A DNA stretch of 64,000 bases, taken from Aquisalimonas sp. Lineage in GTDB: Bacteria; Pseudomonadota; Gammaproteobacteria; Nitrococcales; Aquisalimonadaceae. A program made the position numbers and the translations under genes. This document shows positions 1 through 64,000 of the stretch, piece by piece; position 1 is the stretch's first letter; each line of letters opens with the position of its first letter. Location: positions 1 through 64,000 of the forward strand of contig NZ_SKOG01000002.1 in NCBI RefSeq assembly GCF_007120195.1, given 5' to 3'. Below the pieces are notes generated by a model. The model made no database searches and was not told the origin of the DNA. It saw only the letters and a program-made list of their open reading frames with translations.

Positions 1-93
1 AACCACTACACCATGCTTCGCCAGCCGCACGTATCGGTGCTCGCCACGCGGTTGGCTTCCTGTCTGGATGACGTGGCAGTGGTGGCTTCATGA
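1..93 (+). CDS. C-terminal end of a probable PKS/NRPS thioesterase domain (partial, 5' end outside window)
   Basis: Frame 1 is open from the first base to a TGA at 91-93 and encodes 30 residues beginning 'NHYTMLRQPHVSVLA'. This resembles the C-terminal end of type I thioesterase domains of polyketide or nonribosomal peptide synthetases, where a 'G(D/N)H(Y/F)TML' block carries the catalytic histidine and is followed by a short amphipathic helix. The stop overlaps the start of the phosphopantetheinyl transferase gene as ATGA, so the two are probably translationally coupled and in one operon. A synthase followed by its activating transferase is a common arrangement. Only the tail is visible, so neither the product nor whether the upstream enzyme is PKS, NRPS or a free-standing thioesterase can be told. 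The ORF track does not list it. Confidence 0.6.
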   Translation, partial: NHYTMLRQPHVSVLATRLASCLDDVAVVAS

Positions 94-902
94 ACGAGTG
101 CATCCCGGCTAGCGACGCCTCCGGGGCTGCCCATCCATGGGGTCGTGCGCCACCACATCCTGCGCTGTCGGGCGCCGACGTCCACCTCTGGTGTGTGGCG
201 TTGGACCGGCCGCCATGGCCCCTTGAGCGACTCGCTCAGACCTTATCTGCGGACGAAAACCACAGGGCGGATGCCTTTGTGTTCGCCGCGGACCAGCGGC
301 GTTTCCTCGCCGCCCGGGGCGTGCTGCGCATGCTCCTTGGCCATTATCTTGACCGTGCGCCCGAGAGCATCGGCTTTGGCTATGGCCCGAATGGCAAGCC
401 CGAGCTCGAGCGGCCCGGGGGTAATCCGCCGGTTTGCTTCAATTACTCCCATTCCCAAGGGCTTGCCCTGTATGCGGTCACGCGCGAAGGGCGAATCGGC
501 GTGGATCTGGAAGCGCTCCGCCCGCTCCCTGATGCCGAGCAGATGGCCCGGCTGTGTTGCTCCTTTCGGGAGCAGCTGGCGCTTGCCGCTGTGCCTGCCG
601 ATCGACGCGCCGAGGCGTTCCTTGGCGCCTGGACGATTAAGGAGGCCTACGTGAAGGCAACCGGCGACGGCCTGGCCGGGCGGCTGGACCGCATCGAGGT
701 CGCTCTGACGTCGGGGGGAGTCCCGGAGTTCCACGCCGCGGACGGCGATCCGGACACAGCCGCGCGCTGGTCCGTGCGATTGCTATCCCCGGCCGCCGGC
801 CATGTGGCGGCCTGCGCCGTGGAGCGCCACGGTTACCGGTTGCGCTGCTGGTCCCTTGATGATTCTGCGGCCGGTTGGACCCTATGGGGCTTGCGGCGCT
901 GA
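90..902 (+). CDS. 4'-phosphopantetheinyl transferase, Sfp/Gsp type
   Basis: This enzyme moves the phosphopantetheine arm of CoA onto a serine of acyl or peptidyl carrier proteins, turning apo-synthases into holo-enzymes. The 270-residue protein has the pseudo-dimeric Sfp layout. 'NYSHSQG' (about 118-124) and 'IGVDLEALR' (136-144) contribute CoA and Mg binding, with Asp139 and Glu141. 'WTIKEAYVKATGDGL' (181-195) is the family WxxKEA..K signature. The ATG sits in an ATGA overlap with the upstream thioesterase-like frame, which argues that it serves that synthase. It is distinct from the housekeeping AcpS at 25.4 kb, so the genome carries two transferase types. Gene symbol withheld because sfp, entD and pcpS cannot be distinguished here. 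Confidence 0.92.
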   Translation: MNECIPASDASGAAHPWGRAPPHPALSGADVHLWCVALDRPPWPLERLAQTLSADENHRADAFVFAADQRRFLAARGVLRMLLGHYLDRAPESIGFGYGPNGKPELERPGGNPPVCFNYSHSQGLALYAVTREGRIGVDLEALRPLPDAEQMARLCCSFREQLALAAVPADRRAEAFLGAWTIKEAYVKATGDGLAGRLDRIEVALTSGGVPEFHAADGDPDTAARWSVRLLSPAAGHVAACAVERHGYRLRCWSLDDSAAGWTLWGLRR

Positions 903-982
903 GTTCGCCCGTCAACGACGTGCTCCGGCAGGCCTTGGATGCAGCTCGATTGATTGAACGAACGACCGGCAGTTCCGGGTCC

Positions 983-3037
983 TCATCTGCTTTCCTGTTG
1001 TCGCTGCTGGCTGTGGGCGGCGACCAGTTCCTGCTGCAGGTGCGCCGGCGCCTGTTCGTAGTGGCTCAGCGCCATGGCGTAGAAGCCTTCGCCGGCGGTT
1101 TGTGCCTTCAGCCGGTGGTGATAGTCGGTGAGCTCCGGTAGCGGCACCAGGGCTTCGATGACTACCTGCGTGCCGTCGGACACGGTGCGCTGCTCGAGGA
1201 TGCGGCCTCGCATGGCGCTGACCTCCCCGGTGATGGCGCCCACGGCGGTGGCAGGCGCCGTAACGGTCAGGCTCACGATGGGTTCCAGCACCACGGCCCC
1301 GGCCTTGTCAATGGCGTCGAGAAATGCCTTGCGTCCGGCGGTGGTAAAGGCCACTTCCTTGCTGTCCACCGGGTGACTCTTGCCGTCATAGACCGTGACG
1401 CGCACGTCCTGCATGGGGAAACCGGCGATAGCGCCGCTCTCGAGCACCTGGCGCACGCCTTTTTCCACCGCCGGGATAAACTGGCCCGGAATCACACCGC
1501 CTTTGACCTCGTCCACGAATTGAAAGCCCTCGCCGCGCGGCAGGGGGTCCGCGCGCAGGTAGACCTCGCCGAACTGCCCTGCCCCGCCCGTTTGCTTCTT
1601 GTGGCGGAAATGCCCTTCCGCTGCGCTCGAAATGGTCTCGCGGTAGGGAACGCTGGGCGGGCGAGTGTGGACGTCCACATTGAAGGCGCGTTTGAGGCGT
1701 TCCAGCACCACACGCAGGTGCAGCTCACCGTGGCCGTACAGTACCCGCTCGTTGAGCGACGGACGGTACTCGAGGCGCAGGCTGGGATCTTCCGCGGTCA
1801 GGCGCGCCAGCGCGTCCGCAAGCTTCTGTTCGTCGCCATGGCGGCTGGCTTCAATCGCCTGACCCAGCATCGGCGGTGGTGGCGCGGGCTCGCGCAGATG
1901 ATAGTGATCCTCGTCGTGGGAGTCGTGGAGCACGGCGTCGTACTCCAGCTCCTCGACCTTGGTGATGGCGCAGATGTCCCCCGGCACGGCCTCGGATATT
2001 TCCTGGAGCTGCTTGCCCTGTACCGCGTACAAGTGCGTTACCTTGAACGGCTTGCCCTGATTACCCACAAACAGCTGCATCCCCGGACGTACGGTGCCCT
2101 GGTGCACGCGCAGCAACGCGATGCGCCCGGCGTAGGGATCAATCGTCACTTTAAATACGTGCGCCACCACGTGCCTGTCAGGATCAGGCGCCACATTAAC
2201 CGGCTCCGCCGCCTCGCCCTCGCCCATGACGAACGGGGGCGGGTTGCCCTCGGCGGGATTGGGTGTCAGCCGTGCAATTTCGTCCAGGAGCTCGGGTATG
2301 CCGGCACCCGTGTGCGCGGAGGTAAAGCAGACGGGGATCAAGTGGCCCTCACGCAGCGCGCGCTCGAACGGGTCGTGCAACTGTTCCGGCGTGACCTCAC
2401 TGTCACCCTCGAGATACCGCGTCAACAGCGCTTCGTCCATCTCCACGACCTGTTCGATGATATCGCGGTGCGCCGAGGCCACTTCGGAGAAGTCGGTGGG
2501 TCCGCCTTGATCGGTGAAGAAGCAATCCAGCACCTTGCTTCCCCCCTCGGCGGGAAGGTTGATCGGCAGGCATTGCGGGCCGAAGACCTCTCGCAGCGCT
2601 TCCATCAGCGCTGGCCAGTCCCCGCCGGCATCGATGCGGTTGACCACGAGCACACGGCACAGGCGACGCGCCGCGGCGGCTTCCATGGCCCATCGGGTGC
2701 CGACCTCGATACCAACCTGGGCGTTCACCACCACCGCCACCGACTCCACCGCAGGCAGCACCGCCACCGTGCGCCCGAGCAGGTCCGGGGAGCCCGGGGT
2801 GTCAAGCAGGTGGGTGTGGCAGCCACGGTACTCGAAGTGACAGGCCGTGACGTCCAGCGAATGCTGCAGCTCCCGCTCCAACGGGTCGTGGTCGCACACG
2901 GTGCTGCCGCGCGCCAGTTCGCCCATCTGGCGAATGGCGCCGGCGGCCAGCAGCAACCGCTCAGCGAGCAGCGTCTTGCCGCTGCCCTCATGCCCGGCCA
3001 GCGCGATGTTGCGAATGTTGACGCTTTGATCAGTCAT
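983..3037 (-). CDS. Elongation factor G-like translational GTPase (EF-G paralogue)
   Basis: A 684-residue protein collinear with EF-G: G domain at the N terminus, then domains II, III, IV and V. The P-loop is 'GHEGSGKT' rather than the 'AHIDAGKT' of the canonical translocase. Switch II is 'DTPGSPD' and the guanine-specificity motif is 'NRID' instead of NKxD. These changes typify the EF-G-like (EF-G2) subfamily, which accompanies a normal fusA elsewhere in the genome. A role on the ribosome is inferred; whether it translocates, recycles or acts in stress is not visible. It stands alone, convergent with the phosphopantetheinyl transferase. Start ATG at 3037 gives the usual short leader before the P-loop. 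Confidence 0.85.
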   Translation of the reverse strand: MTDQSVNIRNIALAGHEGSGKTLLAERLLLAAGAIRQMGELARGSTVCDHDPLERELQHSLDVTACHFEYRGCHTHLLDTPGSPDLLGRTVAVLPAVESVAVVVNAQVGIEVGTRWAMEAAAARRLCRVLVVNRIDAGGDWPALMEALREVFGPQCLPINLPAEGGSKVLDCFFTDQGGPTDFSEVASAHRDIIEQVVEMDEALLTRYLEGDSEVTPEQLHDPFERALREGHLIPVCFTSAHTGAGIPELLDEIARLTPNPAEGNPPPFVMGEGEAAEPVNVAPDPDRHVVAHVFKVTIDPYAGRIALLRVHQGTVRPGMQLFVGNQGKPFKVTHLYAVQGKQLQEISEAVPGDICAITKVEELEYDAVLHDSHDEDHYHLREPAPPPPMLGQAIEASRHGDEQKLADALARLTAEDPSLRLEYRPSLNERVLYGHGELHLRVVLERLKRAFNVDVHTRPPSVPYRETISSAAEGHFRHKKQTGGAGQFGEVYLRADPLPRGEGFQFVDEVKGGVIPGQFIPAVEKGVRQVLESGAIAGFPMQDVRVTVYDGKSHPVDSKEVAFTTAGRKAFLDAIDKAGAVVLEPIVSLTVTAPATAVGAITGEVSAMRGRILEQRTVSDGTQVVIEALVPLPELTDYHHRLKAQTAGEGFYAMALSHYEQAPAHLQQELVAAHSQQRQQESR

Positions 3038-3216
3038 GATCGACGCTCCACGTTAGCCAGAGACCCTGATTAACCCTGTGAAGCATTATTGCAGAATGCG
3101 AGGGAGTTACCTCCCGGAGTGAGCGAGGCTGTTACCGGCGAGCTTGGCGAGCGCTGCAGCGCCTGAGCCGAAGTTGGGGGATTGGCACCAGCAACCCGCG
3201 TGCGCCGTGCAGTCGT

Positions 3217-3876
3217 TTATGGGTAGGTCGAAACCAAGCCGAGCCGGATCGCCTCGCGCACCATACCGGCCATATGCCGCAAGCCGAGGCGGCGCATGAT
3301 TTCCGCGCGGTGTGTCTCCACCGTCTTGACACTCACGCCCAGGTGTTCGGCAATTGCCCTTGTGCGATACCCTGTGGCGACCAGTCGCAGGACCTCTTCC
3401 TGGCGAGCGGTCAGCGGCTTTGATGCGCCGTCGGACGAGCCGCTAACAAGAATCGGATCAATGCGATGTCCAGACTCGACGGCCGGGAAGACGAACGGCT
3501 GGCCGGCTGCAGCCAGCCGAATCGCCGATTCGAGATCTTCGGGCTCCGCATTCATGTGGATGAAGCCACAGGCCCCCTCAGCCAGGGTCCGACGGATATA
3601 GGAATCACTGGCGTACACGGACAGGACCACGGTCTGAATCCCCGCGCACAGCTCCTGAAGGCGACCGGTAAGATTCAATCCTCCGAGAGAGGCCAAGGCA
3701 GTATCGACCAGTGCCACATGCGCCGGATGTTCGCCAGCCGCCTGCAGAAGTTCGTGGCTGGACCCGGCCTCGGCAACCACGTCCATCCCAGGGAAGGATT
3801 CAATGAGATGCCTGAGTGCACTTCGCACCAATCGGTGGTCATCGGCGAGCAGAATGCGGGTTGGCTCACTGTCCAT
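3217..3876 (-). CDS. NarL/LuxR-type response regulator, orphan
   Basis: From the ATG at 3876 the protein has 219 residues. The receiver domain (about 7-122) shows the acidic pair in 'LLADDHRLV' and the phospho-acceptor Asp58 in 'ALVDTALAS'. It is followed by a GerE/LuxR helix-turn-helix with the intact signature 'LTARQEEVLRLVATGY' and 'VSVKTVETHRAEIMRRL'. It should be a phosphorylation-controlled DNA-binding regulator. The track ORF begins 40 residues earlier, but the family's N terminus fits the internal ATG; no strong ribosome binding site is seen at either. No histidine kinase gene is adjacent. It lies in the same direction as a second, divergent regulator 270 bp upstream. The regulon is unknown. 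Confidence 0.82.
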   Translation of the reverse strand: MDSEPTRILLADDHRLVRSALRHLIESFPGMDVVAEAGSSHELLQAAGEHPAHVALVDTALASLGGLNLTGRLQELCAGIQTVVLSVYASDSYIRRTLAEGACGFIHMNAEPEDLESAIRLAAAGQPFVFPAVESGHRIDPILVSGSSDGASKPLTARQEEVLRLVATGYRTRAIAEHLGVSVKTVETHRAEIMRRLGLRHMAGMVREAIRLGLVSTYP

Positions 3877-4147
3877 AATGATGGTGGGACAACGATACCC
3901 AGCTCCGTGAAACGCGTATTTTCCGGCAAGCCATGTTCGACGTGGAACGAGGCCGAACCCTTGCCATCTCCTCCACGGAGAAGGACGACTCGCCAAGAGC
4001 GGGACCCACCTCGGGAGTCGCGAGGCCGAACGTCCAAGCCAAGCCTTCCCCGTGATTCACACGGTACAGGCCTTAGCCCCGCAGCTGCATCAGTGCAAAC
4101 CCATCGGTAAAAACCCTGAGCCGCGGGCCGACGCTACACCGTGTTAC

Positions 4148-4822
4148 TCATCTCGAACACGATAGCACACCCATGCGGACAGCCTCACGTATTAGCGCAT
4201 CGGCATCGTCAACTGCGAGTCGGCGCATAATGTCCTGGCGTTGACGAATGACCGTCCCAACCCCCACCGCGAGATAGTGAGCAATGCTTGTCATGGTAAA
4301 CCCATCGGCCAGAAGCCGGAGGATCCTGTGCGAGCTTGCCTCCAGATTGCCGAGATCAAATATCGATATATCATCGCGTTGCAGGTCATAGGAGAGAACG
4401 GTTCTGAAAATCGATGGGCACAGGAAGACCTCGCCGCTCATGGCATTGTGCAATGCGATCTCGAGATCGGCGGCGCCGGCATCGCGCAGCAGGAACCCGC
4501 AGGCGCCGCTCTCCAGCGCGCTGGTGACATCCTCCACGCTCGGGGTTACCGAAAAGATAACGACCCTGGGGCGTGACGCGCTGTGCTGCAATTGTTGCGT
4601 GACAGCGATCCGCCTCCATCCCGGCAGTTCCGCATCAATCAGCACGGCGTCAATGGGATGGGCCGCTGCGAGCTCGGATATCGCCTCGCGGCTGCCGTTA
4701 CCAGTGAGGACCTCCACGCCCCCGACCCGGTTAAGCATGCACCGCAGGCCCTCGCGGATCAGGCCGCGATCATCGGCGACCAGAACCCTGATCGGTCGAT
4801 CCGCATCATCGCTCGGATGCAT
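4148..4822 (-). CDS. NarL/LuxR-type response regulator with degenerate output domain, orphan
   Basis: A 224-residue protein with an N-terminal receiver ('VLVADDRGLIREGL', phospho-acceptor Asp63 in 'VLIDAELPG') and a C-terminal LuxR-type helix-turn-helix. The output domain is weak: the usual 'LTxRExEVL' entry is replaced by 'LEASSHRILRLLADG', and the recognition helix reads 'VGVGTVIRQRQDIMRRL' with an Arg-Gln-Arg where 'xVxxHxxxI' is normal. It may bind an unusual site, need a partner, or be drifting. It is about as long as its downstream neighbour and ends in a similar way ('LIREAVRMGVLS' versus 'MVREAIRLGLVS'), so the two may be ancient tandem duplicates. No cognate kinase is nearby. Confidence 0.75.
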   Translation of the reverse strand: MHPSDDADRPIRVLVADDRGLIREGLRCMLNRVGGVEVLTGNGSREAISELAAAHPIDAVLIDAELPGWRRIAVTQQLQHSASRPRVVIFSVTPSVEDVTSALESGACGFLLRDAGAADLEIALHNAMSGEVFLCPSIFRTVLSYDLQRDDISIFDLGNLEASSHRILRLLADGFTMTSIAHYLAVGVGTVIRQRQDIMRRLAVDDADALIREAVRMGVLSCSR

Positions 4823-4920
4823 CGAGCTGGGCTCCTATGCGAGAAGCGAGGTGCTTGGCATTCCATCCCCCGGGCGGGGAATCGTCAATGGGCTAGTATA
4901 TTACCATGGCGCGGCCCCCA

Positions 4921-5245
4921 GGCGGCGGCAACCGCCGCCGATGCTGACGGGCGTAGGGGCTACGCCCGTCAGCGTTTCCAGTGCCGACGGCAGCGCCGCC
5001 AGGCGACCGTGTCGTGCGCCTGCGGCGCGGTTTGTTTGACGGTGCATTACGCTATCGCTAATGGCACCCTACATCCTTCGATTGGCCGTGGTGCCATGGC
5101 ATGGCTGCACGCCGGAACGAGGGCGGGTTAGCGCAGCGTAACCCGCCGTCAAACAAACCGCGCCGCAGGCGCACAGCGACAGCCTGGCATGCGGTCAGCG
5201 TGGCCCGCCTCCGCGCACTTGCCGGGCGCATGCCGGCCCTACGCG
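4921..5245. repeat. Cluster of palindromic dispersed repeats, family also found at 25.1-25.4 kb
   Basis: This gene-free stretch is made of inverted repeats. Two perfect hairpins come first: GGCGGCGG-CAA-CCGCCGCC (4921-4939) and a 14-bp stem with a GGG loop (4943-4973). A 29-bp segment at 5014-5042 recurs in perfect inverted orientation at 5146-5174. Between and beside them are the imperfect palindromes 'GGTGCATTACGC..' ending in CCCTAC (5072) and 'GGCGGGTTAGCGCAGCGTAA' continuing into CCCGCC (5122-5147). The latter 26-mer is an exact reverse complement of 25222-25247. This is a REP/MITE-like element family by structure. No transposase for it lies in the window, and no protein is encoded here. 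Confidence 0.8.
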
Positions 5246-5288
5246 GGTGCAGCGCTCCACAACCCCGCTTCAATGCACAAAGCCAAGG

Positions 5289-5846
5289 TTACTCAACGGG
5301 TTGAGACCACTTGATGACCATGCCTTCGACCAGCCCGTAGGCATCAGCGCGCCCTGCAGGCAGCTCCAAAGCGGCCGCTACGGGCTGATTGGCGCGCGTC
5401 AGCGTTCTCTGGTCGGGTGTCATCCGCTCGATGGCGACGATCACGCCGTTGGCATTGATGAAAGCGATGTCCAGCGCAGCGTGGACGTTGTCCATGTGGA
5501 ATGCCGGGCGAGTCGGTTCGGCGAATACGAAGAGGATGGGGTTGACGGCAATGGCCTCCGGGCAGAGGTGTTGCATCCCAGCGGCTCTGTGGGGGCCGGT
5601 GGCGGCAAGCCGAGCGTGGAAAACCGCGGCGGTCTCGCCGCGCTCCGGCTCGGCGTCAGCGACCGTTACCTCCACCCAGGGCATAGCGGCCAGCTCGGGG
5701 GTTTTCTGCACGCACTGGGCTACGGGCCAGTCGACCACCTGGGGATGGGGTGGCGCGGCGTATAGGGCAAAGCCGCCACCCAGGAATACGATCACGAACA
5801 CCAGGGCGCGCCCGCGCCCCCTGCCCTTCCCCCGTGCTGAAGCCAT
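5289..5846 (-). CDS. DUF192 family protein, membrane anchored
   Basis: Starting at the ATG at 5846, preceded by AAAAGGAT, the product has 185 residues. A hydrophobic segment near residues 14-31 ('ALVFVIVFLGGGFALYAA') is a signal anchor, so the rest is periplasmic. The C-terminal half matches DUF192, with 'RAAGMQHL' then 'ILFVFAEPTRPAFHMDN' and 'DIAFINANGVIVAI'. DUF192 has no settled biochemical role. The longer track ORF (to 6002) runs back into the transporter gene and is not used. The gene starts 8 nt after the stop of the upstream SNF symporter and is probably co-transcribed with it. Its 3' end abuts the repeat cluster. Confidence 0.82.
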   Translation of the reverse strand: MASARGKGRGRGRALVFVIVFLGGGFALYAAPPHPQVVDWPVAQCVQKTPELAAMPWVEVTVADAEPERGETAAVFHARLAATGPHRAAGMQHLCPEAIAVNPILFVFAEPTRPAFHMDNVHAALDIAFINANGVIVAIERMTPDQRTLTRANQPVAAALELPAGRADAYGLVEGMVIKWSQPVE

Positions 5847-5854
5847 ATCCTTTT

Positions 5855-7228
5855 CTACCCGAACAGACCCGTGGCGTTCAGGAACACCAGGATCACGGCC
5901 GCCGGGGCAACGAATCGCGTCGCGAACAGCCAGGTCTTGAACACGGCGCTGTCCTGATCTGCACCCAGCTCCGAGACCACGCTGGACAGGCGCATGCGCC
6001 AAGCCACGAAAACCGCAATCAGCAGACCACCCAACGGCAACATGATGTCATTGGAGACAAACTCCAGCGCGTCGAAAATGCCCATCCCCGGCAGGAGCTC
6101 AAAGCCGCTCCAGACGTTCAAGGACAGCCCGCAGGCAATCCCCAGCACCCAGATCAATCCTGTGATCAGGGCGGCCGCCTGCGCACGGTTGCCGCCGGTT
6201 TGCTCCGTCAGGTACGCTGTTGCCGGCTCCAGCAGCGACATGCCGGAGGTCACCGCCGCCACCGAGAGCAGCACAAAGAACAGCAGGCCGAGCCCGTAGC
6301 CGAAGGGAATCTCCCCAAAGACAATCGGCAGGGTCACGAACACCAGGCCAGGGCCCTCGCCCGGCTCCAGGCCTGCGGCGAAAACGATCGGAAAGATGGC
6401 CAGTCCGGCAAGCAGGGCCGTCGCTGTATCCATGCCCACGATCCAGGCGGCACTCTTCGCGATGGATTCCTGCCGCGACAGGTAGGCGCCGTAGACCATG
6501 ATGGCGCCCATGCCCAGGCTCAGTGTGAAGAACGCCTGCCCAAGCGCCGTCAGGATGGTGCCAGCCTCCACTGCAGAGAAGTCGGGCCGAAACATAAAGG
6601 CCATGGCCTCCTGGAACGCGCCGGATGCCGCCATGCCGTAACCGACCAGCAGTATCAGCAGCACGAACAGCAACGGCATCAGGAGCGTTACGGCGCGCTG
6701 CAGACCACGCCGAACCCCCGCGGCGACAATGACGAAGAGAATCAGCATGAACAGCGTGTGCCAAACCACCACCGAGCCTGGGCTAGCGAGCAGCGTGTCG
6801 AAGAGCTCGCTGGCCGCATCGGCGGTGATGCCGCCGAAGCTGCCGAGTAGCGCCTGGAGCACATAGAACAGCGCCCAACCGCCGACCACGCTGTAGAACG
6901 ACAGGATAAAAAAGCCCGCGGCAACGCCGAGCCAGCCGAGTAAAGACCACCGCCGGGAGCGCCCCTCCTCCAGAGAGACCGAGCGCAGGCTGTTGATCGG
7001 GCTGCGTTTACCGCGGCGGCCGATGGTGATCTCCGCAATCATGATGGGTAGCCCCACCAGGAGTATGCAGAGCAAATAGATTATGACGAAGGCGGCGCCG
7101 CCGTTCTCACCGACCAGATAGGGAAAGCGCCAAAGATTCCCTAGCCCCACCGCGGAGCCGGTCGCCGCGAGGATGAAGACCAGACCGCTTGACCACTCGC
7201 CGTGAATAGAGGCACGAGGTACCGCCAT
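5855..7228 (-). CDS. Sodium-dependent transporter, neurotransmitter:sodium symporter (SNF) family
   Basis: A 457-residue polytopic membrane protein of the LeuT-fold NSS family, which imports amino acids or similar solutes with sodium. The N-terminal hallmark 'GSAVGLGNLWRFPYL' (TM1, about 23-37), which holds sodium- and substrate-binding positions, is intact, followed by 'ENGGAAF'. About eleven hydrophobic segments follow, as in bacterial members. The substrate cannot be read from the sequence. It is the first gene of a two-gene unit with the DUF192 protein. An AT-richer stretch and 'GAAGGTAAGAAGCT' precede the ATG. Confidence 0.9.
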   Translation of the reverse strand: MAVPRASIHGEWSSGLVFILAATGSAVGLGNLWRFPYLVGENGGAAFVIIYLLCILLVGLPIMIAEITIGRRGKRSPINSLRSVSLEEGRSRRWSLLGWLGVAAGFFILSFYSVVGGWALFYVLQALLGSFGGITADAASELFDTLLASPGSVVVWHTLFMLILFVIVAAGVRRGLQRAVTLLMPLLFVLLILLVGYGMAASGAFQEAMAFMFRPDFSAVEAGTILTALGQAFFTLSLGMGAIMVYGAYLSRQESIAKSAAWIVGMDTATALLAGLAIFPIVFAAGLEPGEGPGLVFVTLPIVFGEIPFGYGLGLLFFVLLSVAAVTSGMSLLEPATAYLTEQTGGNRAQAAALITGLIWVLGIACGLSLNVWSGFELLPGMGIFDALEFVSNDIMLPLGGLLIAVFVAWRMRLSSVVSELGADQDSAVFKTWLFATRFVAPAAVILVFLNATGLFG

Positions 7229-7465
7229 AGCTTCTTACCTTCTGCCGCATCGAGCGTTGATGATTTAATTCGCAAGACGTAACGCCCGTCTCCCAGCCCG
7301 GAAAGGGCAGTTCAGTCCGTTGCATCCGTTGTCCGAAGCGCCGTCCCCAACCTTCCGCCGGCCTATCCGCGGGGAATCTTCGGCATTGTACTGGCGACAC
7401 CGCCCCAATCAATTCCGCGAGGTGTGTTGGGTGGTGTTGAGCGGGCCGGCGCGCTCCAGCGCGAG

Positions 7466-8887
7466 TTAGGCACGGAGGATTCTCATGGCGTTGGTTCCCC
7501 CAGGAATTCCGGAAAACTCCCCCTTGGTCACGACCACGAGATCGCCCGGTGCCACCAGCCCCGTCTCCTTCAGTGTGCCTACGGCGTCCATGACGACCAT
7601 GGTTGCGTCGTGGTGCATGATATCGAAGGCCACGGGGTAGACGCCGCGGTACAGGGCCGTGCGACGCCGCGTGGCCTCGTGCTGGGTCAGTGCGTAGATG
7701 GGAATGGCCGAGCTGATGCGTGACATCCACAGCGCCGTTGCCCCGGATTCCGTGAGGGCGATAATGGCCTTCACCTCGAGGTGATTCGCCGTATACATCG
7801 CCGCCATGGCGATCGCTTCATCGATCCGGCCAAACTGGGAATCGATCCGGTGAGTGGAGCGCTGTGTCGCGCGCTGGCGTTCCGCGCCCAGGCAAATCCT
7901 GGCCATGGCCTCCACCGTGCGCACCGGATAGGCGCCGGTGGCCGTCTCGGCCGAGAGCATGACCGCATCGGTGCCATCCATAACTGCGTTCGCCACGTCC
8001 ATGACTTCAGCGCGCGTCGGCGTCGGGTGCGTGATCATGGATTCCATCATCTGCGTGGCGGTAATCGCGACACGGTTGTGGTTGCGCGCGGTTGCGATGA
8101 TGCGCTTTTGCACCCCGGGCAATTCGGCATCCCCGATTTCCACACCCAGGTCGCCGCGTGCCACCATGATGACGTCCGAGGCCTCGATAATCGATTCGAT
8201 GGCCTCGACCGCTTCCGCGCGTTCGATTTTGGCGATCACGCTGGCCTGGCTGCCCGCCTCCTCAAGCAGTTGCCGGGCCTCGTGCAGGTCTTCGGCGGCG
8301 CGCGGGAAGGACACCGCCACATAGTCCGCACCGAGTTCAGCGGCGCTCACGATATCAGCGCGGTCCTTGTCAGTCAGAGCCGGGGCAGAGAGCCCGCCGC
8401 CCTGGCGATTGATGCCCTTGTTGTTGGTCAAGCGCCCGCCAAGCTCGACGCGGCAGTGAATGCGGGGGCCCTCGACGCGCTCGACGCTCAGCACGAGCTG
8501 GCCGTCATCGAGCAAAAGGGTATCGCCGGGGTGGACGTCCCGGGGTAACGCCTCATAGGCGACGCCGACACCGGCCTTGGTTCCCGCATCACGGGCCAGT
8601 TCCGGGTCGAGGAAGAAGGAGTCACCGTCGTTGAGCTCCACCGCGCCATTGCTGAAACGCTCGATCCGGATCTTGGGGCCTTGTAGGTCCGCCAGGATGG
8701 CGACGTCCTGCCCCAGGCGACGGGCGGTCTCACGCACGGACCGGGCCGTGCGCGAGTGCCCTTGCGCGTCACCGTGGGAGAAGTTCAGGCGCACGACCGA
8801 GACGCCGGCCTGGATGATTCCCTCGAGGACGCCGGGTTTCTCCGTCGCTGGCCCAAGCGTTGCCACGATCTTTGTTCTTCTCGGCAT
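7466..8887 (-). CDS. pyk: Pyruvate kinase
   Basis: The protein converts phosphoenolpyruvate and ADP to pyruvate and ATP, the last step of glycolysis, in the cytoplasm. From the ATG at 8887 it has 473 residues, the usual length. Visible landmarks are the N-terminal '[13 protein letters not shown]', 'VRLNFSHG', the '[10 protein letters not shown]' region, the active-site stretch '[17 protein letters not shown]', '[13 protein letters not shown]' and the C-terminal '[16 protein letters not shown]'. The track ORF reaches back into the upstream methyltransferase reading frame and the extra 180 codons are rejected. The ATG follows the methyltransferase stop by one base (TGACATG), so translation is probably coupled. 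Confidence 0.96.
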
Positions 8888-8888
8888 G

Positions 8889-9485
8889 TCAGCCCTCACT
8901 GGGTCGAGGTTTCCGTAACGCCACCAGCATGGCGCGATCCCGGAAACCGCAAAAGGGGTCACCGAGTTGTCGTTCCTCGCGGTAGACAATGGGTGACAGG
9001 GTATGGAACAGCTGCAACAGCTCTCCGTCCTCGAGCAGGAACGCGGGGTTGGATGGGCCACCGGAGCTGCAGCGGTGCCGACAGTGGGTTTGGTAGAACA
9101 GCAGCCCACCGGGGCGCAGGGCGGCGGCGATAGCCGGGCAGAGCTCGCGGTGCAGAAAGCCGGAGACGACAATGACTTCGAAGCTCTCTGGCGCGGGCGG
9201 GTGAGCGACGACGTCTCGGGTGATCGCGGTGACTGGAAGCTTGGTCTCGCGGGCATAGCCCCGCACAAGGGCGACGGCGACCCTTGAGAGGTCCCAGGCC
9301 TGAGTGTCCAGGCCTTGTCGCGCCAACACAAAGGCATTGCCGCCCAGTCCGGCGGCCACATCCAGCGCCGCGCCCCGCCCTGGCAGCAAATGGCGGTTCT
9401 CGGTGAGAACCTCGGCGGCCCGCGCATCCAGCGGGCTGGCGGCGCTGTAGCAGGTATCCCATTTCTCGCGTAACCTGGATGTCAT
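8889..9485 (-). CDS. Class I SAM-dependent methyltransferase, small (TehB/UbiE-like fold)
   Basis: A 198-residue protein starting at the ATG at 9485. '[16 protein letters not shown]' is the glycine-rich SAM-binding motif I, and '[14 protein letters not shown]' follows where motif II is expected. '[13 protein letters not shown]' is the post-motif typical of TehB-like and other thiopurine-type methyltransferases. The substrate is not known. It is upstream of and coupled to pyk, a pairing whose logic is not clear from sequence. The ORF-track start at 9746 runs through tRNA-Leu and is wrong. The gene begins only 26 nt after the tRNA-Leu 3' end and may be read from the same transcript. Confidence 0.82.
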
Positions 9486-9511
9486 CACGCCATGGCCGCT
9501 GGCTGACCCAA

Positions 9512-9598
9512 TGGTGCGGGTGGCCGGACTCGAACCGGCACGGGCATAAGCCCAGCAGATTTTAAGTCTGCTATGTCTACCTGTTCCATCACACCCGC
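9512..9598 (-). tRNA. tRNA-Leu (anticodon TAA)
   Basis: The reverse complement folds as an 87-nt class II tRNA: acceptor GCGGGTG, encoded 3' CCA, anticodon stem GCAGA/TCTGC with loop CTTAAAA giving TAA, a long variable arm, and T loop GGTTCGAGTC. In E. coli and Pseudomonas a UAA tRNA-Leu directly follows tRNA-Gly and tRNA-Cys downstream of pgsA. Here it is separated from them by about 2.1 kb of inserted DNA. Confidence 0.97.
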
Positions 9599-9674
9599 GG
9601 TGTCTGCAAGAGGATGCGGATATCCGAACGCTGCCCAATGACCGAAATCCGGTGTGCGGTGACAGCAGTGGCAA

Positions 9675-9724
9675 GGATGGAAGCTCGGGCCGCAGCCGAA
9701 CCGATGTGCCCGGGTTTGCGGCCC
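9675..9724 (-). repeat. Decayed duplicate of the 3' part of tRNA-Cys (probable att site remnant)
   Basis: Aligned without gaps to 11765-11814, these 50 nt match tRNA-Cys at 41 positions by hand count, from three bases past the CCA end back through the T arm to the anticodon stem. Similarity stops at 9724, where the matching position in tRNA-Cys is in the anticodon arm; beyond it identity falls to chance. No 5' half of a tRNA is present, so it is not a tRNA gene. It lies 76 nt from tRNA-Leu, where the native tRNA-Cys 3' end would have been before insertion. This is the displaced-end footprint left by elements that integrate at tRNA 3' ends. Confidence 0.75.
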
Positions 9725-10428
9725 AGCGAAACCGTGATTGTCCCATCAGTCAGCGGTAATGCTATCAGGGGCTTATGCACTCCACAATTGCCGCGCACAA
9801 GGCCCGCACGTGTGGGTGGATCCCAGGGGCGCGGCTCTGCAGGCCGGGCACGTGGGCCCGACATGCCCCGCAGGACAGAGAAGCCCCGCTTCACGCTCGG
9901 CGCAAGCGCGCGAGTGGCGTGCCCGACCCGGGCATGGCAGATTGCACCCTCCTCCCGGGCAAGCACCGTGCACGCCTTGGCGCGACGCCGGAGGCGCTGC
10001 GACCGGCCGTACTGCGGCGCTGCCACAGCGCTGGAGGGCGAGTTCAAGAGAGCCCTCAATGTATCGAAGTCAATGCCCTGGGGGTGGGTTGCCAGGCTTA
10101 GGCACCAGCGGCCCGACGTCACCGCTGGAAAGACATGGGGGTGGAGGCAGTCCCGGGCCAAGCGGCGCGCCTGGTTGAGCTTCTGGCGGCAGCGTGCGGT
10201 GCACTGAATCTGGGCGCCTTGAGGTCTGGGTAGAGACAGTGGAAGATGTCGGTCCAGTTGGGGCAGCAGCTGAAGTGCGTCATCTCTGGCCGTCGCAGCA
10301 CGGCAGCGTGCTTGTCGGCCTCAGGAAGTGCTTGTACAGGGCTTTTCAAGCACGCTTGTAGAGATGACATAAAGAAAAGTGCCGAAACGGGTGACGCCAC
10401 TCATTGGATGATGATGCGAGGAGCGCTT
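9725..10428. other. Gene-poor left part of the tRNA-Cys insert; no recognisable gene
   Basis: About 700 nt between the decayed tRNA-Cys fragment and the YbhN-like gene. Several overlapping ORFs are open on both strands (for example 9589..10161 minus and 9614..10207 plus), as often happens by chance in GC-rich DNA, and none resembles a family I know or has a convincing ribosome binding site. One minus-strand frame contains 'CPACRAAPLGSTHTCGPC', faintly like a ComF zinc finger but only about 66 codons long. I read the stretch as decayed cargo or integrase of the element, without being able to identify it. Confidence 0.4.
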
Positions 10429-11415
10429 ATGGGGGCGTTGTCTCGAGGGGAGAGCAAGACAGTCAGGGGGATTTTTTGGCTAACGCTCAGGGTCTTGGCC
10501 AGCGTCATTCTCCTCGGCCTGGTGCTCCACTTTGCGGGGGCAGACCGGATTGTAGCGTTGATCACGGAGCTAAACGGACTCTATCTTCTCCCCGCGATTC
10601 CGCTAGTCCTTGCATTCAAGTGGTTTGCGGCCCTCAGGCTGAAGCTCCTGGTGAGTCATCTCGGCATGACATTCACCACATGGCAAGTCAACCGTATTAA
10701 CTTCATTTCGGCCTTTTACAGTCTAATGCTTCCGGGTTACATGGCCGGTGGGGCGGTGCGCTGGTACATGCTCTCGCGTGTCAACCAGATGCCAGCGCAG
10801 GCGTTGGCAAGCATTGTTTATGATCGACTCGGTGACACAATCGCGTTGCTGGGACTGGGTTTGTTCGCTTATGTCCTCATCTTGCCTCCGGAGAGCGGGG
10901 CGGCGCGACTGACGCTGAGCATGGTGCTGTTTGGTTTGGTCGTCGGCTATGTGCTGTGCGCGAATGTGCATGTGATAGCGCTAATAAAAAGATGGATGCC
11001 CCTATCCAACGGCAGGATTGGTGCTAGCCTCATCAAACTCATGTCGGCATTTCAGAGTTTCGCAGACTTGCGCCTCGTCGAGCATTTCTGGCTATGGTTC
11101 TGGGCCATCGCGTCGAACCTTCTGAACGGGCTGCTCGTCTTTTGCGTCGCTCAGAGCCTGGGCCTGCCGTTGACCTATCTGGATACGTTATGGGTTGCGG
11201 CCCTCTGGATACTCGCGGGAATGCTCCCAATTTCAATTTCCGGCCTTGGGGTGCGAGAGGGAGCGACCATCGTGATGCTGCTTCCGCTAGGTGTCGAGAC
11301 TGCAGAGGCGGTGGGCTTCTCCCTGCTATTGTTGGTGAGCAGAGACGTCGTTCTGGCGGGGATTGGAGGAATTTTCCTGGCCACCACGCGCGGCGCCCAG
11401 CGTGCCGAGGCTTGA
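10429..11415 (+). CDS. YbhN/AglD-type integral membrane protein (lysylphosphatidylglycerol synthase TM region-like flippase family)
   Basis: A 328-residue membrane protein with about eight hydrophobic segments, beginning 'GIFWLTLRVLASVILLGLVLHF' after a short basic N terminus. The core 'FYSLMLPGYMAGGAVRWYML' and 'YDRLGDTIALLGLGL' and the C-terminal 'GMLPISISGLGVREGA' are typical of the UPF0104/YbhN family, which contains flippase-like proteins of lipid, glycan or cell-surface pathways. Substrate unknown. The ATG at 10429 is preferred because GCGAGGAG lies six bases upstream; the track start at 10246 has none. Its base composition looks lower in GC than its neighbours by eye. It is the only credible gene in the segment between tRNA-Leu and tRNA-Cys. 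Confidence 0.82.
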   Translation: MGALSRGESKTVRGIFWLTLRVLASVILLGLVLHFAGADRIVALITELNGLYLLPAIPLVLAFKWFAALRLKLLVSHLGMTFTTWQVNRINFISAFYSLMLPGYMAGGAVRWYMLSRVNQMPAQALASIVYDRLGDTIALLGLGLFAYVLILPPESGAARLTLSMVLFGLVVGYVLCANVHVIALIKRWMPLSNGRIGASLIKLMSAFQSFADLRLVEHFWLWFWAIASNLLNGLLVFCVAQSLGLPLTYLDTLWVAALWILAGMLPISISGLGVREGATIVMLLPLGVETAEAVGFSLLLLVSRDVVLAGIGGIFLATTRGAQRAEA

Positions 11416-11767
11416 ATCCCCCAGCCCAGGCGTCCGGTGGACGAACACCGGGCCATCCCGATGGTTGGCCACGCGGAATCCTTGCCGGGCCAAACCAACG
11501 ACTGTGACGGCGGGGGCGGGTTAAGCGGACACAACGAACTCCGCTATGATCTCGAGCCAGCGTCGATTCATGGTCTGAGTAGCGTCCATGTCACAGCCGA
11601 AGAGCTCCGGCTGGACGGTGATCATTGGCGTGGCGTCACGGTTATGCCCTGGCTTATGGGTGGTCACCACCGGGGACAGGGTCTGGTGCAAGACGGCAAG
11701 CTGCCTGGGGCCGCGCTAGGTCAGTCGTACGCACTCGCGCGCATGAGCGGCGGCTTGCTGATCTGGA
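11416..11767. other. Intergenic part of the insert, no gene seen
   Basis: About 350 nt from the YbhN-like stop to the tRNA-Cys 3' end. A plus-strand ORF (11437..11985) crosses two tRNA-side features and is not credible. A minus-strand frame of about 65 codons ends with 'MNRRWLEIIAEFVVSA' before a stop; it looks protein-like but I cannot place it. No clear terminator for the YbhN-like gene is visible. Confidence 0.4.
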
Positions 11768-11841
11768 TGGAGGCTCGGGCCGGAATCGAACCGACGTACG
11801 CGGATTTGCAGTCCGCTGCATCACCACTCTGCCACCGAGCC
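11768..11841 (-). tRNA. tRNA-Cys (anticodon GCA)
   Basis: The reverse complement is a 74-nt tRNA with acceptor GGCTCGG, encoded CCA, anticodon arm GCGGA-CTGCAAA-TCCGC (anticodon GCA) and T arm with GGTTCGATTC. It is intact. Its 3' end faces the insert that separates it from tRNA-Leu, and its 3' portion is repeated in decayed form at 9675-9724. Confidence 0.97.
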
Positions 11842-11947
11842 CGTGCTGGGCCTATGTTAACACGGCACCCGATGGTGCCCACGAGCGATTGCGGGCACCA
11901 TAACACAAGTACCCAGGCACACCCCGCACCGTGTTGCCTCGCTGCCC

Positions 11948-11978
11948 GAAAAGCAAACCCCGGCAGGAAGCCGGGGTT
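11948..11978 (-). terminator. Rho-independent terminator after tRNA-Gly
   Basis: On the minus strand a nine-base stem AACCCCGGC/GCCGGGGTT with a TTCCT loop is followed by GCTTTTC. It lies between tRNA-Gly and tRNA-Cys, so read-through from the pgsA/tRNA-Gly transcript into tRNA-Cys may be limited. Alternatively it is a processing hairpin. Confidence 0.55.
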
Positions 11979-12011
11979 GCGTTAAGGAAGCGCTGACCGA
12001 TTCCTTCAATC

Positions 12012-12086
12012 TGGAGCGGGAAACGAGATTCGAACTCGCGACCCCAACCTTGGCAAGGTTGTGCTCTACCACTGAGCTATTCCCGC
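12012..12086 (-). tRNA. tRNA-Gly (anticodon GCC)
   Basis: The reverse complement is a 75-nt tRNA with acceptor GCGGGAA, encoded CCA, anticodon arm CAACC-TTGCCAA-GGTTG (GCC), and T arm GAGTTCGAATC. It lies 38 nt after the pgsA stop codon in the same direction, the conserved gammaproteobacterial order. Confidence 0.97.
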
Positions 12087-12124
12087 CTGAGGAGGAGCAT
12101 AGTCTAGTCACCATCCGCTGCCTG

Positions 12125-12706
12125 TCAAGTCTGGCCGGCATCGTGGCGGGGTTCCGCTACCAGCACCACCCAGGCGGCCCGCAGATAGACGATCATGGAC
12201 CAAAGCGTCAGCCCGGCGGCCGCATACAGCAACAACATGCCGAGAGCGACGGTGGGCAGACCCAGCAGCGGCGCTCCGTAGACCAGTAGAATGATGGCGA
12301 TCATCTGGGCGCCGGTCTTGAACTTGCCGATGACATTGACGGCAACGGTTGCCCGTTTACCCAGTTCCGCCATCCACTCGCGCAGCGCGGACACGGCGAT
12401 CTCCCGCCCGATGATCACCGCCGCGGGCAGAGCGAAGAATGCCGAGGGATTCTCGGTGACCAGGGCCACCAGAGCCACGGCCACCATCAGCTTGTCCGCG
12501 ACTGGATCGAGGAAGGCGCCGAAAGCGGACGTCTGCCCAAGTCGCCGCGCCAGCCAGCCGTCGAGCCAGTCTGTTACCGCGGCCAGGGCAAAGATCACTG
12601 CGGCGGCGAGGTTGGACCACTCGACCGGCAGAAAAAACACGAGCCCGAAAATCGGGATCATGGCAATGCGTGCCAGGGTCAAGCTGTTGGGCACATTCAT
12701 ATCCAT
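12125..12706 (-). CDS. pgsA: CDP-diacylglycerol--glycerol-3-phosphate 3-phosphatidyltransferase
   Basis: This inner-membrane enzyme makes phosphatidylglycerol phosphate, the committed step to phosphatidylglycerol and cardiolipin. The 193-residue protein has several hydrophobic segments and the CDP-alcohol phosphotransferase signature D-G-x2-A-R-x8-G-x3-D-x3-D, seen as 'DGWLARRLGQTSAFGAFLDP' then 'VADK'. The ATG at 12706 is chosen over the track start at 12730 because 'MDMNVPNSLTLARI' aligns with the N terminus of E. coli PgsA. It follows uvrC by 7 nt and is followed by tRNA-Gly, as in other gammaproteobacteria. Confidence 0.95.
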   Translation of the reverse strand: MDMNVPNSLTLARIAMIPIFGLVFFLPVEWSNLAAAVIFALAAVTDWLDGWLARRLGQTSAFGAFLDPVADKLMVAVALVALVTENPSAFFALPAAVIIGREIAVSALREWMAELGKRATVAVNVIGKFKTGAQMIAIILLVYGAPLLGLPTVALGMLLLYAAAGLTLWSMIVYLRAAWVVLVAEPRHDAGQT

Positions 12707-12713
12707 GACTGCA

Positions 12714-14546
12714 TCAACCCTTCCCATCACCGTGGAACATGTCGTAAATCCGCTGCGCCAGCTCTCGGCTGACGCCGGCCACCCGGGCGAGATCGTCCAC
12801 GCCCGCTCGGGAAACCGCTTTCAATCCGCCGAATTGCTTGAGGATGTTCTGCCGGCGCTTGGGCCCGAGCCCCGGGATATCCTCGAGCCTTGAACCGCGC
12901 CTGGCTTTGCTGCGCCGATTCCGGTGCCCGCTAATCGCGAATCGATGGGCTTCGTCCCGGATCTGCTGCAACACGTGCAATGCCGGGGAATCCGCGGGCA
13001 GTATAACTGTTTCATCGCGCTCAGCGAGATACAGCTTCTCCTCTCCCGGGCGCCGATCCGGCCCTTTGGCGATGCCGATGACGGGCACTCCGTCGACCTG
13101 CAACTCTTCCAGCACCGCCATGGCCTGCTTCACCTGCCCCGGGCCGCCGTCAATGAGCAACAGGTCCGGCAACACGCCTTCACCGCGTTTCAGCCGTGTG
13201 TAGCGCCGCTCCAGGGCCTGGCGCATCGCCGCGTAATCATCGCCCGGCTCGATGTCGGTGACGTTGAATCGCCGGTAGTCGGATTTCACCGGGCCTTCGT
13301 GATCGAACACCACACAAGACGCCACGGTCGCCTCGCCGCCGGTGTGGCTAACATCGAAACACTCTATGCGCTGCGGGATGGCTTCGAGATCCAGGGCCTG
13401 CTGCAGGGCGTCCATGCGCTGCCCCTGCCCTGCCTGTTGGGCAGCGCGGGCCTGCAGGGCGGTGCGGGCATTGTTCACCGCCATGTCCAGCCAACGCCGG
13501 CGCTCGGTACGCACCCGGCGGCGAATGACGACGGCGTGCCCCGCGTCCTGGGCCAGGGCCTCTTGCAGCACTTCCCGCTCGGCCACCTCGACATTGACCA
13601 GAATCTCCCTGGGAGTCTCCCGGCCCAGGTAGTACCGCGCCAGAAATGCGGCGAGGATTTCCCCGGGCTCCGTGCCCTGCGGCACTTTGGGGAAGAAGCT
13701 CTTGTTGCCCAGGTTGTGGCCGTGACGAATCACGAACACTTGAACGCAGGCCGCACGCCCTTCGGCGGCGCAAGCGACCACGTCCAGGTCTCCCTTCTCG
13801 CCGGCCATGGCCTGTTTTTCCTGGATGCGTCTTAGCGTCGCGATACGATCGCGCAGCCGCGCGGCGAGCTCGAAATCCAGTTGCTCGGAGGCTTCCTCCA
13901 TCTGCCGCACCAGCCGGTCGATGACCTCGCCGCTCTTGCCCTCAAGAAACATGACGGCGTGCTCCACGTCCCGCGCGTATTCCGCTGGCGAGACATAGCC
14001 CACGCAGGGGGCGGTACAGCGCTTGATCTGGTACTGAAGGCATGGCCGCGAGCGATTGGCGAAGAAGGTGTCCTCGCACTGGCGCACTGGGAACACCTTT
14101 TGCAGGTGGCTCAGCGTGTCCCGGACCGCGCCGGCACTGGGAAACGGGCCAAAATAACGCCCTGGCTGGCGTCTACTGCCCCGATGGAAGCCAAGGCGCG
14201 GAAATGTCTGTGTGTCGGAGAGAAAGATGTAGGGGTAGCTCTTGTCGTCGCGCAGAAGCACATTGTAGCGCGGGCTGTGCTCCTTGATCAGGGTGTTTTC
14301 CAGGATCAGGGCCTCGGCCTCGGTGTGAGTGACCGTGAAGCTGATGTCCGCAACTTGCGCGACCATGGCGCGGGTGCGCGGGTTCTTCACCGAGGCCGTG
14401 AAGTAACTGGCAACCCGCCGCCGGAGTTTGCGCGCCTTACCGACGTAGATGATCTGCCCATCCCCGTCGAGCATTCGGTAAACACCTGGCTGGTCGGGGA
14501 ACGAGCGGACGAGTTCACGGGCATCAAATGGCAGCGCTTCGCTCAT
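12714..14546 (-). CDS. uvrC: Excinuclease ABC subunit C
   Basis: UvrC makes the two incisions around a lesion in nucleotide excision repair after UvrA and UvrB have loaded. The 610-residue protein has the N-terminal GIY-YIG nuclease ('QPGVYRML', 'IIYVGKARKL'), the UvrB-interacting UVR motif ('LDFELAARLRDRIATL'), the RNase H-like second nuclease ('IECFDVSHTGG', 'LLLIDGGPGQV'), and C-terminal helix-hairpin-helix repeats ('LEDIPGLGPKRRQNIL'). ATG 14546 ('MSEALPFDAR') is preferred to the upstream GTG at 14561, which overlaps the uvrY stop. It sits between uvrY and pgsA in a conserved order. Confidence 0.97.
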   Translation of the reverse strand: MSEALPFDARELVRSFPDQPGVYRMLDGDGQIIYVGKARKLRRRVASYFTASVKNPRTRAMVAQVADISFTVTHTEAEALILENTLIKEHSPRYNVLLRDDKSYPYIFLSDTQTFPRLGFHRGSRRQPGRYFGPFPSAGAVRDTLSHLQKVFPVRQCEDTFFANRSRPCLQYQIKRCTAPCVGYVSPAEYARDVEHAVMFLEGKSGEVIDRLVRQMEEASEQLDFELAARLRDRIATLRRIQEKQAMAGEKGDLDVVACAAEGRAACVQVFVIRHGHNLGNKSFFPKVPQGTEPGEILAAFLARYYLGRETPREILVNVEVAEREVLQEALAQDAGHAVVIRRRVRTERRRWLDMAVNNARTALQARAAQQAGQGQRMDALQQALDLEAIPQRIECFDVSHTGGEATVASCVVFDHEGPVKSDYRRFNVTDIEPGDDYAAMRQALERRYTRLKRGEGVLPDLLLIDGGPGQVKQAMAVLEELQVDGVPVIGIAKGPDRRPGEEKLYLAERDETVILPADSPALHVLQQIRDEAHRFAISGHRNRRSKARRGSRLEDIPGLGPKRRQNILKQFGGLKAVSRAGVDDLARVAGVSRELAQRIYDMFHGDGKG

Positions 14547-14560
14547 GCAGGTACAGGACA

Positions 14561-15199
14561 CTAGGGCATTTGGTCAATCATTCCATGGCGCAGGGCCAGG
14601 TGGGTCAATTCCACGTCGCTTTCCACCCCAAGCTTCTCGTGCAGCCGGTAGCGGTAGGTGCTCACCGTTTTGGGGCTGATACACAGGATATCCGAAATCT
14701 CCTGCACCTTGCGTCCCTGGGTGACCATGATCATCACCTGGATTTCCCGCTGAGAGAGCTTCCCCAGCCCGCCTCCGCGCGTGCCGTCAAAGCTTGCCAG
14801 GGCCATTTGATGGGCGATTTCCGCACCGACGTAACGCTCGCCACGGCATACGGTCCGAATCGCGCCAATGATTTCCTCCTCGTCGCAGCCCTTGGTGATA
14901 TACCCCATCGCACCTGCTTCCATCAGGCGGCTTGGATAGGGCTCATCCCCGTGGATGGTCAGGGCGATGATCTTGAGCGCCGGGACAATGCGAAGCAGCT
15001 TTCGCGTGGCCTCCAGCCCGCCTATGCCGGGCATGCTTACATCCATGAGCACCACGTCGGGCCGTTTGTCGCGGACCAATTGCAGGGCAGCCTCGCCGCT
15101 GGCCGCTTCACCGGTAACCTCAATGTCGTGCGCGTCGTCCAGCAGGCGGCGGATACCGCTACGGACCAACTGGTGGTCATCGACCAGTACCACGTCCAT
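14561..15199 (-). CDS. uvrY: UvrY/GacA response regulator
   Basis: The FixJ/NarL-type regulator phosphorylated by BarA/GacS, whose best-known targets in relatives are the small RNAs that titrate CsrA/RsmA. From ATG 15199 it has 212 residues: receiver with 'VLVDDHQLVRSGIRRLL', phospho-acceptor Asp53 in 'VVLMDVSMPGIGGLEATRK', and a LuxR-type helix-turn-helix 'LSQREIQVMIMVTQGRKV' and 'ISPKTVSTYRYRL'. It aligns closely with E. coli UvrY to near the C terminus ('DVELTHLALRHGM'). The track start nine codons earlier is less likely. uvrY-uvrC-pgsA is the expected operon, and the cognate kinase gene barA lies 7 kb away in this window. Confidence 0.95.
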   Translation of the reverse strand: MDVVLVDDHQLVRSGIRRLLDDAHDIEVTGEAASGEAALQLVRDKRPDVVLMDVSMPGIGGLEATRKLLRIVPALKIIALTIHGDEPYPSRLMEAGAMGYITKGCDEEEIIGAIRTVCRGERYVGAEIAHQMALASFDGTRGGGLGKLSQREIQVMIMVTQGRKVQEISDILCISPKTVSTYRYRLHEKLGVESDVELTHLALRHGMIDQMP

Positions 15200-15403
15200 T
15201 CCGTCTTGAACCTCTCTGCGTGGCACCGGACGCTAACGGCCTGACCCTGTTGGTGGCAAGGTAGCCGGCAAAGCAGCCGATCCCGGTCATGATACGTCAG
15301 TTACGGGCGCCGCGTCCCACGGTCAGCGCCGCGCGCGTAGGCGTCCCTGGGGACATACTGGTAGTGTGGCGTTTTTCCAACTAGCGAGTGCATCACAACT
15401 ATC

Positions 15404-16258
15404 ATGACCGAATCCCGGTACACCGCTCCTGTGCAACCGCTCTACCCCGCCGCGGTTGATCCGGTTCCTCTGCTGGGGCTCTATCTGGAAGCGCCCCTGC
15501 CTAGCGGGGGTCGCTTCGGGCCGTGGATTTATGGCAACTTCATTGCCACGCTCGACGGTCGGATCGCCCTGGTCAATCGGCAAACGGGGCGCCTCGGGGT
15601 CGCGGCGAGTATCAGTGATCCGCGAGACTGGCGGCTGTTCCAGGAACTGGCGGCGCGCGCCGATGTGCTCATCACGAGCGGCCGATACCTGCGCGACCTG
15701 CGCCTGGGGACGGCCCAGGACGTGCTGCCCCTGAGCTCCAAGCCACCGTTCCAGGACCTGCATGCCTGGCGCACCCGGCACGGCTACCCACCTCAGCCTG
15801 ATGTGGCGGTGCTTTCGGCGAGCCTGGATTTTCAGCTACCGCTGTCGCTCTTGCGGCAGGGCCGCCGGGTAACAGTGCTGACCACCCGTGATGCCCCGGC
15901 AGAGGCGGTCGCCCGCCACGAGGGCCGCGGCGCTCGGGTCGTGCCCGTGAACGAGGGCAGCGCCGTTTGCGGTGAGGCAGCCGCCCGGCAATTGGGTCAA
16001 ATGGGGTATCGCCGGGCCTACTCCGTCACCGGGCCTTACGTGCTGCACGCGTTTCTAAAGGCCGGTGCCCTGGATGGGCTGTTCTTGACCCATCGCCACC
16101 GTATTGTCGGCGGCGATGGTTACAGCACCATCGTCGAAGGCGAGCCACTGGAGCCGCCCGCTGACCTCAGGCTCCAGTGGCTGTACCTGGATACCGCAAC
16201 AGAGGATGCACCGGCGCAGCACTATGCACACTTCAGCCTGGAATCCCCCCCTCCGTGA
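15404..16258 (+). CDS. RibD C-terminal domain (pyrimidine reductase-like) protein
   Basis: A 284-residue protein with the RibD_C/dihydrofolate-reductase-like fold. 'YGNFIATLDGRIAL' is the typical first strand, 'LITSGRYLRD' and the NADPH-side 'VTVLTTRDAP' follow, and the C-terminal part has 'VGGDGYSTIVEG'. RibD itself joins this reductase to a deaminase in riboflavin synthesis; here there is no deaminase domain, so the substrate may be different. It stands alone with no rib genes near. Its last 26 nt overlap the end of fumC on the other strand. Confidence 0.82.
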   Translation: MTESRYTAPVQPLYPAAVDPVPLLGLYLEAPLPSGGRFGPWIYGNFIATLDGRIALVNRQTGRLGVAASISDPRDWRLFQELAARADVLITSGRYLRDLRLGTAQDVLPLSSKPPFQDLHAWRTRHGYPPQPDVAVLSASLDFQLPLSLLRQGRRVTVLTTRDAPAEAVARHEGRGARVVPVNEGSAVCGEAAARQLGQMGYRRAYSVTGPYVLHAFLKAGALDGLFLTHRHRIVGGDGYSTIVEGEPLEPPADLRLQWLYLDTATEDAPAQHYAHFSLESPPP

Positions 16259-17615
16259 GGGAGCGCGGATCCATAATCCGCTCCAGTTCGGAACGCTCGA
16301 GATCCGTCATCTCTTCGGCCACGTCCAGTACGGGGCGTCCTTCCGCGTAGGCACGCTTGGCGACCTTGGCGCCCAGCTCGTAACCGATCACACTGTTCAA
16401 GGCGGTGACGAGTATCGGGTTACGGGCCAAGGCGTCGTCCAGTCTTGCCTGATTCACCGTGAAGCCGGCAATGGCGCTATCTGCCAGCAGGGTCGCTGCA
16501 TTGGCCAGAATATAAATACTTTGCAGCACATTGTGCGCAACCAGGGGCAGCATGACGTTCAGCTGGAAGTTGCCGGACTGCCCGGCGATGGCGACGGCGC
16601 CGTCGTTACCCATGACCTGGGCGGCCACCATGGCAACGGATTCCGGCGCCACCGGGTTCACCTTACCCGGCATGATGCTGGAGCCTGGCTGCAGGGCGGG
16701 CAGGCTGATCTCGCCGAGCCCGGCCAGTGGGCCGCTATTCATCCAGCGCAGGTCGTTGGCGATCTTCATGTAGGCCACCGCGAGCGCGCGCAACTGCCCC
16801 GAAAGTTCCACGACCGTATCCTGGCTGCTCAGGCCCAGGAAACAATTGTCCATCGGCCGGAAGGCCAGGCCGGTGCGCTCTGCCAGGCGATTGGCAAAGC
16901 GTCCTGCGAACTCGGGATGCGCGTTGATCCCCGTGCCGACGGCGGTGCCGCCCTGGGCCAGAGCGCGCAAACGCGGCAGTGTGTCGCTGATCCGCTCCCG
17001 ACCCTGCCGGATCTGGGCCCCCCAGCCGGAGAGTTCCTGTCCCAGCGTCACGGGCATGGCGTCCATGAGGTGCGTTCGGCCCGTCTTGGCCACTTCGGAG
17101 AGTTCCGAGACACGCGCCTCGATGGTTTGCTCCAGGTGCTCGAGCGCCGGCAACAGCCGTTCCTGGGTCTCCAGGGCGGCGCTGACATGGATCGCCGTGG
17201 GGATGACGTCGTTACTGCTCTGGCCCATGTTCACGTGGTCGTTGGCATGGATCGTCGTGCCCGCTTCCCTGGTGGCCAGATGGGCAATGACTTCGTTGGC
17301 GTTCATATTGCTGCTGGTGCCGGAACCCGTCTGGAAGACATCCACAGGGAATTGCTGGTCGTGCTCACCCTCGGCCACTGCCAGGGCGGCGGTCACGATG
17401 GCGTCGGCAGTACTCGTATCCATCAAGCCGAGATCGCGGTTGACCTCGGCCGCGGTCGCCTTGATTAAGCCAAGTGCGCGAATGAACGGGCGCCCCATGG
17501 GGATGCCGCTCACGGGGAAGTTATCCACCGCGCGTTGCGTCTGGGCGCCGTAGAGCGCATCCGCGGGCACGCGCAGTTCGCCCATGCTGTCTTTTTCGGT
17601 GCGATAGTCGGCCAT
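16233..17615 (-). CDS. fumC: Fumarate hydratase, class II
   Basis: The iron-independent fumarase interconverts fumarate and L-malate in the TCA cycle as a cytoplasmic tetramer. The 460-residue protein carries 'TGSGTSSNMNANEV', 'GRTHLMDAMPVTLGQE' and the superfamily signature 'GSSIMPGKVNP'. The ATG at 17615 is preceded by GGAGGAATCAATA and is chosen over the track start at 17840, which adds 75 unrelated residues. It is divergent from purB, another member of the same superfamily, and convergent with the RibD-C gene. Oxygen-stable FumC gives the cell a fumarase that works under oxidative or iron-poor conditions. Confidence 0.96.
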   Translation of the reverse strand: MADYRTEKDSMGELRVPADALYGAQTQRAVDNFPVSGIPMGRPFIRALGLIKATAAEVNRDLGLMDTSTADAIVTAALAVAEGEHDQQFPVDVFQTGSGTSSNMNANEVIAHLATREAGTTIHANDHVNMGQSSNDVIPTAIHVSAALETQERLLPALEHLEQTIEARVSELSEVAKTGRTHLMDAMPVTLGQELSGWGAQIRQGRERISDTLPRLRALAQGGTAVGTGINAHPEFAGRFANRLAERTGLAFRPMDNCFLGLSSQDTVVELSGQLRALAVAYMKIANDLRWMNSGPLAGLGEISLPALQPGSSIMPGKVNPVAPESVAMVAAQVMGNDGAVAIAGQSGNFQLNVMLPLVAHNVLQSIYILANAATLLADSAIAGFTVNQARLDDALARNPILVTALNSVIGYELGAKVAKRAYAEGRPVLDVAEEMTDLERSELERIMDPRSLTEGGIPG

Positions 17616-17742
17616 TATTGATTCCTCCGTAGGGGGTATGGATGGGACCGGCGCGGCGCCTCGATCATCAAGGGTCGTCAAGCGTGCCCGAAGCGGCGTC
17701 ATGATCCAAGGCTGCCGGTGATCTTTTTCCGCACACTGATAG

Positions 17743-19188
<1,446 letters not shown>

Positions 19189-19258
19189 ACCGAAGCATCG
19201 CCGTGCGCGGTACGCCCGGGAGTAGCGAGGCAAGGTCATGGAACAGAGAATGCGCTCT

Positions 19259-19858
19259 TTAGTCGGCCCACAGGTCGAGCAGGCGCTCGCGGTTCAGCGC
19301 CAGCCACTGCAGCGCGATAATGGGCATGGCACTGTTGATAATGCCGTGCTCCAGCATGTCCATGGCCTCTTCCACGGGCAGGACGTGGACGCGGATATCT
19401 TCGTTTTCCTCGGCGAGTCCGTGCACGCCTTCGACGCCGGTGGCGTCCACACGTGCGCAGAACAGACTGACGAGTTCCGACGACGCTCCCGGGCTCGGGT
19501 AGTAGTCGCAGATCCGCATCAGTTCGTCGAGTCTCAGACCCGCCTCCTCCCGGGCCTCGCGGTGGGCCACCGCCGTGATGGTCTCCTCGGGCTCGGCGAC
19601 CCCTGCGATGGTTTCCATGAGCCAGGCGCCGGTCGGTGCATCCATGGCGCCAATGCGGAACTGTTCGATGAGCACGACCGCATCGCGTACCGCGTCGTAG
19701 GGAAGCACCGCCGCCACACGGCCCCGCCGGAACAGCTCGCGCACGAGCTCCTGGCTCATGCCGCCGGCAAACAGTCCGTGGCGCAACTGGTAGCGTTCCA
19801 GCCTGAAGAAACCGTTATAAGCGACTGTGCAATTGAGGATTTCGAGTTGTTTTGCCAT
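19259..19858 (-). CDS. nudF: ADP-ribose pyrophosphatase-type NUDIX hydrolase
   Basis: A 199-residue cytoplasmic hydrolase that most likely splits ADP-ribose to AMP and ribose 5-phosphate. The Nudix box GX5EX7REUXEEXGU is complete at about 85-107 ('GVAEPEETITAVAHREAREE' then 'AGL'). The preceding 'GAWLMETIAG' and the N-terminal strand pattern fit the NudF group rather than MutT. It is the last gene of a leftward group with rlmD and the PolB-like exonuclease, 11 nt after rlmD. Convergent with purB. The exact substrate is inferred from family resemblance. Confidence 0.87.
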   Translation of the reverse strand: MAKQLEILNCTVAYNGFFRLERYQLRHGLFAGGMSQELVRELFRRGRVAAVLPYDAVRDAVVLIEQFRIGAMDAPTGAWLMETIAGVAEPEETITAVAHREAREEAGLRLDELMRICDYYPSPGASSELVSLFCARVDATGVEGVHGLAEENEDIRVHVLPVEEAMDMLEHGIINSAMPIIALQWLALNRERLLDLWAD

Positions 19859-19869
19859 GGGCCTCTCTG

Positions 19870-21204
19870 TCAGCCTCCGTGACGAAACAGCGCCAGACTC
19901 TCCACGTGCGCCGTATGCGGGAACATGTCCATGACCCCCGCCCGCTCGAGCCGGTAGCCATGTTCGTGGACCAGGGCGCCCGCGTCCCGGGCGAGGGTGG
20001 CCGGGTTACAGGAAATGTACAACACCGTCCGCGCTGCGAGGCCGCCGACGCGTGCGATGACCGCCGCCGCACCGGAGCGCGGTGGATCCAGCAGTATCTT
20101 GTCGACGGGTCTGTCGAGCCAGGCCGGTGTGTCTGTGTCCGCCGCAAGGTCGGCGGCGTAAAACCGTGCATTGGCGATGCCATTGCGTGCGGCGTTTTCC
20201 TGCGCGCGCCGGACCAACCGCTCATCGCCCTCCACGCCCACGACCTCCCCGGCGCGTCGGGCGAGCGGCAGTGAGAAATTGCCCAGGCCACAAAAGAGCT
20301 CCAGGACGCGGTCGGCCGGCTGCGGCTGCAGATACTCAAGTACCCGCTCAACCATGGCGGTGTTGATGCCGCGGTTCACCTGGGTGAAGTCGGTGGGCTG
20401 GAACTCGATTACCGGTTCACCCGGGGCGGGCCGATAAGCCAGGCGTGGTGCGCCGGGCCACACCGGTGTCACCGTGTCCTCGTTCCCCGGCTGCTCGTAG
20501 ATGGCGAGACCGTGCTGTTCGCCAAATGCGGCCAGGCGCCGGTAGTCGGCACCGGTGAAAGGGTGCAGGTTGCGAAACACCAGGGCCACCGTGTCGTCAC
20601 CGATGGCCACCTCGATCTGCGGCAAACGACCGCGGCAGGAGAGCCCGGCCACCAGCGCGCTCAGGTCCGTGAGGCGGTCTGCGACCCGCGGGTCCAGCAC
20701 GTGGCACTCTGTCATATCGGCCACATAGGGGCTGTGCTTTTCGCGAAAACCGACCAGGACCCGCCCCTTGGCGGGCACGTCCTTGACCGCCAGGCGCGCC
20801 TTGCGCCGGTATCCCCAGATGGGCCCCGTGATCGGGTCGAGTACCGTCTCCGGCGTCACGCCGCCGATGTGGGCGAGTTGCTCCAGCAATACCCCTTGCT
20901 TGAAGCGGATCTGCTGTTCCGGGGGCATGTGCTGGAGGCTGCAGCCACCGCACACCCCAAAGTGCGGGCAACGCGGCTCGACCCGCTCCGGAGCGGGCGC
21001 CAGCACCGCCTCCACGCGCCCTTCATCAAACCGGCGGTGGCACTTGGTATAGCGCATGCGCACGGCCTCGCCCGGGAGGCCGCCGTGGACGAAAACGGTC
21101 TTGCCGGCGATGTGGGCAATGCCCCGGCCTTCATGGCTCAGGGACTCCACCTGGACATCCACCGGCTCCCCGGGAATGCGCGAGCGACGCCGGCGCTTAG
21201 CCAT
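19870..21204 (-). CDS. rlmD: 23S rRNA (uracil-1939-C5)-methyltransferase
   Basis: RlmD adds a methyl group to U1939 of 23S rRNA. The 444-residue product has an N-terminal TRAM domain ('VDVQVESLSHEGRGIAHIAG'), the iron-sulfur cysteines 'CPHFGVCGGC' with a further Cys in 'ECHVLDP', the SAM-binding 'VLELFCGLGNFSLPLA', and the catalytic 'LYISCNPATLARD' with its nucleophilic cysteine. The ATG at 21204 precedes a lysine/arginine-rich start ('MAKRRRRSR'); the track start at 21288 lies inside the upstream gene. Start and upstream stop overlap by 8 nt. Confidence 0.94.
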   Translation of the reverse strand: MAKRRRRSRIPGEPVDVQVESLSHEGRGIAHIAGKTVFVHGGLPGEAVRMRYTKCHRRFDEGRVEAVLAPAPERVEPRCPHFGVCGGCSLQHMPPEQQIRFKQGVLLEQLAHIGGVTPETVLDPITGPIWGYRRKARLAVKDVPAKGRVLVGFREKHSPYVADMTECHVLDPRVADRLTDLSALVAGLSCRGRLPQIEVAIGDDTVALVFRNLHPFTGADYRRLAAFGEQHGLAIYEQPGNEDTVTPVWPGAPRLAYRPAPGEPVIEFQPTDFTQVNRGINTAMVERVLEYLQPQPADRVLELFCGLGNFSLPLARRAGEVVGVEGDERLVRRAQENAARNGIANARFYAADLAADTDTPAWLDRPVDKILLDPPRSGAAAVIARVGGLAARTVLYISCNPATLARDAGALVHEHGYRLERAGVMDMFPHTAHVESLALFRHGG

Positions 21205-21997
21205 CAGTGCCCTGTTCCACGGAATCCATCGGCCAGGCGTCCAGGAACTGCCGGAGGTGCGCGCGGCCGTCGCCCGCGAGTGTCTCACGCACGATGGCGC
21301 ACTCCCGCGCGTACCCGGGGCGATCCAGGTGACCGCGCAGCAGTTGGAAACGCAGCCACACCAGGTAGGTATTGAGTGCGTCAGTCTCGCAGTAGTCGCG
21401 CACGCTGTCGAATGCCCCGGACTCGATGGCCTGGTGGACCTGGCTGCCGCTCATGCCCATCTTGCCGGGGAAACCGCACAGGGTGGCGATTTCATCCAGC
21501 GGCGCATTGGCCCGCGGCTGGTAGCCGGCGATCATGTCCATGAGATCCGTGTGGCGTTCGTGGAAGCGGTTGAGATAGTTGTTCCAGCGAAACGTCTGTT
21601 CCGTGGCCCCGGTCTCCCAGTAGCGGGGTGAACTCAGCCCGTGCCTAAGCGCCCGGTAATGGAGCACGGGCAGATCGAAGCCGCTGCCGTTCCAGGAGAC
21701 CAGCGTGGGGGTGAAGCGCTCGATGCCATCGTAGAAACGCTGGATTACCTCCGCCTCGTCATCGTCCCCTTGGCCCAGGGACCAGATCTTGAAGCGCTCG
21801 CCGCTGCGCATGGCGATGGAGATCACCACCACCCGGTGGAGGTGCAGGCGCAGAAAATCGGAGCCCCCGGTCTCCTGGCGCCGCAGGCTGAATCCGGCCT
21901 CGGCCACACTGGCGTCGTCCAGACCGTCAAGGCCGTACAGCCGCCGTAGCCCGTCCAGGTCCGGCACGGTTTCGATGTCAAACGCGAAAATCGTCAT
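21197..21997 (-). CDS. Predicted 3'-5' exonuclease, PolB-like (DNA_pol_B_exo2 family)
   Basis: A 266-residue protein with the DnaQ-like exonuclease fold of the family related to the proofreading domain of family B polymerases, without a polymerase domain. 'FAFDIETVPD' is ExoI with the D-x-E pair, 'LVSWNGSGFDLPVL' is ExoII, and 'YCETDALNT' is the YxxxD ExoIII. It should be a metal-dependent single-strand DNA or RNA exonuclease; the cellular role of the family is not settled. ATG 21997 ('MTIFAFDIE') is chosen over the track start. It is the first gene of the unit with rlmD and nudF and divergent from barA. Confidence 0.88.
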   Translation of the reverse strand: MTIFAFDIETVPDLDGLRRLYGLDGLDDASVAEAGFSLRRQETGGSDFLRLHLHRVVVISIAMRSGERFKIWSLGQGDDDEAEVIQRFYDGIERFTPTLVSWNGSGFDLPVLHYRALRHGLSSPRYWETGATEQTFRWNNYLNRFHERHTDLMDMIAGYQPRANAPLDEIATLCGFPGKMGMSGSQVHQAIESGAFDSVRDYCETDALNTYLVWLRFQLLRGHLDRPGYARECAIVRETLAGDGRAHLRQFLDAWPMDSVEQGTDG

Positions 21998-22297
21998 GGA
22001 ATCAGTCCGGATACCCGCCAGAGGAGAGGTAGCGATTCCGCTGTTGCCCGCTATTTGTCGCGGCTCGTAGGAGTCGCGCTGGTCCCTCGCTACCGGCAAG
22101 CGCTGTGCAGTGCGGTAGTGATCGCGTGACGCGCGTCCGCGAGGGCGCGCCTATTCTCGCCCACAATGGATGTGCGGGAAAGCTCGTGATCACGCCGCAT
22201 AGGTCGGGATCACCAGGAACCTGTACCATTGCATAGTTGAGACTTCCGCTCGGCGGCGGCAGAGCCGCCCATTCCCATGGACAGGACGGAGTAACCC

Positions 22298-25066
22298 ATG
22301 CGCTGGGGACTCGGGATGCGCGTCTTCGTGCTCGCGGTGCTTGCACCGGTGCTGACGACAACCCTGCTGGTGGGGTATCTACTCAGCAGCAGGGCCCAGG
22401 ACACTTACAAGCAGCTGGTCGAGCGGGGTGAGACCGTGGCGCGGCAGCTGGCGCCCGCGTTGCGGGAGCCGCTGGCGAGCGAAGACCAGCCCGTTGTCCA
22501 CCAGATCGCAGCCGCGGCCCGGCTGGACCCGGCCATTGCCACAGTGATTGTGCAGCGGGCCGATGGACAGGTGGTGGCCCACTTTGGCGCCGAGGACGTG
22601 GCGGCACAAGAAGCACGACCAGAGGACATGTTCCTGCGCCTAAGCGGCTGGCTTTTGCGCCTGGATCACCTCCCCAGTATCCGCGTCCCCGTGGTGGCGC
22701 CCCCCGACCCCTTGCTGGATCGCCTGCCGCTGGACAGCGGCGAGCAGCTTGTGGGTTGGGTGCTCGTTGACGTGAATGCCACGCCCTACCTTCAGCGCGA
22801 AGCGGTTTTGGCCAGGCGCGCCGCCGCAGCGCTGGGGCTCGCGCTGTTGTTCAGCCTCGGGTTCGGATTCTGGGCGCGCCGCAGCGTTGTCCGGCCCATC
22901 GCCCGGCTCACGGATACCGTACGCCGCCTTGGCTCGGGCGATCTGCGGGCGCGGGCGCACCTGCTTGCGAGTGGCGAGATCGGCGAGCTGGCGCGCGCCG
23001 TGAATCGAATGGCGGCCCGCCAGCAGCGCAACGAAACGGATCTCAATGAACAGATCGAGCAGGCCACCCGCGAGTCCCGGGAAACGCTTGAGGCGGTGGA
23101 AATCCAGAACGCGGAGCTCGACCTTGCGCGCAAGCGTGCGCTCCAGGGCAGCAAGGTGAAATCCGAGTTCCTGGCCAACATGAGCCATGAGATTCGCACG
23201 CCGATCAACGGTATTCTCGGCTTCACTGATTTGTTGTCGCACACGCGGCTGAACGACGAGCAGCGGGAATTCGTGGACACAATCCGTGAGTCTTGCACCA
23301 ATCTGTCGGCCCTGGTCAACGACATCCTGGATTTCTCGAAAGTCGAGGCCGGCAAGCTGGTTATCGACAATGTCGCCTTTGACATGCGTGACTGCGTCGA
23401 GGAGGTCATGGCATTGATGGCCCCGACGGCTTACGGCAAGAACCTGGAGCTGGTGCATCTGATTTATCAGGATGTGCCGGCTCGGCTTTTCGGTGATCCC
23501 ATCCGCATCCGGCAGGTACTCACCAACCTGGTCCACAATGCGGTCAAGTTCACCCCGCAGGGCCGGGTCGTCGTGCGGGTCATGCTGGAGGACGAGTCTG
23601 ACGACCGGGTACGGATCCGAATCACGGTGACTGATACCGGAATCGGCCTGAAATTCCAGGCACAGGAAAAACTGTTCCAGGCCTTCAGCCAGGCCGACAC
23701 GTCCATCACCCGGCGTTTCGGTGGCGCCGGGCTGGGCCTCATCATCTCCAAAAAGCTCGTGGAACAGATGGGGGGTAACGTCGGCCTTGAGAGTGAACAG
23801 GATAAGGGCTCGACGTTTTGGTTCACGCTCGAGTGCGTGAAACAACGCCGGGCCAATACGAACGCTCGCACGCCCGCCGGCCACAACCCGCTCGCCGGAC
23901 GGCAGCTTCTGCTCCATGACACGTCGACCCTCAGCCGGCTGGCGGCGCGGCACGTCTTCGGCGCGTTGGGCCTGCAGGTCCGGGATGTAGAGGACGCCGA
24001 GACTTTCCTGTCACTGGCCAAGTCCCACACTGCCTGGGACTGTATCGTGCTGGGCCTCAGCCGGGAGGAGCTCGATCGCGGCTACTTCCGCGAGCTGATG
24101 GCGCGAGCGCAGCGCCTGGATGCGTCGGTGCTCATCCTGGCGAGCACTGTGGAGCGTAACGAGCTGTGCGACTTGTACCGACTTGGCGCCCAGACCTGCC
24201 TGCCCAAGGTGGTCCGCCGCCAGACGCTCTACCGCGAACTATGCCGCGTGCTGTCACTGGACGAAACGCCACCCGAATGGATGGCGCCTCAGCAATCCCG
24301 GCCGCCGCGACCCGAAGCGAGCCGGACCGAGCCCCTGAATCGCTTGCGGGAGATTCGCGTGCTGGTGGTCGACGACAATGCCATCAACCGCAAGCTGGTC
24401 TCCACCATTGTTGGGCAGCAGGGGGCACAGGTAGACGAAGCAGGTGACGGCCATGAGGCGGTGAACCGGTGCCGGGAGATTGACTACGCCCTTGTGTTTA
24501 TGGACATTCACATGCCGCGCATGAGCGGCGAGGATGCGTACGGCGAAATTCGCGGCCATGCGCAGCACCACGGGCGCGCCATGCCCCGCATTGTTGCATT
24601 GACCGCGAACGCCATGACCGGCGAGCGGGAGCGGCTCATGCGGATCGGCATGGACGAGTGCCTCATCAAGCCGGTGACCGAGGCGCAGGTGACCCGCCAG
24701 CTTCGACTCGCGGCCGGCGAGGCGGAGATGGAGGTAGCGGAATTGCCGTCGCTGGCGGAGGATGCCCGTGGGGAGCTGAGCGCTGAGCTGCGAAGCCTGC
24801 TTGCCGCCGAACTCCCCGAGCATCGCCGTGCGATTCACAACGCCTATAGGCGCGGTGATCGCGCGGCGCTGCAGGACCACGTTCACAAACTCAACGGGGC
24901 GGCCGGCGTTTGCCGGGCGGAGCGTCTGCAGCAAGCCTGTGACGCCCTGGAGCGGGCGGTGGGCGAAAACCGGCCTGAGGATATTACCGGCGGTTTTGAG
25001 CGGGTGGTGGACGCCATCAATGAGTTGATGGTGTTGCAGCAGCGCAGTCAGGACGGTGACCGCTGA
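22298..25066 (+). CDS. barA: BarA/GacS-type hybrid sensor histidine kinase
   Basis: A 922-residue inner-membrane kinase that should phosphorylate UvrY (encoded at 14.6 kb). Order of parts: TM1 (about 8-30), a periplasmic sensor of roughly 145 residues, TM2 (about 172-195), HAMP and coiled coil, HisKA with His297 in 'NMSHEIRTP', HATPase ('LVHNAVKFT', 'DTGIGL', 'GGAGLGLIISKKL'), a receiver-like segment with no phospho-acceptor ('CIVLGLSREEL'), a true receiver with Asp736 in 'FMDIHMPRMSG', and a C-terminal Hpt domain with His863 in 'DHVHKLNGAAG'. ATG 22298 follows GGACGGAGTAACCC. It is followed by the second repeat cluster, and no partner gene is adjacent. Confidence 0.93.
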   Translation: MRWGLGMRVFVLAVLAPVLTTTLLVGYLLSSRAQDTYKQLVERGETVARQLAPALREPLASEDQPVVHQIAAAARLDPAIATVIVQRADGQVVAHFGAEDVAAQEARPEDMFLRLSGWLLRLDHLPSIRVPVVAPPDPLLDRLPLDSGEQLVGWVLVDVNATPYLQREAVLARRAAAALGLALLFSLGFGFWARRSVVRPIARLTDTVRRLGSGDLRARAHLLASGEIGELARAVNRMAARQQRNETDLNEQIEQATRESRETLEAVEIQNAELDLARKRALQGSKVKSEFLANMSHEIRTPINGILGFTDLLSHTRLNDEQREFVDTIRESCTNLSALVNDILDFSKVEAGKLVIDNVAFDMRDCVEEVMALMAPTAYGKNLELVHLIYQDVPARLFGDPIRIRQVLTNLVHNAVKFTPQGRVVVRVMLEDESDDRVRIRITVTDTGIGLKFQAQEKLFQAFSQADTSITRRFGGAGLGLIISKKLVEQMGGNVGLESEQDKGSTFWFTLECVKQRRANTNARTPAGHNPLAGRQLLLHDTSTLSRLAARHVFGALGLQVRDVEDAETFLSLAKSHTAWDCIVLGLSREELDRGYFRELMARAQRLDASVLILASTVERNELCDLYRLGAQTCLPKVVRRQTLYRELCRVLSLDETPPEWMAPQQSRPPRPEASRTEPLNRLREIRVLVVDDNAINRKLVSTIVGQQGAQVDEAGDGHEAVNRCREIDYALVFMDIHMPRMSGEDAYGEIRGHAQHHGRAMPRIVALTANAMTGERERLMRIGMDECLIKPVTEAQVTRQLRLAAGEAEMEVAELPSLAEDARGELSAELRSLLAAELPEHRRAIHNAYRRGDRAALQDHVHKLNGAAGVCRAERLQQACDALERAVGENRPEDITGGFERVVDAINELMVLQQRSQDGDR

Positions 25067-25116
25067 TTGCCCGCCGCCTAAGGCGTGCAGCCACGCCACG
25101 GCAGCGCCGCCGATCG

Positions 25117-25412
25117 AAAGATGTAGACATTAGCCGCAGGCGTAATGCACCGTCAAACAAATTGCGCCAAGGGCGCACAGCCGCAACCCGGGTTGTGCGT
25201 CTACGGCGCCATGTCATTGACGGCGGGTTACGCTGCGCTAACCCGCCCTACGGGGTGGAGTCCTGCCATGGCACGGGGCCCGACCGAAGGTGTAGGGTGC
25301 CATTAGCGCTAGCGTAATGCACCGTAAGACTAATTGCGCCGTAGGTGCACAGACGCAGCATGAGTTGTGCACCTGAGGCGGTATGCGATCAACGGCGGAT
25401 TACGCTGCGCCA
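25117..25412. repeat. Two tandem units of the dispersed palindromic repeat family
   Basis: Two related units of about 120-130 bp lie head to tail. Each opens with 'GTAG' and 'CATTAGC..GCGTAATGCACC', continues with 'GTCAAACAAATTGCGCC' (unit 1) or 'GTAAGACTAATTGCGCC' (unit 2), and ends in a palindrome, 'GGCGGGTTACGCTGCGCTAA' plus CCCGCCCTAC (unit 1, 25222-25251) or its diverged form (unit 2). Unit 1's 26-bp palindrome is identical, inverted, to 5122-5147. Unit 2 runs into the end of acpS and supplies its stop codon. The 333 nt between barA and acpS contain no other gene. Confidence 0.8.
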
Positions 25413-25795
25413 GTTCGCCCCTCCGCCACGACGAAGGCAAGGGCATAGTCGCCTTCGTCGCTGATACTCACGTGCCAGTGCTCGATGCCCAGGGCCCGCG
25501 CCGTTGCCTCCGCCCGCCCCGTCACCAGCAGCAAGGGCTTGCCGGCAGCGGATCGCGCGACACGCAGATCGTGAAAGCCAGTGTCGCCGCCAATGCCCGT
25601 CCCGAGCGCCTTGGCGGCGGCCTCCTTGACCGCCCAGCGTTTGGCGAGGTAGGCGGCGGGGTCGGCGTGGGTCTGCCAGCGCAGCAGCTCTTCAGGGGCG
25701 AGGACACGCTCGGCAAAGCGTTGGCCATGGCGCGCCAGCACCTTTTGAATCCTCGGCACATGCACCAGGTCGGTTCCCATGCCGACGATGCTCAC
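25400..25795 (-). CDS. acpS: Holo-[acyl-carrier-protein] synthase
   Basis: AcpS transfers phosphopantetheine from CoA to acyl carrier protein, activating fatty-acid synthesis. The 131-residue protein has the group I signature: '[12 protein letters not shown]' with the Mg-binding Asp, '[16 protein letters not shown]' and '[16 protein letters not shown]'. It is the last gene of the lep-rnc-era-recO-pdxJ unit and overlaps pdxJ as ATGA. The final codons and the TAA stop lie inside a palindromic dispersed repeat, so the C terminus ('RTGAA') was probably set by repeat insertion. Confidence 0.96.
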
Positions 25796-26538
25796 CGGGC
25801 GCTTCCCCGAAGCAACGCTTTCATGTCGCGAACCGCCTGTTCCAGGCCGCTGAATACGGCCCTGGCGACGATGCTATGGCCGATGTTGAGTTCGTGGATG
25901 CCCGGGATGGCGGCCACCCCCTCGGTGTTGTGATAGTGCAGCCCGTGACCGGCGTTGACGGTCAGCCCCGCTTCCACACCAAGCCCGACCCCGCTGCGGA
26001 TGCGCTCGAGCTCGGCTTGCTGTGACGCGGTGTTCCCAGCATCGGCGTAGCGCCCGGTGTGGAGCTCTACCAATGGGGCCCCAACCTCTTTCGCCGCGAG
26101 TATCTGGTGGGCCTCCGGGTCGATGAATAAGGACACTTGAATCCCCGCATTCGCAAGCCGCGTGCAGGCATCGCCAATGCGCTGCGGCTGCCCGGCAACG
26201 TCCAACCCCCCCTCGGTGGTCAGTTCGGCGCGGCGTTCCGGCACCAGGCAGCAATAAGCGGGGCGCAGGCGTTCGGCGATGGTCAGCATCTCCTCGGTAA
26301 CCGCCATCTCTAGGTTCATGCGCGTCTGCAGCACGTCCGCGAGGCGTCCCAGGTCATGATCCTGGATGTGGCGACGGTCCTCGCGCAGGTGCAGGGTTAT
26401 GCCATCCGCTCCGCCTTGTTCCGCGATCAACGCGGCCTGTACCGGATCGGGGTAGCGGGTACCGCGGGCCTGCCGCAGGGTCGCCACGTGGTCGATGTTC
26501 ACACCCAGCAGCACGCCCGCCTGGTTCTCAGCGCTCAT
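25792..26538 (-). CDS. pdxJ: Pyridoxine 5'-phosphate synthase
   Basis: PdxJ condenses 1-deoxy-D-xylulose 5-phosphate with the amino-acetone phosphate made by PdxA, giving pyridoxine 5'-phosphate, the last ring-forming step of vitamin B6 synthesis. The 248-residue TIM-barrel protein shows the N-terminal '[16 protein letters not shown]', '[16 protein letters not shown]' and the C-terminal '[20 protein letters not shown]'. It overlaps recO and acpS by 4 nt on each side (ATGA), the standard gammaproteobacterial arrangement. Confidence 0.97.
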
Positions 26539-27290
26539 GGCGGTGTCTCCTCGTTTGCGCTCCGCGGCCGACGCCGCAGACTCTGGTACAGGGATCGACT
26601 GTATAACGGTCGATCGCCAATGTAGAGCCGCAGCGCCGCTCCTGTGAGCCGCTGCATCTCCGCCCGCAGTGCGCTGTCTTCGAACTGTTCCCGGTGCAGC
26701 GCCTGTAATGCCTCGCCGGAGATCAGCAACCCGCCAGTCTGCGTCGCGGTGTCCACGGGGCCGTACTCCAGGATGTAACGGTAGCTGCGACGGTGGTCGA
26801 CCGCCGCGCCGGTATCGGCCGTCGCATGCAGCAGCAGGCCGTAGCCGAGGGCTTGCAGCAACCGCTTCTCGAACAGCCGCAATGGGACGTCTTCGGCCTC
26901 GCCGGATCCCGCGAGGGCCTGCAGCGCGGCACCGTAGGCGAAAAAGATGTCTGGCGCCGGATCGTCGCGCCGCAGCAGGCGCAACACGAGCTCACTGAGA
27001 TAGAAGGCGGCGGCCAGGCGCGTCCCGGGGAAACGCAACGGCCGCCCGCCGGCCTCCGCGCCGGTCAGCGTCAGCAGCTCGCCCCGCCCCTGCCAGCTCA
27101 CCAGGACCGGCTGGAAGGGTTCGAGCACACCGCGCCAGCGGGAGCGCTGGGCACGCGCCCCGCGGGCCACGGCGCCAATGCGGCCGTGGTCGTGCGTCAG
27201 CAGCTCCAGTAACAGGCTGGTGTCGCGGTAGGGGCGCCGATGGACAACCCAGGCCGCTCGCGTGTCCTCACGACCGGTCGAAGGCGGCAT
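26535..27290 (-). CDS. recO: DNA repair protein RecO
   Basis: RecO works with RecR in the RecF pathway, annealing strands and loading RecA onto SSB-coated DNA. The 251-residue protein has an N-terminal OB fold ('[20 protein letters not shown]', '[20 protein letters not shown]') and a helical C-terminal part ('[11 protein letters not shown]', '[12 protein letters not shown]'). The zinc-finger cysteines of some RecO proteins are absent, as in E. coli. It begins one base before era ends and overlaps pdxJ. Confidence 0.94.
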
Positions 27291-27291
27291 A

Positions 27292-28215
27292 TCAGCTCTC
27301 GTCGTAACCGAGGCTCTTCATGGCCCGCTCGTCGTCGGCCCAGCCCTCGCGAACTTTCACCCACAGCTCCACATGCGCCTGCTTGCCCATGAACTGCTCG
27401 ATATGGCGGCGGGCGTTTTGGCCAATGAGCTTGAGCTGGCGGCCGCCCTGACCGATGACGATCGCCTTTTGGCCGTCACGCTCGACCCAAATCACCGCGG
27501 CAATGCGCACGAGCGACTTACTCTCCTCGAAGGCCTCCACCTCTACGGAGGTCGAGTAGGGGATCTCCTGGCCGAGCGTGCGCATGAGCTGCTCGCGGAT
27601 CAGCTCAGCGACCAGAAAGCGCTGGCTGCGATCGGTGACCTGGTCCTGCGGGAAATAGAACACCGACTCCGGGACATACCCTCGAATGGCCTCTTGCAGT
27701 GATTCTACGTTCTGCCCTTTGGTTGCCGACAGGGGCACAATCTCGCTGAACGCAAAGCGACCCGAGAGCTCTTTCAGGTACGGCAGCAACGCCTCTTTCC
27801 GGGGGACCAGATCCACCTTGTTCACCACTGCAATCACGGGGCGATCGACTTGACGCACATGCTCAAGCACCAGTTCGTCATCCTCCAGCCACCGACCCGG
27901 CTCCACCAGCATGACCACCACATCCACATCACGCAGGGCGGCGACTGCCGATCGGTTCAGGTACCGGTTCAGCGCCTTTTTCTGCTTGCCGTGAAGCCCT
28001 GGGGTGTCTACGTAGATCAACTGGGTGTTGCCATGGGTGTGAACCCCCAGGATCCGGTGACGGGTGGTCTGCGGCCGCCGCGAGACAATGCTGAGCTTCA
28101 TGCCCAGCAGCCGGTTCAGCAGCGTGGATTTGCCCACGTTGGGCCGCCCGACCAGCCCGACGTAGCCACAGCGCTGACCGGTGGAGCCCGCGTTCGTCGT
28201 GCTGCCTGCGGTCAT
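27292..28215 (-). CDS. era: GTPase Era
   Basis: Era binds the 3' end of 16S rRNA and is needed for small-subunit maturation. The 307-residue protein has the GTPase motifs G1 'GRPNVGKST', G3 'DTPG', G4 'NKVD', and a C-terminal KH RNA-binding domain ('IVIGQGGRQLKLIGQNARR'). It overlaps rnc by 4 nt. The pairing with RNase III is conserved across bacteria and links rRNA cutting to subunit assembly. Confidence 0.97.
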   Translation of the reverse strand: MTAGSTTNAGSTGQRCGYVGLVGRPNVGKSTLLNRLLGMKLSIVSRRPQTTRHRILGVHTHGNTQLIYVDTPGLHGKQKKALNRYLNRSAVAALRDVDVVVMLVEPGRWLEDDELVLEHVRQVDRPVIAVVNKVDLVPRKEALLPYLKELSGRFAFSEIVPLSATKGQNVESLQEAIRGYVPESVFYFPQDQVTDRSQRFLVAELIREQLMRTLGQEIPYSTSVEVEAFEESKSLVRIAAVIWVERDGQKAIVIGQGGRQLKLIGQNARRHIEQFMGKQAHVELWVKVREGWADDERAMKSLGYDES

Positions 28216-28907
28216 GGCTGCTTCTCCGGGTCATCGGCGCTGAGCGCCCTGAGCATCGCCTCGGCGCCCCGTTGCTCGGCGCGCCGCCGGCTGCGCGCCT
28301 CGCCCACAGTGGCCGTCTCTACGCCGGGGATACGGCATTCCACACGAAATGTCTGATCGTGGGCCTTACCGGCGATCTCCAGCACCTGGTAAGTGGGTAA
28401 TGGCAAACGGGCCGATTGCAAGTGCTCCTGGAGGCGGGTTTTCGGATCCTTGAGCTCGGCGGCGCTGGGCAGGTTATGTAATCGGTTTGCGTACAGACGC
28501 ACGATAAGATCACGGCATGCGCCGAAGCCGCCGTCCAGATACACGGCGCCGAAGAGACCTTCCAGGGCATCGGAGAGGATGGAGTCGCGCCTGCGGCCGC
28601 CGCTCTTGCGCTCGCCGCTGCCAAGGCGCAGGTGCGCGCCCAGATCCAGTTGCCTGGAGATGCTGGCGAGGGTTTCCCGGTTGACGAGACTGGCACGAAG
28701 CCGGCTCAGCTTGCCCTCGGAGTCCTCCGGCTGGCGCTTAAACAGCTCGTCGGCAATAACGAAATTCAGGATGCTGTCGCCGAGGAACTCCAAGCGTTCG
28801 TTGTTGCGTTCGCTAACGCTGCGATGGGTCAACGCCTCTTCCAGCAGCCGGGGGTTGCGGAACCGGTAGTCCAGGCGATGGGATAGATCGTCCCGAGGGT
28901 CGCTCAC
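28212..28907 (-). CDS. rnc: Ribonuclease III
   Basis: RNase III cuts double-stranded RNA in rRNA precursors and some mRNAs. The 231-residue protein has the family signature 'NERLEFLGDSILNFV' with the catalytic acidic residues in an N-terminal endonuclease domain and a C-terminal double-stranded RNA-binding domain ('DPKTRLQEHLQSARLPLPTY' onward). It overlaps the DUF4845 gene and era by 4 nt each. Confidence 0.97.
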   Translation of the reverse strand: MSDPRDDLSHRLDYRFRNPRLLEEALTHRSVSERNNERLEFLGDSILNFVIADELFKRQPEDSEGKLSRLRASLVNRETLASISRQLDLGAHLRLGSGERKSGGRRRDSILSDALEGLFGAVYLDGGFGACRDLIVRLYANRLHNLPSAAELKDPKTRLQEHLQSARLPLPTYQVLEIAGKAHDQTFRVECRIPGVETATVGEARSRRRAEQRGAEAMLRALSADDPEKQP

Positions 28908-29329
28908 GGGTCCACCATCGCCTCTTCGCGGAAGCTGGCCACGCCGTCGAGGTTCGCCAAGAGCCGAAAACGCCGTTCATAGTCGACAATGAGCTCAATC
29001 CCATCGCCGGAGCGCTCGACGGTGATATCTCCGCGCTCGACGCTGCTGACATTGTTCACCTGCAGGCGCCGCATCACGGCGCTGCGGACATCGCTGGGGC
29101 GCGCGCCCCGCAACTCAGGATCCCTGGCCACGTCCGAGACCACCGAGCGAACCGTCATGGACTCGAGGTACACAGGTGCGACGCGCAGCCCCAGCAGGGC
29201 CACCAGCGCGGTCAGCACGAGCAGCAGCAGCCACGATATCAGCCCCATGCCCCGCTGGCGGCGCCCACCGACGCCGGCTCCGCTACTGGATGCGACTGCC
29301 AATTCGGCTCCAGTTGATCCGGTTTTCAT
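28904..29329 (-). CDS. DUF4845 single-pass membrane protein
   Basis: A 141-residue protein of the DUF4845 family, commonly found between lepB and rnc in gammaproteobacteria. An N-terminal 'RRQRGMGLISWLLLLVLTAL' resembles a type IV prepilin start and gives one membrane segment near residues 28-48; the rest is probably periplasmic. The function is unknown. The ATG at 29329 overlaps the end of lepB by 47 nt; the next ATG (29248) would delete the basic 'RRQRG' that family members usually have, so the long form is preferred, without certainty. Confidence 0.8.
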   Translation of the reverse strand: MKTGSTGAELAVASSSGAGVGGRRQRGMGLISWLLLLVLTALVALLGLRVAPVYLESMTVRSVVSDVARDPELRGARPSDVRSAVMRRLQVNNVSSVERGDITVERSGDGIELIVDYERRFRLLANLDGVASFREEAMVDP

Positions 29330-30071
29330 GGGTATCCCAACTCATCCAGATGAAGAATGCTCGCCCGACCAGCAGGTCTTCGCTGACCGGGCCCCAACAT
29401 CGGCTGTCGCTGCTGCGGTCTCGATTATCGCCGATAGTAAAATAATGGCCGTCGGGGACAGTGTAGCCGTCGGGCCCTGATCCATAATCCGTGCACCACG
29501 CCGGGCTCGGGTGCTGCAGGATCTGATACTCCCGGTCACCCAGGGATTCGGTCAGCAATCGTGCCCGGGGTGCTTCGGGCTGATTGTATTCGCCCTCGTC
29601 CGACTGCTCGACGGGTTCGTTGTTGACGTAGAGATCGCCACCGCTGTAGAGCACGTGATCACCCGGCCCGGCGACCACGCGCTTGATGAAGTCCTGGCGT
29701 GGATTGACCGGGTATTTGAAGACCGCCAGATCGCCCCGTTGCGGCTTACCGGTGGGGATCACCGTGGTATTCAGTACGGGCAGACGTATGTCGTAGGAGA
29801 ACTTACTGACCAGGATGAAATCCCCTGCCAGCAACGTGGGGATCATGGAGCCCGATGGAATCCGGAATGGCTCCACAACGAACGAGCGGATCACCAACAC
29901 AATGAGGATGACCGGGAACAGTGACCGGCACAGATCCACCCACCAGTTGTCCTTCGGCGGTAGCGGTTTGCCCGCCCGGAGCAGCCGACGACGCCTGAAC
30001 CAGGCGTAGGCGACGGTGAGCGCCGTCACCAGCGTCAAAAGGACCAGCAGAAACTCGAAATCAAAGTACAT
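29283..30071 (-). CDS. lepB: Signal peptidase I
   Basis: LepB cleaves signal peptides from exported proteins at the periplasmic face of the inner membrane. The 262-residue protein has two N-terminal membrane segments (about 4-22 and 52-71), the catalytic serine in 'IPSGSMIPTLLAGD', the catalytic lysine in 'DFIKRVVAGPGD' and the conserved 'GDNRDRSSDSR'. ATG 30071 is preferred over the GTG at 30089 because AAGGA lies seven bases upstream. It follows lepA by 35 nt. Confidence 0.96.
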   Translation of the reverse strand: MYFDFEFLLVLLTLVTALTVAYAWFRRRRLLRAGKPLPPKDNWWVDLCRSLFPVILIVLVIRSFVVEPFRIPSGSMIPTLLAGDFILVSKFSYDIRLPVLNTTVIPTGKPQRGDLAVFKYPVNPRQDFIKRVVAGPGDHVLYSGGDLYVNNEPVEQSDEGEYNQPEAPRARLLTESLGDREYQILQHPSPAWCTDYGSGPDGYTVPDGHYFTIGDNRDRSSDSRCWGPVSEDLLVGRAFFIWMSWDTHENRINWSRIGSRIQ

Positions 30072-30106
30072 CGTGACGTCCTTCGGCACCGGCTAATCGT
30101 GGGCGC

Positions 30107-31903
30107 TCAATCATTGTTATTCACCTGCAGTACCGACAAGAAAGCCTCCTGGGGAATTTCCACCTTGCCGACTTGCTTCATGCGCTTCTTACCCGCCTTT
30201 TGTTTCTCGAGCAGCTTGCGCTTGCGGGTGATGTCGCCGCCGTAGCATTTGGCAGTCACATTCTTGCGCATTGCCTTCACCGTTGAGCGTGCCACAATAT
30301 GGCTGCCCACGGCGGCCTGGATGGCAACCTCGAACATCTGCCGCGGGATCAGCTTCTTCAACCGTTCCGTCAGCTCTCGTCCGCGGCGCTGCGCGTGGTC
30401 GCGGTGGATGATCACGGCCAGGGCGTCCACGCGTTCGCCATTGATGAGCACATCCAGGCGCACCAGGTTTTCGGCCTGAAAGCGGCTGAGCTCGTAGTCG
30501 AAGGAGGCAAACCCGCGACTCGCCGACTTGAGTCGATCGAAGAAATCCAGGACGACTTCGCTCAACGGCAACTCGTAGACCAGTGAGATCTGGTTGCCCA
30601 CGAATTGCATGTCCCGCTGGGCCCCCCGCTTTTCCTCGCACAAGGCGATGACGTTGCCGACGTACTCCTGGGGCACCAGGATGCTCGCTTGGATGATCGG
30701 CTCCCGGATCTCGTCGATTTCGTGATTCGGCGGCAGTGCAGCCGGGTTGCTGATCTCCAGCACCTCACCGGCGGTGGTCTCCACCTCGTAGATGACGGTT
30801 GGAGCGGTGGTGATCAGGTCCAGCCCATATTCGCGCTCCAGTCGCTCCTGGACGATTTCCATGTGCAGCATGCCGAGGAAGCCGCAGCGGAAGCCGAATC
30901 CCAGCGCGGCCGAGTTTTCCGGCTCATACTGCAGCGAGGCGTCATTGAGCCGCAGCTTCGACAAGGCATCCCGGAAGGACTCGTAGTCTTCCGAGCTGAT
31001 GGTGAACATCCCGGCAAAGACTCGCGGCTGAACCAACTTGAACCCGGGGACGCGTTCGGCGCACGGCGCGTGTTTGTGCGTGAGCGTGTCACCCACTGGC
31101 GCGCCGTCGATATCCTTGATGCCGGCGACGACATAGCCGACCTCGCCCGTTTCCAGCCGCTTCATGGGCGTCTTCTTGGGCGTGAACATGCCCAGCTGAT
31201 CCACCTGGAACTCACGACCGGTGGACATGACCTGGATCTTTTCGCCGACAGTAATGCGGCCGTTGAACACCCGTACCAGGCAGACCACGCCCAGATAGTT
31301 GTCAAACCAGGAGTCCATGATCAGTGCCTTGAGCGGGTCTTCCGGCTTGCCCTTGGGTGCCGGCACGCAGCGAATGATGGCCTCGAGGAGCTCGTCGATT
31401 CCCTGTCCGGTCTTTGCGCTGATCATGAGCGCCTCGCCGGTGTCCAGACCGATGATCTCCTCGATCTGTTGCAGCACTGCTTCGGGTTCGGCAGATGGCA
31501 GGTCGATCTTGTTGAGCACCGGCAGGATCTCGAGGCCCTCGCCAACTGCCGTGTAACAGTTGGCGACGCTTTGGGCCTCAACGCCCTGGGCGGCATCAAC
31601 GACCAGCAGCGCGCCGTCACAGGCCGCAAGCGACCGTGAGACCTCGTAAGAGAAATCCACATGCCCGGGCGTGTCGATGAGGTTGAGCTGATAGGTGTTG
31701 CCATCCCGGGCATGGTACTGCAGCGCCACGCTCTGCGCCTTGATGGTGATTCCCCGCTCACGTTCGAGATCCATGGAGTCGAGCACCTGCTCGGACATCT
31801 CGCGGCCGGTCAAGGCACCGCAGCGCTCGATAAGACGGTCCGCCAAGGTGGATTTACCATGGTCGATATGGGCGATTATGGAGAAGTTCCGTATGTGTCT
31901 CAT
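30107..31903 (-). CDS. lepA: Elongation factor 4 (LepA)
   Basis: LepA is a ribosome-associated GTPase that affects translation initiation and 30S assembly. From ATG 31903 it has 598 residues, the normal length. G1 is 'AHIDHGKST', G3 'DTPGHVDF', G4 'NKID'; the LepA-specific C-terminal domain ends in '[20 protein letters not shown]' and '[10 protein letters not shown]'. The track start at 31993 adds 30 unrelated residues. It sits between degP and lepB, as in Pseudomonas. A strong hairpin separates it from degP. Confidence 0.97.
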
Positions 31904-31962
31904 AGTCGCATCAGTTGCTTGCTCCCGGGTAACTGCCGGAGAGCCGGGAGCATTGCGTCGGC

Positions 31963-31996
31963 CGAAAACAAGCGTGCCCCGCAAGCGGGGCACGTT
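31963..31996 (-). terminator. Strong stem-loop between degP and lepA, terminator-like
   Basis: A perfect ten-base stem CGTGCCCCGC/GCGGGGCACG with a two-base spacer is followed on the minus strand by CTTGTTTTC and, on the plus strand, by TTTTGC, so it could act in both directions. A second hairpin (CCGGCAC..GTGCCGG, about 32007-32027) lies just upstream. Together they may lower or stop transcription from the rpoE-degP unit into lepA. Confidence 0.65.
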
Positions 31997-32047
31997 TTGC
32001 AGTCCGCCGGCACGAGTGTGTGCCGGTATTGTACCGATTCATCGCGC

Positions 32048-33490
32048 CTACGGGAGCCTGAGCGGCAAAAAGCGCGGACTGCCGTTGCGCAGCAGCAATA
32101 CGGGCACGACACGATCGCCGTCGAGATTGTCGGCGATCTCCTTGAATGCCTCCATGGAATCGACTCGCTCTTGATCCAGCATGGTAATCACGTCACCGCG
32201 CCGAATGCCCGACTGCTGCGCCGGCCCCTCGGAAATGCTCTCGACCAGGACACCGCCGTGCTCGACCCCCATTTCCTCGCGCTGCTCGTCCGTGAGATCC
32301 CGCAGTTCCATGCCGAAGTATTGCTCCTGGGGCACTGATTCCTCTTCCGGGGCCTCCTCTCGCGGGGGTTCGTCCGCCGCGAGATCGTCCGGGAGCTCCC
32401 CGAGGGTGACGGAGATGTCCTCGTGTTCGCCGCCTCGGATTACCTCCACCGTGACCTCGGTATCGGCGCGCATACGACCGACCATCGGCGGCAGCTCCGA
32501 CGATACCCCGACCTCCTGGTCGTCGAATTTTACGATCACGTCCCCGGCTTCGAACCCTGCGTCCGCGGCAGGACTATCCGGGGTGACCTCGGCCACCAAG
32601 GCACCATACGGGCGATCCATACCGAAGGACTCGGCGAGATCGCGATCGACATCCTGGATCAGAACCCCCAGCCAACCGCGAGCGACTCGCCCGTCCGTCT
32701 TCAGCTGCTCCACCACATCCATGCCAAGCTCGATGGGGATCGCGAACGAGAGCCCCATGAATCCACCGCTGCGGCTATAGATATGGGAGTTGATGCCAAC
32801 CACCTCGCCGTCGAGATTGAACAACGGGCCACCGGAGTTACCCGGGTTGATCGCCACATCGGTCTGGATGAACGGCACGTAGTTATCCTGGGGCAGGCTA
32901 CGGCGCTTCGCGCTGACAATGCCTGCCGTTACCGAATGCTCGAACCCGAATGGCGAACCAATGGCGAGCACCCACTCACCGACGGCCAGATCCCGGGCCT
33001 TACCGATGGACACCGTGGGCAAATCCTCGGCGTCGATGTTCAGTAGCGCCAGGTCACTGCGCTCATCATAGCCGACGATTTCCGCCGTGAATTGACGGCG
33101 ATCACTGAGCTTCACCACCACTTCGTCGGCGTTGCGCACCACGTGGTAGTTGGTGATGATGTCGCCGTCGGAGGAAATGATAAACCCTGATCCCAGAGAC
33201 TCGGAATCGAAGGGCCGGGGTGGCTGTCCCTCCTCGCCGGGCTCGTCGCCAAAGCGCTCGAAGAATTCATGGAACGGATGATCTTCAGGCAGGTCGGGCG
33301 TTCCGCCCTGACCCCCGCCCCGCTCCCGGGTCTGGGTGGAACTGATATTCACCACCGCCGGGCTGTTCTTTTCGACGAGTTCCGTGAAGTGCGGAAGATC
33401 GCGCGCCTGTGCCTCGGACAAGGCGAGCGCGGTCAACAGTGCCAGCGTGCACAGCACTACCAGGAACTTCCGATTCGCCACCTGTTGCAT
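32048..33490 (-). CDS. degP: Periplasmic serine endoprotease DegP/MucD-like
   Basis: A 480-residue HtrA-family protease and chaperone that removes misfolded envelope proteins. It has a signal peptide (about 1-28, 'FLVVLCTLALLTALA'), the trypsin-like triad His in 'TNYHVV', Asp in 'SDLALLNID' and Ser in 'NPGNSGGPLF', then two PDZ domains. ATG 33490 is chosen because GGGGAA lies eight bases upstream; the track start has no such site. It follows rpoE-rseA-rseC, which matches mucD of Pseudomonas, where it belongs to the sigma-E regulon. Confidence 0.95.
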   Translation of the reverse strand: MQQVANRKFLVVLCTLALLTALALSEAQARDLPHFTELVEKNSPAVVNISSTQTRERGGGQGGTPDLPEDHPFHEFFERFGDEPGEEGQPPRPFDSESLGSGFIISSDGDIITNYHVVRNADEVVVKLSDRRQFTAEIVGYDERSDLALLNIDAEDLPTVSIGKARDLAVGEWVLAIGSPFGFEHSVTAGIVSAKRRSLPQDNYVPFIQTDVAINPGNSGGPLFNLDGEVVGINSHIYSRSGGFMGLSFAIPIELGMDVVEQLKTDGRVARGWLGVLIQDVDRDLAESFGMDRPYGALVAEVTPDSPAADAGFEAGDVIVKFDDQEVGVSSELPPMVGRMRADTEVTVEVIRGGEHEDISVTLGELPDDLAADEPPREEAPEEESVPQEQYFGMELRDLTDEQREEMGVEHGGVLVESISEGPAQQSGIRRGDVITMLDQERVDSMEAFKEIADNLDGDRVVPVLLLRNGSPRFLPLRLP

Positions 33491-33613
33491 ATTGTGATTC
33501 CCCGTGCAGTTCATTGTGTTCACACTTCGGTCATGCCCAACGGCGCCACACCGCTCAGGCCGGTGTCCATCGCCGGGTGCGATTCCAGGCCCCGGGGCGC
33601 GTCCGGCAGTGCG

Positions 33614-34078
33614 TTAGTGCTTCCCCGCATGGACTGCTGTAACCCGCTCGGGTTCCGCCACTGGCCCGAGCAGAACCGGCTGGCCCTTGCCCCGATGCGC
33701 TGATCGTGCGGCCAGGCGGCGGGCGACGGCAAGGCCTGCGACCAAGCCAACCAAGGCTGCAGGAATCGTGGCGGCGTCTCCCCAGGGCGATGCGAGCGCA
33801 GCACCTCCCAACAGCATCACCAGGGGGAGTAAGTAGACCAGCGCGGCTGCCGATACCAAGCCTTGTTCCGAGACACCGATGCGAACGCGCTGCCCCGGCG
33901 CCAGCGGCGTCGCGCTCGCCAGCGCCACTTCCCACGCTGCGCCCGGCAGAACGCGGGCCAGCACGCCCACGCCACAACCGGATTGCAGGTGACACCGGCC
34001 ACAGGCCGTTTGCCGCTGAACCCGCAGCCGGGCCCAGCCGTTGCGGCAATCGATAACCTCTGCCTGTGTTTCGATCAT
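33614..34078 (-). CDS. rseC: RseC/MucC-type sigma-E modulator
   Basis: A 154-residue inner-membrane protein. The N-terminal cytoplasmic part has the family cysteine cluster 'CGRCHLQSGCG', and two adjacent membrane segments follow ('LVSAAALVYLLPLVMLLGG' and 'AALVGLVAGLAVA'). RseC proteins act positively on sigma-E or on electron transfer (Rnf/Rsx) in different species. It begins 19 nt after rseA ends; no rseB lies between them. Confidence 0.9.
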   Translation of the reverse strand: MIETQAEVIDCRNGWARLRVQRQTACGRCHLQSGCGVGVLARVLPGAAWEVALASATPLAPGQRVRIGVSEQGLVSAAALVYLLPLVMLLGGAALASPWGDAATIPAALVGLVAGLAVARRLAARSAHRGKGQPVLLGPVAEPERVTAVHAGKH

Positions 34079-34097
34079 TGCACGCCGGCCACGCCGA

Positions 34098-34664
34098 TCA
34101 ATCCTCGAGGCGGCGGCTGCTCACGCCCACGGGGCGCGGGAGAATGCCTAGCTGGGGTTCCACGCGCTCGCCTGGGGTCACCGCGTACTCCTCCAGCCGG
34201 GCCTGGATGTCCGAATCCAGGCGATCCCACTGGATATTCTCGGTACGCACCGGCTGCCCCGCGGCCTGATCGGCCGCAGGCACGCTTGCTGTCTGTATGG
34301 GCTGCTGCTCGGGCGATGGGGACTGCTCGGGCCAGATGGCAATGGCGACCAATGCAACCGAGGCAGCGACTGCCACGCCGGCCATGGGCCGCGTCCAGCG
34401 GCGCGAGCGCACTGTCATGGGCCGCTGGTGGGTCGGTTCGTCCTCCAGGGCGCACGCAATTCGATGTGCCAGTCCGGGATCGACCTGGGCCGGGAGGTTC
34501 CGGTGCAAGGCCTCCCGTATGATGGCATACCGCCCAAGCCGCTCGGCGATGTCATCCGAACGGCTGCACTGGCGCACGAGCAGGTCGAGCTCGGATTGAG
34601 GCAGTTCCTCGTCGGCCAGGGCCGATACCTGTTGTGCATAAGGCTTCGTCAATGGCACCACCAC
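34098..34664 (-). CDS. rseA: Anti-sigma-E factor RseA/MucA-like
   Basis: A 188-residue single-pass inner-membrane protein. The N-terminal cytoplasmic domain ('VSALADEELPQSELDLLVRQ') should bind and silence RpoE, a membrane segment follows at about 93-111 ('PMAGVAVAASVALVAIAIW'), and the periplasmic tail ends 'ILPRPVGVSS', resembling the family C terminus. The start is a run of GTG codons after GGGGGAG; GTG 34664 is given but the next two are possible. It begins 8 nt after rpoE. Cleavage by DegS and RseP would release RpoE on envelope stress, though neither protease is in the window. Confidence 0.88.
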   Translation of the reverse strand: MVVPLTKPYAQQVSALADEELPQSELDLLVRQCSRSDDIAERLGRYAIIREALHRNLPAQVDPGLAHRIACALEDEPTHQRPMTVRSRRWTRPMAGVAVAASVALVAIAIWPEQSPSPEQQPIQTASVPAADQAAGQPVRTENIQWDRLDSDIQARLEEYAVTPGERVEPQLGILPRPVGVSSRRLED

Positions 34665-34672
34665 GTCTCCCC

Positions 34673-35254
34673 CTACCTATTATCCAGCAACGGTCTGAGC
34701 CGATGATCGATGGCCTCTCGCGCCCGAAATATCCGCGACCTGACCGTCCCTACCGGGCATTCCATTGCCTGAGCGATCTCCTCGTAACTCAAGCCGTCCA
34801 ACTCGCGCAGCGTGATCGCTGTGCGCAGATCATCCGGTAAGGCCTCAATGGCCTCGAAGACGGTGCGCTCGATTTCCTCGCGCTGCGCCAACCCCTCCGG
34901 GGTGTCGGTTTCTCGCAAGAGGGAATCCACCGCGTATTGCTCGGCGTCTTGGGCGTCCACGTCGGATCCCGGAGGACGGCGTCCCTGGGCAACAAGGTAG
35001 TTCTTCGCGGTATTCGCGCCGATTCGATAGATCCAGGTGTAGAAGCTGCTCTCGCCTCGGAAATTCGGCAACGCCCGATACGCCTTGATAAAGGTTTCCT
35101 GCGCGACATCCTGCGCCTCGCTGGGATCGGTCACATACCGCGAAATCATCTTGACCAGCTTGAACTGATACTTCTGCACCAGCAGGTCGAACGCCTTTTT
35201 GTCGCCGGCCTGAACTCGCTCGACGAGCTGTTGATCGACCTTTGCATTGGTCAT
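34673..35254 (-). CDS. rpoE: RNA polymerase sigma factor RpoE (sigma-E/AlgU)
   Basis: A 193-residue ECF sigma factor. Region 2 has 'DLLVQKYQFKLVKMISRYV' and 'EAQDVAQETFIKAYRAL', region 4 'LPDDLRTAITLRELDGLSY' and 'CPVGTVRSRIFRAREAI'. It aligns closely with E. coli RpoE and Pseudomonas AlgU and directs RNA polymerase to envelope-stress promoters. ATG 35254 follows AAGGACG. It heads the unit rpoE-rseA-rseC-degP, divergent from nadB, and a sigma-E-like promoter lies upstream. Confidence 0.97.
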   Translation of the reverse strand: MTNAKVDQQLVERVQAGDKKAFDLLVQKYQFKLVKMISRYVTDPSEAQDVAQETFIKAYRALPNFRGESSFYTWIYRIGANTAKNYLVAQGRRPPGSDVDAQDAEQYAVDSLLRETDTPEGLAQREEIERTVFEAIEALPDDLRTAITLRELDGLSYEEIAQAMECPVGTVRSRIFRAREAIDHRLRPLLDNR

Positions 35255-35297
35255 TCAGCCCGTCCTTTTGCGGCCGCTGCGCTGACCGCGTTATTGC

Positions 35298-35325
35298 GGT
35301 AGACATTGATGGGCATGGATAGTTC
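35298..35325 (-). promoter_or_regulatory. Putative sigma-E promoter of rpoE (autoregulatory)
   Basis: On the minus strand GAACTA (35325-35320) and TCTACC (35303-35298) are separated by 16 bases. The sigma-E consensus is GAACTT, about 16 bases, TCTGA/TCAAA, and E. coli rpoE P2 reads GAACTT-N16-TCTAAC. The site ends 43 nt before the rpoE ATG. The match is by eye, not scored. Confidence 0.6.
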
Positions 35326-35524
35326 GCGCGCTTCAGCGGATTGTGTTTAGATGAGTGCCGGCGACGCCACCCTGCTCCCATTTGCCGCACGACGCGTTGC
35401 CGTCACGAGGGCCTCGCCCGTGCCGGGAGGCCTTAACGGCCACTGAGGGTAGCTGATCGCCCTGTTACGCTGCAAGCAACAACCCACTTGATCCTGATCA
35501 TTGCCACGCCGGAAACCTGGAGCC

Positions 35525-37123
35525 GTGTTAAACCCTGATCCGTTCGATGTCGTCATCATCGGCAGCGGTGCCGCCGGCCTCACGCTGGCGTTGCGGCTGC
35601 CGCAGCACTTGCAGGTGGCCGTTTTGTCCAAGGGGCCGCTGACGGAAGGCTCGAGTCTCTATGCTCAGGGCGGTATCAGTGCGGTATTCGACGAACAGGA
35701 TTCCGTTGAGGCCCACGTGGCGGACACGCTCGAAGCGGGCGCCGGGCTCTCGGACGCGGAAACCGCCCGTTTCGTGGCTGCGAATGCCCCGGGGTGCATC
35801 AAGTGGCTTGTGGGCAACGACGTTCCCTTCTCCCGCGAGATGGGTCCCGACGGCCACAGCAGCCTGCACTTGCACCGCGAGGGCGGCCATTCGTTCCGGC
35901 GTATCGTGCATGCGGCCGATGCCACCGGACGCGCGCTGGAGACGACCCTCGAGGGCATGGTGCGCCGGCGGGGGAATGTCACGGTGCTGGAGCATTGTCT
36001 GGGCATCGACCTGATCACGGCAGGCCGGCTCGGCACGAAGCCGCAACGCTGCCTGGGGCTCTATGTCCTCGATGTGCGCGCTGGCAACGTCTACGCGTTG
36101 CCGGCGCGCGCTGTGGTGCTGGCCACCGGCGGTGCGAGCAAGGTGTATCTCTACACCAGTAATCCCGACGGTGCGACGGGTGATGGTATCGCCATGGCCT
36201 GGCGTGCAGGCTGTCGCGTTGCGAACATGGAGTTCAACCAGTTTCACCCGACTTGCCTTTTTCACCCGCGCGCGAAGTCGTTCCTATTGAGCGAGGCCCT
36301 TCGCGGTGAAGGCGCTCATCTGCTGCTGCCCGACGGCAACCGCTTTATGCACCGTTTCGACAAGCGCGAGGAGCTGGCCCCGCGGGATGTGGTCGCCCGG
36401 GCCATCGACCACGAGATGAAACGCCTGGGGGCGGACTGCCTGTATTTGGATATTTCGCACCGCGATGCGGACTTCGTCCGCGAGCACTTTCCCATGATCC
36501 ACCAGCAGTGCCAGCAGTTCGGCTTCGATCTGTCGCGCGAGCCGGTGCCCGTCGTGCCGGCGGCGCATTACACCTGCGGCGGGGTGATGGTTGATCCTCA
36601 CGGTCGTGCCGATCTGCCCGGCTTGTACGCCATTGGCGAGGTCTCCTACACGGGTTTGCATGGGGCGAACCGCCTGGCCAGCAACTCACTGCTGGAGTGC
36701 CTGGTGTACGGCACCGCGGCTGCGGACGACATCGCCGCGCGTATCCACCGATTCGATACCCCTGGCCCACTCCCCCCTTGGGATGAGAGCCGCGTCAGTG
36801 ACTCCGACGAGCAGGTGGTCGTCAGTCACAATTGGGACGAACTCAGACGCTTCATGTGGGACTACGTCGGCATCGTGCGCACCAATAAACGCCTGGAACG
36901 GGCACGGCGCCGCGTGGACCTGCTACGGGCGGAAATCCTGGAATACTACGGCAACTTCCGCGTCAATGCGGATCTTCTCGAGCTGCGCAACCTGGCCACC
37001 GTCGCTGAGCTCATCATCCGGTGCGCCCAGAGCCGGCATGAAAGCCGCGGGCTGCACTACACGCTGGATTATCCGGAGCGCAGCTGCGAGCCCGTCCCGA
37101 CAGTGCTCACCCCCAACAGGTAA
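35525..37123 (+). CDS. nadB: L-aspartate oxidase
   Basis: NadB oxidises L-aspartate to iminoaspartate, the first step of de novo NAD synthesis, with FAD. The 532-residue protein has the Rossmann motif '[15 protein letters not shown]', '[17 protein letters not shown]', '[19 protein letters not shown]', '[11 protein letters not shown]' and '[20 protein letters not shown]', and matches E. coli NadB along its length. The start is uncertain: GTG 35525 ('LNPDPFDVV') fits the family N terminus better than TTG 35501. It is divergent from rpoE, as in E. coli, and its 3' end overlaps cptA by 55 nt on the opposite strand. Confidence 0.95.
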
Positions 37124-37473
37124 TACAACCGGCGCCAGGCCGATGGTTCCATGCCGTCACGCACAAGCACCAGGCAGCCGTACTCCCGCGGGGTGCGCTC
37201 GAGGTACAGGATCATCAGCCGCGGGTGCCGGAACCAGTCCCGCAGCCCCCATTGCGGGGCGTTCGGTAATGCCGGCTTGACGCGGATGCACCCGCGATCT
37301 GCGTCGAGCGCAATCCAGCATGCCGCCAGTCTGCGCGGATACCACGGGGAGCGCCCGCGCAGAAGGTGCAGGGGCATGAGCATGCCTGTGGTAAGGATGA
37401 CGGCGACCGGCGCAAGGGCCAGCGCCATCACCCAGACCGCCACCAGGAGGTATCCCCAGCGCCGCAGCGTCAA
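37069..37473 (-). CDS. cptA: YgfX/CptA-like inner-membrane protein
   Basis: A 134-residue protein with an N-terminal hydrophobic pair of segments ('[20 protein letters not shown]' and the following stretch) and a basic C-terminal part ('[11 protein letters not shown]'). By size, topology and position next to sdhE it matches YgfX/CptA, reported in E. coli as a membrane protein paired with SdhE. The likely start is TTG 37473, eight bases after the sdhE stop; the longer track ORF (to 37683) runs through sdhE in another frame. Its end overlaps nadB. A toxin role is reported for E. coli CptA but is not evident here. Confidence 0.7.
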
Positions 37474-37480
37474 GGACGGC

Positions 37481-37735
37481 CTAACCTGAAAGCCCGAAAT
37501 TCTCGCGGATTCGCTCCACGAGCCGTGCGAGTTCGGCATCCTCCGGCACCTCTCCCTGATAGAACCAGCCGAACAGGGTGTCGTCCTCATGCGTGAGAAG
37601 CTCTGTAAAGCGCCTGCGGTCCTCTTCAGCCAGGTCCGCATACGCATGATCGAGAAACCGCTCGAACAGCAAGTCCAGCTCACGCATGCCGCGGCGGCAA
37701 TGCCAGCGCAGACGGGACAGCTCGCTCACGCCCAC
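37481..37735 (-). CDS. sdhE: SdhE (YgfY), flavin-attachment factor for succinate dehydrogenase
   Basis: An 84-residue protein with the SdhE signature 'RWHCRRGMRELDLLF', including the RGxxE motif that contacts SdhA, then 'HEDDTLFGWFYQGEVP'. It helps attach FAD covalently to SdhA. Its start follows the sdhB stop at once (37735/37736), so it is in the sdhCDAB unit, where its client genes are encoded. CptA follows. Confidence 0.94.
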   Translation of the reverse strand: MGVSELSRLRWHCRRGMRELDLLFERFLDHAYADLAEEDRRRFTELLTHEDDTLFGWFYQGEVPEDAELARLVERIRENFGLSG

Positions 37736-38515
37736 CTAGTGCCTCTCAACCATCAACTTTTTGATCTCCGCAATCGCCTTGGCGGGATTCAGGCCCTTGG
37801 GGCAGGTCTTCGTGCAGTTCATGATCGTATGGCAACGATAGAGCTTGAACGGGTCCTCGAGGTCGTCCAGGCGCTCGCCCGTGGTTTCGTCACGGCTGTC
37901 CACGATCCAGCGGTAGGCCTGCAGTAGCACGGCGGGGCCGAGATAGCGGTCCCCGTTCCACCAGTAGCTGGGGCAGGATGTGGTGCAGCAGGCGCACAGA
38001 ATGCACTCGTAGAGGCCGTCGAGCTTTGCCCGGTCCTCCTTGCTCTGGAGCCGCTCCCGGTCCGGCGGCGTTGCCGTCTCCGTGCGGATCCAGGGCTTGA
38101 TAGAGGCATACTGCGCATAGAAATGCGTGAGATCCGGCACCAGGTCCTTGACCATCGGCATGTGCGGCAGCGGATAGACGCGGACGTCGCCGTTGACCTC
38201 GTCCCAGGCCTTGGTGCAAGCGAGCGTGTTGGTGCCGTCAATGTTCATGGCGCAGGAGCCGCAGATGCCCTCGCGGCAGGAGCGCCGGAAGGTCAGCGTC
38301 GGGTCGACCTCGTTTTTGATCTTGATGAGGGCGTCGAGAACCATCGGGCCGCAGTCATCCATGTCCAGCTCGAAGGTATCCACCTGTGGGTTCAGCCCAT
38401 CGTCCGGATTCCAACGGTAGATACGGAAATTGCGCACGTTGCTGGCACCCTCAGGGGCAGGCCACGTCGTGCCCTGGCCAACCCGGGAGTTTTTCGGAAG
38501 CTTGAACTCTGCCAT
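37736..38515 (-). CDS. sdhB: Succinate dehydrogenase iron-sulfur subunit
   Basis: The 259-residue electron-transfer subunit of complex II. Three cluster motifs are visible: '[15 protein letters not shown]' for [2Fe-2S], and '[16 protein letters not shown]' with '[17 protein letters not shown]' for [4Fe-4S] and [3Fe-4S]. It passes electrons from the SdhA flavin to quinone bound at the SdhCD anchor. It lies 48 nt after sdhA and directly before sdhE. Confidence 0.97.
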
Positions 38516-38563
38516 TGGCTGTCAACCTCGTTACTTGCTGGCCTACGACGCGTGCCGTCGGAT

Positions 38564-40354
38564 TCAGTACACCCGAGCCTTGGGCGGGAAGACCTCCACC
38601 TCATCGGTCAGTGTGGTCATGTGGACGGGGCGGTAGTCGATGTCCGTCTTGCCGTGGATGTCCATCCAGGACAAGGTATGTTTCATCCAGTTTTCGTCAT
38701 CCCGCTCGCTAAAGTCCTCGCGGGCATGTGCGCCGCGGCTCTCTTGACGGTTGCGGGCCGAGTGGATGGTGGTCACCGAACAGCCGAGTAGATTGTCCAG
38801 TTCCAGTGTCTCGATGAGATCGGAGTTCCAGATCAAGGAGCGGTCGGAGACGGCCACATCCTTGAACGACGCGAAGACGTCGTCCATCTTCTGGCAGCCC
38901 TGCTCCAGGATCTCACCGGTGCGGAACACCGCTGCGAAATTCTGCATCACCCGCTGCATCTTGTCCCGGATCTGCGCCGTGGGCTGACTGCCATTGGCGT
39001 AACGTAGGCGGTCAAGGCGCGCCAGCGCAAAGTCCGCGGAGTCTTTTGGTAGGGGGCGGTGGTTATCCCCTTGCTCCGCAACCAGTTCCTTGGCCCGCAA
39101 GCCGGCCGCCCGGCCGAAGACCACCAGGTCGAGCAGGGAATTGGAGCCGAGTCGGTTGGCGCCGTGCACCGAGACACAGGCCGCCTCGCCGATGGCCATG
39201 AGACCGGGCACCACCGCGTCGGGGTCACCGTTGCGCAGGGTCACCACTTCGCCTTTGTAGTTGGTCGGCACGCCACCCATGTTGTAGTGCACCGTCGGCA
39301 GTACGGGAATCGGCGCCTTGGTCACGTCGACACCAGCGAAGATGTGGGCCGTCTCGGCGATGCCCGGCAGGCGCTCGTTGATCACGTCGGCGCCGAGGTG
39401 CTCCAGGTGCAGGTTGATGTGGTCTTTCTGCGGGCCGACACCCCGGCCTTCCTGGATCTCGATGGTCATGGAGCGGCTGACGACATCCCGGGAGGCCAAG
39501 TCCTTTGCGTTGGGCGCGTAGCGCTCCATGAATCGCTCGCCCTCGGAGTTGGTCAGATAGCCGCCCTCCCCGCGCACACCTTCGGTGATCAGGCAGCCGG
39601 CGCCGTACACGCCGGTGGGATGGAATTGCACGAACTCCATATCCTGCAGCGGCAGGCCCGCACGCAGGACCATGCCATTGCCATCGCCGGTACAGGTATG
39701 TGCGGAAGTGCAGGAGAAATACGAACGGCCATACCCGCCCGTCGCCAACACGGTCTCATGGGCGCGGAAACGGTGAATGGTGCCGTCATGCATGTTCAGG
39801 GCGATCACGCCGCGGCAGACACCATCGGTGTCCATAATCAGGTCCAGCGCGAAGTATTCGATGTAGAACTCCGCCTCGTACTTCAGGGCCTGCTGGTAGA
39901 GGGTGTGCAGGATCGCGTGACCCGTGCGGTCCGCCGCCGCGCAGGTGCGCTGGGCGCGCCCCTCGCCGAAATGGGTGGTCATGCCGCCGAACGGGCGCTG
40001 GTAAATCTTGCCCGCGTCGGTGCGTGAAAAGGGCACGCCATAGTGTTCCAGCTCGATGATCGCCGGAATGGCCTCGCGGCACATGTATTCGATGGCGTCC
40101 TGGTCACCGAGCCAGTCCGACCCCTTCACGGTGTCGTACATATGCCAGCGCCAGTCGTCCTCGCCCATGTTGCCCAGGGCCGCCGATACGCCTCCTTGGG
40201 CGGCTACGGTGTGGCTGCGCGTGGGGAACACCTTGGTGATGCAGGCGGTCTTCAGGCCCTGGTTGGCCATGCCAAATGTGGCGCGCAGTCCCGCGCCGCC
40301 GGCACCAACAACCACGACGTCGTAGGTATGATCGATGATCTCGTAGCTGGACAT
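38564..40354 (-). CDS. sdhA: Succinate dehydrogenase flavoprotein subunit
   Basis: The 596-residue catalytic subunit oxidises succinate to fumarate. '[15 protein letters not shown]' is the FAD Rossmann motif, '[16 protein letters not shown]' holds the histidine that carries covalent FAD, and '[14 protein letters not shown]' and '[14 protein letters not shown]' are active-site stretches. It lies 6 nt after sdhD in sdhCDAB order. Its flavin is attached with help of SdhE, and possibly of the DUF1674 protein upstream. Confidence 0.98.
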
Positions 40355-40360
40355 TTGCGT

Positions 40361-40741
40361 TCAGCCTCCAAAGGCGATGCTGAGCACGGCCAGGATGCCC
40401 GTGAGTGCGAGGATCACAGCCAGGAATTTAACGGCAATGACGGCGGCGAGCTGCACGGCCTTGTTGCCCACGTAGTCTTCCAGCACCACCTGCAGCCCGA
40501 GCTGCGCGTGATAGAACGCGGCGGCCAGCAACAGAATCACCGCCCCCGCCGTGATCGGTGACGCGATCCAGGCCCGCGCGGCCTCATACCCGCCGCCGGC
40601 GTTGATCGCAATGGAAAACGCGAACCAAAGGACAAGTAGCAACAGGGCGATAGCGCTCACTCGCTGCATCAGCCAGTGGTGTGTTCCGCCCTTCGCGGAG
40701 CCGAGGCCGCGCGCCTCCTTGACGGGTGTTCTCAGGTTCAT
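40361..40741 (-). CDS. sdhD: Succinate dehydrogenase membrane anchor subunit D
   Basis: A 126-residue protein with three membrane segments. 'FYHAQLGLQVVLEDYV' is the family motif near the haem and quinone site. ATG 40741 overlaps the sdhC stop as ATGA; the track start adds 11 residues that overlap sdhC further. With SdhC it anchors SdhAB and reduces quinone. Confidence 0.94.
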   Translation of the reverse strand: MNLRTPVKEARGLGSAKGGTHHWLMQRVSAIALLLLVLWFAFSIAINAGGGYEAARAWIASPITAGAVILLLAAAFYHAQLGLQVVLEDYVGNKAVQLAAVIAVKFLAVILALTGILAVLSIAFGG

Positions 40742-41133
40742 CCTCCCCCCCCAGTGGTCAGCGCCACAATCCACACGATTACCGTCAGGCCCACCGCGCC
40801 GGCAACCGCGGCCTGCCCGGAGCGCCAGGCGGTGTCCAGCTCAAAGCCCTTGCCGGCGTCCCAGAACAGATGCCGAACTCCATTACACAGGTGATAGAAC
40901 AGCGCCAGGCTGAAGAAAAACAGAACGAACAGCCCGGGCCAGGATCCCAGAATTGCCTGGGCACGCTCAAACGCAGCCGGGCCGCTCGCCAGGGAAACCA
41001 GCCAGTAGATCACCAGCAGCGAACCAATGGTATTCACGACTCCTGCCAATCGGTGGCAAATGGAGAGTCCGGAGGTCCATTGGGGTCGGTAGATCTGCAG
41101 ATGGGGGGACAGCGGTCGATTATCGGTTGGCAT
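40738..41133 (-). CDS. sdhC: Succinate dehydrogenase cytochrome b556 subunit
   Basis: A 131-residue protein with three membrane segments, N-terminal 'RPLSPHLQIYRPQWTS' and the haem-binding motif 'FYHLCNGVRHLFWD'. ATG 41133 ('MPTDNRPLSPH') is preferred to the track start at 41157. It is the first gene of the sdhCDAB-sdhE-cptA unit. A near-palindrome CAGTTTAGTTTAACTG just upstream may be part of the promoter. Confidence 0.94.
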   Translation of the reverse strand: MPTDNRPLSPHLQIYRPQWTSGLSICHRLAGVVNTIGSLLVIYWLVSLASGPAAFERAQAILGSWPGLFVLFFFSLALFYHLCNGVRHLFWDAGKGFELDTAWRSGQAAVAGAVGLTVIVWIVALTTGGGG

Positions 41134-41261
41134 CGTGACTCGCTCCGCGTGGGCCAAAAGCGGCAGTTAAACTAAACTGTCCTTCCGGGCGATGCAAGCT
41201 GGCACCACGCCGGAAAGCCGGACTTGGTCGAAGCTGGGGTCGCCAGTGGGAGTGGGTGGCC

Positions 41262-41447
41262 TTAGAAATCCGTGCAGCGCCCACCTTTCTCCCAATCGCC
41301 ATACCGGGTCGGCTCGGGGCCGGCCTGACCACCGAACTCATCCGGCCATGTACTCGGGTCGGCGGGATCCATCGTGTTATCCTGCGATTGGGCCTCGCGG
41401 GAGTCCTGAGGCACTGACTGCCGTTGATCCGGTGTACGCTGTGTCAT
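41262..41447 (-). CDS. DUF1674 protein, SdhAF4-like assembly factor
   Basis: A 61-residue protein ending 'GPEPTRYGDWEKGGRCTDF', the conserved C-terminal motif of DUF1674, to which the mitochondrial complex II assembly factor SDHAF4/Sdh8 belongs. ATG 41447 is preceded by GGAGGC at seven bases; the track ORF (41669) extends back into ygfZ antisense. It lies 128 nt upstream of sdhC in the same direction. That location supports a role in holding flavinylated SdhA before it joins SdhB, although this is inferred from the eukaryotic homologue. Confidence 0.85.
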   Translation of the reverse strand: MTQRTPDQRQSVPQDSREAQSQDNTMDPADPSTWPDEFGGQAGPEPTRYGDWEKGGRCTDF

Positions 41448-41515
41448 GACGTCGGCCTCCTGAGCGGATAAGTTCTCGAGTATGCCACACCATAACGCGT
41501 ATACGGCAGTGCACA

Positions 41516-42592
41516 ATGAGCAATCGTCCCGAGACCGCACCGACCATTGACTGGTACACGCTACTGAGCCTGCAACAGGCGCGCTTCGACGGGCAGGGCC
41601 GGCTACTTGACTTTGGCGACGCCGCGGGGGAACTCCACGCGGTCCTTGGCGCCGGCGGCGTGATGCCATTGCCAGGGGTTGGGGTTATACGGGTCGTCGG
41701 CCAAGACGCCCCCGCCTTTCTCCACGCCCAGCTCAGCCACAGTGTAGACGATCAGGGGACCGAGCAATGGCGGCTGGCGGGTTACTGCAATCCGAAGGGC
41801 CGCCTGCTGGGGCTATTTCAGGTGGTGCGCCTGGAGGCCGACGACTTCCTGCTACTGACCGATGCCAGCCTGATCGAGCCCCTGGTCAAGCGGTTACGCA
41901 TGTTCGTGCTGCGCGCGCGGGTCGCGCTGCAGGATTTCACGGCGCACGCCGGCGTCTGGGGTGCCACCGGCTCGGGAGCCGCAGCTCTGACGGAGCTCAC
42001 CGGCACACTACCCCAGGGCGTGGGGGCGGCCATGCACGCGGGCGATACCACCGTGCTCAACCTTAACGCAGACACGGAGCGCTTCCTGGTGATCGCCCAT
42101 GCCCGCGACGCGGCCGGCCTTTGGCGCGGGCTGACCGCCGGCTCCCGGCCCATCACACCCGCGGCGTGGACGCTGCTGGAGGTGCGCGCCGGCGTGCCCA
42201 GCATCACCGCCGGTACCTCGGAGCGGTTTGTGCCGCAGCAGGTCAACCTCGACCTCATCGACGGCATCGACTTCCGCAAGGGCTGTTACCCTGGCCAGGA
42301 GGTGGTGGCGCGCATGCACTACCGGGGCAAGGCGAGCCGGCGCATGTTCGGCCTGGCGACGCCCGGGGGTCAGGCGCCCGCGCCTGGCGACAGCGTGCTC
42401 ACGGCGGATGGCGAGACCGCCGGCGAGATCGTCCAGGGTGTCGCCGGTCCGACGGGAGTCGAAGCGCTCGCCGTGCTGCGAGTGGAGTTTCGTGACCGAC
42501 AGGACCTGCGCATCGCTGGCCAAGCGGCCCGCTTTATGCCGCTGCCCTATCCTGTGCCCCCAGTGGCCGAGGACGAAGCGGCGGGAAAGTAG
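41516..42592 (+). CDS. ygfZ: Folate-binding protein YgfZ
   Basis: A 358-residue protein of the GcvT-like fold that uses tetrahydrofolate and supports iron-sulfur enzymes such as MiaB. The signature 'RKGCYPGQEVVARMHYRGKA' with the conserved cysteine is intact, and 'AFLHAQLSHSVDDQ' and 'GYCNPKGRLL' are typical of the N-terminal part. ATG 41516 is in the region divergent from the DUF1674 gene. In E. coli ygfZ also lies near sdhE. Here it sits beside the genes for a major iron-sulfur enzyme, complex II. Confidence 0.95.
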   Translation: MSNRPETAPTIDWYTLLSLQQARFDGQGRLLDFGDAAGELHAVLGAGGVMPLPGVGVIRVVGQDAPAFLHAQLSHSVDDQGTEQWRLAGYCNPKGRLLGLFQVVRLEADDFLLLTDASLIEPLVKRLRMFVLRARVALQDFTAHAGVWGATGSGAAALTELTGTLPQGVGAAMHAGDTTVLNLNADTERFLVIAHARDAAGLWRGLTAGSRPITPAAWTLLEVRAGVPSITAGTSERFVPQQVNLDLIDGIDFRKGCYPGQEVVARMHYRGKASRRMFGLATPGGQAPAPGDSVLTADGETAGEIVQGVAGPTGVEALAVLRVEFRDRQDLRIAGQAARFMPLPYPVPPVAEDEAAGK

Positions 42593-42652
42593 TCCACGTG
42601 GCCTGATGCGGAGATGGCAAACCCCGCGGGGAGGTGAGTACCCGTCAGGAGA

Positions 42653-44152
42653 TTAGCCTTCGGGGCGCATGGCCGGGAAGAGCAGCACGTCCCGGATGGA
42701 CGCCTGATCGGCAAACACCATCACCAGTCGGTCGATGCCGATGCCCTCGCCCGCCGTGGGCGGCAACCCGTATTCCAGCGCGCGGATGAAATCGGCGTCG
42801 TATTGCATGGCCTCTTCGTCGCCGGCGTCTTTCTCGGCCACCTGCGCCTGGAAGCGTTCGGCCTGGTCCTCGGCGTCATTGAGCTCGGAGAAGCCGTTGG
42901 CGATCTCCCGGCCGCTGATGAAGAGTTCGAAGCGTTCCGTGACAAACGGGTTGCTGTCCTTGCGCCGCGCCAGGGGCGAGACTTCCTTGGGATAATCAAC
43001 AATAAACGTGGGTTTGCGCAGCTGGTGCTCCACCGTTTCCTCGAAGATTGCGAGCTGCAGTTTGCCGAGGCCGGCGTCGTCATCGGCGGGCAAGCCGAGC
43101 CGCTGGCAGACGGCGCGCGCCGCCCCCAGCTCGTCGAGCTCCTGGGGTCGAATGTGCTCGTTGTAGCGCAGAATCGCATCCCGCATGGCCAGCCGCTGGA
43201 AGGGCTTGCCCAGATCCACCGGCTCCCCCTGCCAAGTCAGCTCCGGCGCCCCCTTGAGCTCCACGGCCAGCGCGCGCAGCAGTTCCTCGGTCAGGTCCAT
43301 GAGGTCATGATAATCCGCGTAGGCCTGATAGACCTCCAGCATGGTGAACTCGGGATTGTGCCGCGTGGACACACCCTCGTTGCGGAAATTGCGGTTGATC
43401 TCGTAGACCTGCTCGAAGCCGCCCACCACCAGCCGCTTCAGGTAAAGCTCCGGGGCGATGCGCAGGTAGAGTGCCATGTCGAGCGCATTGTGATGGGTGA
43501 CGAAGGGACGCGCCGCCGCTCCACCGGGGATCTGCTGCATCATCGGCGTCTCCACTTCCAGGAAACGCCGGGCGTTGAAGAAATCCCGGATGAACTGGAT
43601 GATGCGGCTGCGCACGTAGAAGACCTCGCGGACCTCGGGGTTCATGATCAGATCCACGTAGCGTTGCCGGTAACGCGCCTCCTGGTCTGTCAGTCCGTGG
43701 TACTTCTCCGGAAGCGGCCGCAGGGACTTGGTCAGCAGCACGATACGCTCGACGCTGATGGACAGCTCCCCGGCCCGGGTGCGAAACAGCGTGCCCTCCG
43801 CGCCGATGATGTCGCCCACATCCCATCTCTTGAAGTCCTGGTAATGGCCGTCGGGCAAATCATCCCGGCGCACATAGAGTTGGATGCGCCCGGTCATGTC
43901 CTGGAGCTGGGCAAAGCTGGCCTTGCCCATGACGCGCTTGGCCATCATGCGTCCGGCCACGCGCACCCGGACCCCGTCGGCTTGTAGCGTCTCGTTGTCC
44001 AGGTCGCCGTAAGCGCCGAGCAGATCGGCCGCGCAGGCATCCCGGCGGAAGTCGTTGGGAAACGCATTGCCGCTCTCGCGCCAGGCCTTGAGCTTCTCCC
44101 GGCGTTGGGCGATGAGTTTGTTGTCGTCGGTTTCCGGGTTGTTCTTGCTCAC
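42653..44152 (-). CDS. lysS: Lysyl-tRNA synthetase, class II
   Basis: LysS charges tRNA-Lys. The protein has an N-terminal OB-fold tRNA-binding domain ('[20 protein letters not shown]') and a class II catalytic core with '[17 protein letters not shown]', '[20 protein letters not shown]' (motif 2) and '[14 protein letters not shown]' (motif 3). The likely start is GTG 44152 ('[11 protein letters not shown]', 499 residues), 20 nt after prfB; the track start at 44452 lies inside prfB. prfB-lysS is a conserved pair. Confidence 0.96.
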
Positions 44153-44172
44153 GGGCTTGGCTGCTCGCTCGG

Positions 44173-45268
44173 TCAGACGTCTGCTTTGAGACTGGCTTCG
44201 ATAAAGCGGTCCAGATCCCCATCGAGTACGGCCTGGGTGTTGCCGATTTCCACGCCCGTGCGCAGGTCCTTGATCCGGGACTGATCGAGCACGTAGGAGC
44301 GGATCTGGCTGCCCCAGCCGATATCGGACTTGCCGTCCTCCACCGCCTCCTGGGCCTTGCGGCGCTTGTGCATCTCGTATTCGTAGAGCTTGGCGCGCAG
44401 CTGGTTCATGGCCGTGGCGCGGTTCTTGTGCTGGGAACGGTCGTTCTGGCACTGCACGACGATGCCCGTGGGCGTGTGGGTGATCCGCACTGCCGACTCA
44501 GTGGTATTGACGTGCTGCCCGCCGGCACCGCTCGCGCGATAGACATCGATGCGCAGCTCCGAGGGATCGATTTCGATCTCGACGTTGTCGTCGATCTCGG
44601 GGGAGACAAACACGGCCGCAAAGGAGGTATGCCGGCGATTGCCCGAATCGAAGGGCGATTTGCGCACCAGGCGGTGGACCCCCGTTTCGGTTCGCAACCA
44701 GCCAAACGCGTGGTCGCCTTCGAAGCGGACCGTCGCGCTTTTGATACCGGCGACATCCCCTTCGGAGAGCTCGATAATTTCAGTGTTGAAGCCCCGGTGC
44801 TCACCCCAGCGCAGGTACATGCGCAGCAGCATGTTGGCCCAGTCCTGGGCCTCCGTACCGCCCGATCCGGCCTGGATATCCACAAACGCGTTGCACGCAT
44901 CCATTTCCCCGGAAAACATGCGCTGAAACTCCAGCCCCTCGACGGCCCGCTCGTAGTCGCGCAGGTCCGCTTCCACCGCCGCGACGGTGTCGGCATCGTC
45001 TTCCTCCTGGGCCATGTCCAGGAGTTCCTCAATGTCACCGAGGCCGGCGCCCAGTTCCTCGAGCTTTTCGACCTGGTCCTGGAGTCGGGAGCGCTCGCGA
45101 TTCAGGGTCTGGGCTTCTTCCGGGTCGTCCCAGATGTCCGGGTTTTCAAGCAGCCGCAGGACTTCCTCCAGGCGTTCCTTCTTGCCCGGGTAGTCAAAGG
45201 TACCCCCTCAGCGCGTCGACGCGCTGACGCAGATCGGCAGCTTGAGAGTACAAGGCGTTGATTTCCAT
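44173..45268 (-). CDS. prfB: Peptide chain release factor 2, with programmed +1 frameshift
   Basis: RF2 recognises UAA and UGA stop codons and releases the chain. The gene is split: ATG 45268 opens a 24-codon first frame ending CTT TGA at 45199-45194, with the Shine-Dalgarno-like AGGGGG just before it (AGGGGGTACCTTTGAC). A +1 slip at CTT TGA joins the main frame, giving 364 residues, close to E. coli RF2. '[13 protein letters not shown]' holds the SPF stop-codon motif and '[16 protein letters not shown]' the GGQ. The UGA in the shift site is RF2's own target, so low RF2 favours the shift and raises its synthesis. The track ORF at 45015 misses the N terminus. Confidence 0.95.
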
Positions 45269-45336
45269 AACGCGCCCATGTCGGCATGTGGGAAGGAGCG
45301 CATGGTACTACAGGGGGTCACAGGACACTAGCAGGG

Positions 45337-48300
45337 TTAGCGTACGGCCCGCCACTGCTGGCGCAGCCGTTTCTCGGATGCCGGCGCCGCCGTGCCGAGA
45401 TGCTGGGCGAAAAGCGAGACGCGAAACTCCTCCAGGAGGAAACGAAAGCGCTGGAGTTGGGTATCGTCGATCCCCTCGCGCGCATGTCGGGACGCCCGCT
45501 CGAGATAGGCCTCCCACCAGGGGCGCACCAGGTGCGTGCGCTGCGCATCCCGACGCGGATCCTGCCGCTGCTTCTCGACACGATGGGCCAGGCCGTCCAG
45601 ATAACGGGGGAGGTGCTCCAACAGCCCCGCTGGCAGGCGCGCCAGGAAATGGGGAAACACTAGGTGATTCAGGTGCTCACCCATGTCCCGGAAGCTATCC
45701 ATGCCCTCCACTCCGCGGGGCTCCCGCAGCGACTTGCGCAGCGTGTGAAAGCGCTCGAGGATACGCGCCACCCGGCGGGCAAACCGTTCGCCCTGTTCCA
45801 CCAACTCGCCCCGACCCCGCTCGAGCACATGCTCGAAGGCCTGCCCCGTGGCTGGCAGGGTTTCGCCGTTGAGGAACACTTGCTCGACCACCGCGGCCAG
45901 GATGTCGTCCTGGAGTTCGTCGCTGCTGCCCAGTCCGCGGTACTGCAAGGCCATCGTCTGGAACTCCGGCAGGTTCCCGCGCAGGTGGTCAACCTGATCC
46001 CGGAGCTGAAGCTGGATCAGCCGGCGCAGGCCGGCGCGCGTGGCCTGCGCAGCCGCGTCCGGGGAGTCCTTGACGCGCAGCGCAACGCTCTTGCCGCGAT
46101 CCTCCAGCGCGGGAAAACCGCGCACGGTCATGCCATGCTGCCGAAATTCCACCGCCTCCGGCAGCTCGCCGAAATCCCAGCGCGTGATGCCCTCTCGCCC
46201 CCACTGCGGATCTGGGCTGGCCACGCGAAAGTCCTGGCTGGCCTGGTCGCCGAGGTCACGCTGCAACGCGGTCAGGTCGCGCCCCTGGGCAATGCGCTCG
46301 CCTTCGGCATCGTAGACCTGGATATTCATCACCAGATGCGCAGGCAACGCCACGGCCGCCCATGTCTCGGGAGGAACGTCGACACCGGTCATGCGGTGCA
46401 GTTGCCGGCGCAGGGCATCGAGCAGCCCGCCCTGCGCCGGTGCCATGGCCTCCAGCGCTGCCCGGGCGAAATCCGGCGCCGGCACAAAATTGCGGCGCAG
46501 GGACTTCGGCAGTCCGCGGATCAGCGCGGTCACCTTCTCCTCGATGAGCCCGGGCACCAGCCACTCCAGGGGTTCAGGACGGAGCTGGTTCAGGGCCGCC
46601 AGGGGCACCTGCAGCGACACCCCATCCTCCGGGTGTCCGGGTTCGAAATGATAGCGCAGCGGCAGGCGCAGTTCCCCGATGGCGAGCTCCTCGGGGTAGC
46701 GCTGCGCCGTCACCCCCTCGGCCTCATGCTGCATAAGGGTGTCACGGGTCATGTACAGCCGGTGCGGCTCGGTTTTCTCCACAGTCTGCCGCCAGCGCTC
46801 GAAGGCGCGCAGGTCGTTCACCTCGGCGGGTACGCGCTCGGCGTAGAAGGCATACCGGCGATCGGTGTCCACAAGCACATCGCGCCGCCGGGACTTCTCT
46901 TCCAGCTCCTGGATCTCGGCGATGAGCTGCCGGTTGTGCTCGCGAAAGTGCCCCTCGCTGTCGACCCGATCCTCTGCAAGGCCCTCGCGCAGGATCACCT
47001 CGTGGGCATCGATTGGTGCCACGCGGCCATAGTCCACTTTTCGCCCGGTGACCAGTGGCAAGCCGTACAGCGTTACGGTCTCATGGGCCGTGACGCGCCC
47101 GCGGCGGCGATCCCAATGGGGCTCGGCATAGTGGCGCTGGACGAGATGATCGGCCAGGGGCTCCACGTCCCGCGGGTCCGTGGCTGCCACGGTGCGGGCA
47201 AACACCCGCGAGGTTTCCACGACCTCCGCGGCCACGATCCACTTCGGACGCCGCTTTGCCAGCGCTGAACCGGGAAAAATAGTCAGCTTGAGGTTGCGGG
47301 GGCCCACATAGCCCTGGTCATCGTTGCGCATGGCCACGTTGCCGAGAAGTCCGGTTAGCAGTGCCCGGTGCAGTGCCTTGTAGCCGGCAGGGTCGGTGTT
47401 AATCCGCAGCCCCATGCCGGAGACCAGCTCCTTCAACTGGCGGTGGATATCGCCCCAGTCGCGCATGCGCAACGGGTTGAGATAGCGCTCGCGGCACCAG
47501 CGGTTGAGCTTGTTCCGCGAGAGGTGCCGCCCGGCATCCCGGTAGTCCGTCCAAAGATTGACGAAGCCCAGGAAATCCGAGCGTTGGTCGCGCCATTGGC
47601 TGTGGGCTTGATCCGCCGCCTGCTGCGCCTCTACCGGGCGCTCGCGGGGATCCTGGATGCTGAGCGCGGCGACGATCACCAGCACCTCCGCCAGGGCGCC
47701 CTCCTCGCCTGCGGCCATCAGCATGCGCGCGAATGCGGGGTCCACCGGCAGGCGGGCCAGCTGCCGGCCCTGATCGGTGAGTCGGTGTGTGGCGTCCACG
47801 GCGCGCAACGCGTGGAGCAGCCGGTAGCCGTCATTGATATAGCGCTGGTCCGGGGCCTCGACGAACGGGAACGCCTGCACCGAACCGAGTCCCAGGGACT
47901 GCATTTGCAGGATGACCGATGCCAGATTGGTGCGCAGGATCTCCGGGTCGGTGAATTCCGGGCGCGAGCGGAAGTCATCCTCGCTGTACAGGCGGATGCA
48001 AATGCCCGGTGCCACACGGCCACAGCGCCCGGCGCGCTGTTTGGCCGAGGCCTGGGAGATGGGCTCGATGGGCAGCCGCTGGATCTTCGTACGGTAACTG
48101 TAGCGGCTCAGCCGGACCAGCCCCGTATCCACAACGTAGCGGATGCCCGGCACCGTCACTGAGGTTTCGGCCACATTGGTGGCCAGGACGATGCGTCGGC
48201 CCTGATGCGGCTGAAACACGCGCTGTTGCTCGGCGGCACTGAGCCGGGCGAACAGGGGTAAAATCTCCGTGCCCGGCGGGTGCCGCTTACGGAGCGCTTC

Positions 48301-49239
48301 GGCGGTTTCCCGGATTTCCCGTTCGCTGGCGAGGAATACGAGAACGTCCCCGGGCCCCTCCTGGGCGAGCTCCTCCACCGCCTCGACGATGGCCGTTTGT
48401 TGATCGCGATCCGGGTTCTCGGCGAGCTCCGTTGCCAGGGGGCGGTAGCGCACCTCCACGGGATAGGTTCGCCCCGAGACGTGGACGATCGGCGCATTGT
48501 CGAAGTGGCGCGCGAAGCGTTCCGGATCGATGGTCGCCGAGGTGATGACGACCTTGAGGTCCGGACGCCGTGGAAGGAGCTGTTTCAGGTACCCCAGCAG
48601 GAAATCGATGTTGAGGCTGCGCTCATGTGCCTCGTCGATGATGACGGTATCGTAGGCATCGAGTTCGCGGTCGCCCTGGGACTCGGCGAGCAGCATGCCG
48701 TCGGTCACAAGCTTGATGTGGGTCGCCGTGCTGACGCGGTCCGTGAAACGGACCTTGTACCCCACCGCGCCTCCAAGCTGGGTGTGCAGTTCCTCGGCAA
48801 TTCGTCCAGCGAGGGTCCGGGCGGCAATGCGCCGTGGCTGGGTATGGGCGATCATTCCGTCCACGCCCCGCCCCAGCTGCACGCAGATCTTGGGCAGCTG
48901 GGTGCTTTTGCCGGAGCCGGTTTCGCCGCACACGACGACCACCTGGTGATCGCGGATGGCCTTGGCCAGGGCGTCCCGGTGCGCGGTGACCGGTAAATCC
49001 TGAGGAAACTCCGGCGTCGGCAGGCTGGCGGCACGCTGGGCACGCCGGGCGACGGACGTTGCCACGTCGGCGCTCAGCCGGCGCAGGCCATGATCGTAGG
49101 GCTTGCCGGCCCGGGCTCGCTTGCGTAACCCCTGCAGGCGCTTTAGAAAGCCGCGCCGATCCGCACCCAGCGCGCAACGCACGCGCTCAGCCAGCTCGTC
49201 CAGGCTGTGGTCGGGACGTGGACCCGTGTCCCCGCTCAT
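45337..49239 (-). CDS. hrpA: ATP-dependent RNA helicase HrpA
   Basis: A 1300-residue DEAH-box helicase; the length is normal for HrpA. After an N-terminal helical region come the helicase motifs: 'GETGSGKST' (I), 'TQPRRIAART' (Ia), 'IIDEAHERS' (II), 'VITSATID' (III) and 'QRAGRCGR' (VI), then the WH/HB domains and the large C-terminal DUF3418 region. E. coli HrpA unwinds mRNA secondary structure and acts on stalled ribosomes. ATG 49239 follows AGGAGGCC, which overlaps the stop of the upstream phosphodiesterase gene. The gene is long and has no internal interruptions. Confidence 0.96.
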   Translation of the reverse strand: MSGDTGPRPDHSLDELAERVRCALGADRRGFLKRLQGLRKRARAGKPYDHGLRRLSADVATSVARRAQRAASLPTPEFPQDLPVTAHRDALAKAIRDHQVVVVCGETGSGKSTQLPKICVQLGRGVDGMIAHTQPRRIAARTLAGRIAEELHTQLGGAVGYKVRFTDRVSTATHIKLVTDGMLLAESQGDRELDAYDTVIIDEAHERSLNIDFLLGYLKQLLPRRPDLKVVITSATIDPERFARHFDNAPIVHVSGRTYPVEVRYRPLATELAENPDRDQQTAIVEAVEELAQEGPGDVLVFLASEREIRETAEALRKRHPPGTEILPLFARLSAAEQQRVFQPHQGRRIVLATNVAETSVTVPGIRYVVDTGLVRLSRYSYRTKIQRLPIEPISQASAKQRAGRCGRVAPGICIRLYSEDDFRSRPEFTDPEILRTNLASVILQMQSLGLGSVQAFPFVEAPDQRYINDGYRLLHALRAVDATHRLTDQGRQLARLPVDPAFARMLMAAGEEGALAEVLVIVAALSIQDPRERPVEAQQAADQAHSQWRDQRSDFLGFVNLWTDYRDAGRHLSRNKLNRWCRERYLNPLRMRDWGDIHRQLKELVSGMGLRINTDPAGYKALHRALLTGLLGNVAMRNDDQGYVGPRNLKLTIFPGSALAKRRPKWIVAAEVVETSRVFARTVAATDPRDVEPLADHLVQRHYAEPHWDRRRGRVTAHETVTLYGLPLVTGRKVDYGRVAPIDAHEVILREGLAEDRVDSEGHFREHNRQLIAEIQELEEKSRRRDVLVDTDRRYAFYAERVPAEVNDLRAFERWRQTVEKTEPHRLYMTRDTLMQHEAEGVTAQRYPEELAIGELRLPLRYHFEPGHPEDGVSLQVPLAALNQLRPEPLEWLVPGLIEEKVTALIRGLPKSLRRNFVPAPDFARAALEAMAPAQGGLLDALRRQLHRMTGVDVPPETWAAVALPAHLVMNIQVYDAEGERIAQGRDLTALQRDLGDQASQDFRVASPDPQWGREGITRWDFGELPEAVEFRQHGMTVRGFPALEDRGKSVALRVKDSPDAAAQATRAGLRRLIQLQLRDQVDHLRGNLPEFQTMALQYRGLGSSDELQDDILAAVVEQVFLNGETLPATGQAFEHVLERGRGELVEQGERFARRVARILERFHTLRKSLREPRGVEGMDSFRDMGEHLNHLVFPHFLARLPAGLLEHLPRYLDGLAHRVEKQRQDPRRDAQRTHLVRPWWEAYLERASRHAREGIDDTQLQRFRFLLEEFRVSLFAQHLGTAAPASEKRLRQQWRAVR

Positions 49240-49245
49240 GGCCTC

Positions 49246-49818
49246 CTAGTTCGCTACCTGGGTGCGCCTGCGCCGCCCATCGCGGTTGGGATAACGCCGC
49301 GCTGGCAGCTGCACGGACTCGACGGACCACGCAGCCTCGGTGCAGCTTAGCAGCAGGCACGAGGGTCCGCCTTGGACGCGGGTCCGACCAGCTGCCCCCG
49401 GGTTGAGAATCCAGGGGTTGCTGTCGCAATCCATGGTCAGCCGGTGGCTGTGGCCGTACACCACGGCCCGGGCGTCCGCGTAGGTCTTGCGCAGATGGCG
49501 GTGACGCTCGCTCAGGGAGCGCGCGTCGTCCCCATGGGTCACCACGAGCAGGCCCCCGGGAAGCTCGAGCTGCGCAATGGCGGGCAGGTTCTCAAGAAAA
49601 TGGGTTTCGGACGCCGCCCATTTCGCGGGCGTGTCGTTATTCCCGCGAATGGCGATCACCGAGATCCTTGGGTTGAGCGAGCATAAGACCTCTGCACCGC
49701 CCACGTCACCGGCATGCACAGCGTAGTCGCACGTGACGACGCGCTCGGCAATGCGCGGGTCGAGAAACCCGTGGGTGTCGGCGAGAATCGCGACGCGCGT
49801 GATCTGCGTAAGTGTCAT
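49246..49818 (-). CDS. Metallophosphoesterase, YfcE/MJ0936 type
   Basis: A 190-residue calcineurin-like phosphoesterase. The metal-binding motifs are complete: 'ILADTHG' (D-x-H), 'HAGDVGG' (GD), 'IRGNNDT' (GNxD), 'VVTHGDD' (H) and 'VYGHSHR' (GHxH). YfcE-like enzymes hydrolyse phosphodiesters in vitro with manganese; the physiological substrate is unknown. Its stop lies six bases before the hrpA start. Confidence 0.9.
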   Translation of the reverse strand: MTLTQITRVAILADTHGFLDPRIAERVVTCDYAVHAGDVGGAEVLCSLNPRISVIAIRGNNDTPAKWAASETHFLENLPAIAQLELPGGLLVVTHGDDARSLSERHRHLRKTYADARAVVYGHSHRLTMDCDSNPWILNPGAAGRTRVQGGPSCLLLSCTEAAWSVESVQLPARRYPNRDGRRRRTQVAN

Positions 49819-49827
49819 GGCGCGTTA

Positions 49828-50433
49828 TCACTCCGAAGACGCCGCTTCGATGGCGTTCCTGAGGGCTTCGTAGTCTCGGGTTACCGGGAACTGCGGAAAA
49901 TCGTCAACGACGTTCTGGGGCGGCGCAAACAAAATCCCTGTTTCCGCTTGGCTCAACATGCCGACGTCATTGTAGGAATCCCCGGCCGCAGTCACGCGGA
50001 AATTGAGCTGCTGAAACGCGGCAACAGCGGCGCGTTTGTGGTCTGGCATGCGCAGGTGGTAGTCCACGATGCGTCCATCGGCGTCCGCCTCCAGCTCATG
50101 GCAAAACAGTGTCGGCCAGCCCAGCTGACGCATAATTGGCCGCCCGAACTCGTAGAAGGTGTCCGACAGGATGACGAGCTGGTAGCGCTCGCGAAACCAG
50201 TCGACAAATTCGCGCGCTCCGGGAAACGGCGACACGCTGTCGATAACCTCTCTCAGCGCCTCCATACCGAGCCCATGCCGGTGCAGAATGCGCAGGCGCT
50301 GACGCATGAGTTGGTCATAGTCCGGCACATCCCGGGTTGTCGCCCGCAGTTCCTCGATACCGGTGCGCTCGGCAAGCCCGACCCAGATCTCCGGCACGAG
50401 TACCCCTTCCAGATCGAGGCACACAATCTTCAA
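49828..50433 (-). CDS. thrH: ThrH-type phosphoserine phosphatase / homoserine phosphotransferase
   Basis: A 201-residue HAD-family enzyme that aligns closely with ThrH of Pseudomonas aeruginosa, which hydrolyses phosphoserine and moves its phosphate to homoserine. 'CLDLEGVLVPEIW' carries the nucleophile Asp with Glu in place of the usual second Asp, a ThrH trait, then 'VILSDTFYEF' and 'AAGDSYNDVGML' follow. The best start is TTG 50433, matching ThrH's short N terminus; the track start at 50496 adds 21 residues. It lies 9 nt before the phosphodiesterase gene. Confidence 0.9.
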   Translation of the reverse strand: MKIVCLDLEGVLVPEIWVGLAERTGIEELRATTRDVPDYDQLMRQRLRILHRHGLGMEALREVIDSVSPFPGAREFVDWFRERYQLVILSDTFYEFGRPIMRQLGWPTLFCHELEADADGRIVDYHLRMPDHKRAAVAAFQQLNFRVTAAGDSYNDVGMLSQAETGILFAPPQNVVDDFPQFPVTRDYEALRNAIEAASSE

Positions 50434-50617
50434 AACGGATCCGCTCCCTGCAACCAGCTCGGGCACCGGTCGGCCCCGCGGGGGCAAAACGCGCACACGG
50501 TAGTCGTTTTTGACCTGGCCCGCAAGAACACTACGTACACCGGCGTGCGGGCGCTGTGTCGTGGTTCACAACATCGCGAGGTCACCGGGATTCAAGGCCT
50601 GACCAGGCCCGCTCTGG

Positions 50618-51565
50618 TCAACCCTGGATTGCATCTGTGTCTTCAATATTGCCACCTGGCTGATGATTGGCGATGCCGTGCGGCACATGCCCTGTCGCCA
50701 CCTGCTGGCTGGCAATCTCGCAGTGCCCCTGTTGATCATCGAAGAAGATATCGGCACCAAACGCCGCCAGGAAATCCGCCTTGGCGAGCCCCCCCAGGAA
50801 GAGCGCCTCGTCGATGCGGATATCCCAGTGGCGCAGAGTGCGGATGACGCGCTCGTGGGCCGGCGCACTGCGGGCGGTGACCAGCGCCGTGCGGATGGGG
50901 CTCGCCTCGCCGGAGGCGTCTTCCCGGCGCTGCAGCTGGTGCAGCGCGGCCAGGAACGACTTGAAAGGCCCGCCGGGCAGCGGTGAGCGGGCCTGCGCGC
51001 GCTCACTGGCCGAAAACGCCTCGAGCCCCGATTCCTGGAAGACACGTTCGGCGCTGTCCCCGAAGAGCACGGCATCGCCGTCAAAGGCGATACGCACCTC
51101 GCGTTCTTCCTGGGCGTTCACCTCACGTCCGGCCGATGGCAGGATCGTCGCCGCGGCATAGCCGAGGCTGAGTGCCTGGGCGACGTCGTTGGGGTCGGCG
51201 GACAGGAACAGGTGTGCCCCGAAGGCCGGGACATAGCGCCAGGGTCGCTCGCCATTGGTAAACGCAGCCCGGGTCACGTGGAGCCCGTAGTGCTCGATGG
51301 AATTAAACACCCGCAGCCCGGTATCGGCGCTGTTCCGCGACAACAGGATGACCTCAACTCCACCGTCTGTGCCCTCCAGGCGCAACAGCTTACGGACCAG
51401 ATTGAACGCCACCCCGGGCGGCAGTATCTCGTCCTCGTGCTCGCGCTGGTAGCGGCAGTAAGCATCCACGCCCTGTTCCATGAAAACCCGATGGCTCTCG
51501 CCCATGTCAAACAGGGCACGGGAGGAGATCGCCACCACCAGTTTGCCGTCGAATGATACCGGCAT
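50618..51565 (-). CDS. 5'-nucleotidase, cytosolic type (PF06189 family)
   Basis: A 315-residue protein of the bacterial 5'-nucleotidase family related to animal cytosolic cN-I. Features include 'VVAISSRALFDM', 'NSIEHYGL', 'RIAFDGDAVLFGDSAERVF' with the DxDxV HAD-type nucleophile stretch, 'GGPFKSFLAAL' and 'DIFFDDQQGHC'. It should remove 5'-phosphates from nucleoside monophosphates. ATG 51565 follows GGAGGC at six bases; the track start (51610) is 15 codons upstream. It is divergent from the AidB-like gene. Confidence 0.87.
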   Translation of the reverse strand: MPVSFDGKLVVAISSRALFDMGESHRVFMEQGVDAYCRYQREHEDEILPPGVAFNLVRKLLRLEGTDGGVEVILLSRNSADTGLRVFNSIEHYGLHVTRAAFTNGERPWRYVPAFGAHLFLSADPNDVAQALSLGYAAATILPSAGREVNAQEEREVRIAFDGDAVLFGDSAERVFQESGLEAFSASERAQARSPLPGGPFKSFLAALHQLQRREDASGEASPIRTALVTARSAPAHERVIRTLRHWDIRIDEALFLGGLAKADFLAAFGADIFFDDQQGHCEIASQQVATGHVPHGIANHQPGGNIEDTDAIQG

Positions 51566-51735
51566 CGGCGTGCCTCCACAGCTGTACTCAGGATTTGAAC
51601 TTTGCTTCACTCATACTGTTAAGCCGGCCGCGTTCCAAGGAAGCGCTTCCTCGATTCGCATCTTCGCATACCGGATCGACGTACGCGGTAAGGAAGCACG
51701 AGCGGATTGCGGCGAACCGGCTGGAGGAGGAGACC

Positions 51736-53421
51736 ATGGCCGCCCGTGACGGACAGCCCCTGCACCACACCGCAGCGTGGACGACCCATGATGTGGAAAA
51801 CCAGCCCCCACCCTTTGAGGGCCGGAATCTTTACCTGACCGACAGGGTCCTGCGCGAGGCGGTGGAGCGTGAAGGCGGCGCGTGGGGCGATGAGCGTCTG
51901 CGCGCTTATGGGGAGCGGGCCGGTGGGGAACTCTGGGAGGCCGGTTTCGATGCCAACCGCAATCCGCCTGAGTTGCTCACGCACGATCGCTACGGCCACC
52001 GCATCGACCAGGTGAAGTTCCACCCGGCGTACCACACGCTGATGGAGGCGGCCATTGGCAGCGAAGTGCACGCCCTGTCCTGGAGACAGCCTGGGGTGGG
52101 CAGCCAGGTGGTGCGTTCGGCCCTGATGTACCTGCACAACCAGGCGGAAGCCGGCACCATGTGCCCGGTCACCATGACTCACGCCTCCATACCGGCGCTG
52201 CGGCACCAGCCAGAGGTTGCTAAACGCTGGGAACCCGGCATTCTCAGCAATCGGTATGACCCGCGTTTTCTGCCGCCTGACCAGAAGCAGGGCCTGACCC
52301 TGGGCATGGGTATGACCGAGAAGCAGGGCGGCTCGGACGTGCGCGCCAACACCACCCGGGCCACGGCCGTCGGCGCCGAAGGGCCCGGGCGCGACTACGA
52401 GCTGGTCGGCCACAAGTGGTTCTTCTCCGCGCCCATGTCCGATGCGTTTCTGGTCCTCGCCCAGTCGCGGGGCGGCCTGAGCTGTTTTCTGCTGCCGCGC
52501 TGGCGGCCCGACAGCACGGTTAATGCCATTGAAATCCAGCGGCTCAAGGACAAGCTGGGGAACCGCTCAAACGCCTCCAGCGAGGTCGAGTTCCACAACG
52601 CCCACGCGGTTATGATCGGCGACGAGGGTCGCGGTGTGCGCACGATCATTGACATGGTGGCGCAGACGCGCCTGGACTGCATGATCGGATCCACCAGCCT
52701 GATGCGCCACGGTCTGGCCCAGGCAATCCATCACTGCGGCTACCGGCGCGCCTTCGGCGGTATCCTTCTGGAACAGCCCCTCATGCGCAACGTCCTCGCG
52801 GATCTCGCCCTCGAAGTCGAAGGCGCGGTGGCGCTCACCTTTCGGATTGCCTCGGCGATGGACCAGCAGGCAACGGCACCCCGCGGGGGTGCGCTCGCGC
52901 GCATCGGCACCGCTTTGGGCAAGTACTGGATCTGCAAGCGGGCGGCCGGGCACATCACGGAGTCCCAAGAGTGCCTGGGAGGCGCCGGCTACGTGGAAGA
53001 ACACGCCTTGCCGCGCCTGTACCGCGAGGCGCCGGTCAACGCGATCTGGGAGGGCTCTGGCAACATCCAGTGCCTGGATGTCTTGCGGGCCATGCACAAG
53101 AACCCGGAAACCGTGGAAGTGATGCTCTCGGAACTGCGACGCACGCAGGGCGAGAACCGCTGTCTGGATGCGGCGGTAAAACGCATCGAGCGGCGTCTGC
53201 ATGGCGCTGCTGATTCGCCCTCTGATGCGCGGATGCTAGTGGAGGACATGGTGCTCGCCATGCAAGGGTCCTTGCTCGTGCGCGCCGGCACTCCGGCGGT
53301 TGCCGATGCCTTCTGCACCGCTCGCCTCGGCCCGGAGCGCACGCTGATGTACGGTGGTCTGTCCAGGGGCGCGGACCTGAATGCCATCGTGCAGCGGGCG
53401 TTGCCTGAGGCGGCAAACTGA
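51736..53421 (+). CDS. AidB-like acyl-CoA dehydrogenase
   Basis: A 561-residue flavoprotein of the acyl-CoA dehydrogenase superfamily, longer than the usual 380-400 and matching the AidB branch (E. coli AidB 541). 'GMGMTEKQGGSDVRANTTRA' is the AidB-style FAD-proximal motif, and 'ECLGGAGYVEEHALPRLYRE' with 'APVNAIWEGSGNIQCLD' follow. E. coli AidB is induced by alkylation and binds DNA; weak isovaleryl-CoA dehydrogenase activity is reported. ATG 51736 has GGAGGAGGAG upstream, while the track start at 51553 has none. No ada gene is seen here. It appears monocistronic. Confidence 0.88.
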   Translation: MAARDGQPLHHTAAWTTHDVENQPPPFEGRNLYLTDRVLREAVEREGGAWGDERLRAYGERAGGELWEAGFDANRNPPELLTHDRYGHRIDQVKFHPAYHTLMEAAIGSEVHALSWRQPGVGSQVVRSALMYLHNQAEAGTMCPVTMTHASIPALRHQPEVAKRWEPGILSNRYDPRFLPPDQKQGLTLGMGMTEKQGGSDVRANTTRATAVGAEGPGRDYELVGHKWFFSAPMSDAFLVLAQSRGGLSCFLLPRWRPDSTVNAIEIQRLKDKLGNRSNASSEVEFHNAHAVMIGDEGRGVRTIIDMVAQTRLDCMIGSTSLMRHGLAQAIHHCGYRRAFGGILLEQPLMRNVLADLALEVEGAVALTFRIASAMDQQATAPRGGALARIGTALGKYWICKRAAGHITESQECLGGAGYVEEHALPRLYREAPVNAIWEGSGNIQCLDVLRAMHKNPETVEVMLSELRRTQGENRCLDAAVKRIERRLHGAADSPSDARMLVEDMVLAMQGSLLVRAGTPAVADAFCTARLGPERTLMYGGLSRGADLNAIVQRALPEAAN

Positions 53422-53630
53422 TTCATGCCGTTGCGGGAACCCGCCGTTGCGGGAACCCGGTTGCCGCCAGGGAGGTCTGTTGCATTGACAGGCGCCATCG
53501 GGCCCAGGGAATCTGACACCAGCCACGTTGTTAGGATCGTGCAGCGCGCGGCTTCGCGCTAGAATGTCGCCGTCGACCCGGGGAGTCTACGACCCCTGGG
53601 CTGGAATCAACTCAAGGAGGCAAGAACGAA

Positions 53631-54302
53631 ATGACAAGCCACGAGCGTGTCGTCAGCACCCGCGGTGCACGGGCGATCGAGACCAACAAGGTCATCCGCA
53701 ACACGTATTCCCTGTTGTCCCTGACCCTCGCATTCAGCGCCATCATGGCGGGCGTGGCAATGGCCACCAATGCGCCCCCCATGCCATGGTTCCTGGTTCT
53801 CGGCGGATACTTCGGTCTGCTGTTTCTGACCAATGCCCTGAAGAACAGCGCCTGGGGGTTGCTCTCGGTGTTCGCGTTGACGGGTTTCATGGGGTACACG
53901 CTGGGGCCGCTGATCAGCTTCTACCTGACCGCCGTCAGTAACGGTGGGCAAATCGTCATGACGGCCTTTGGCGGTACGGCCGCGATCTTCATCGGCCTGT
54001 CCGCGTATGCGCTGACCACCCGCAAGGATTTCTCCTTCATGGGCGGCTTTCTGTTTGCCGGCATCCTGGTGGCGTTCTTGGCTGGCCTGGGCGCGTTGGT
54101 CTTCCAGCTGCCGGGACTGATGCTGGCCGTGAGCGCCATGTTCGTGCTGCTGATGTCCGCCTTCATCCTGTACCAGACCAGCGCGCTGGTGCACGGCGGC
54201 GAGACGAACTACATCATGGCGACGGTGGGCCTCTACATTGCCATCTACAACCTCTTCACCAGCTTGTTGCATTTGCTGATGGCGTTCGGTGGCGATGATT
54301 GA
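53631..54302 (+). CDS. Bax inhibitor-1/YccA family membrane protein
   Basis: A 223-residue protein with seven hydrophobic segments and no long loops, matching YccA/TMBIM. Characteristic stretches are 'RNTYSLLSLTLAFSAIMAG', 'ALTGFMGYTLGPLISFYL' and the C-terminal 'LYIAIYNLFTSLLHLL'. E. coli YccA protects SecY from FtsH; channel activity is known for other members. ATG 53631 follows AAGGAGG. It lies alone between the AidB-like gene and a convergent siroheme methyltransferase gene. Confidence 0.9.
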   Translation: MTSHERVVSTRGARAIETNKVIRNTYSLLSLTLAFSAIMAGVAMATNAPPMPWFLVLGGYFGLLFLTNALKNSAWGLLSVFALTGFMGYTLGPLISFYLTAVSNGGQIVMTAFGGTAAIFIGLSAYALTTRKDFSFMGGFLFAGILVAFLAGLGALVFQLPGLMLAVSAMFVLLMSAFILYQTSALVHGGETNYIMATVGLYIAIYNLFTSLLHLLMAFGGDD

Positions 54303-54349
54303 GGCGTCGCCGGTCCGGCATGTCGCGGGCCGGCAGCGGCGCGTTACCC

Positions 54350-55600
54350 CTACTCCGGTGGCACCACCGGTCCGGGTGTCGTCGCCTCGGCCCAGGCCAT
54401 CGCTTCGTTGCTGCCATCGAACCAGGCCAAGCGCTCGCGCAGTCTCACCACCTCGCCGATGATCAGTAGCGTGGGGGCGCGGATCCCTGCCCGTTCGACT
54501 GCCGCGGGAAGCTGCGTGAGTGGGGCGACGATGACCTGCTGAGCGACTGTGGTGCCTTGCTGCACCAGCGCTGCGGGCATATCCTCCCGCATGCCGTGGG
54601 CGACCAGGCCGTCGCAGAGCTCCCGCAGGCTGTGCAGCCCCATGTAAAAAACGAGCGTCTGCGCCTCGCGCACCAGGCCGCGAAAATCCAGATCCAGTGC
54701 CCCATTCTTGCGATGGCCAGTGGCAAATACACAGGACTGGGCGTAGTCCCGGTGGGTGAGCGGGATGCCGGCGTAGGCGGCGCAACCGCTGGCCGCAGTG
54801 ATGCCCGGTATCACGCGGAACGGAATGCCCGCGTCCATCAGGTGTTCGATCTCCTCACCACCGCGTCCAAAGATGAAGGGGTCCCCGCCTTTGAGGCGGA
54901 CCACGCGCTTGCCGGCTCCGGCGCGATCCAGGAGGAGCTGGTTGATCGCGTGCTGGGGAAGCGTGTGGTCCTGGCGGCGTTTGCCGACGAAAATGCGCTC
55001 GGCATGCGCGGGCACGAGATCCAGCAATGCTGCCGCGACCAGCCGGTCGTAAATGACCACATCCGCCTGTTGCAATGCTCGCATGCCCCGCAGGGTGAGC
55101 AGATCGGGAGCGCCCGGTCCCGCGCCAACGAGACTCACGTCACCGCGACGGCGAGTCGGTTGCCCGTCTGCGGCCTGATCGGTTGACGCCTCGGTTCCTG
55201 GGCCCGGCGCAACAGCCGCGTCAGCACCAGGCGCCCCTGCGGGTGACTGCACCGGGGGTTGAGACGGCGCCAGCGGCCGGGCCGTTCCCTGCTCGGGCCG
55301 TTCTGGGATCCACAACGGCACCCCGGCGTCGATTGCCGCGTCAGCCAGGGCCTGCGCATCGGCTTCCGAGAGGTCCAGAATGATCACCATGGCACTGCGC
55401 CGCACCATGGCCTCCAGGGCCTCGCGGGAGTCCGGCGGCGAGACCGGTTCAACGTCGGGGACACGGGTGCGACCCCATCCCCTGAACAGCGTCGCACGCA
55501 GCTGCAGGCACTGGAGCCGAGTGTCGCCATCGGCGCAGCCACCGAGGACGAGCACTGGCTTGCCGCGCGTGCTCAGTGTGAGTGTGAGCGCATCAGTCAT
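54350..55600 (-). CDS. Uroporphyrinogen-III C-methyltransferase with degenerate CysG N-terminal domain
   Basis: The C-terminal 260 residues form an SAM-dependent methyltransferase: '[19 protein letters not shown]', 'VVIYDRLV', '[14 protein letters not shown]', '[20 protein letters not shown]' and 'FATGHRKNG'. It makes precorrin-2 for siroheme or cobalamin. The N-terminal part (about 1-100) starts like the CysG Rossmann domain ('[13 protein letters not shown]') but then has 'CADGDTR' where CysG has GGxVAxxK, and no dehydrogenase/ferrochelatase core. A proline/alanine-rich linker (about 100-155) joins them. Total 416 residues against 457 for E. coli CysG. ATG 55600 follows GGCGAGG. It is divergent from cysB, consistent with sulfite reductase cofactor supply. 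Confidence 0.85.
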
Positions 55601-55670
55601 TGAACCTCGCCTCCCCGGCGCCGCCTGAGGATGTGTCAACCCATCGGTTGCAGGAGACTAACGCCAGACC

Positions 55671-56729
<1,059 letters not shown>

Positions 56730-56738
56730 TGGGGGCTC

Positions 56739-56776
56739 GCCGGGGACGCAGTACGTCCGTCCCCGGCTTGTTAGTG
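56739..56776 (+). terminator. Rho-independent terminator of cysB
   Basis: A perfect ten-base stem GCCGGGGACG/CGTCCCCGGC with a nine-base loop begins 10 nt after the cysB stop and is followed by TTGTTAGT. The T run is short, so efficiency is uncertain. Confidence 0.6.
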
Positions 56777-56787
56777 TCCCGTAACCA

Positions 56788-57348
56788 TCAGCTGTCCAGA
56801 TCGGCCTGTTTTCTGCCCCCGGACCGCGCCGACTTGATAGCCGAAGCGGGTGGGACCGTGCTCTGCTCCGCCTGCATCTCCTGGGTTGGTGCCGAGGCCG
56901 AATCACCCGCGGCAGGGACCGGGGCGATCTCCGGGTCCCCAGCCGTCTCGTCCACGGCCCGTAGGAACAACGGCAGGGTCTGCTGTTCGATACGCCGCAC
57001 TTCCTGGAACCACTGCTCCCACATACGGGTACGCAGATCGAGCCAGCTCTCCATCATCTCGCCCCACTGTTGCGCAGCCCCACTGCCATCTCCGGGCTGC
57101 TCGGTGAGAGTTGATACTGACCCACACCACTGCGCGATCATCTCTTTTTCCACCTGAATCGTTCCGTGAACCAGTCGTTCAGAGACCTCAAGCCCCTCCC
57201 AAAAAGATCGATCCACCTCCCGAGTCAGGTCATCGGCGCTAACGTGTGTGCTCGGTGTCTGTTGCCATTGATCCCAGAATTGCCGGGATGTCGCGGCCAT
57301 GCCATCGAACAGGGCCTCCATGGGCTGACTTGCTGGTTTGTGTTCCAA
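56788..57348 (-). CDS. Hypothetical phasin-like / PHA-associated protein
   Basis: A 186-residue protein rich in Trp, Gln and Glu in its first 130 residues ('FWDQWQQTP', 'GEMMESWLDLRTRMWEQWFQ'), predicted mostly helical and amphipathic, with an Ala/Pro-rich tail ending in basic 'KSARSGGRKQ'. The pattern recalls phasins and the PhaE subunit of class III PHA synthase, but no signature is firm. The start is TTG 57348 after AAGGAGCG at nine bases. It is alone between cysB and serS on the minus strand. No phaC or phaR gene is in the window, so this remains a guess. Confidence 0.55.
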   Translation of the reverse strand: MEHKPASQPMEALFDGMAATSRQFWDQWQQTPSTHVSADDLTREVDRSFWEGLEVSERLVHGTIQVEKEMIAQWCGSVSTLTEQPGDGSGAAQQWGEMMESWLDLRTRMWEQWFQEVRRIEQQTLPLFLRAVDETAGDPEIAPVPAAGDSASAPTQEMQAEQSTVPPASAIKSARSGGRKQADLDS

Positions 57349-57573
57349 GTTGTTTCGCTCCTTGTTAGCTCGCGTCCCCCGATCAACACCCTATCCCGCG
57401 ACACTCACAGCTCGCGCCACGCGATGTGTGTGCGCGCAGCAGTGAAGACGGTCGGGGTGATCAGGCTTCTCGCACGTTGCCACTCCGGCTGGGTTGCCGA
57501 ATCCCGGCTTACTATCCTCCAAATCCGGCCGTTGACAAGTGTGGCGAAAGGGAGACAGTGACACGCTCTGCTT

Positions 57574-58854
<1,281 letters not shown>

Positions 58855-59002
58855 TTATCCCTCATGGCGCTGTCCGACGGAGCGCGCATTGTACCGGGTC
58901 AGGTGGGTGAAAATAAGGCGGTGAAAATAAGGCGTGGGTTATACGACTCCACGCCGGGCCAGGTCTTGGTGCCTGACTGTGTCGGGGTGGCCGGGGGTGT
59001 GG

Positions 59003-60322
59003 TCATTTCGGCTTAGGCCGGCGGCGCCAAGGGGATTGGTTGTCCAGGGTGCGCAGACGCTCGAGGCGCTCGCGGATCTTTGCTTCCAGACCGCGCGGCA
59101 GGGGCTCGTAGAAGCGTTGCGGTGGCATGTCCTCGGGGAAGTAATCCTCGCCGGCCGCATACCCTTCAGGCTCGTCGTGGGCGTAGCGGTATTCCTCGCC
59201 GTAGCCAAGCTGGCGCATGAGCTTGGTCGGCGCATTGCGCAGGTGCAGCGGTACTTCCAGGGAGCCATGCTCCCGCGCCGCCTTCGTGGCTGCGTTGTAG
59301 GCGCTGTAGACGGCGTTGCTCTTGGGTACGCTGGCGAGATACGCGATGGCATGGGCAATGGCGAGCTCACCCTCCGGGCTACCCAGCCGTTCCTGCGCTT
59401 CCCAGGCGTTCAGCGCCACCTGAAGGCCGCGGGGATCGGCATTGCCGATATCCTCCGAGGCCATGCGAACCACCCGCCGCGCCACGTACAGCGGGTCGCA
59501 GCCGCCGTCGAGCATGCGGCAATACCAGTACAGTGCGGCGTTGGCGTCCGAGCCGCGGACGGCCTTGTGGAGCGCGGAGATCTGGTCGTAGAAGGCCTCG
59601 CCACCCTTGTCAAAACGGCGCAGGCCGGAGGCTGATGCCTCCGCCAGCACGGACGGGTCGATGACGCCGCGATCGGCGAGATCCGCGGCGATCTCAAGCA
59701 GCGTCAGGCCGCGCCGGGCGTCGCCGTCGGCAAGTTCCACGAGCTGATCCATGGCCTGCGGTTCGACGCTGAGGCCGCGGTCACCCAGACCGCGCTCGGC
59801 ATCCGCAACAGCCCTGTGCAGCAGCCCTCGGAGCGCCTCCCGGGACAAGGCCCGCAAGACGTAGGTCCGCACGCGCGAGAGCAGTGCATTATTGAACTCA
59901 AACGAGGGGTTCTCCGTGGTGGCGCCGATAAAGACCAGCGTACCGTCCTCCACGAACGGCAAGAACGCGTCCTGCTGACTCTTATTGAACCGGTGCGCCT
60001 CATCGACGAACAGGATCGTGGCCTGACCGTGCTCGCGTCGCGCGCGCGCCTCCTCCACGGCGGCGCGGATGTCTTTCACGCCGCTCATCACTGCGGAGAG
60101 ACTCATGAAGCGCGCCTCGCTGGCTTCAGCCACCAGGCGCGCCAGGGTCGTCTTGCCCGTACCCGGCGGACCCCACAGCACCATCGAGTGCGGGTGGCCG
60201 GCTTCGATGCTGCGGCGCAGGGCCTTGCCCGGCCCCAGCAGGTGGTCCTGTCCCAGAAATTCCGTGATGGTTCGCGGCCGCATCCGGTCAGCCAGCGGCC
60301 GGACGGGCGCGTGCCTGGTCAA
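59003..60322 (-). CDS. rarA: Replication-associated recombination protein RarA (MgsA)
   Basis: A 439-residue AAA+ ATPase, homologue of yeast Mgs1/WRNIP1, that acts at stalled forks. Walker A is 'GPPGTGKTT', Walker B 'LFVDEAHRFNKSQQD', sensor 1 'GATTENPSFE'. 'MRPRTITEFLGQDHLLG' and 'ISALHKAVRGSDANAALYWY' are RarA hallmarks. The start is TTG 60322 in a TTGA overlap with lolA. The order ftsK-lolA-rarA-serS is conserved. Confidence 0.95.
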   Translation of the reverse strand: MTRHAPVRPLADRMRPRTITEFLGQDHLLGPGKALRRSIEAGHPHSMVLWGPPGTGKTTLARLVAEASEARFMSLSAVMSGVKDIRAAVEEARARREHGQATILFVDEAHRFNKSQQDAFLPFVEDGTLVFIGATTENPSFEFNNALLSRVRTYVLRALSREALRGLLHRAVADAERGLGDRGLSVEPQAMDQLVELADGDARRGLTLLEIAADLADRGVIDPSVLAEASASGLRRFDKGGEAFYDQISALHKAVRGSDANAALYWYCRMLDGGCDPLYVARRVVRMASEDIGNADPRGLQVALNAWEAQERLGSPEGELAIAHAIAYLASVPKSNAVYSAYNAATKAAREHGSLEVPLHLRNAPTKLMRQLGYGEEYRYAHDEPEGYAAGEDYFPEDMPPQRFYEPLPRGLEAKIRERLERLRTLDNQSPWRRRPKPK

Positions 60323-60960
60323 GGGGTGTCGGTGCCCTGCTCGATGACGTCCATATCGTCGTCGGGCTCGAAACGGAAACGCTCGGCGTTCAGCGTCTCG
60401 TTGGTGCGCACGTTGCGCAGGATTAACTGGTTTTCCTGGCCCAGGCCGTCGCGCACCAGAATTTCCGCCGGCACACCGTCAGCTATGCGCAGCCGCACCC
60501 CCTCCACTTCCCAGGATTCGTCTCGCGGCGTCAATACGATCCAGTCTTCGTCCACCTCGATGCGAAACTGCTCCTCGAGCCCGGCCAACTGTCCGCTGAG
60601 CAGCACCGCCGGCCCCGTCCCCAGGGTTTCCTGCAGCGGGCGCACGGTGACCTGGTAAAGGTCCTTGTCGTGGATCCACAAACGCTCGCCGTCGGCCACG
60701 ATGCGCTGCTCGAAGGGTTCCTCGTATAACCAGTCGAAACGATCGGGCCGCTGTATTGCCATGGTGCCGCGGCTCTCTTCCAGGATGCGCCCGTCCTCGT
60801 CGCGTACGACCTGTTCGAAGTCACCTTCCAGGGTGTCCACATCGTTGAAATAGGACTCCAGGGCCGCGCGCGGGTCAGCCGCTACCGGCGTGGAGGCCAG
60901 CGCGGCGGCGAGCAAGCCAAGGACCAACACGGCAATGCGCGGGATCGTGGTTCGTCTCAT
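60319..60960 (-). CDS. lolA: Outer-membrane lipoprotein carrier protein LolA
   Basis: The periplasmic chaperone that takes lipoproteins from LolCDE to LolB. The 213-residue precursor has a signal peptide ('IAVLVLGLLAAALASTPVAA') and the fold's 'DTLEGDFEQVVRDEDGR', 'RPDRFDWLYEEPFEQRIVAD' and 'LWIHDKDLYQVTV' strands. ATG 60960 is preferred to the upstream TTG at 60987, which overlaps the ftsK stop; ribosome binding is weak at both. It lies between ftsK and rarA. Confidence 0.94.
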   Translation of the reverse strand: MRRTTIPRIAVLVLGLLAAALASTPVAADPRAALESYFNDVDTLEGDFEQVVRDEDGRILEESRGTMAIQRPDRFDWLYEEPFEQRIVADGERLWIHDKDLYQVTVRPLQETLGTGPAVLLSGQLAGLEEQFRIEVDEDWIVLTPRDESWEVEGVRLRIADGVPAEILVRDGLGQENQLILRNVRTNETLNAERFRFEPDDDMDVIEQGTDTP

Positions 60961-60983
60961 CAAAAAAATGCTCACAATGTTCT

Positions 60984-63314
60984 TCAATCCTTTGGTGGTG
61001 GCGGCGCCAGAACGTCGCGTCCGCCGTTCGATTGCAGAGGCCCCACGACCCCGCTTTGTTCCATCTGTTCGACGAGGCGTGCAGCACGGTTGTAGCCGAT
61101 CTTGAGCCGCCGCTGCACCCCCGAGATCGAAGCGCGCCTGGTCTCGGCGACAATATGGACCGCCTGATCGTACAACGGATCCTGTTCGCCATCGACGCCG
61201 TCCTCGCCCGGGACACCGGGAAGGGGGCCATTGCTGGACGTCTCCTCGAGGATGCCGTCGACGTACTCGGGCTCCCCCAGTTCCATGAGGTGGTTGACGA
61301 CACGGTGGACGTCATTATCGGACACGAAAGCGCCGTGGACGCGGGTGGGCAGGCTGCTACCGGACGACTGGTAGAGCATGTCCCCGTGTCCGAGCAGGGA
61401 CTCGGCACCCATCTGATCCAAGATGGTGCGTGAGTCCACCCGGGAGGAGACCTGAAAGGCGATGCGGGTCGGTATATTGGCCTTGATCAAGCCGGTGATG
61501 ACGTCCACCGACGGTCGCTGCGTGGCCAGAATCAAGTGCAGGCCGGCGGCGCGGGCCTTCTGCGCCAGGCGCGCGATCAGCTCCTCGACCTTCTTGCCGA
61601 CCATCATCATCATGTCTGCGAATTCATCGACCACCACGACGATAAACGGCAGGGGCTCAAGCTCTGGCGCCTGCGCCTCGGGATCGTCGTCGGGGCGTTT
61701 CCAAAGCGGGTCCGCCAACGGCGCGCCGCGCTCGCTGGCCTCGCGTACCTTACGGTTATAGCCGGCGATGTTGCGCACACCAAGAGCCGCCATGAGGCGG
61801 TACCGACGTTCCATTTCGCCGACGCACCACCGCAGCGCGTTGGCCGCCTCTTTCATGTCTGTAACCACGGGGGCCAGCAGATGCGGGATGCCATCATAAA
61901 TGGACAGCTCCAGCATCTTCGGGTCAACCATGATTAACCGCACGTCTTCCGGCCGGTTCTTGTAGAGCAGACTGAGAATCATCGCGTTGACGCCAACCGA
62001 TTTCCCGGAGCCGGTCGTCCCTGCCACCAGCAGGTGTGGCATCTTGGCCAGGTCCACCACCACCGGCTCACCACCGATGTCCTTGCCGAGTGCCATGGAC
62101 AGCGGTGACTGCGCCCGCTCCCAGGCCTGGGCGCGCACGATCTCGCTGAATGCGATGGTCTGCCTGTTTTCGTTGGGGATCTCCAGTCCGACGACAGATT
62201 TTCCGGGGATGATTTCCACCACGCGCACGCTGAGAACCGACAGCGCCCGGGCGAGATCCTTGGCGAGGTTGCTGATTTGGCTGACCTTGACGCCGGCGGC
62301 GGGCAAGGCCTCAAAGCGGGTGATGACCGGTCCGGGTTTCACCGCGACCACCTCGATCTCCACGCCAAAATCCGCCAGCTTCATCTCCAGCTGGCGGGAC
62401 ATCGCTTCCAGGGCATCCTTCGAATACCCCGCCTGGTGCTGTGGCGGCGCATCGAGCAACGTGACCGGCGGCAGCCCGTCGCCCGTGGGCTCCGCCCTAA
62501 ACAGCGGCATCTGGCGCTCTTTGGCGACCTTTTTGCTCGACTTGGGCGCGGGCTTGTCCGGCTCGATCTGGGGCGCCTTGCGTGTGCGCTCCTGGCCCTT
62601 GTCCGGCTCAAGGACCGTTCGCCGGGCGCGTCGCGCGTGGCGGCCCGCCCAACTGTCCCTCAGGCGCGTGATCCCCTTGCCCAGGGCACTGAATGCGTTG
62701 AGGCAAAGGCGCCCGACCAGGTCCATGAGGCTGAGCCAGGACAACCCCGTGAACAGGGTGACGCTCGCCAGGAACACGGCGAGCAGCAGCAACGTGGCCC
62801 CGAGGAAGCTGAACATCGCCACCAGGGCGCCGCCAATGAGATCCCCGAGGATTCCGCCTGAGTGCAAGGGCACCGTGTGCGGCAGTGCCTCCACATGCAG
62901 TGTCGCCAGGCCGGCCCCGGAGGCCAGTGTCAGGATGAATCCCAGGCTGCGCAGGCCGAACACGCCCCAGTGGAACGCGCCATCACGGCGTTGCCAGCGC
63001 CAGGCGAGCCAGCCGGAGAGCGCGATCATAACGGGAAACAGATAAGCGAGATAACCGAATAGATACAAAGACAGGTCGGCAAACCAGGCGCCGGCAACGC
63101 CACCGGCGTTTTCCACTGGCCCGCCGACACCCGTGAAGCTCCAGCCCGGATCATTCGGGTGGTACGTAACCAGAGCCGCCAGGAGATAGATCGCCACAGC
63201 CAGGAGCAGAAACAGCATCGCTTCTCGCAGCCCTCGGCTGACGTGATGACCAAGCGGGGATGGGAGTTTGCTGCCGGCGCGGGGACCGGGATTGGAACTC
63301 GTGTGCTGGTTCAT
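60984..63314 (-). CDS. ftsK: DNA translocase FtsK
   Basis: A 776-residue division-linked DNA pump that clears chromosome termini and activates XerCD at dif. Four N-terminal membrane segments (about 30-190), a short basic linker (about 220-270), then the motor: '[20 protein letters not shown]' (Walker A), '[14 protein letters not shown]' (Walker B), '[13 protein letters not shown]', and the C-terminal winged-helix gamma domain ('[20 protein letters not shown]') that reads KOPS. The linker is far shorter than in E. coli FtsK (1329 residues), as in Pseudomonas. Upstream, trxB is not seen; lolA follows. Confidence 0.97.
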
Positions 63315-63940
63315 AATTGTGCGCTAATGTTGAAGTTCACCCTGTCGTCAGCGCACAGGGCGCCGACGGCGGCGTAACCGAATCGACCTCGAGGAGGAGC
63401 GGCGCGGTGCCGGTGGTGCAGGGGCCCGCCCTTCAGGCCCGCGGCGGTCCCTCGGTTGCGTTGTTGGTTGCGCGCGAGGTGGTTCAGGCGGGCTTGCCAC
63501 ACCCGCGCGCCGTCGCCTGACGACAGGAGCGCGGCGCTGCGCAGGAATGGCGCGCACTCGTCAATCAGAACACTAGCCACGGCAGATCAGCCCATCCATG
63601 TTCGAGAAATCCAATGCCCGCGCCTCTAGAAAACGACCAAGCTCTCATCTTGGCCCTTGCCCGATGAGTGCCCATCCATTCATATAATATTGTACGTCAA
63701 CTGTAGAGGACAAGTTACTATATCACATGATATTTCGCAATGCGCTGGACTGGGTCACAGTCGTTTCGTTGGCGATCCCGGCGAGGCAAAGGAAACCGTC
63801 ACTGTGGCGCCTCACATGGGCGCCGCTGACCAAAAAATTTCGATCCACTAGTGTACCGGATCCCGCCGATGCTGGCTGCCTGTTCCTGCCATCGGCAAAA
63901 GCGCTCGACAGTGGCCGCTGGCGCACTCTACCATCGCGCC
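63315..63940. other. Gene-free region upstream of ftsK
   Basis: About 620 nt. The small ORFs here (such as 63311..63580 minus) have no recognisable domain. The part at 63680-63740 is AT-rich and includes TATAAT at 63683-63688 and the near-palindrome ATATCACATGATAT (63720-63733), which could be a promoter and operator for the gene beginning at 63941. I see no convincing -35 at the right distance. Confidence 0.4.
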
Positions 63941-64000
63941 ATGGATGCTGCCGTGGTCACCGATCTAACCACAATCCCCGCCGCTGAATGGAATGAATTG
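63941..64000 (+). CDS. N-terminal start of a probable GNAT/FemAB-like (DUF482) acyltransferase, partial
   Basis: An ATG at 63941 opens 20 codons to the window edge, ending 'IPAAEWNEL'. The 'I..IPA.EWN.L' pattern is the usual opening of DUF482/FemAB-like peptidoglycan-related N-acyltransferase proteins. The ORF track omits it, being cut off by the window. The ribosome binding site is not clear. The assignment rests on one short motif. Confidence 0.5.
   Translation, partial: MDAAVVTDLTTIPAAEWNEL

Follow-up and report, generated by a model that had tools for sequence, protein, structure and literature searches.

Layout of the tRNA cluster and the inserted DNA

The window analysed here is a 64,000-nucleotide stretch of an Aquisalimonas sp. 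genome (contig NZ_SKOG01000002.1), in which the genes for tRNA-Gly, tRNA-Cys and tRNA-Leu lie downstream of pgsA and uvrC. ARAGORN located all three on the minus strand: tRNA-Gly(gcc), the first tRNA of the pgsA-downstream cluster, at 12012..12086, an intact tRNA-Cys(gca) at 11768..11841, and tRNA-Leu(taa) at 9512..9598. The first two were also matched by Rfam RF00005, tRNA-Cys with a score of 63 bits, and no second tRNA-Cys was found in the genome. A strong terminator-like hairpin on the minus strand between tRNA-Gly and tRNA-Cys (window 11956-11978) suggests that tRNA-Cys, and formerly also tRNA-Leu, is transcribed apart from tRNA-Gly. A preliminary description of this DNA had pointed out that tRNA-Cys and tRNA-Leu lie far apart; ARAGORN gave the same coordinates for both genes and a distance of 2169 nt between them.

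In contrast to this wide separation, the three tRNA genes are kept together in all four congeners (G001-G004), where the spacers between tRNA-Cys and tRNA-Leu measure 86, 79, 78 and 88 nt. The tRNA-Cys of the window is identical to that of all four congeners over 74 of 74 nt. Moreover, the 2169-nt DNA between the two tRNA genes had no DNA match in 94 relatives. The short gaps in the congeners, together with this lack of a match, indicate that the insertion is lineage-specific among the available genomes: this species carries it and the four sampled congeners do not. The preliminary description had predicted that some relatives would lack the insert rather than all sharing the same spacing, and this is what the comparison revealed.

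The inserted DNA (9725..11764), which splits tRNA-Leu from the cluster, is bounded by the two copies of a direct repeat with a period of 2090 bp, and the intact tRNA-Cys stands at one of its ends. It contains one gene on the plus strand (10429..11415) for a YbhN or LPG_synthase_TM-type flippase-like membrane protein with an intact frame of 328 aa. The protein matched PF03706 over its full length (E=1.7e-31, profile positions 3-289 of 302) with 110.3 bits against the curated cut-off of 33.4, and also matched TIGR00374 (E=3.4e-17). The gene has a GC content of 57% and a GC3 of 69%, compared with a window mean of 77% (sd 6). The composition had been called visibly different; the difference exists, although it is mild.

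The remaining approximately 1.05 kb of the insert has no assignable content. Neither the 704-nt stretch upstream of the YbhN-type gene (9725..10428) nor the stretch of about 350 nt downstream (11416..11764) produced a Pfam match of weight in six frames, and PHROGs scans of four frames of the larger stretch and one ORF of the smaller gave no match. An integrase, an excisionase or a phage gene was not detected in the Pfam and PHROGs scans of the insert's reading frames, in agreement with the preliminary description as far as the integrase is concerned. Its further statement that the element has decayed derives from the scar and not from element genes, since these scans revealed no integrase relic.

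We also searched for relatives of the YbhN-type protein. There was no homologue at E<=1e-8 in the order, a search of 368 other genomes of the class at E<=1e-15 was likewise negative, and a pattern scan of genome contigs found none; the best match in a sample of the phylum had 33% identity (E=3e-14). A phage or plasmid origin of the insert was considered and rejected, because neither phages nor plasmids gave a DNA match to the insert, plasmids and viral contigs gave no match to its protein, and no PHROG was recognized.

A displaced 3' fragment of tRNA-Cys

An independent repeat finder reported a direct repeat of 50 nt with 80% identity and a spacing of 2090 nt, consisting of 9675-9724 and 11765-11814, both read here on the minus strand. 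The copy at 11765..11814 is an att-like block inside tRNA-Cys, and the maximal-scoring segment extends from nt 28, in the anticodon stem, through the whole anticodon loop to three bases beyond CCA. The copy at 9675..9724 is a displaced and decayed 3' fragment of the same gene. The two copies are identical at 40 of 50 positions; the match and its extent were thus as first described, with one identity fewer than the 41 of 50 originally counted. The similarity ends sharply at nt 28, and the register 5' of this position shows background matching. The fragment retains the GCA anticodon and an upper anticodon stem that can pair.

The fragment represents the 3' part of the tRNA, is not internal, and lies downstream of the intact tRNA-Cys in the same orientation. 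Its CCA is separated from tRNA-Leu by 79 nt. As the corresponding spacers in the congeners are 78-88 nt long, the fragment sits where the native 3' end of tRNA-Cys was, just as the preliminary description had placed it, and its position, orientation and boundary support the integration at the tRNA 3' end proposed there. The sequence at 9599..9674 is presumably the native spacer between tRNA-Cys and tRNA-Leu, judging from its length compared with the congeners; the homology of the 79-nt spacer to the congener spacers is not significant, and most pairs of congeners likewise show little.

The fragment does not belong to any detectable repeat family of this genome, contrary to what would be expected had the 50-nt copy been part of an unrelated repeat, an outcome the preliminary description had allowed for. 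A DNA search of the genome with the insert returned the insert itself as the sole match, a weak result because the same search missed tRNA-Cys, probably owing to the longer exact words needed, and could overlook copies as diverged as the fragment. The scan for the tRNA family and the comparison with the 43 tRNA sequences recovered from the genome are better tests.

Ten of the 47 tRNA positions in the fragment are changed, corresponding to a divergence of about 21% (95% interval 11-36%). Eight of the ten changes are transitions, and the T-stem pairs 47:63 and 51:59 are broken, a pattern that would be expected for a decaying sequence. The host tRNA must have been working when the element integrated, and the congeners have the same tRNA-Cys sequence, so the ten differences most simply arose afterwards. 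In simulations, the frame of the YbhN-type gene stayed open in about 0.15% of the runs at the level of drift seen in the fragment and in 6% of the runs at 10% divergence. An intact frame next to a decayed fragment suggests a retained cargo gene; the YbhN-type gene may have been kept by selection or may be a later arrival, the number of sites being too small for proof.

Other insertions at tRNA-Cys and its cluster

Prophage 05 of Pseudomonas fluorescens Pf-5 is a comparable case: a prophage remnant of 2.6 kb lies in tRNA-Cys, with direct repeats of 84 bp that overlap the anticodon and T loops (PMC2647930). Both are tiny remnants in tRNA-Cys between direct repeats overlapping these two loops. 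However, prophage 05 still has a tail gene and a truncated integrase, whereas the insert described here has no phage gene, a 50-nt repeat at 80% identity and a YbhN-type cargo gene.

Among the genomes compared, Haliea salexigens DSM 19537 bears a 4.6-kb insertion in the pgsA-linked tRNA-Cys (L130:6919-11507). The tRNA-Cys is followed by a frame of 289 aa with the integrase domains Arm-DNA-bind_3 and Phage_int_M, of which the catalytic part is apparently missing, and a repeat 4.59 kb downstream comprises the final 16 bases of the tRNA and at least 20 bases of identical flank. This element shares with ours the same pgsA-linked tRNA-Cys and cluster and the 3' fragment downstream. Unlike ours, it still has integrase domains, and its repeat starts near the T-stem/acceptor junction instead of the anticodon. 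The repeat copies in H. salexigens are identical over the compared stretch, and the insertion is thus younger than the one described here. In Haliea sp. E1-2-M8 (L128:6930-7013), a 22-nt copy of the tRNA-Cys 3' end lies just 84 nt downstream of tRNA-Cys and may be the scar left by an element that was deleted almost entirely.

The gap between tRNA-Cys and tRNA-Leu is also occupied in other genomes. Both genomes of genus g3 (G006 and G009) have a gene in it that looks by eye like a GGDEF (diguanylate cyclase) gene (L036:9661-11395 and L038:13825-15862, both numbered with tRNA-Cys on the plus strand), and no tRNA-Cys fragment was found in these two gaps. Gene gain at this gap therefore does not by itself need an integrase, and more than one route exists. 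The gap in Gammaproteobacteria S012_109 (L055:6885-9061) measures 2177 nt and holds one ORF of about 660 codons, TPR-like by eye, and long ORFs were seen in the gap of another locus (L105). At two further loci (L097 and L108), the pgsA-linked tRNA-Gly is followed after about 200 nt by long ORFs that look integrase-like by eye, and no tRNA-Cys is seen within 6 kb; the tRNA-Gly of the cluster thus looks like an integration site as well. The pgsA-linked tRNA cluster is a repeated insertion target. Apparent tRNA-Cys 3' fragments at two other loci (L121 and L056) were dismissed, since in the alignment they resembled, by eye, divergent tRNA-Leu genes that ARAGORN had missed. At L043:5513-7344 (G020, tRNA-Cys turned to the plus strand), the uvrC match is broken into two directly adjoining segments, one for query residues 2-520 and one for 521-612, which suggests a frameshift or a sequencing error.

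Origin of the insertion

The combination of an intact tRNA with a downstream 3' fragment of the same orientation and a boundary at the anticodon is the classic mark of insertion by a tyrosine integrase at the anticodon subsite. In the standard model, attP holds the 3' part of the tRNA; recombination makes the tRNA whole again, and the 3' part that was there before ends up at the opposite end of the element (PMC4383910). We consider it very probable that a mobile element integrated long ago in this way, by site-specific recombination, into a single ancestral tRNA-Cys. The attP of the element would have contained the 3' part of a tRNA-Cys gene and recombined with the only such gene in an ancestor of this species, with the crossover presumably inside the anticodon loop. 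The intact tRNA-Cys would thereby have been rebuilt at the proximal end, while the host's own 3' part, together with the flank native to it, would have been displaced by 2.09 kb to end beside tRNA-Leu, where it was free to drift. The enzyme was almost certainly a tyrosine recombinase, given the geometry and the fact that only such enzymes are known to target tRNA genes (PMC4383910). Since no trace of an integrase was detected, the element would be either a relic that later lost this gene and most others, or small and moved in trans. The YbhN-type gene was probably held open because it is useful to the host.

Islands detected by Islander at the anticodon site (site A), which is used by 2083 of the 3919 Islander islands (PMC4383910), resemble the present case in the regenerated tRNA, the downstream 3' fragment in the same orientation and the crossover at the anticodon. 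An empty site in relatives, a supporting feature for Islander and not a required one, exists in the four congeners with their 78-88 nt gaps. Unlike these islands, our insert has no recognized integrase gene and would fail the Islander integrase filter, and its 2090-bp period is barely over the lower limit of the 2-200 kb range. Lacking an integrase gene, the insert is classified as a remnant or scar rather than an intact element. We think it very unlikely that the 2.1-kb unit is a minimal integrase-less cassette of an att site and a membrane-protein gene, mobilised in trans by tRNA-Cys-anticodon-targeting integrases of other elements.

Other explanations do not invoke integration. The 50-nt repeat could have nothing to do with the insertion and reflect chance or the general likeness of tRNAs, given that T-loop and CCA sequences are common to all tRNAs. 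This was refuted by two controls: 200 dinucleotide shuffles of the insert gave a best 50-mer of 30/50 (mean 26.5) against the observed 40/50, and among the 43 tRNA sequences recovered from the genome tRNA-Cys matched the fragment best (37/47), with the runner-up at 26/47. The best match in a reverse-strand control was 28/50. Such a resemblance thus has practically no chance of being the explanation. A tandem duplication of tRNA-Cys, with or without its flank, after which unrelated DNA entered between the copies and the second copy decayed to a pseudo-tRNA, would agree with the preserved GCA anticodon and the pairable upper anticodon stem. A decayed duplicate should, however, hold a similar identity in its 5' half, where the similarity instead stops abruptly at nt 28. 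Two independent events would also be needed, and the boundary at a known integrase subsite would be a coincidence, so that we regard duplication as improbable.

We give a similarly low probability to illegitimate or homologous gene gain in a permissive gap between tRNA genes, with the fragment imported from the tRNA cluster of another bacterium. The genes in the gaps of genus g3 and at L055 and L105, which come without a tRNA-Cys fragment comparable to this one, speak in its favour. Import from another cluster should nevertheless have brought more of the tRNA or its neighbours, and the fragment has a preserved 3' end at the native distance from tRNA-Leu.

Taken as site-specific integration into tRNA-Cys, the feature is an ordinary, well-understood kind of scar, known for a long time from integration at tRNA genes; what chiefly distinguishes it is that it is small, has lost its integrase and has kept a single cargo gene. 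It illustrates cleanly how new neighbours are acquired by a tRNA gene, with tRNA-Leu parted from a cluster that is compact in congeners and one foreign membrane gene left behind with an intact frame. Integrase-less scars of this type are dropped by Islander-type searches, and they are recoverable by comparing tRNA spacing across congeners.
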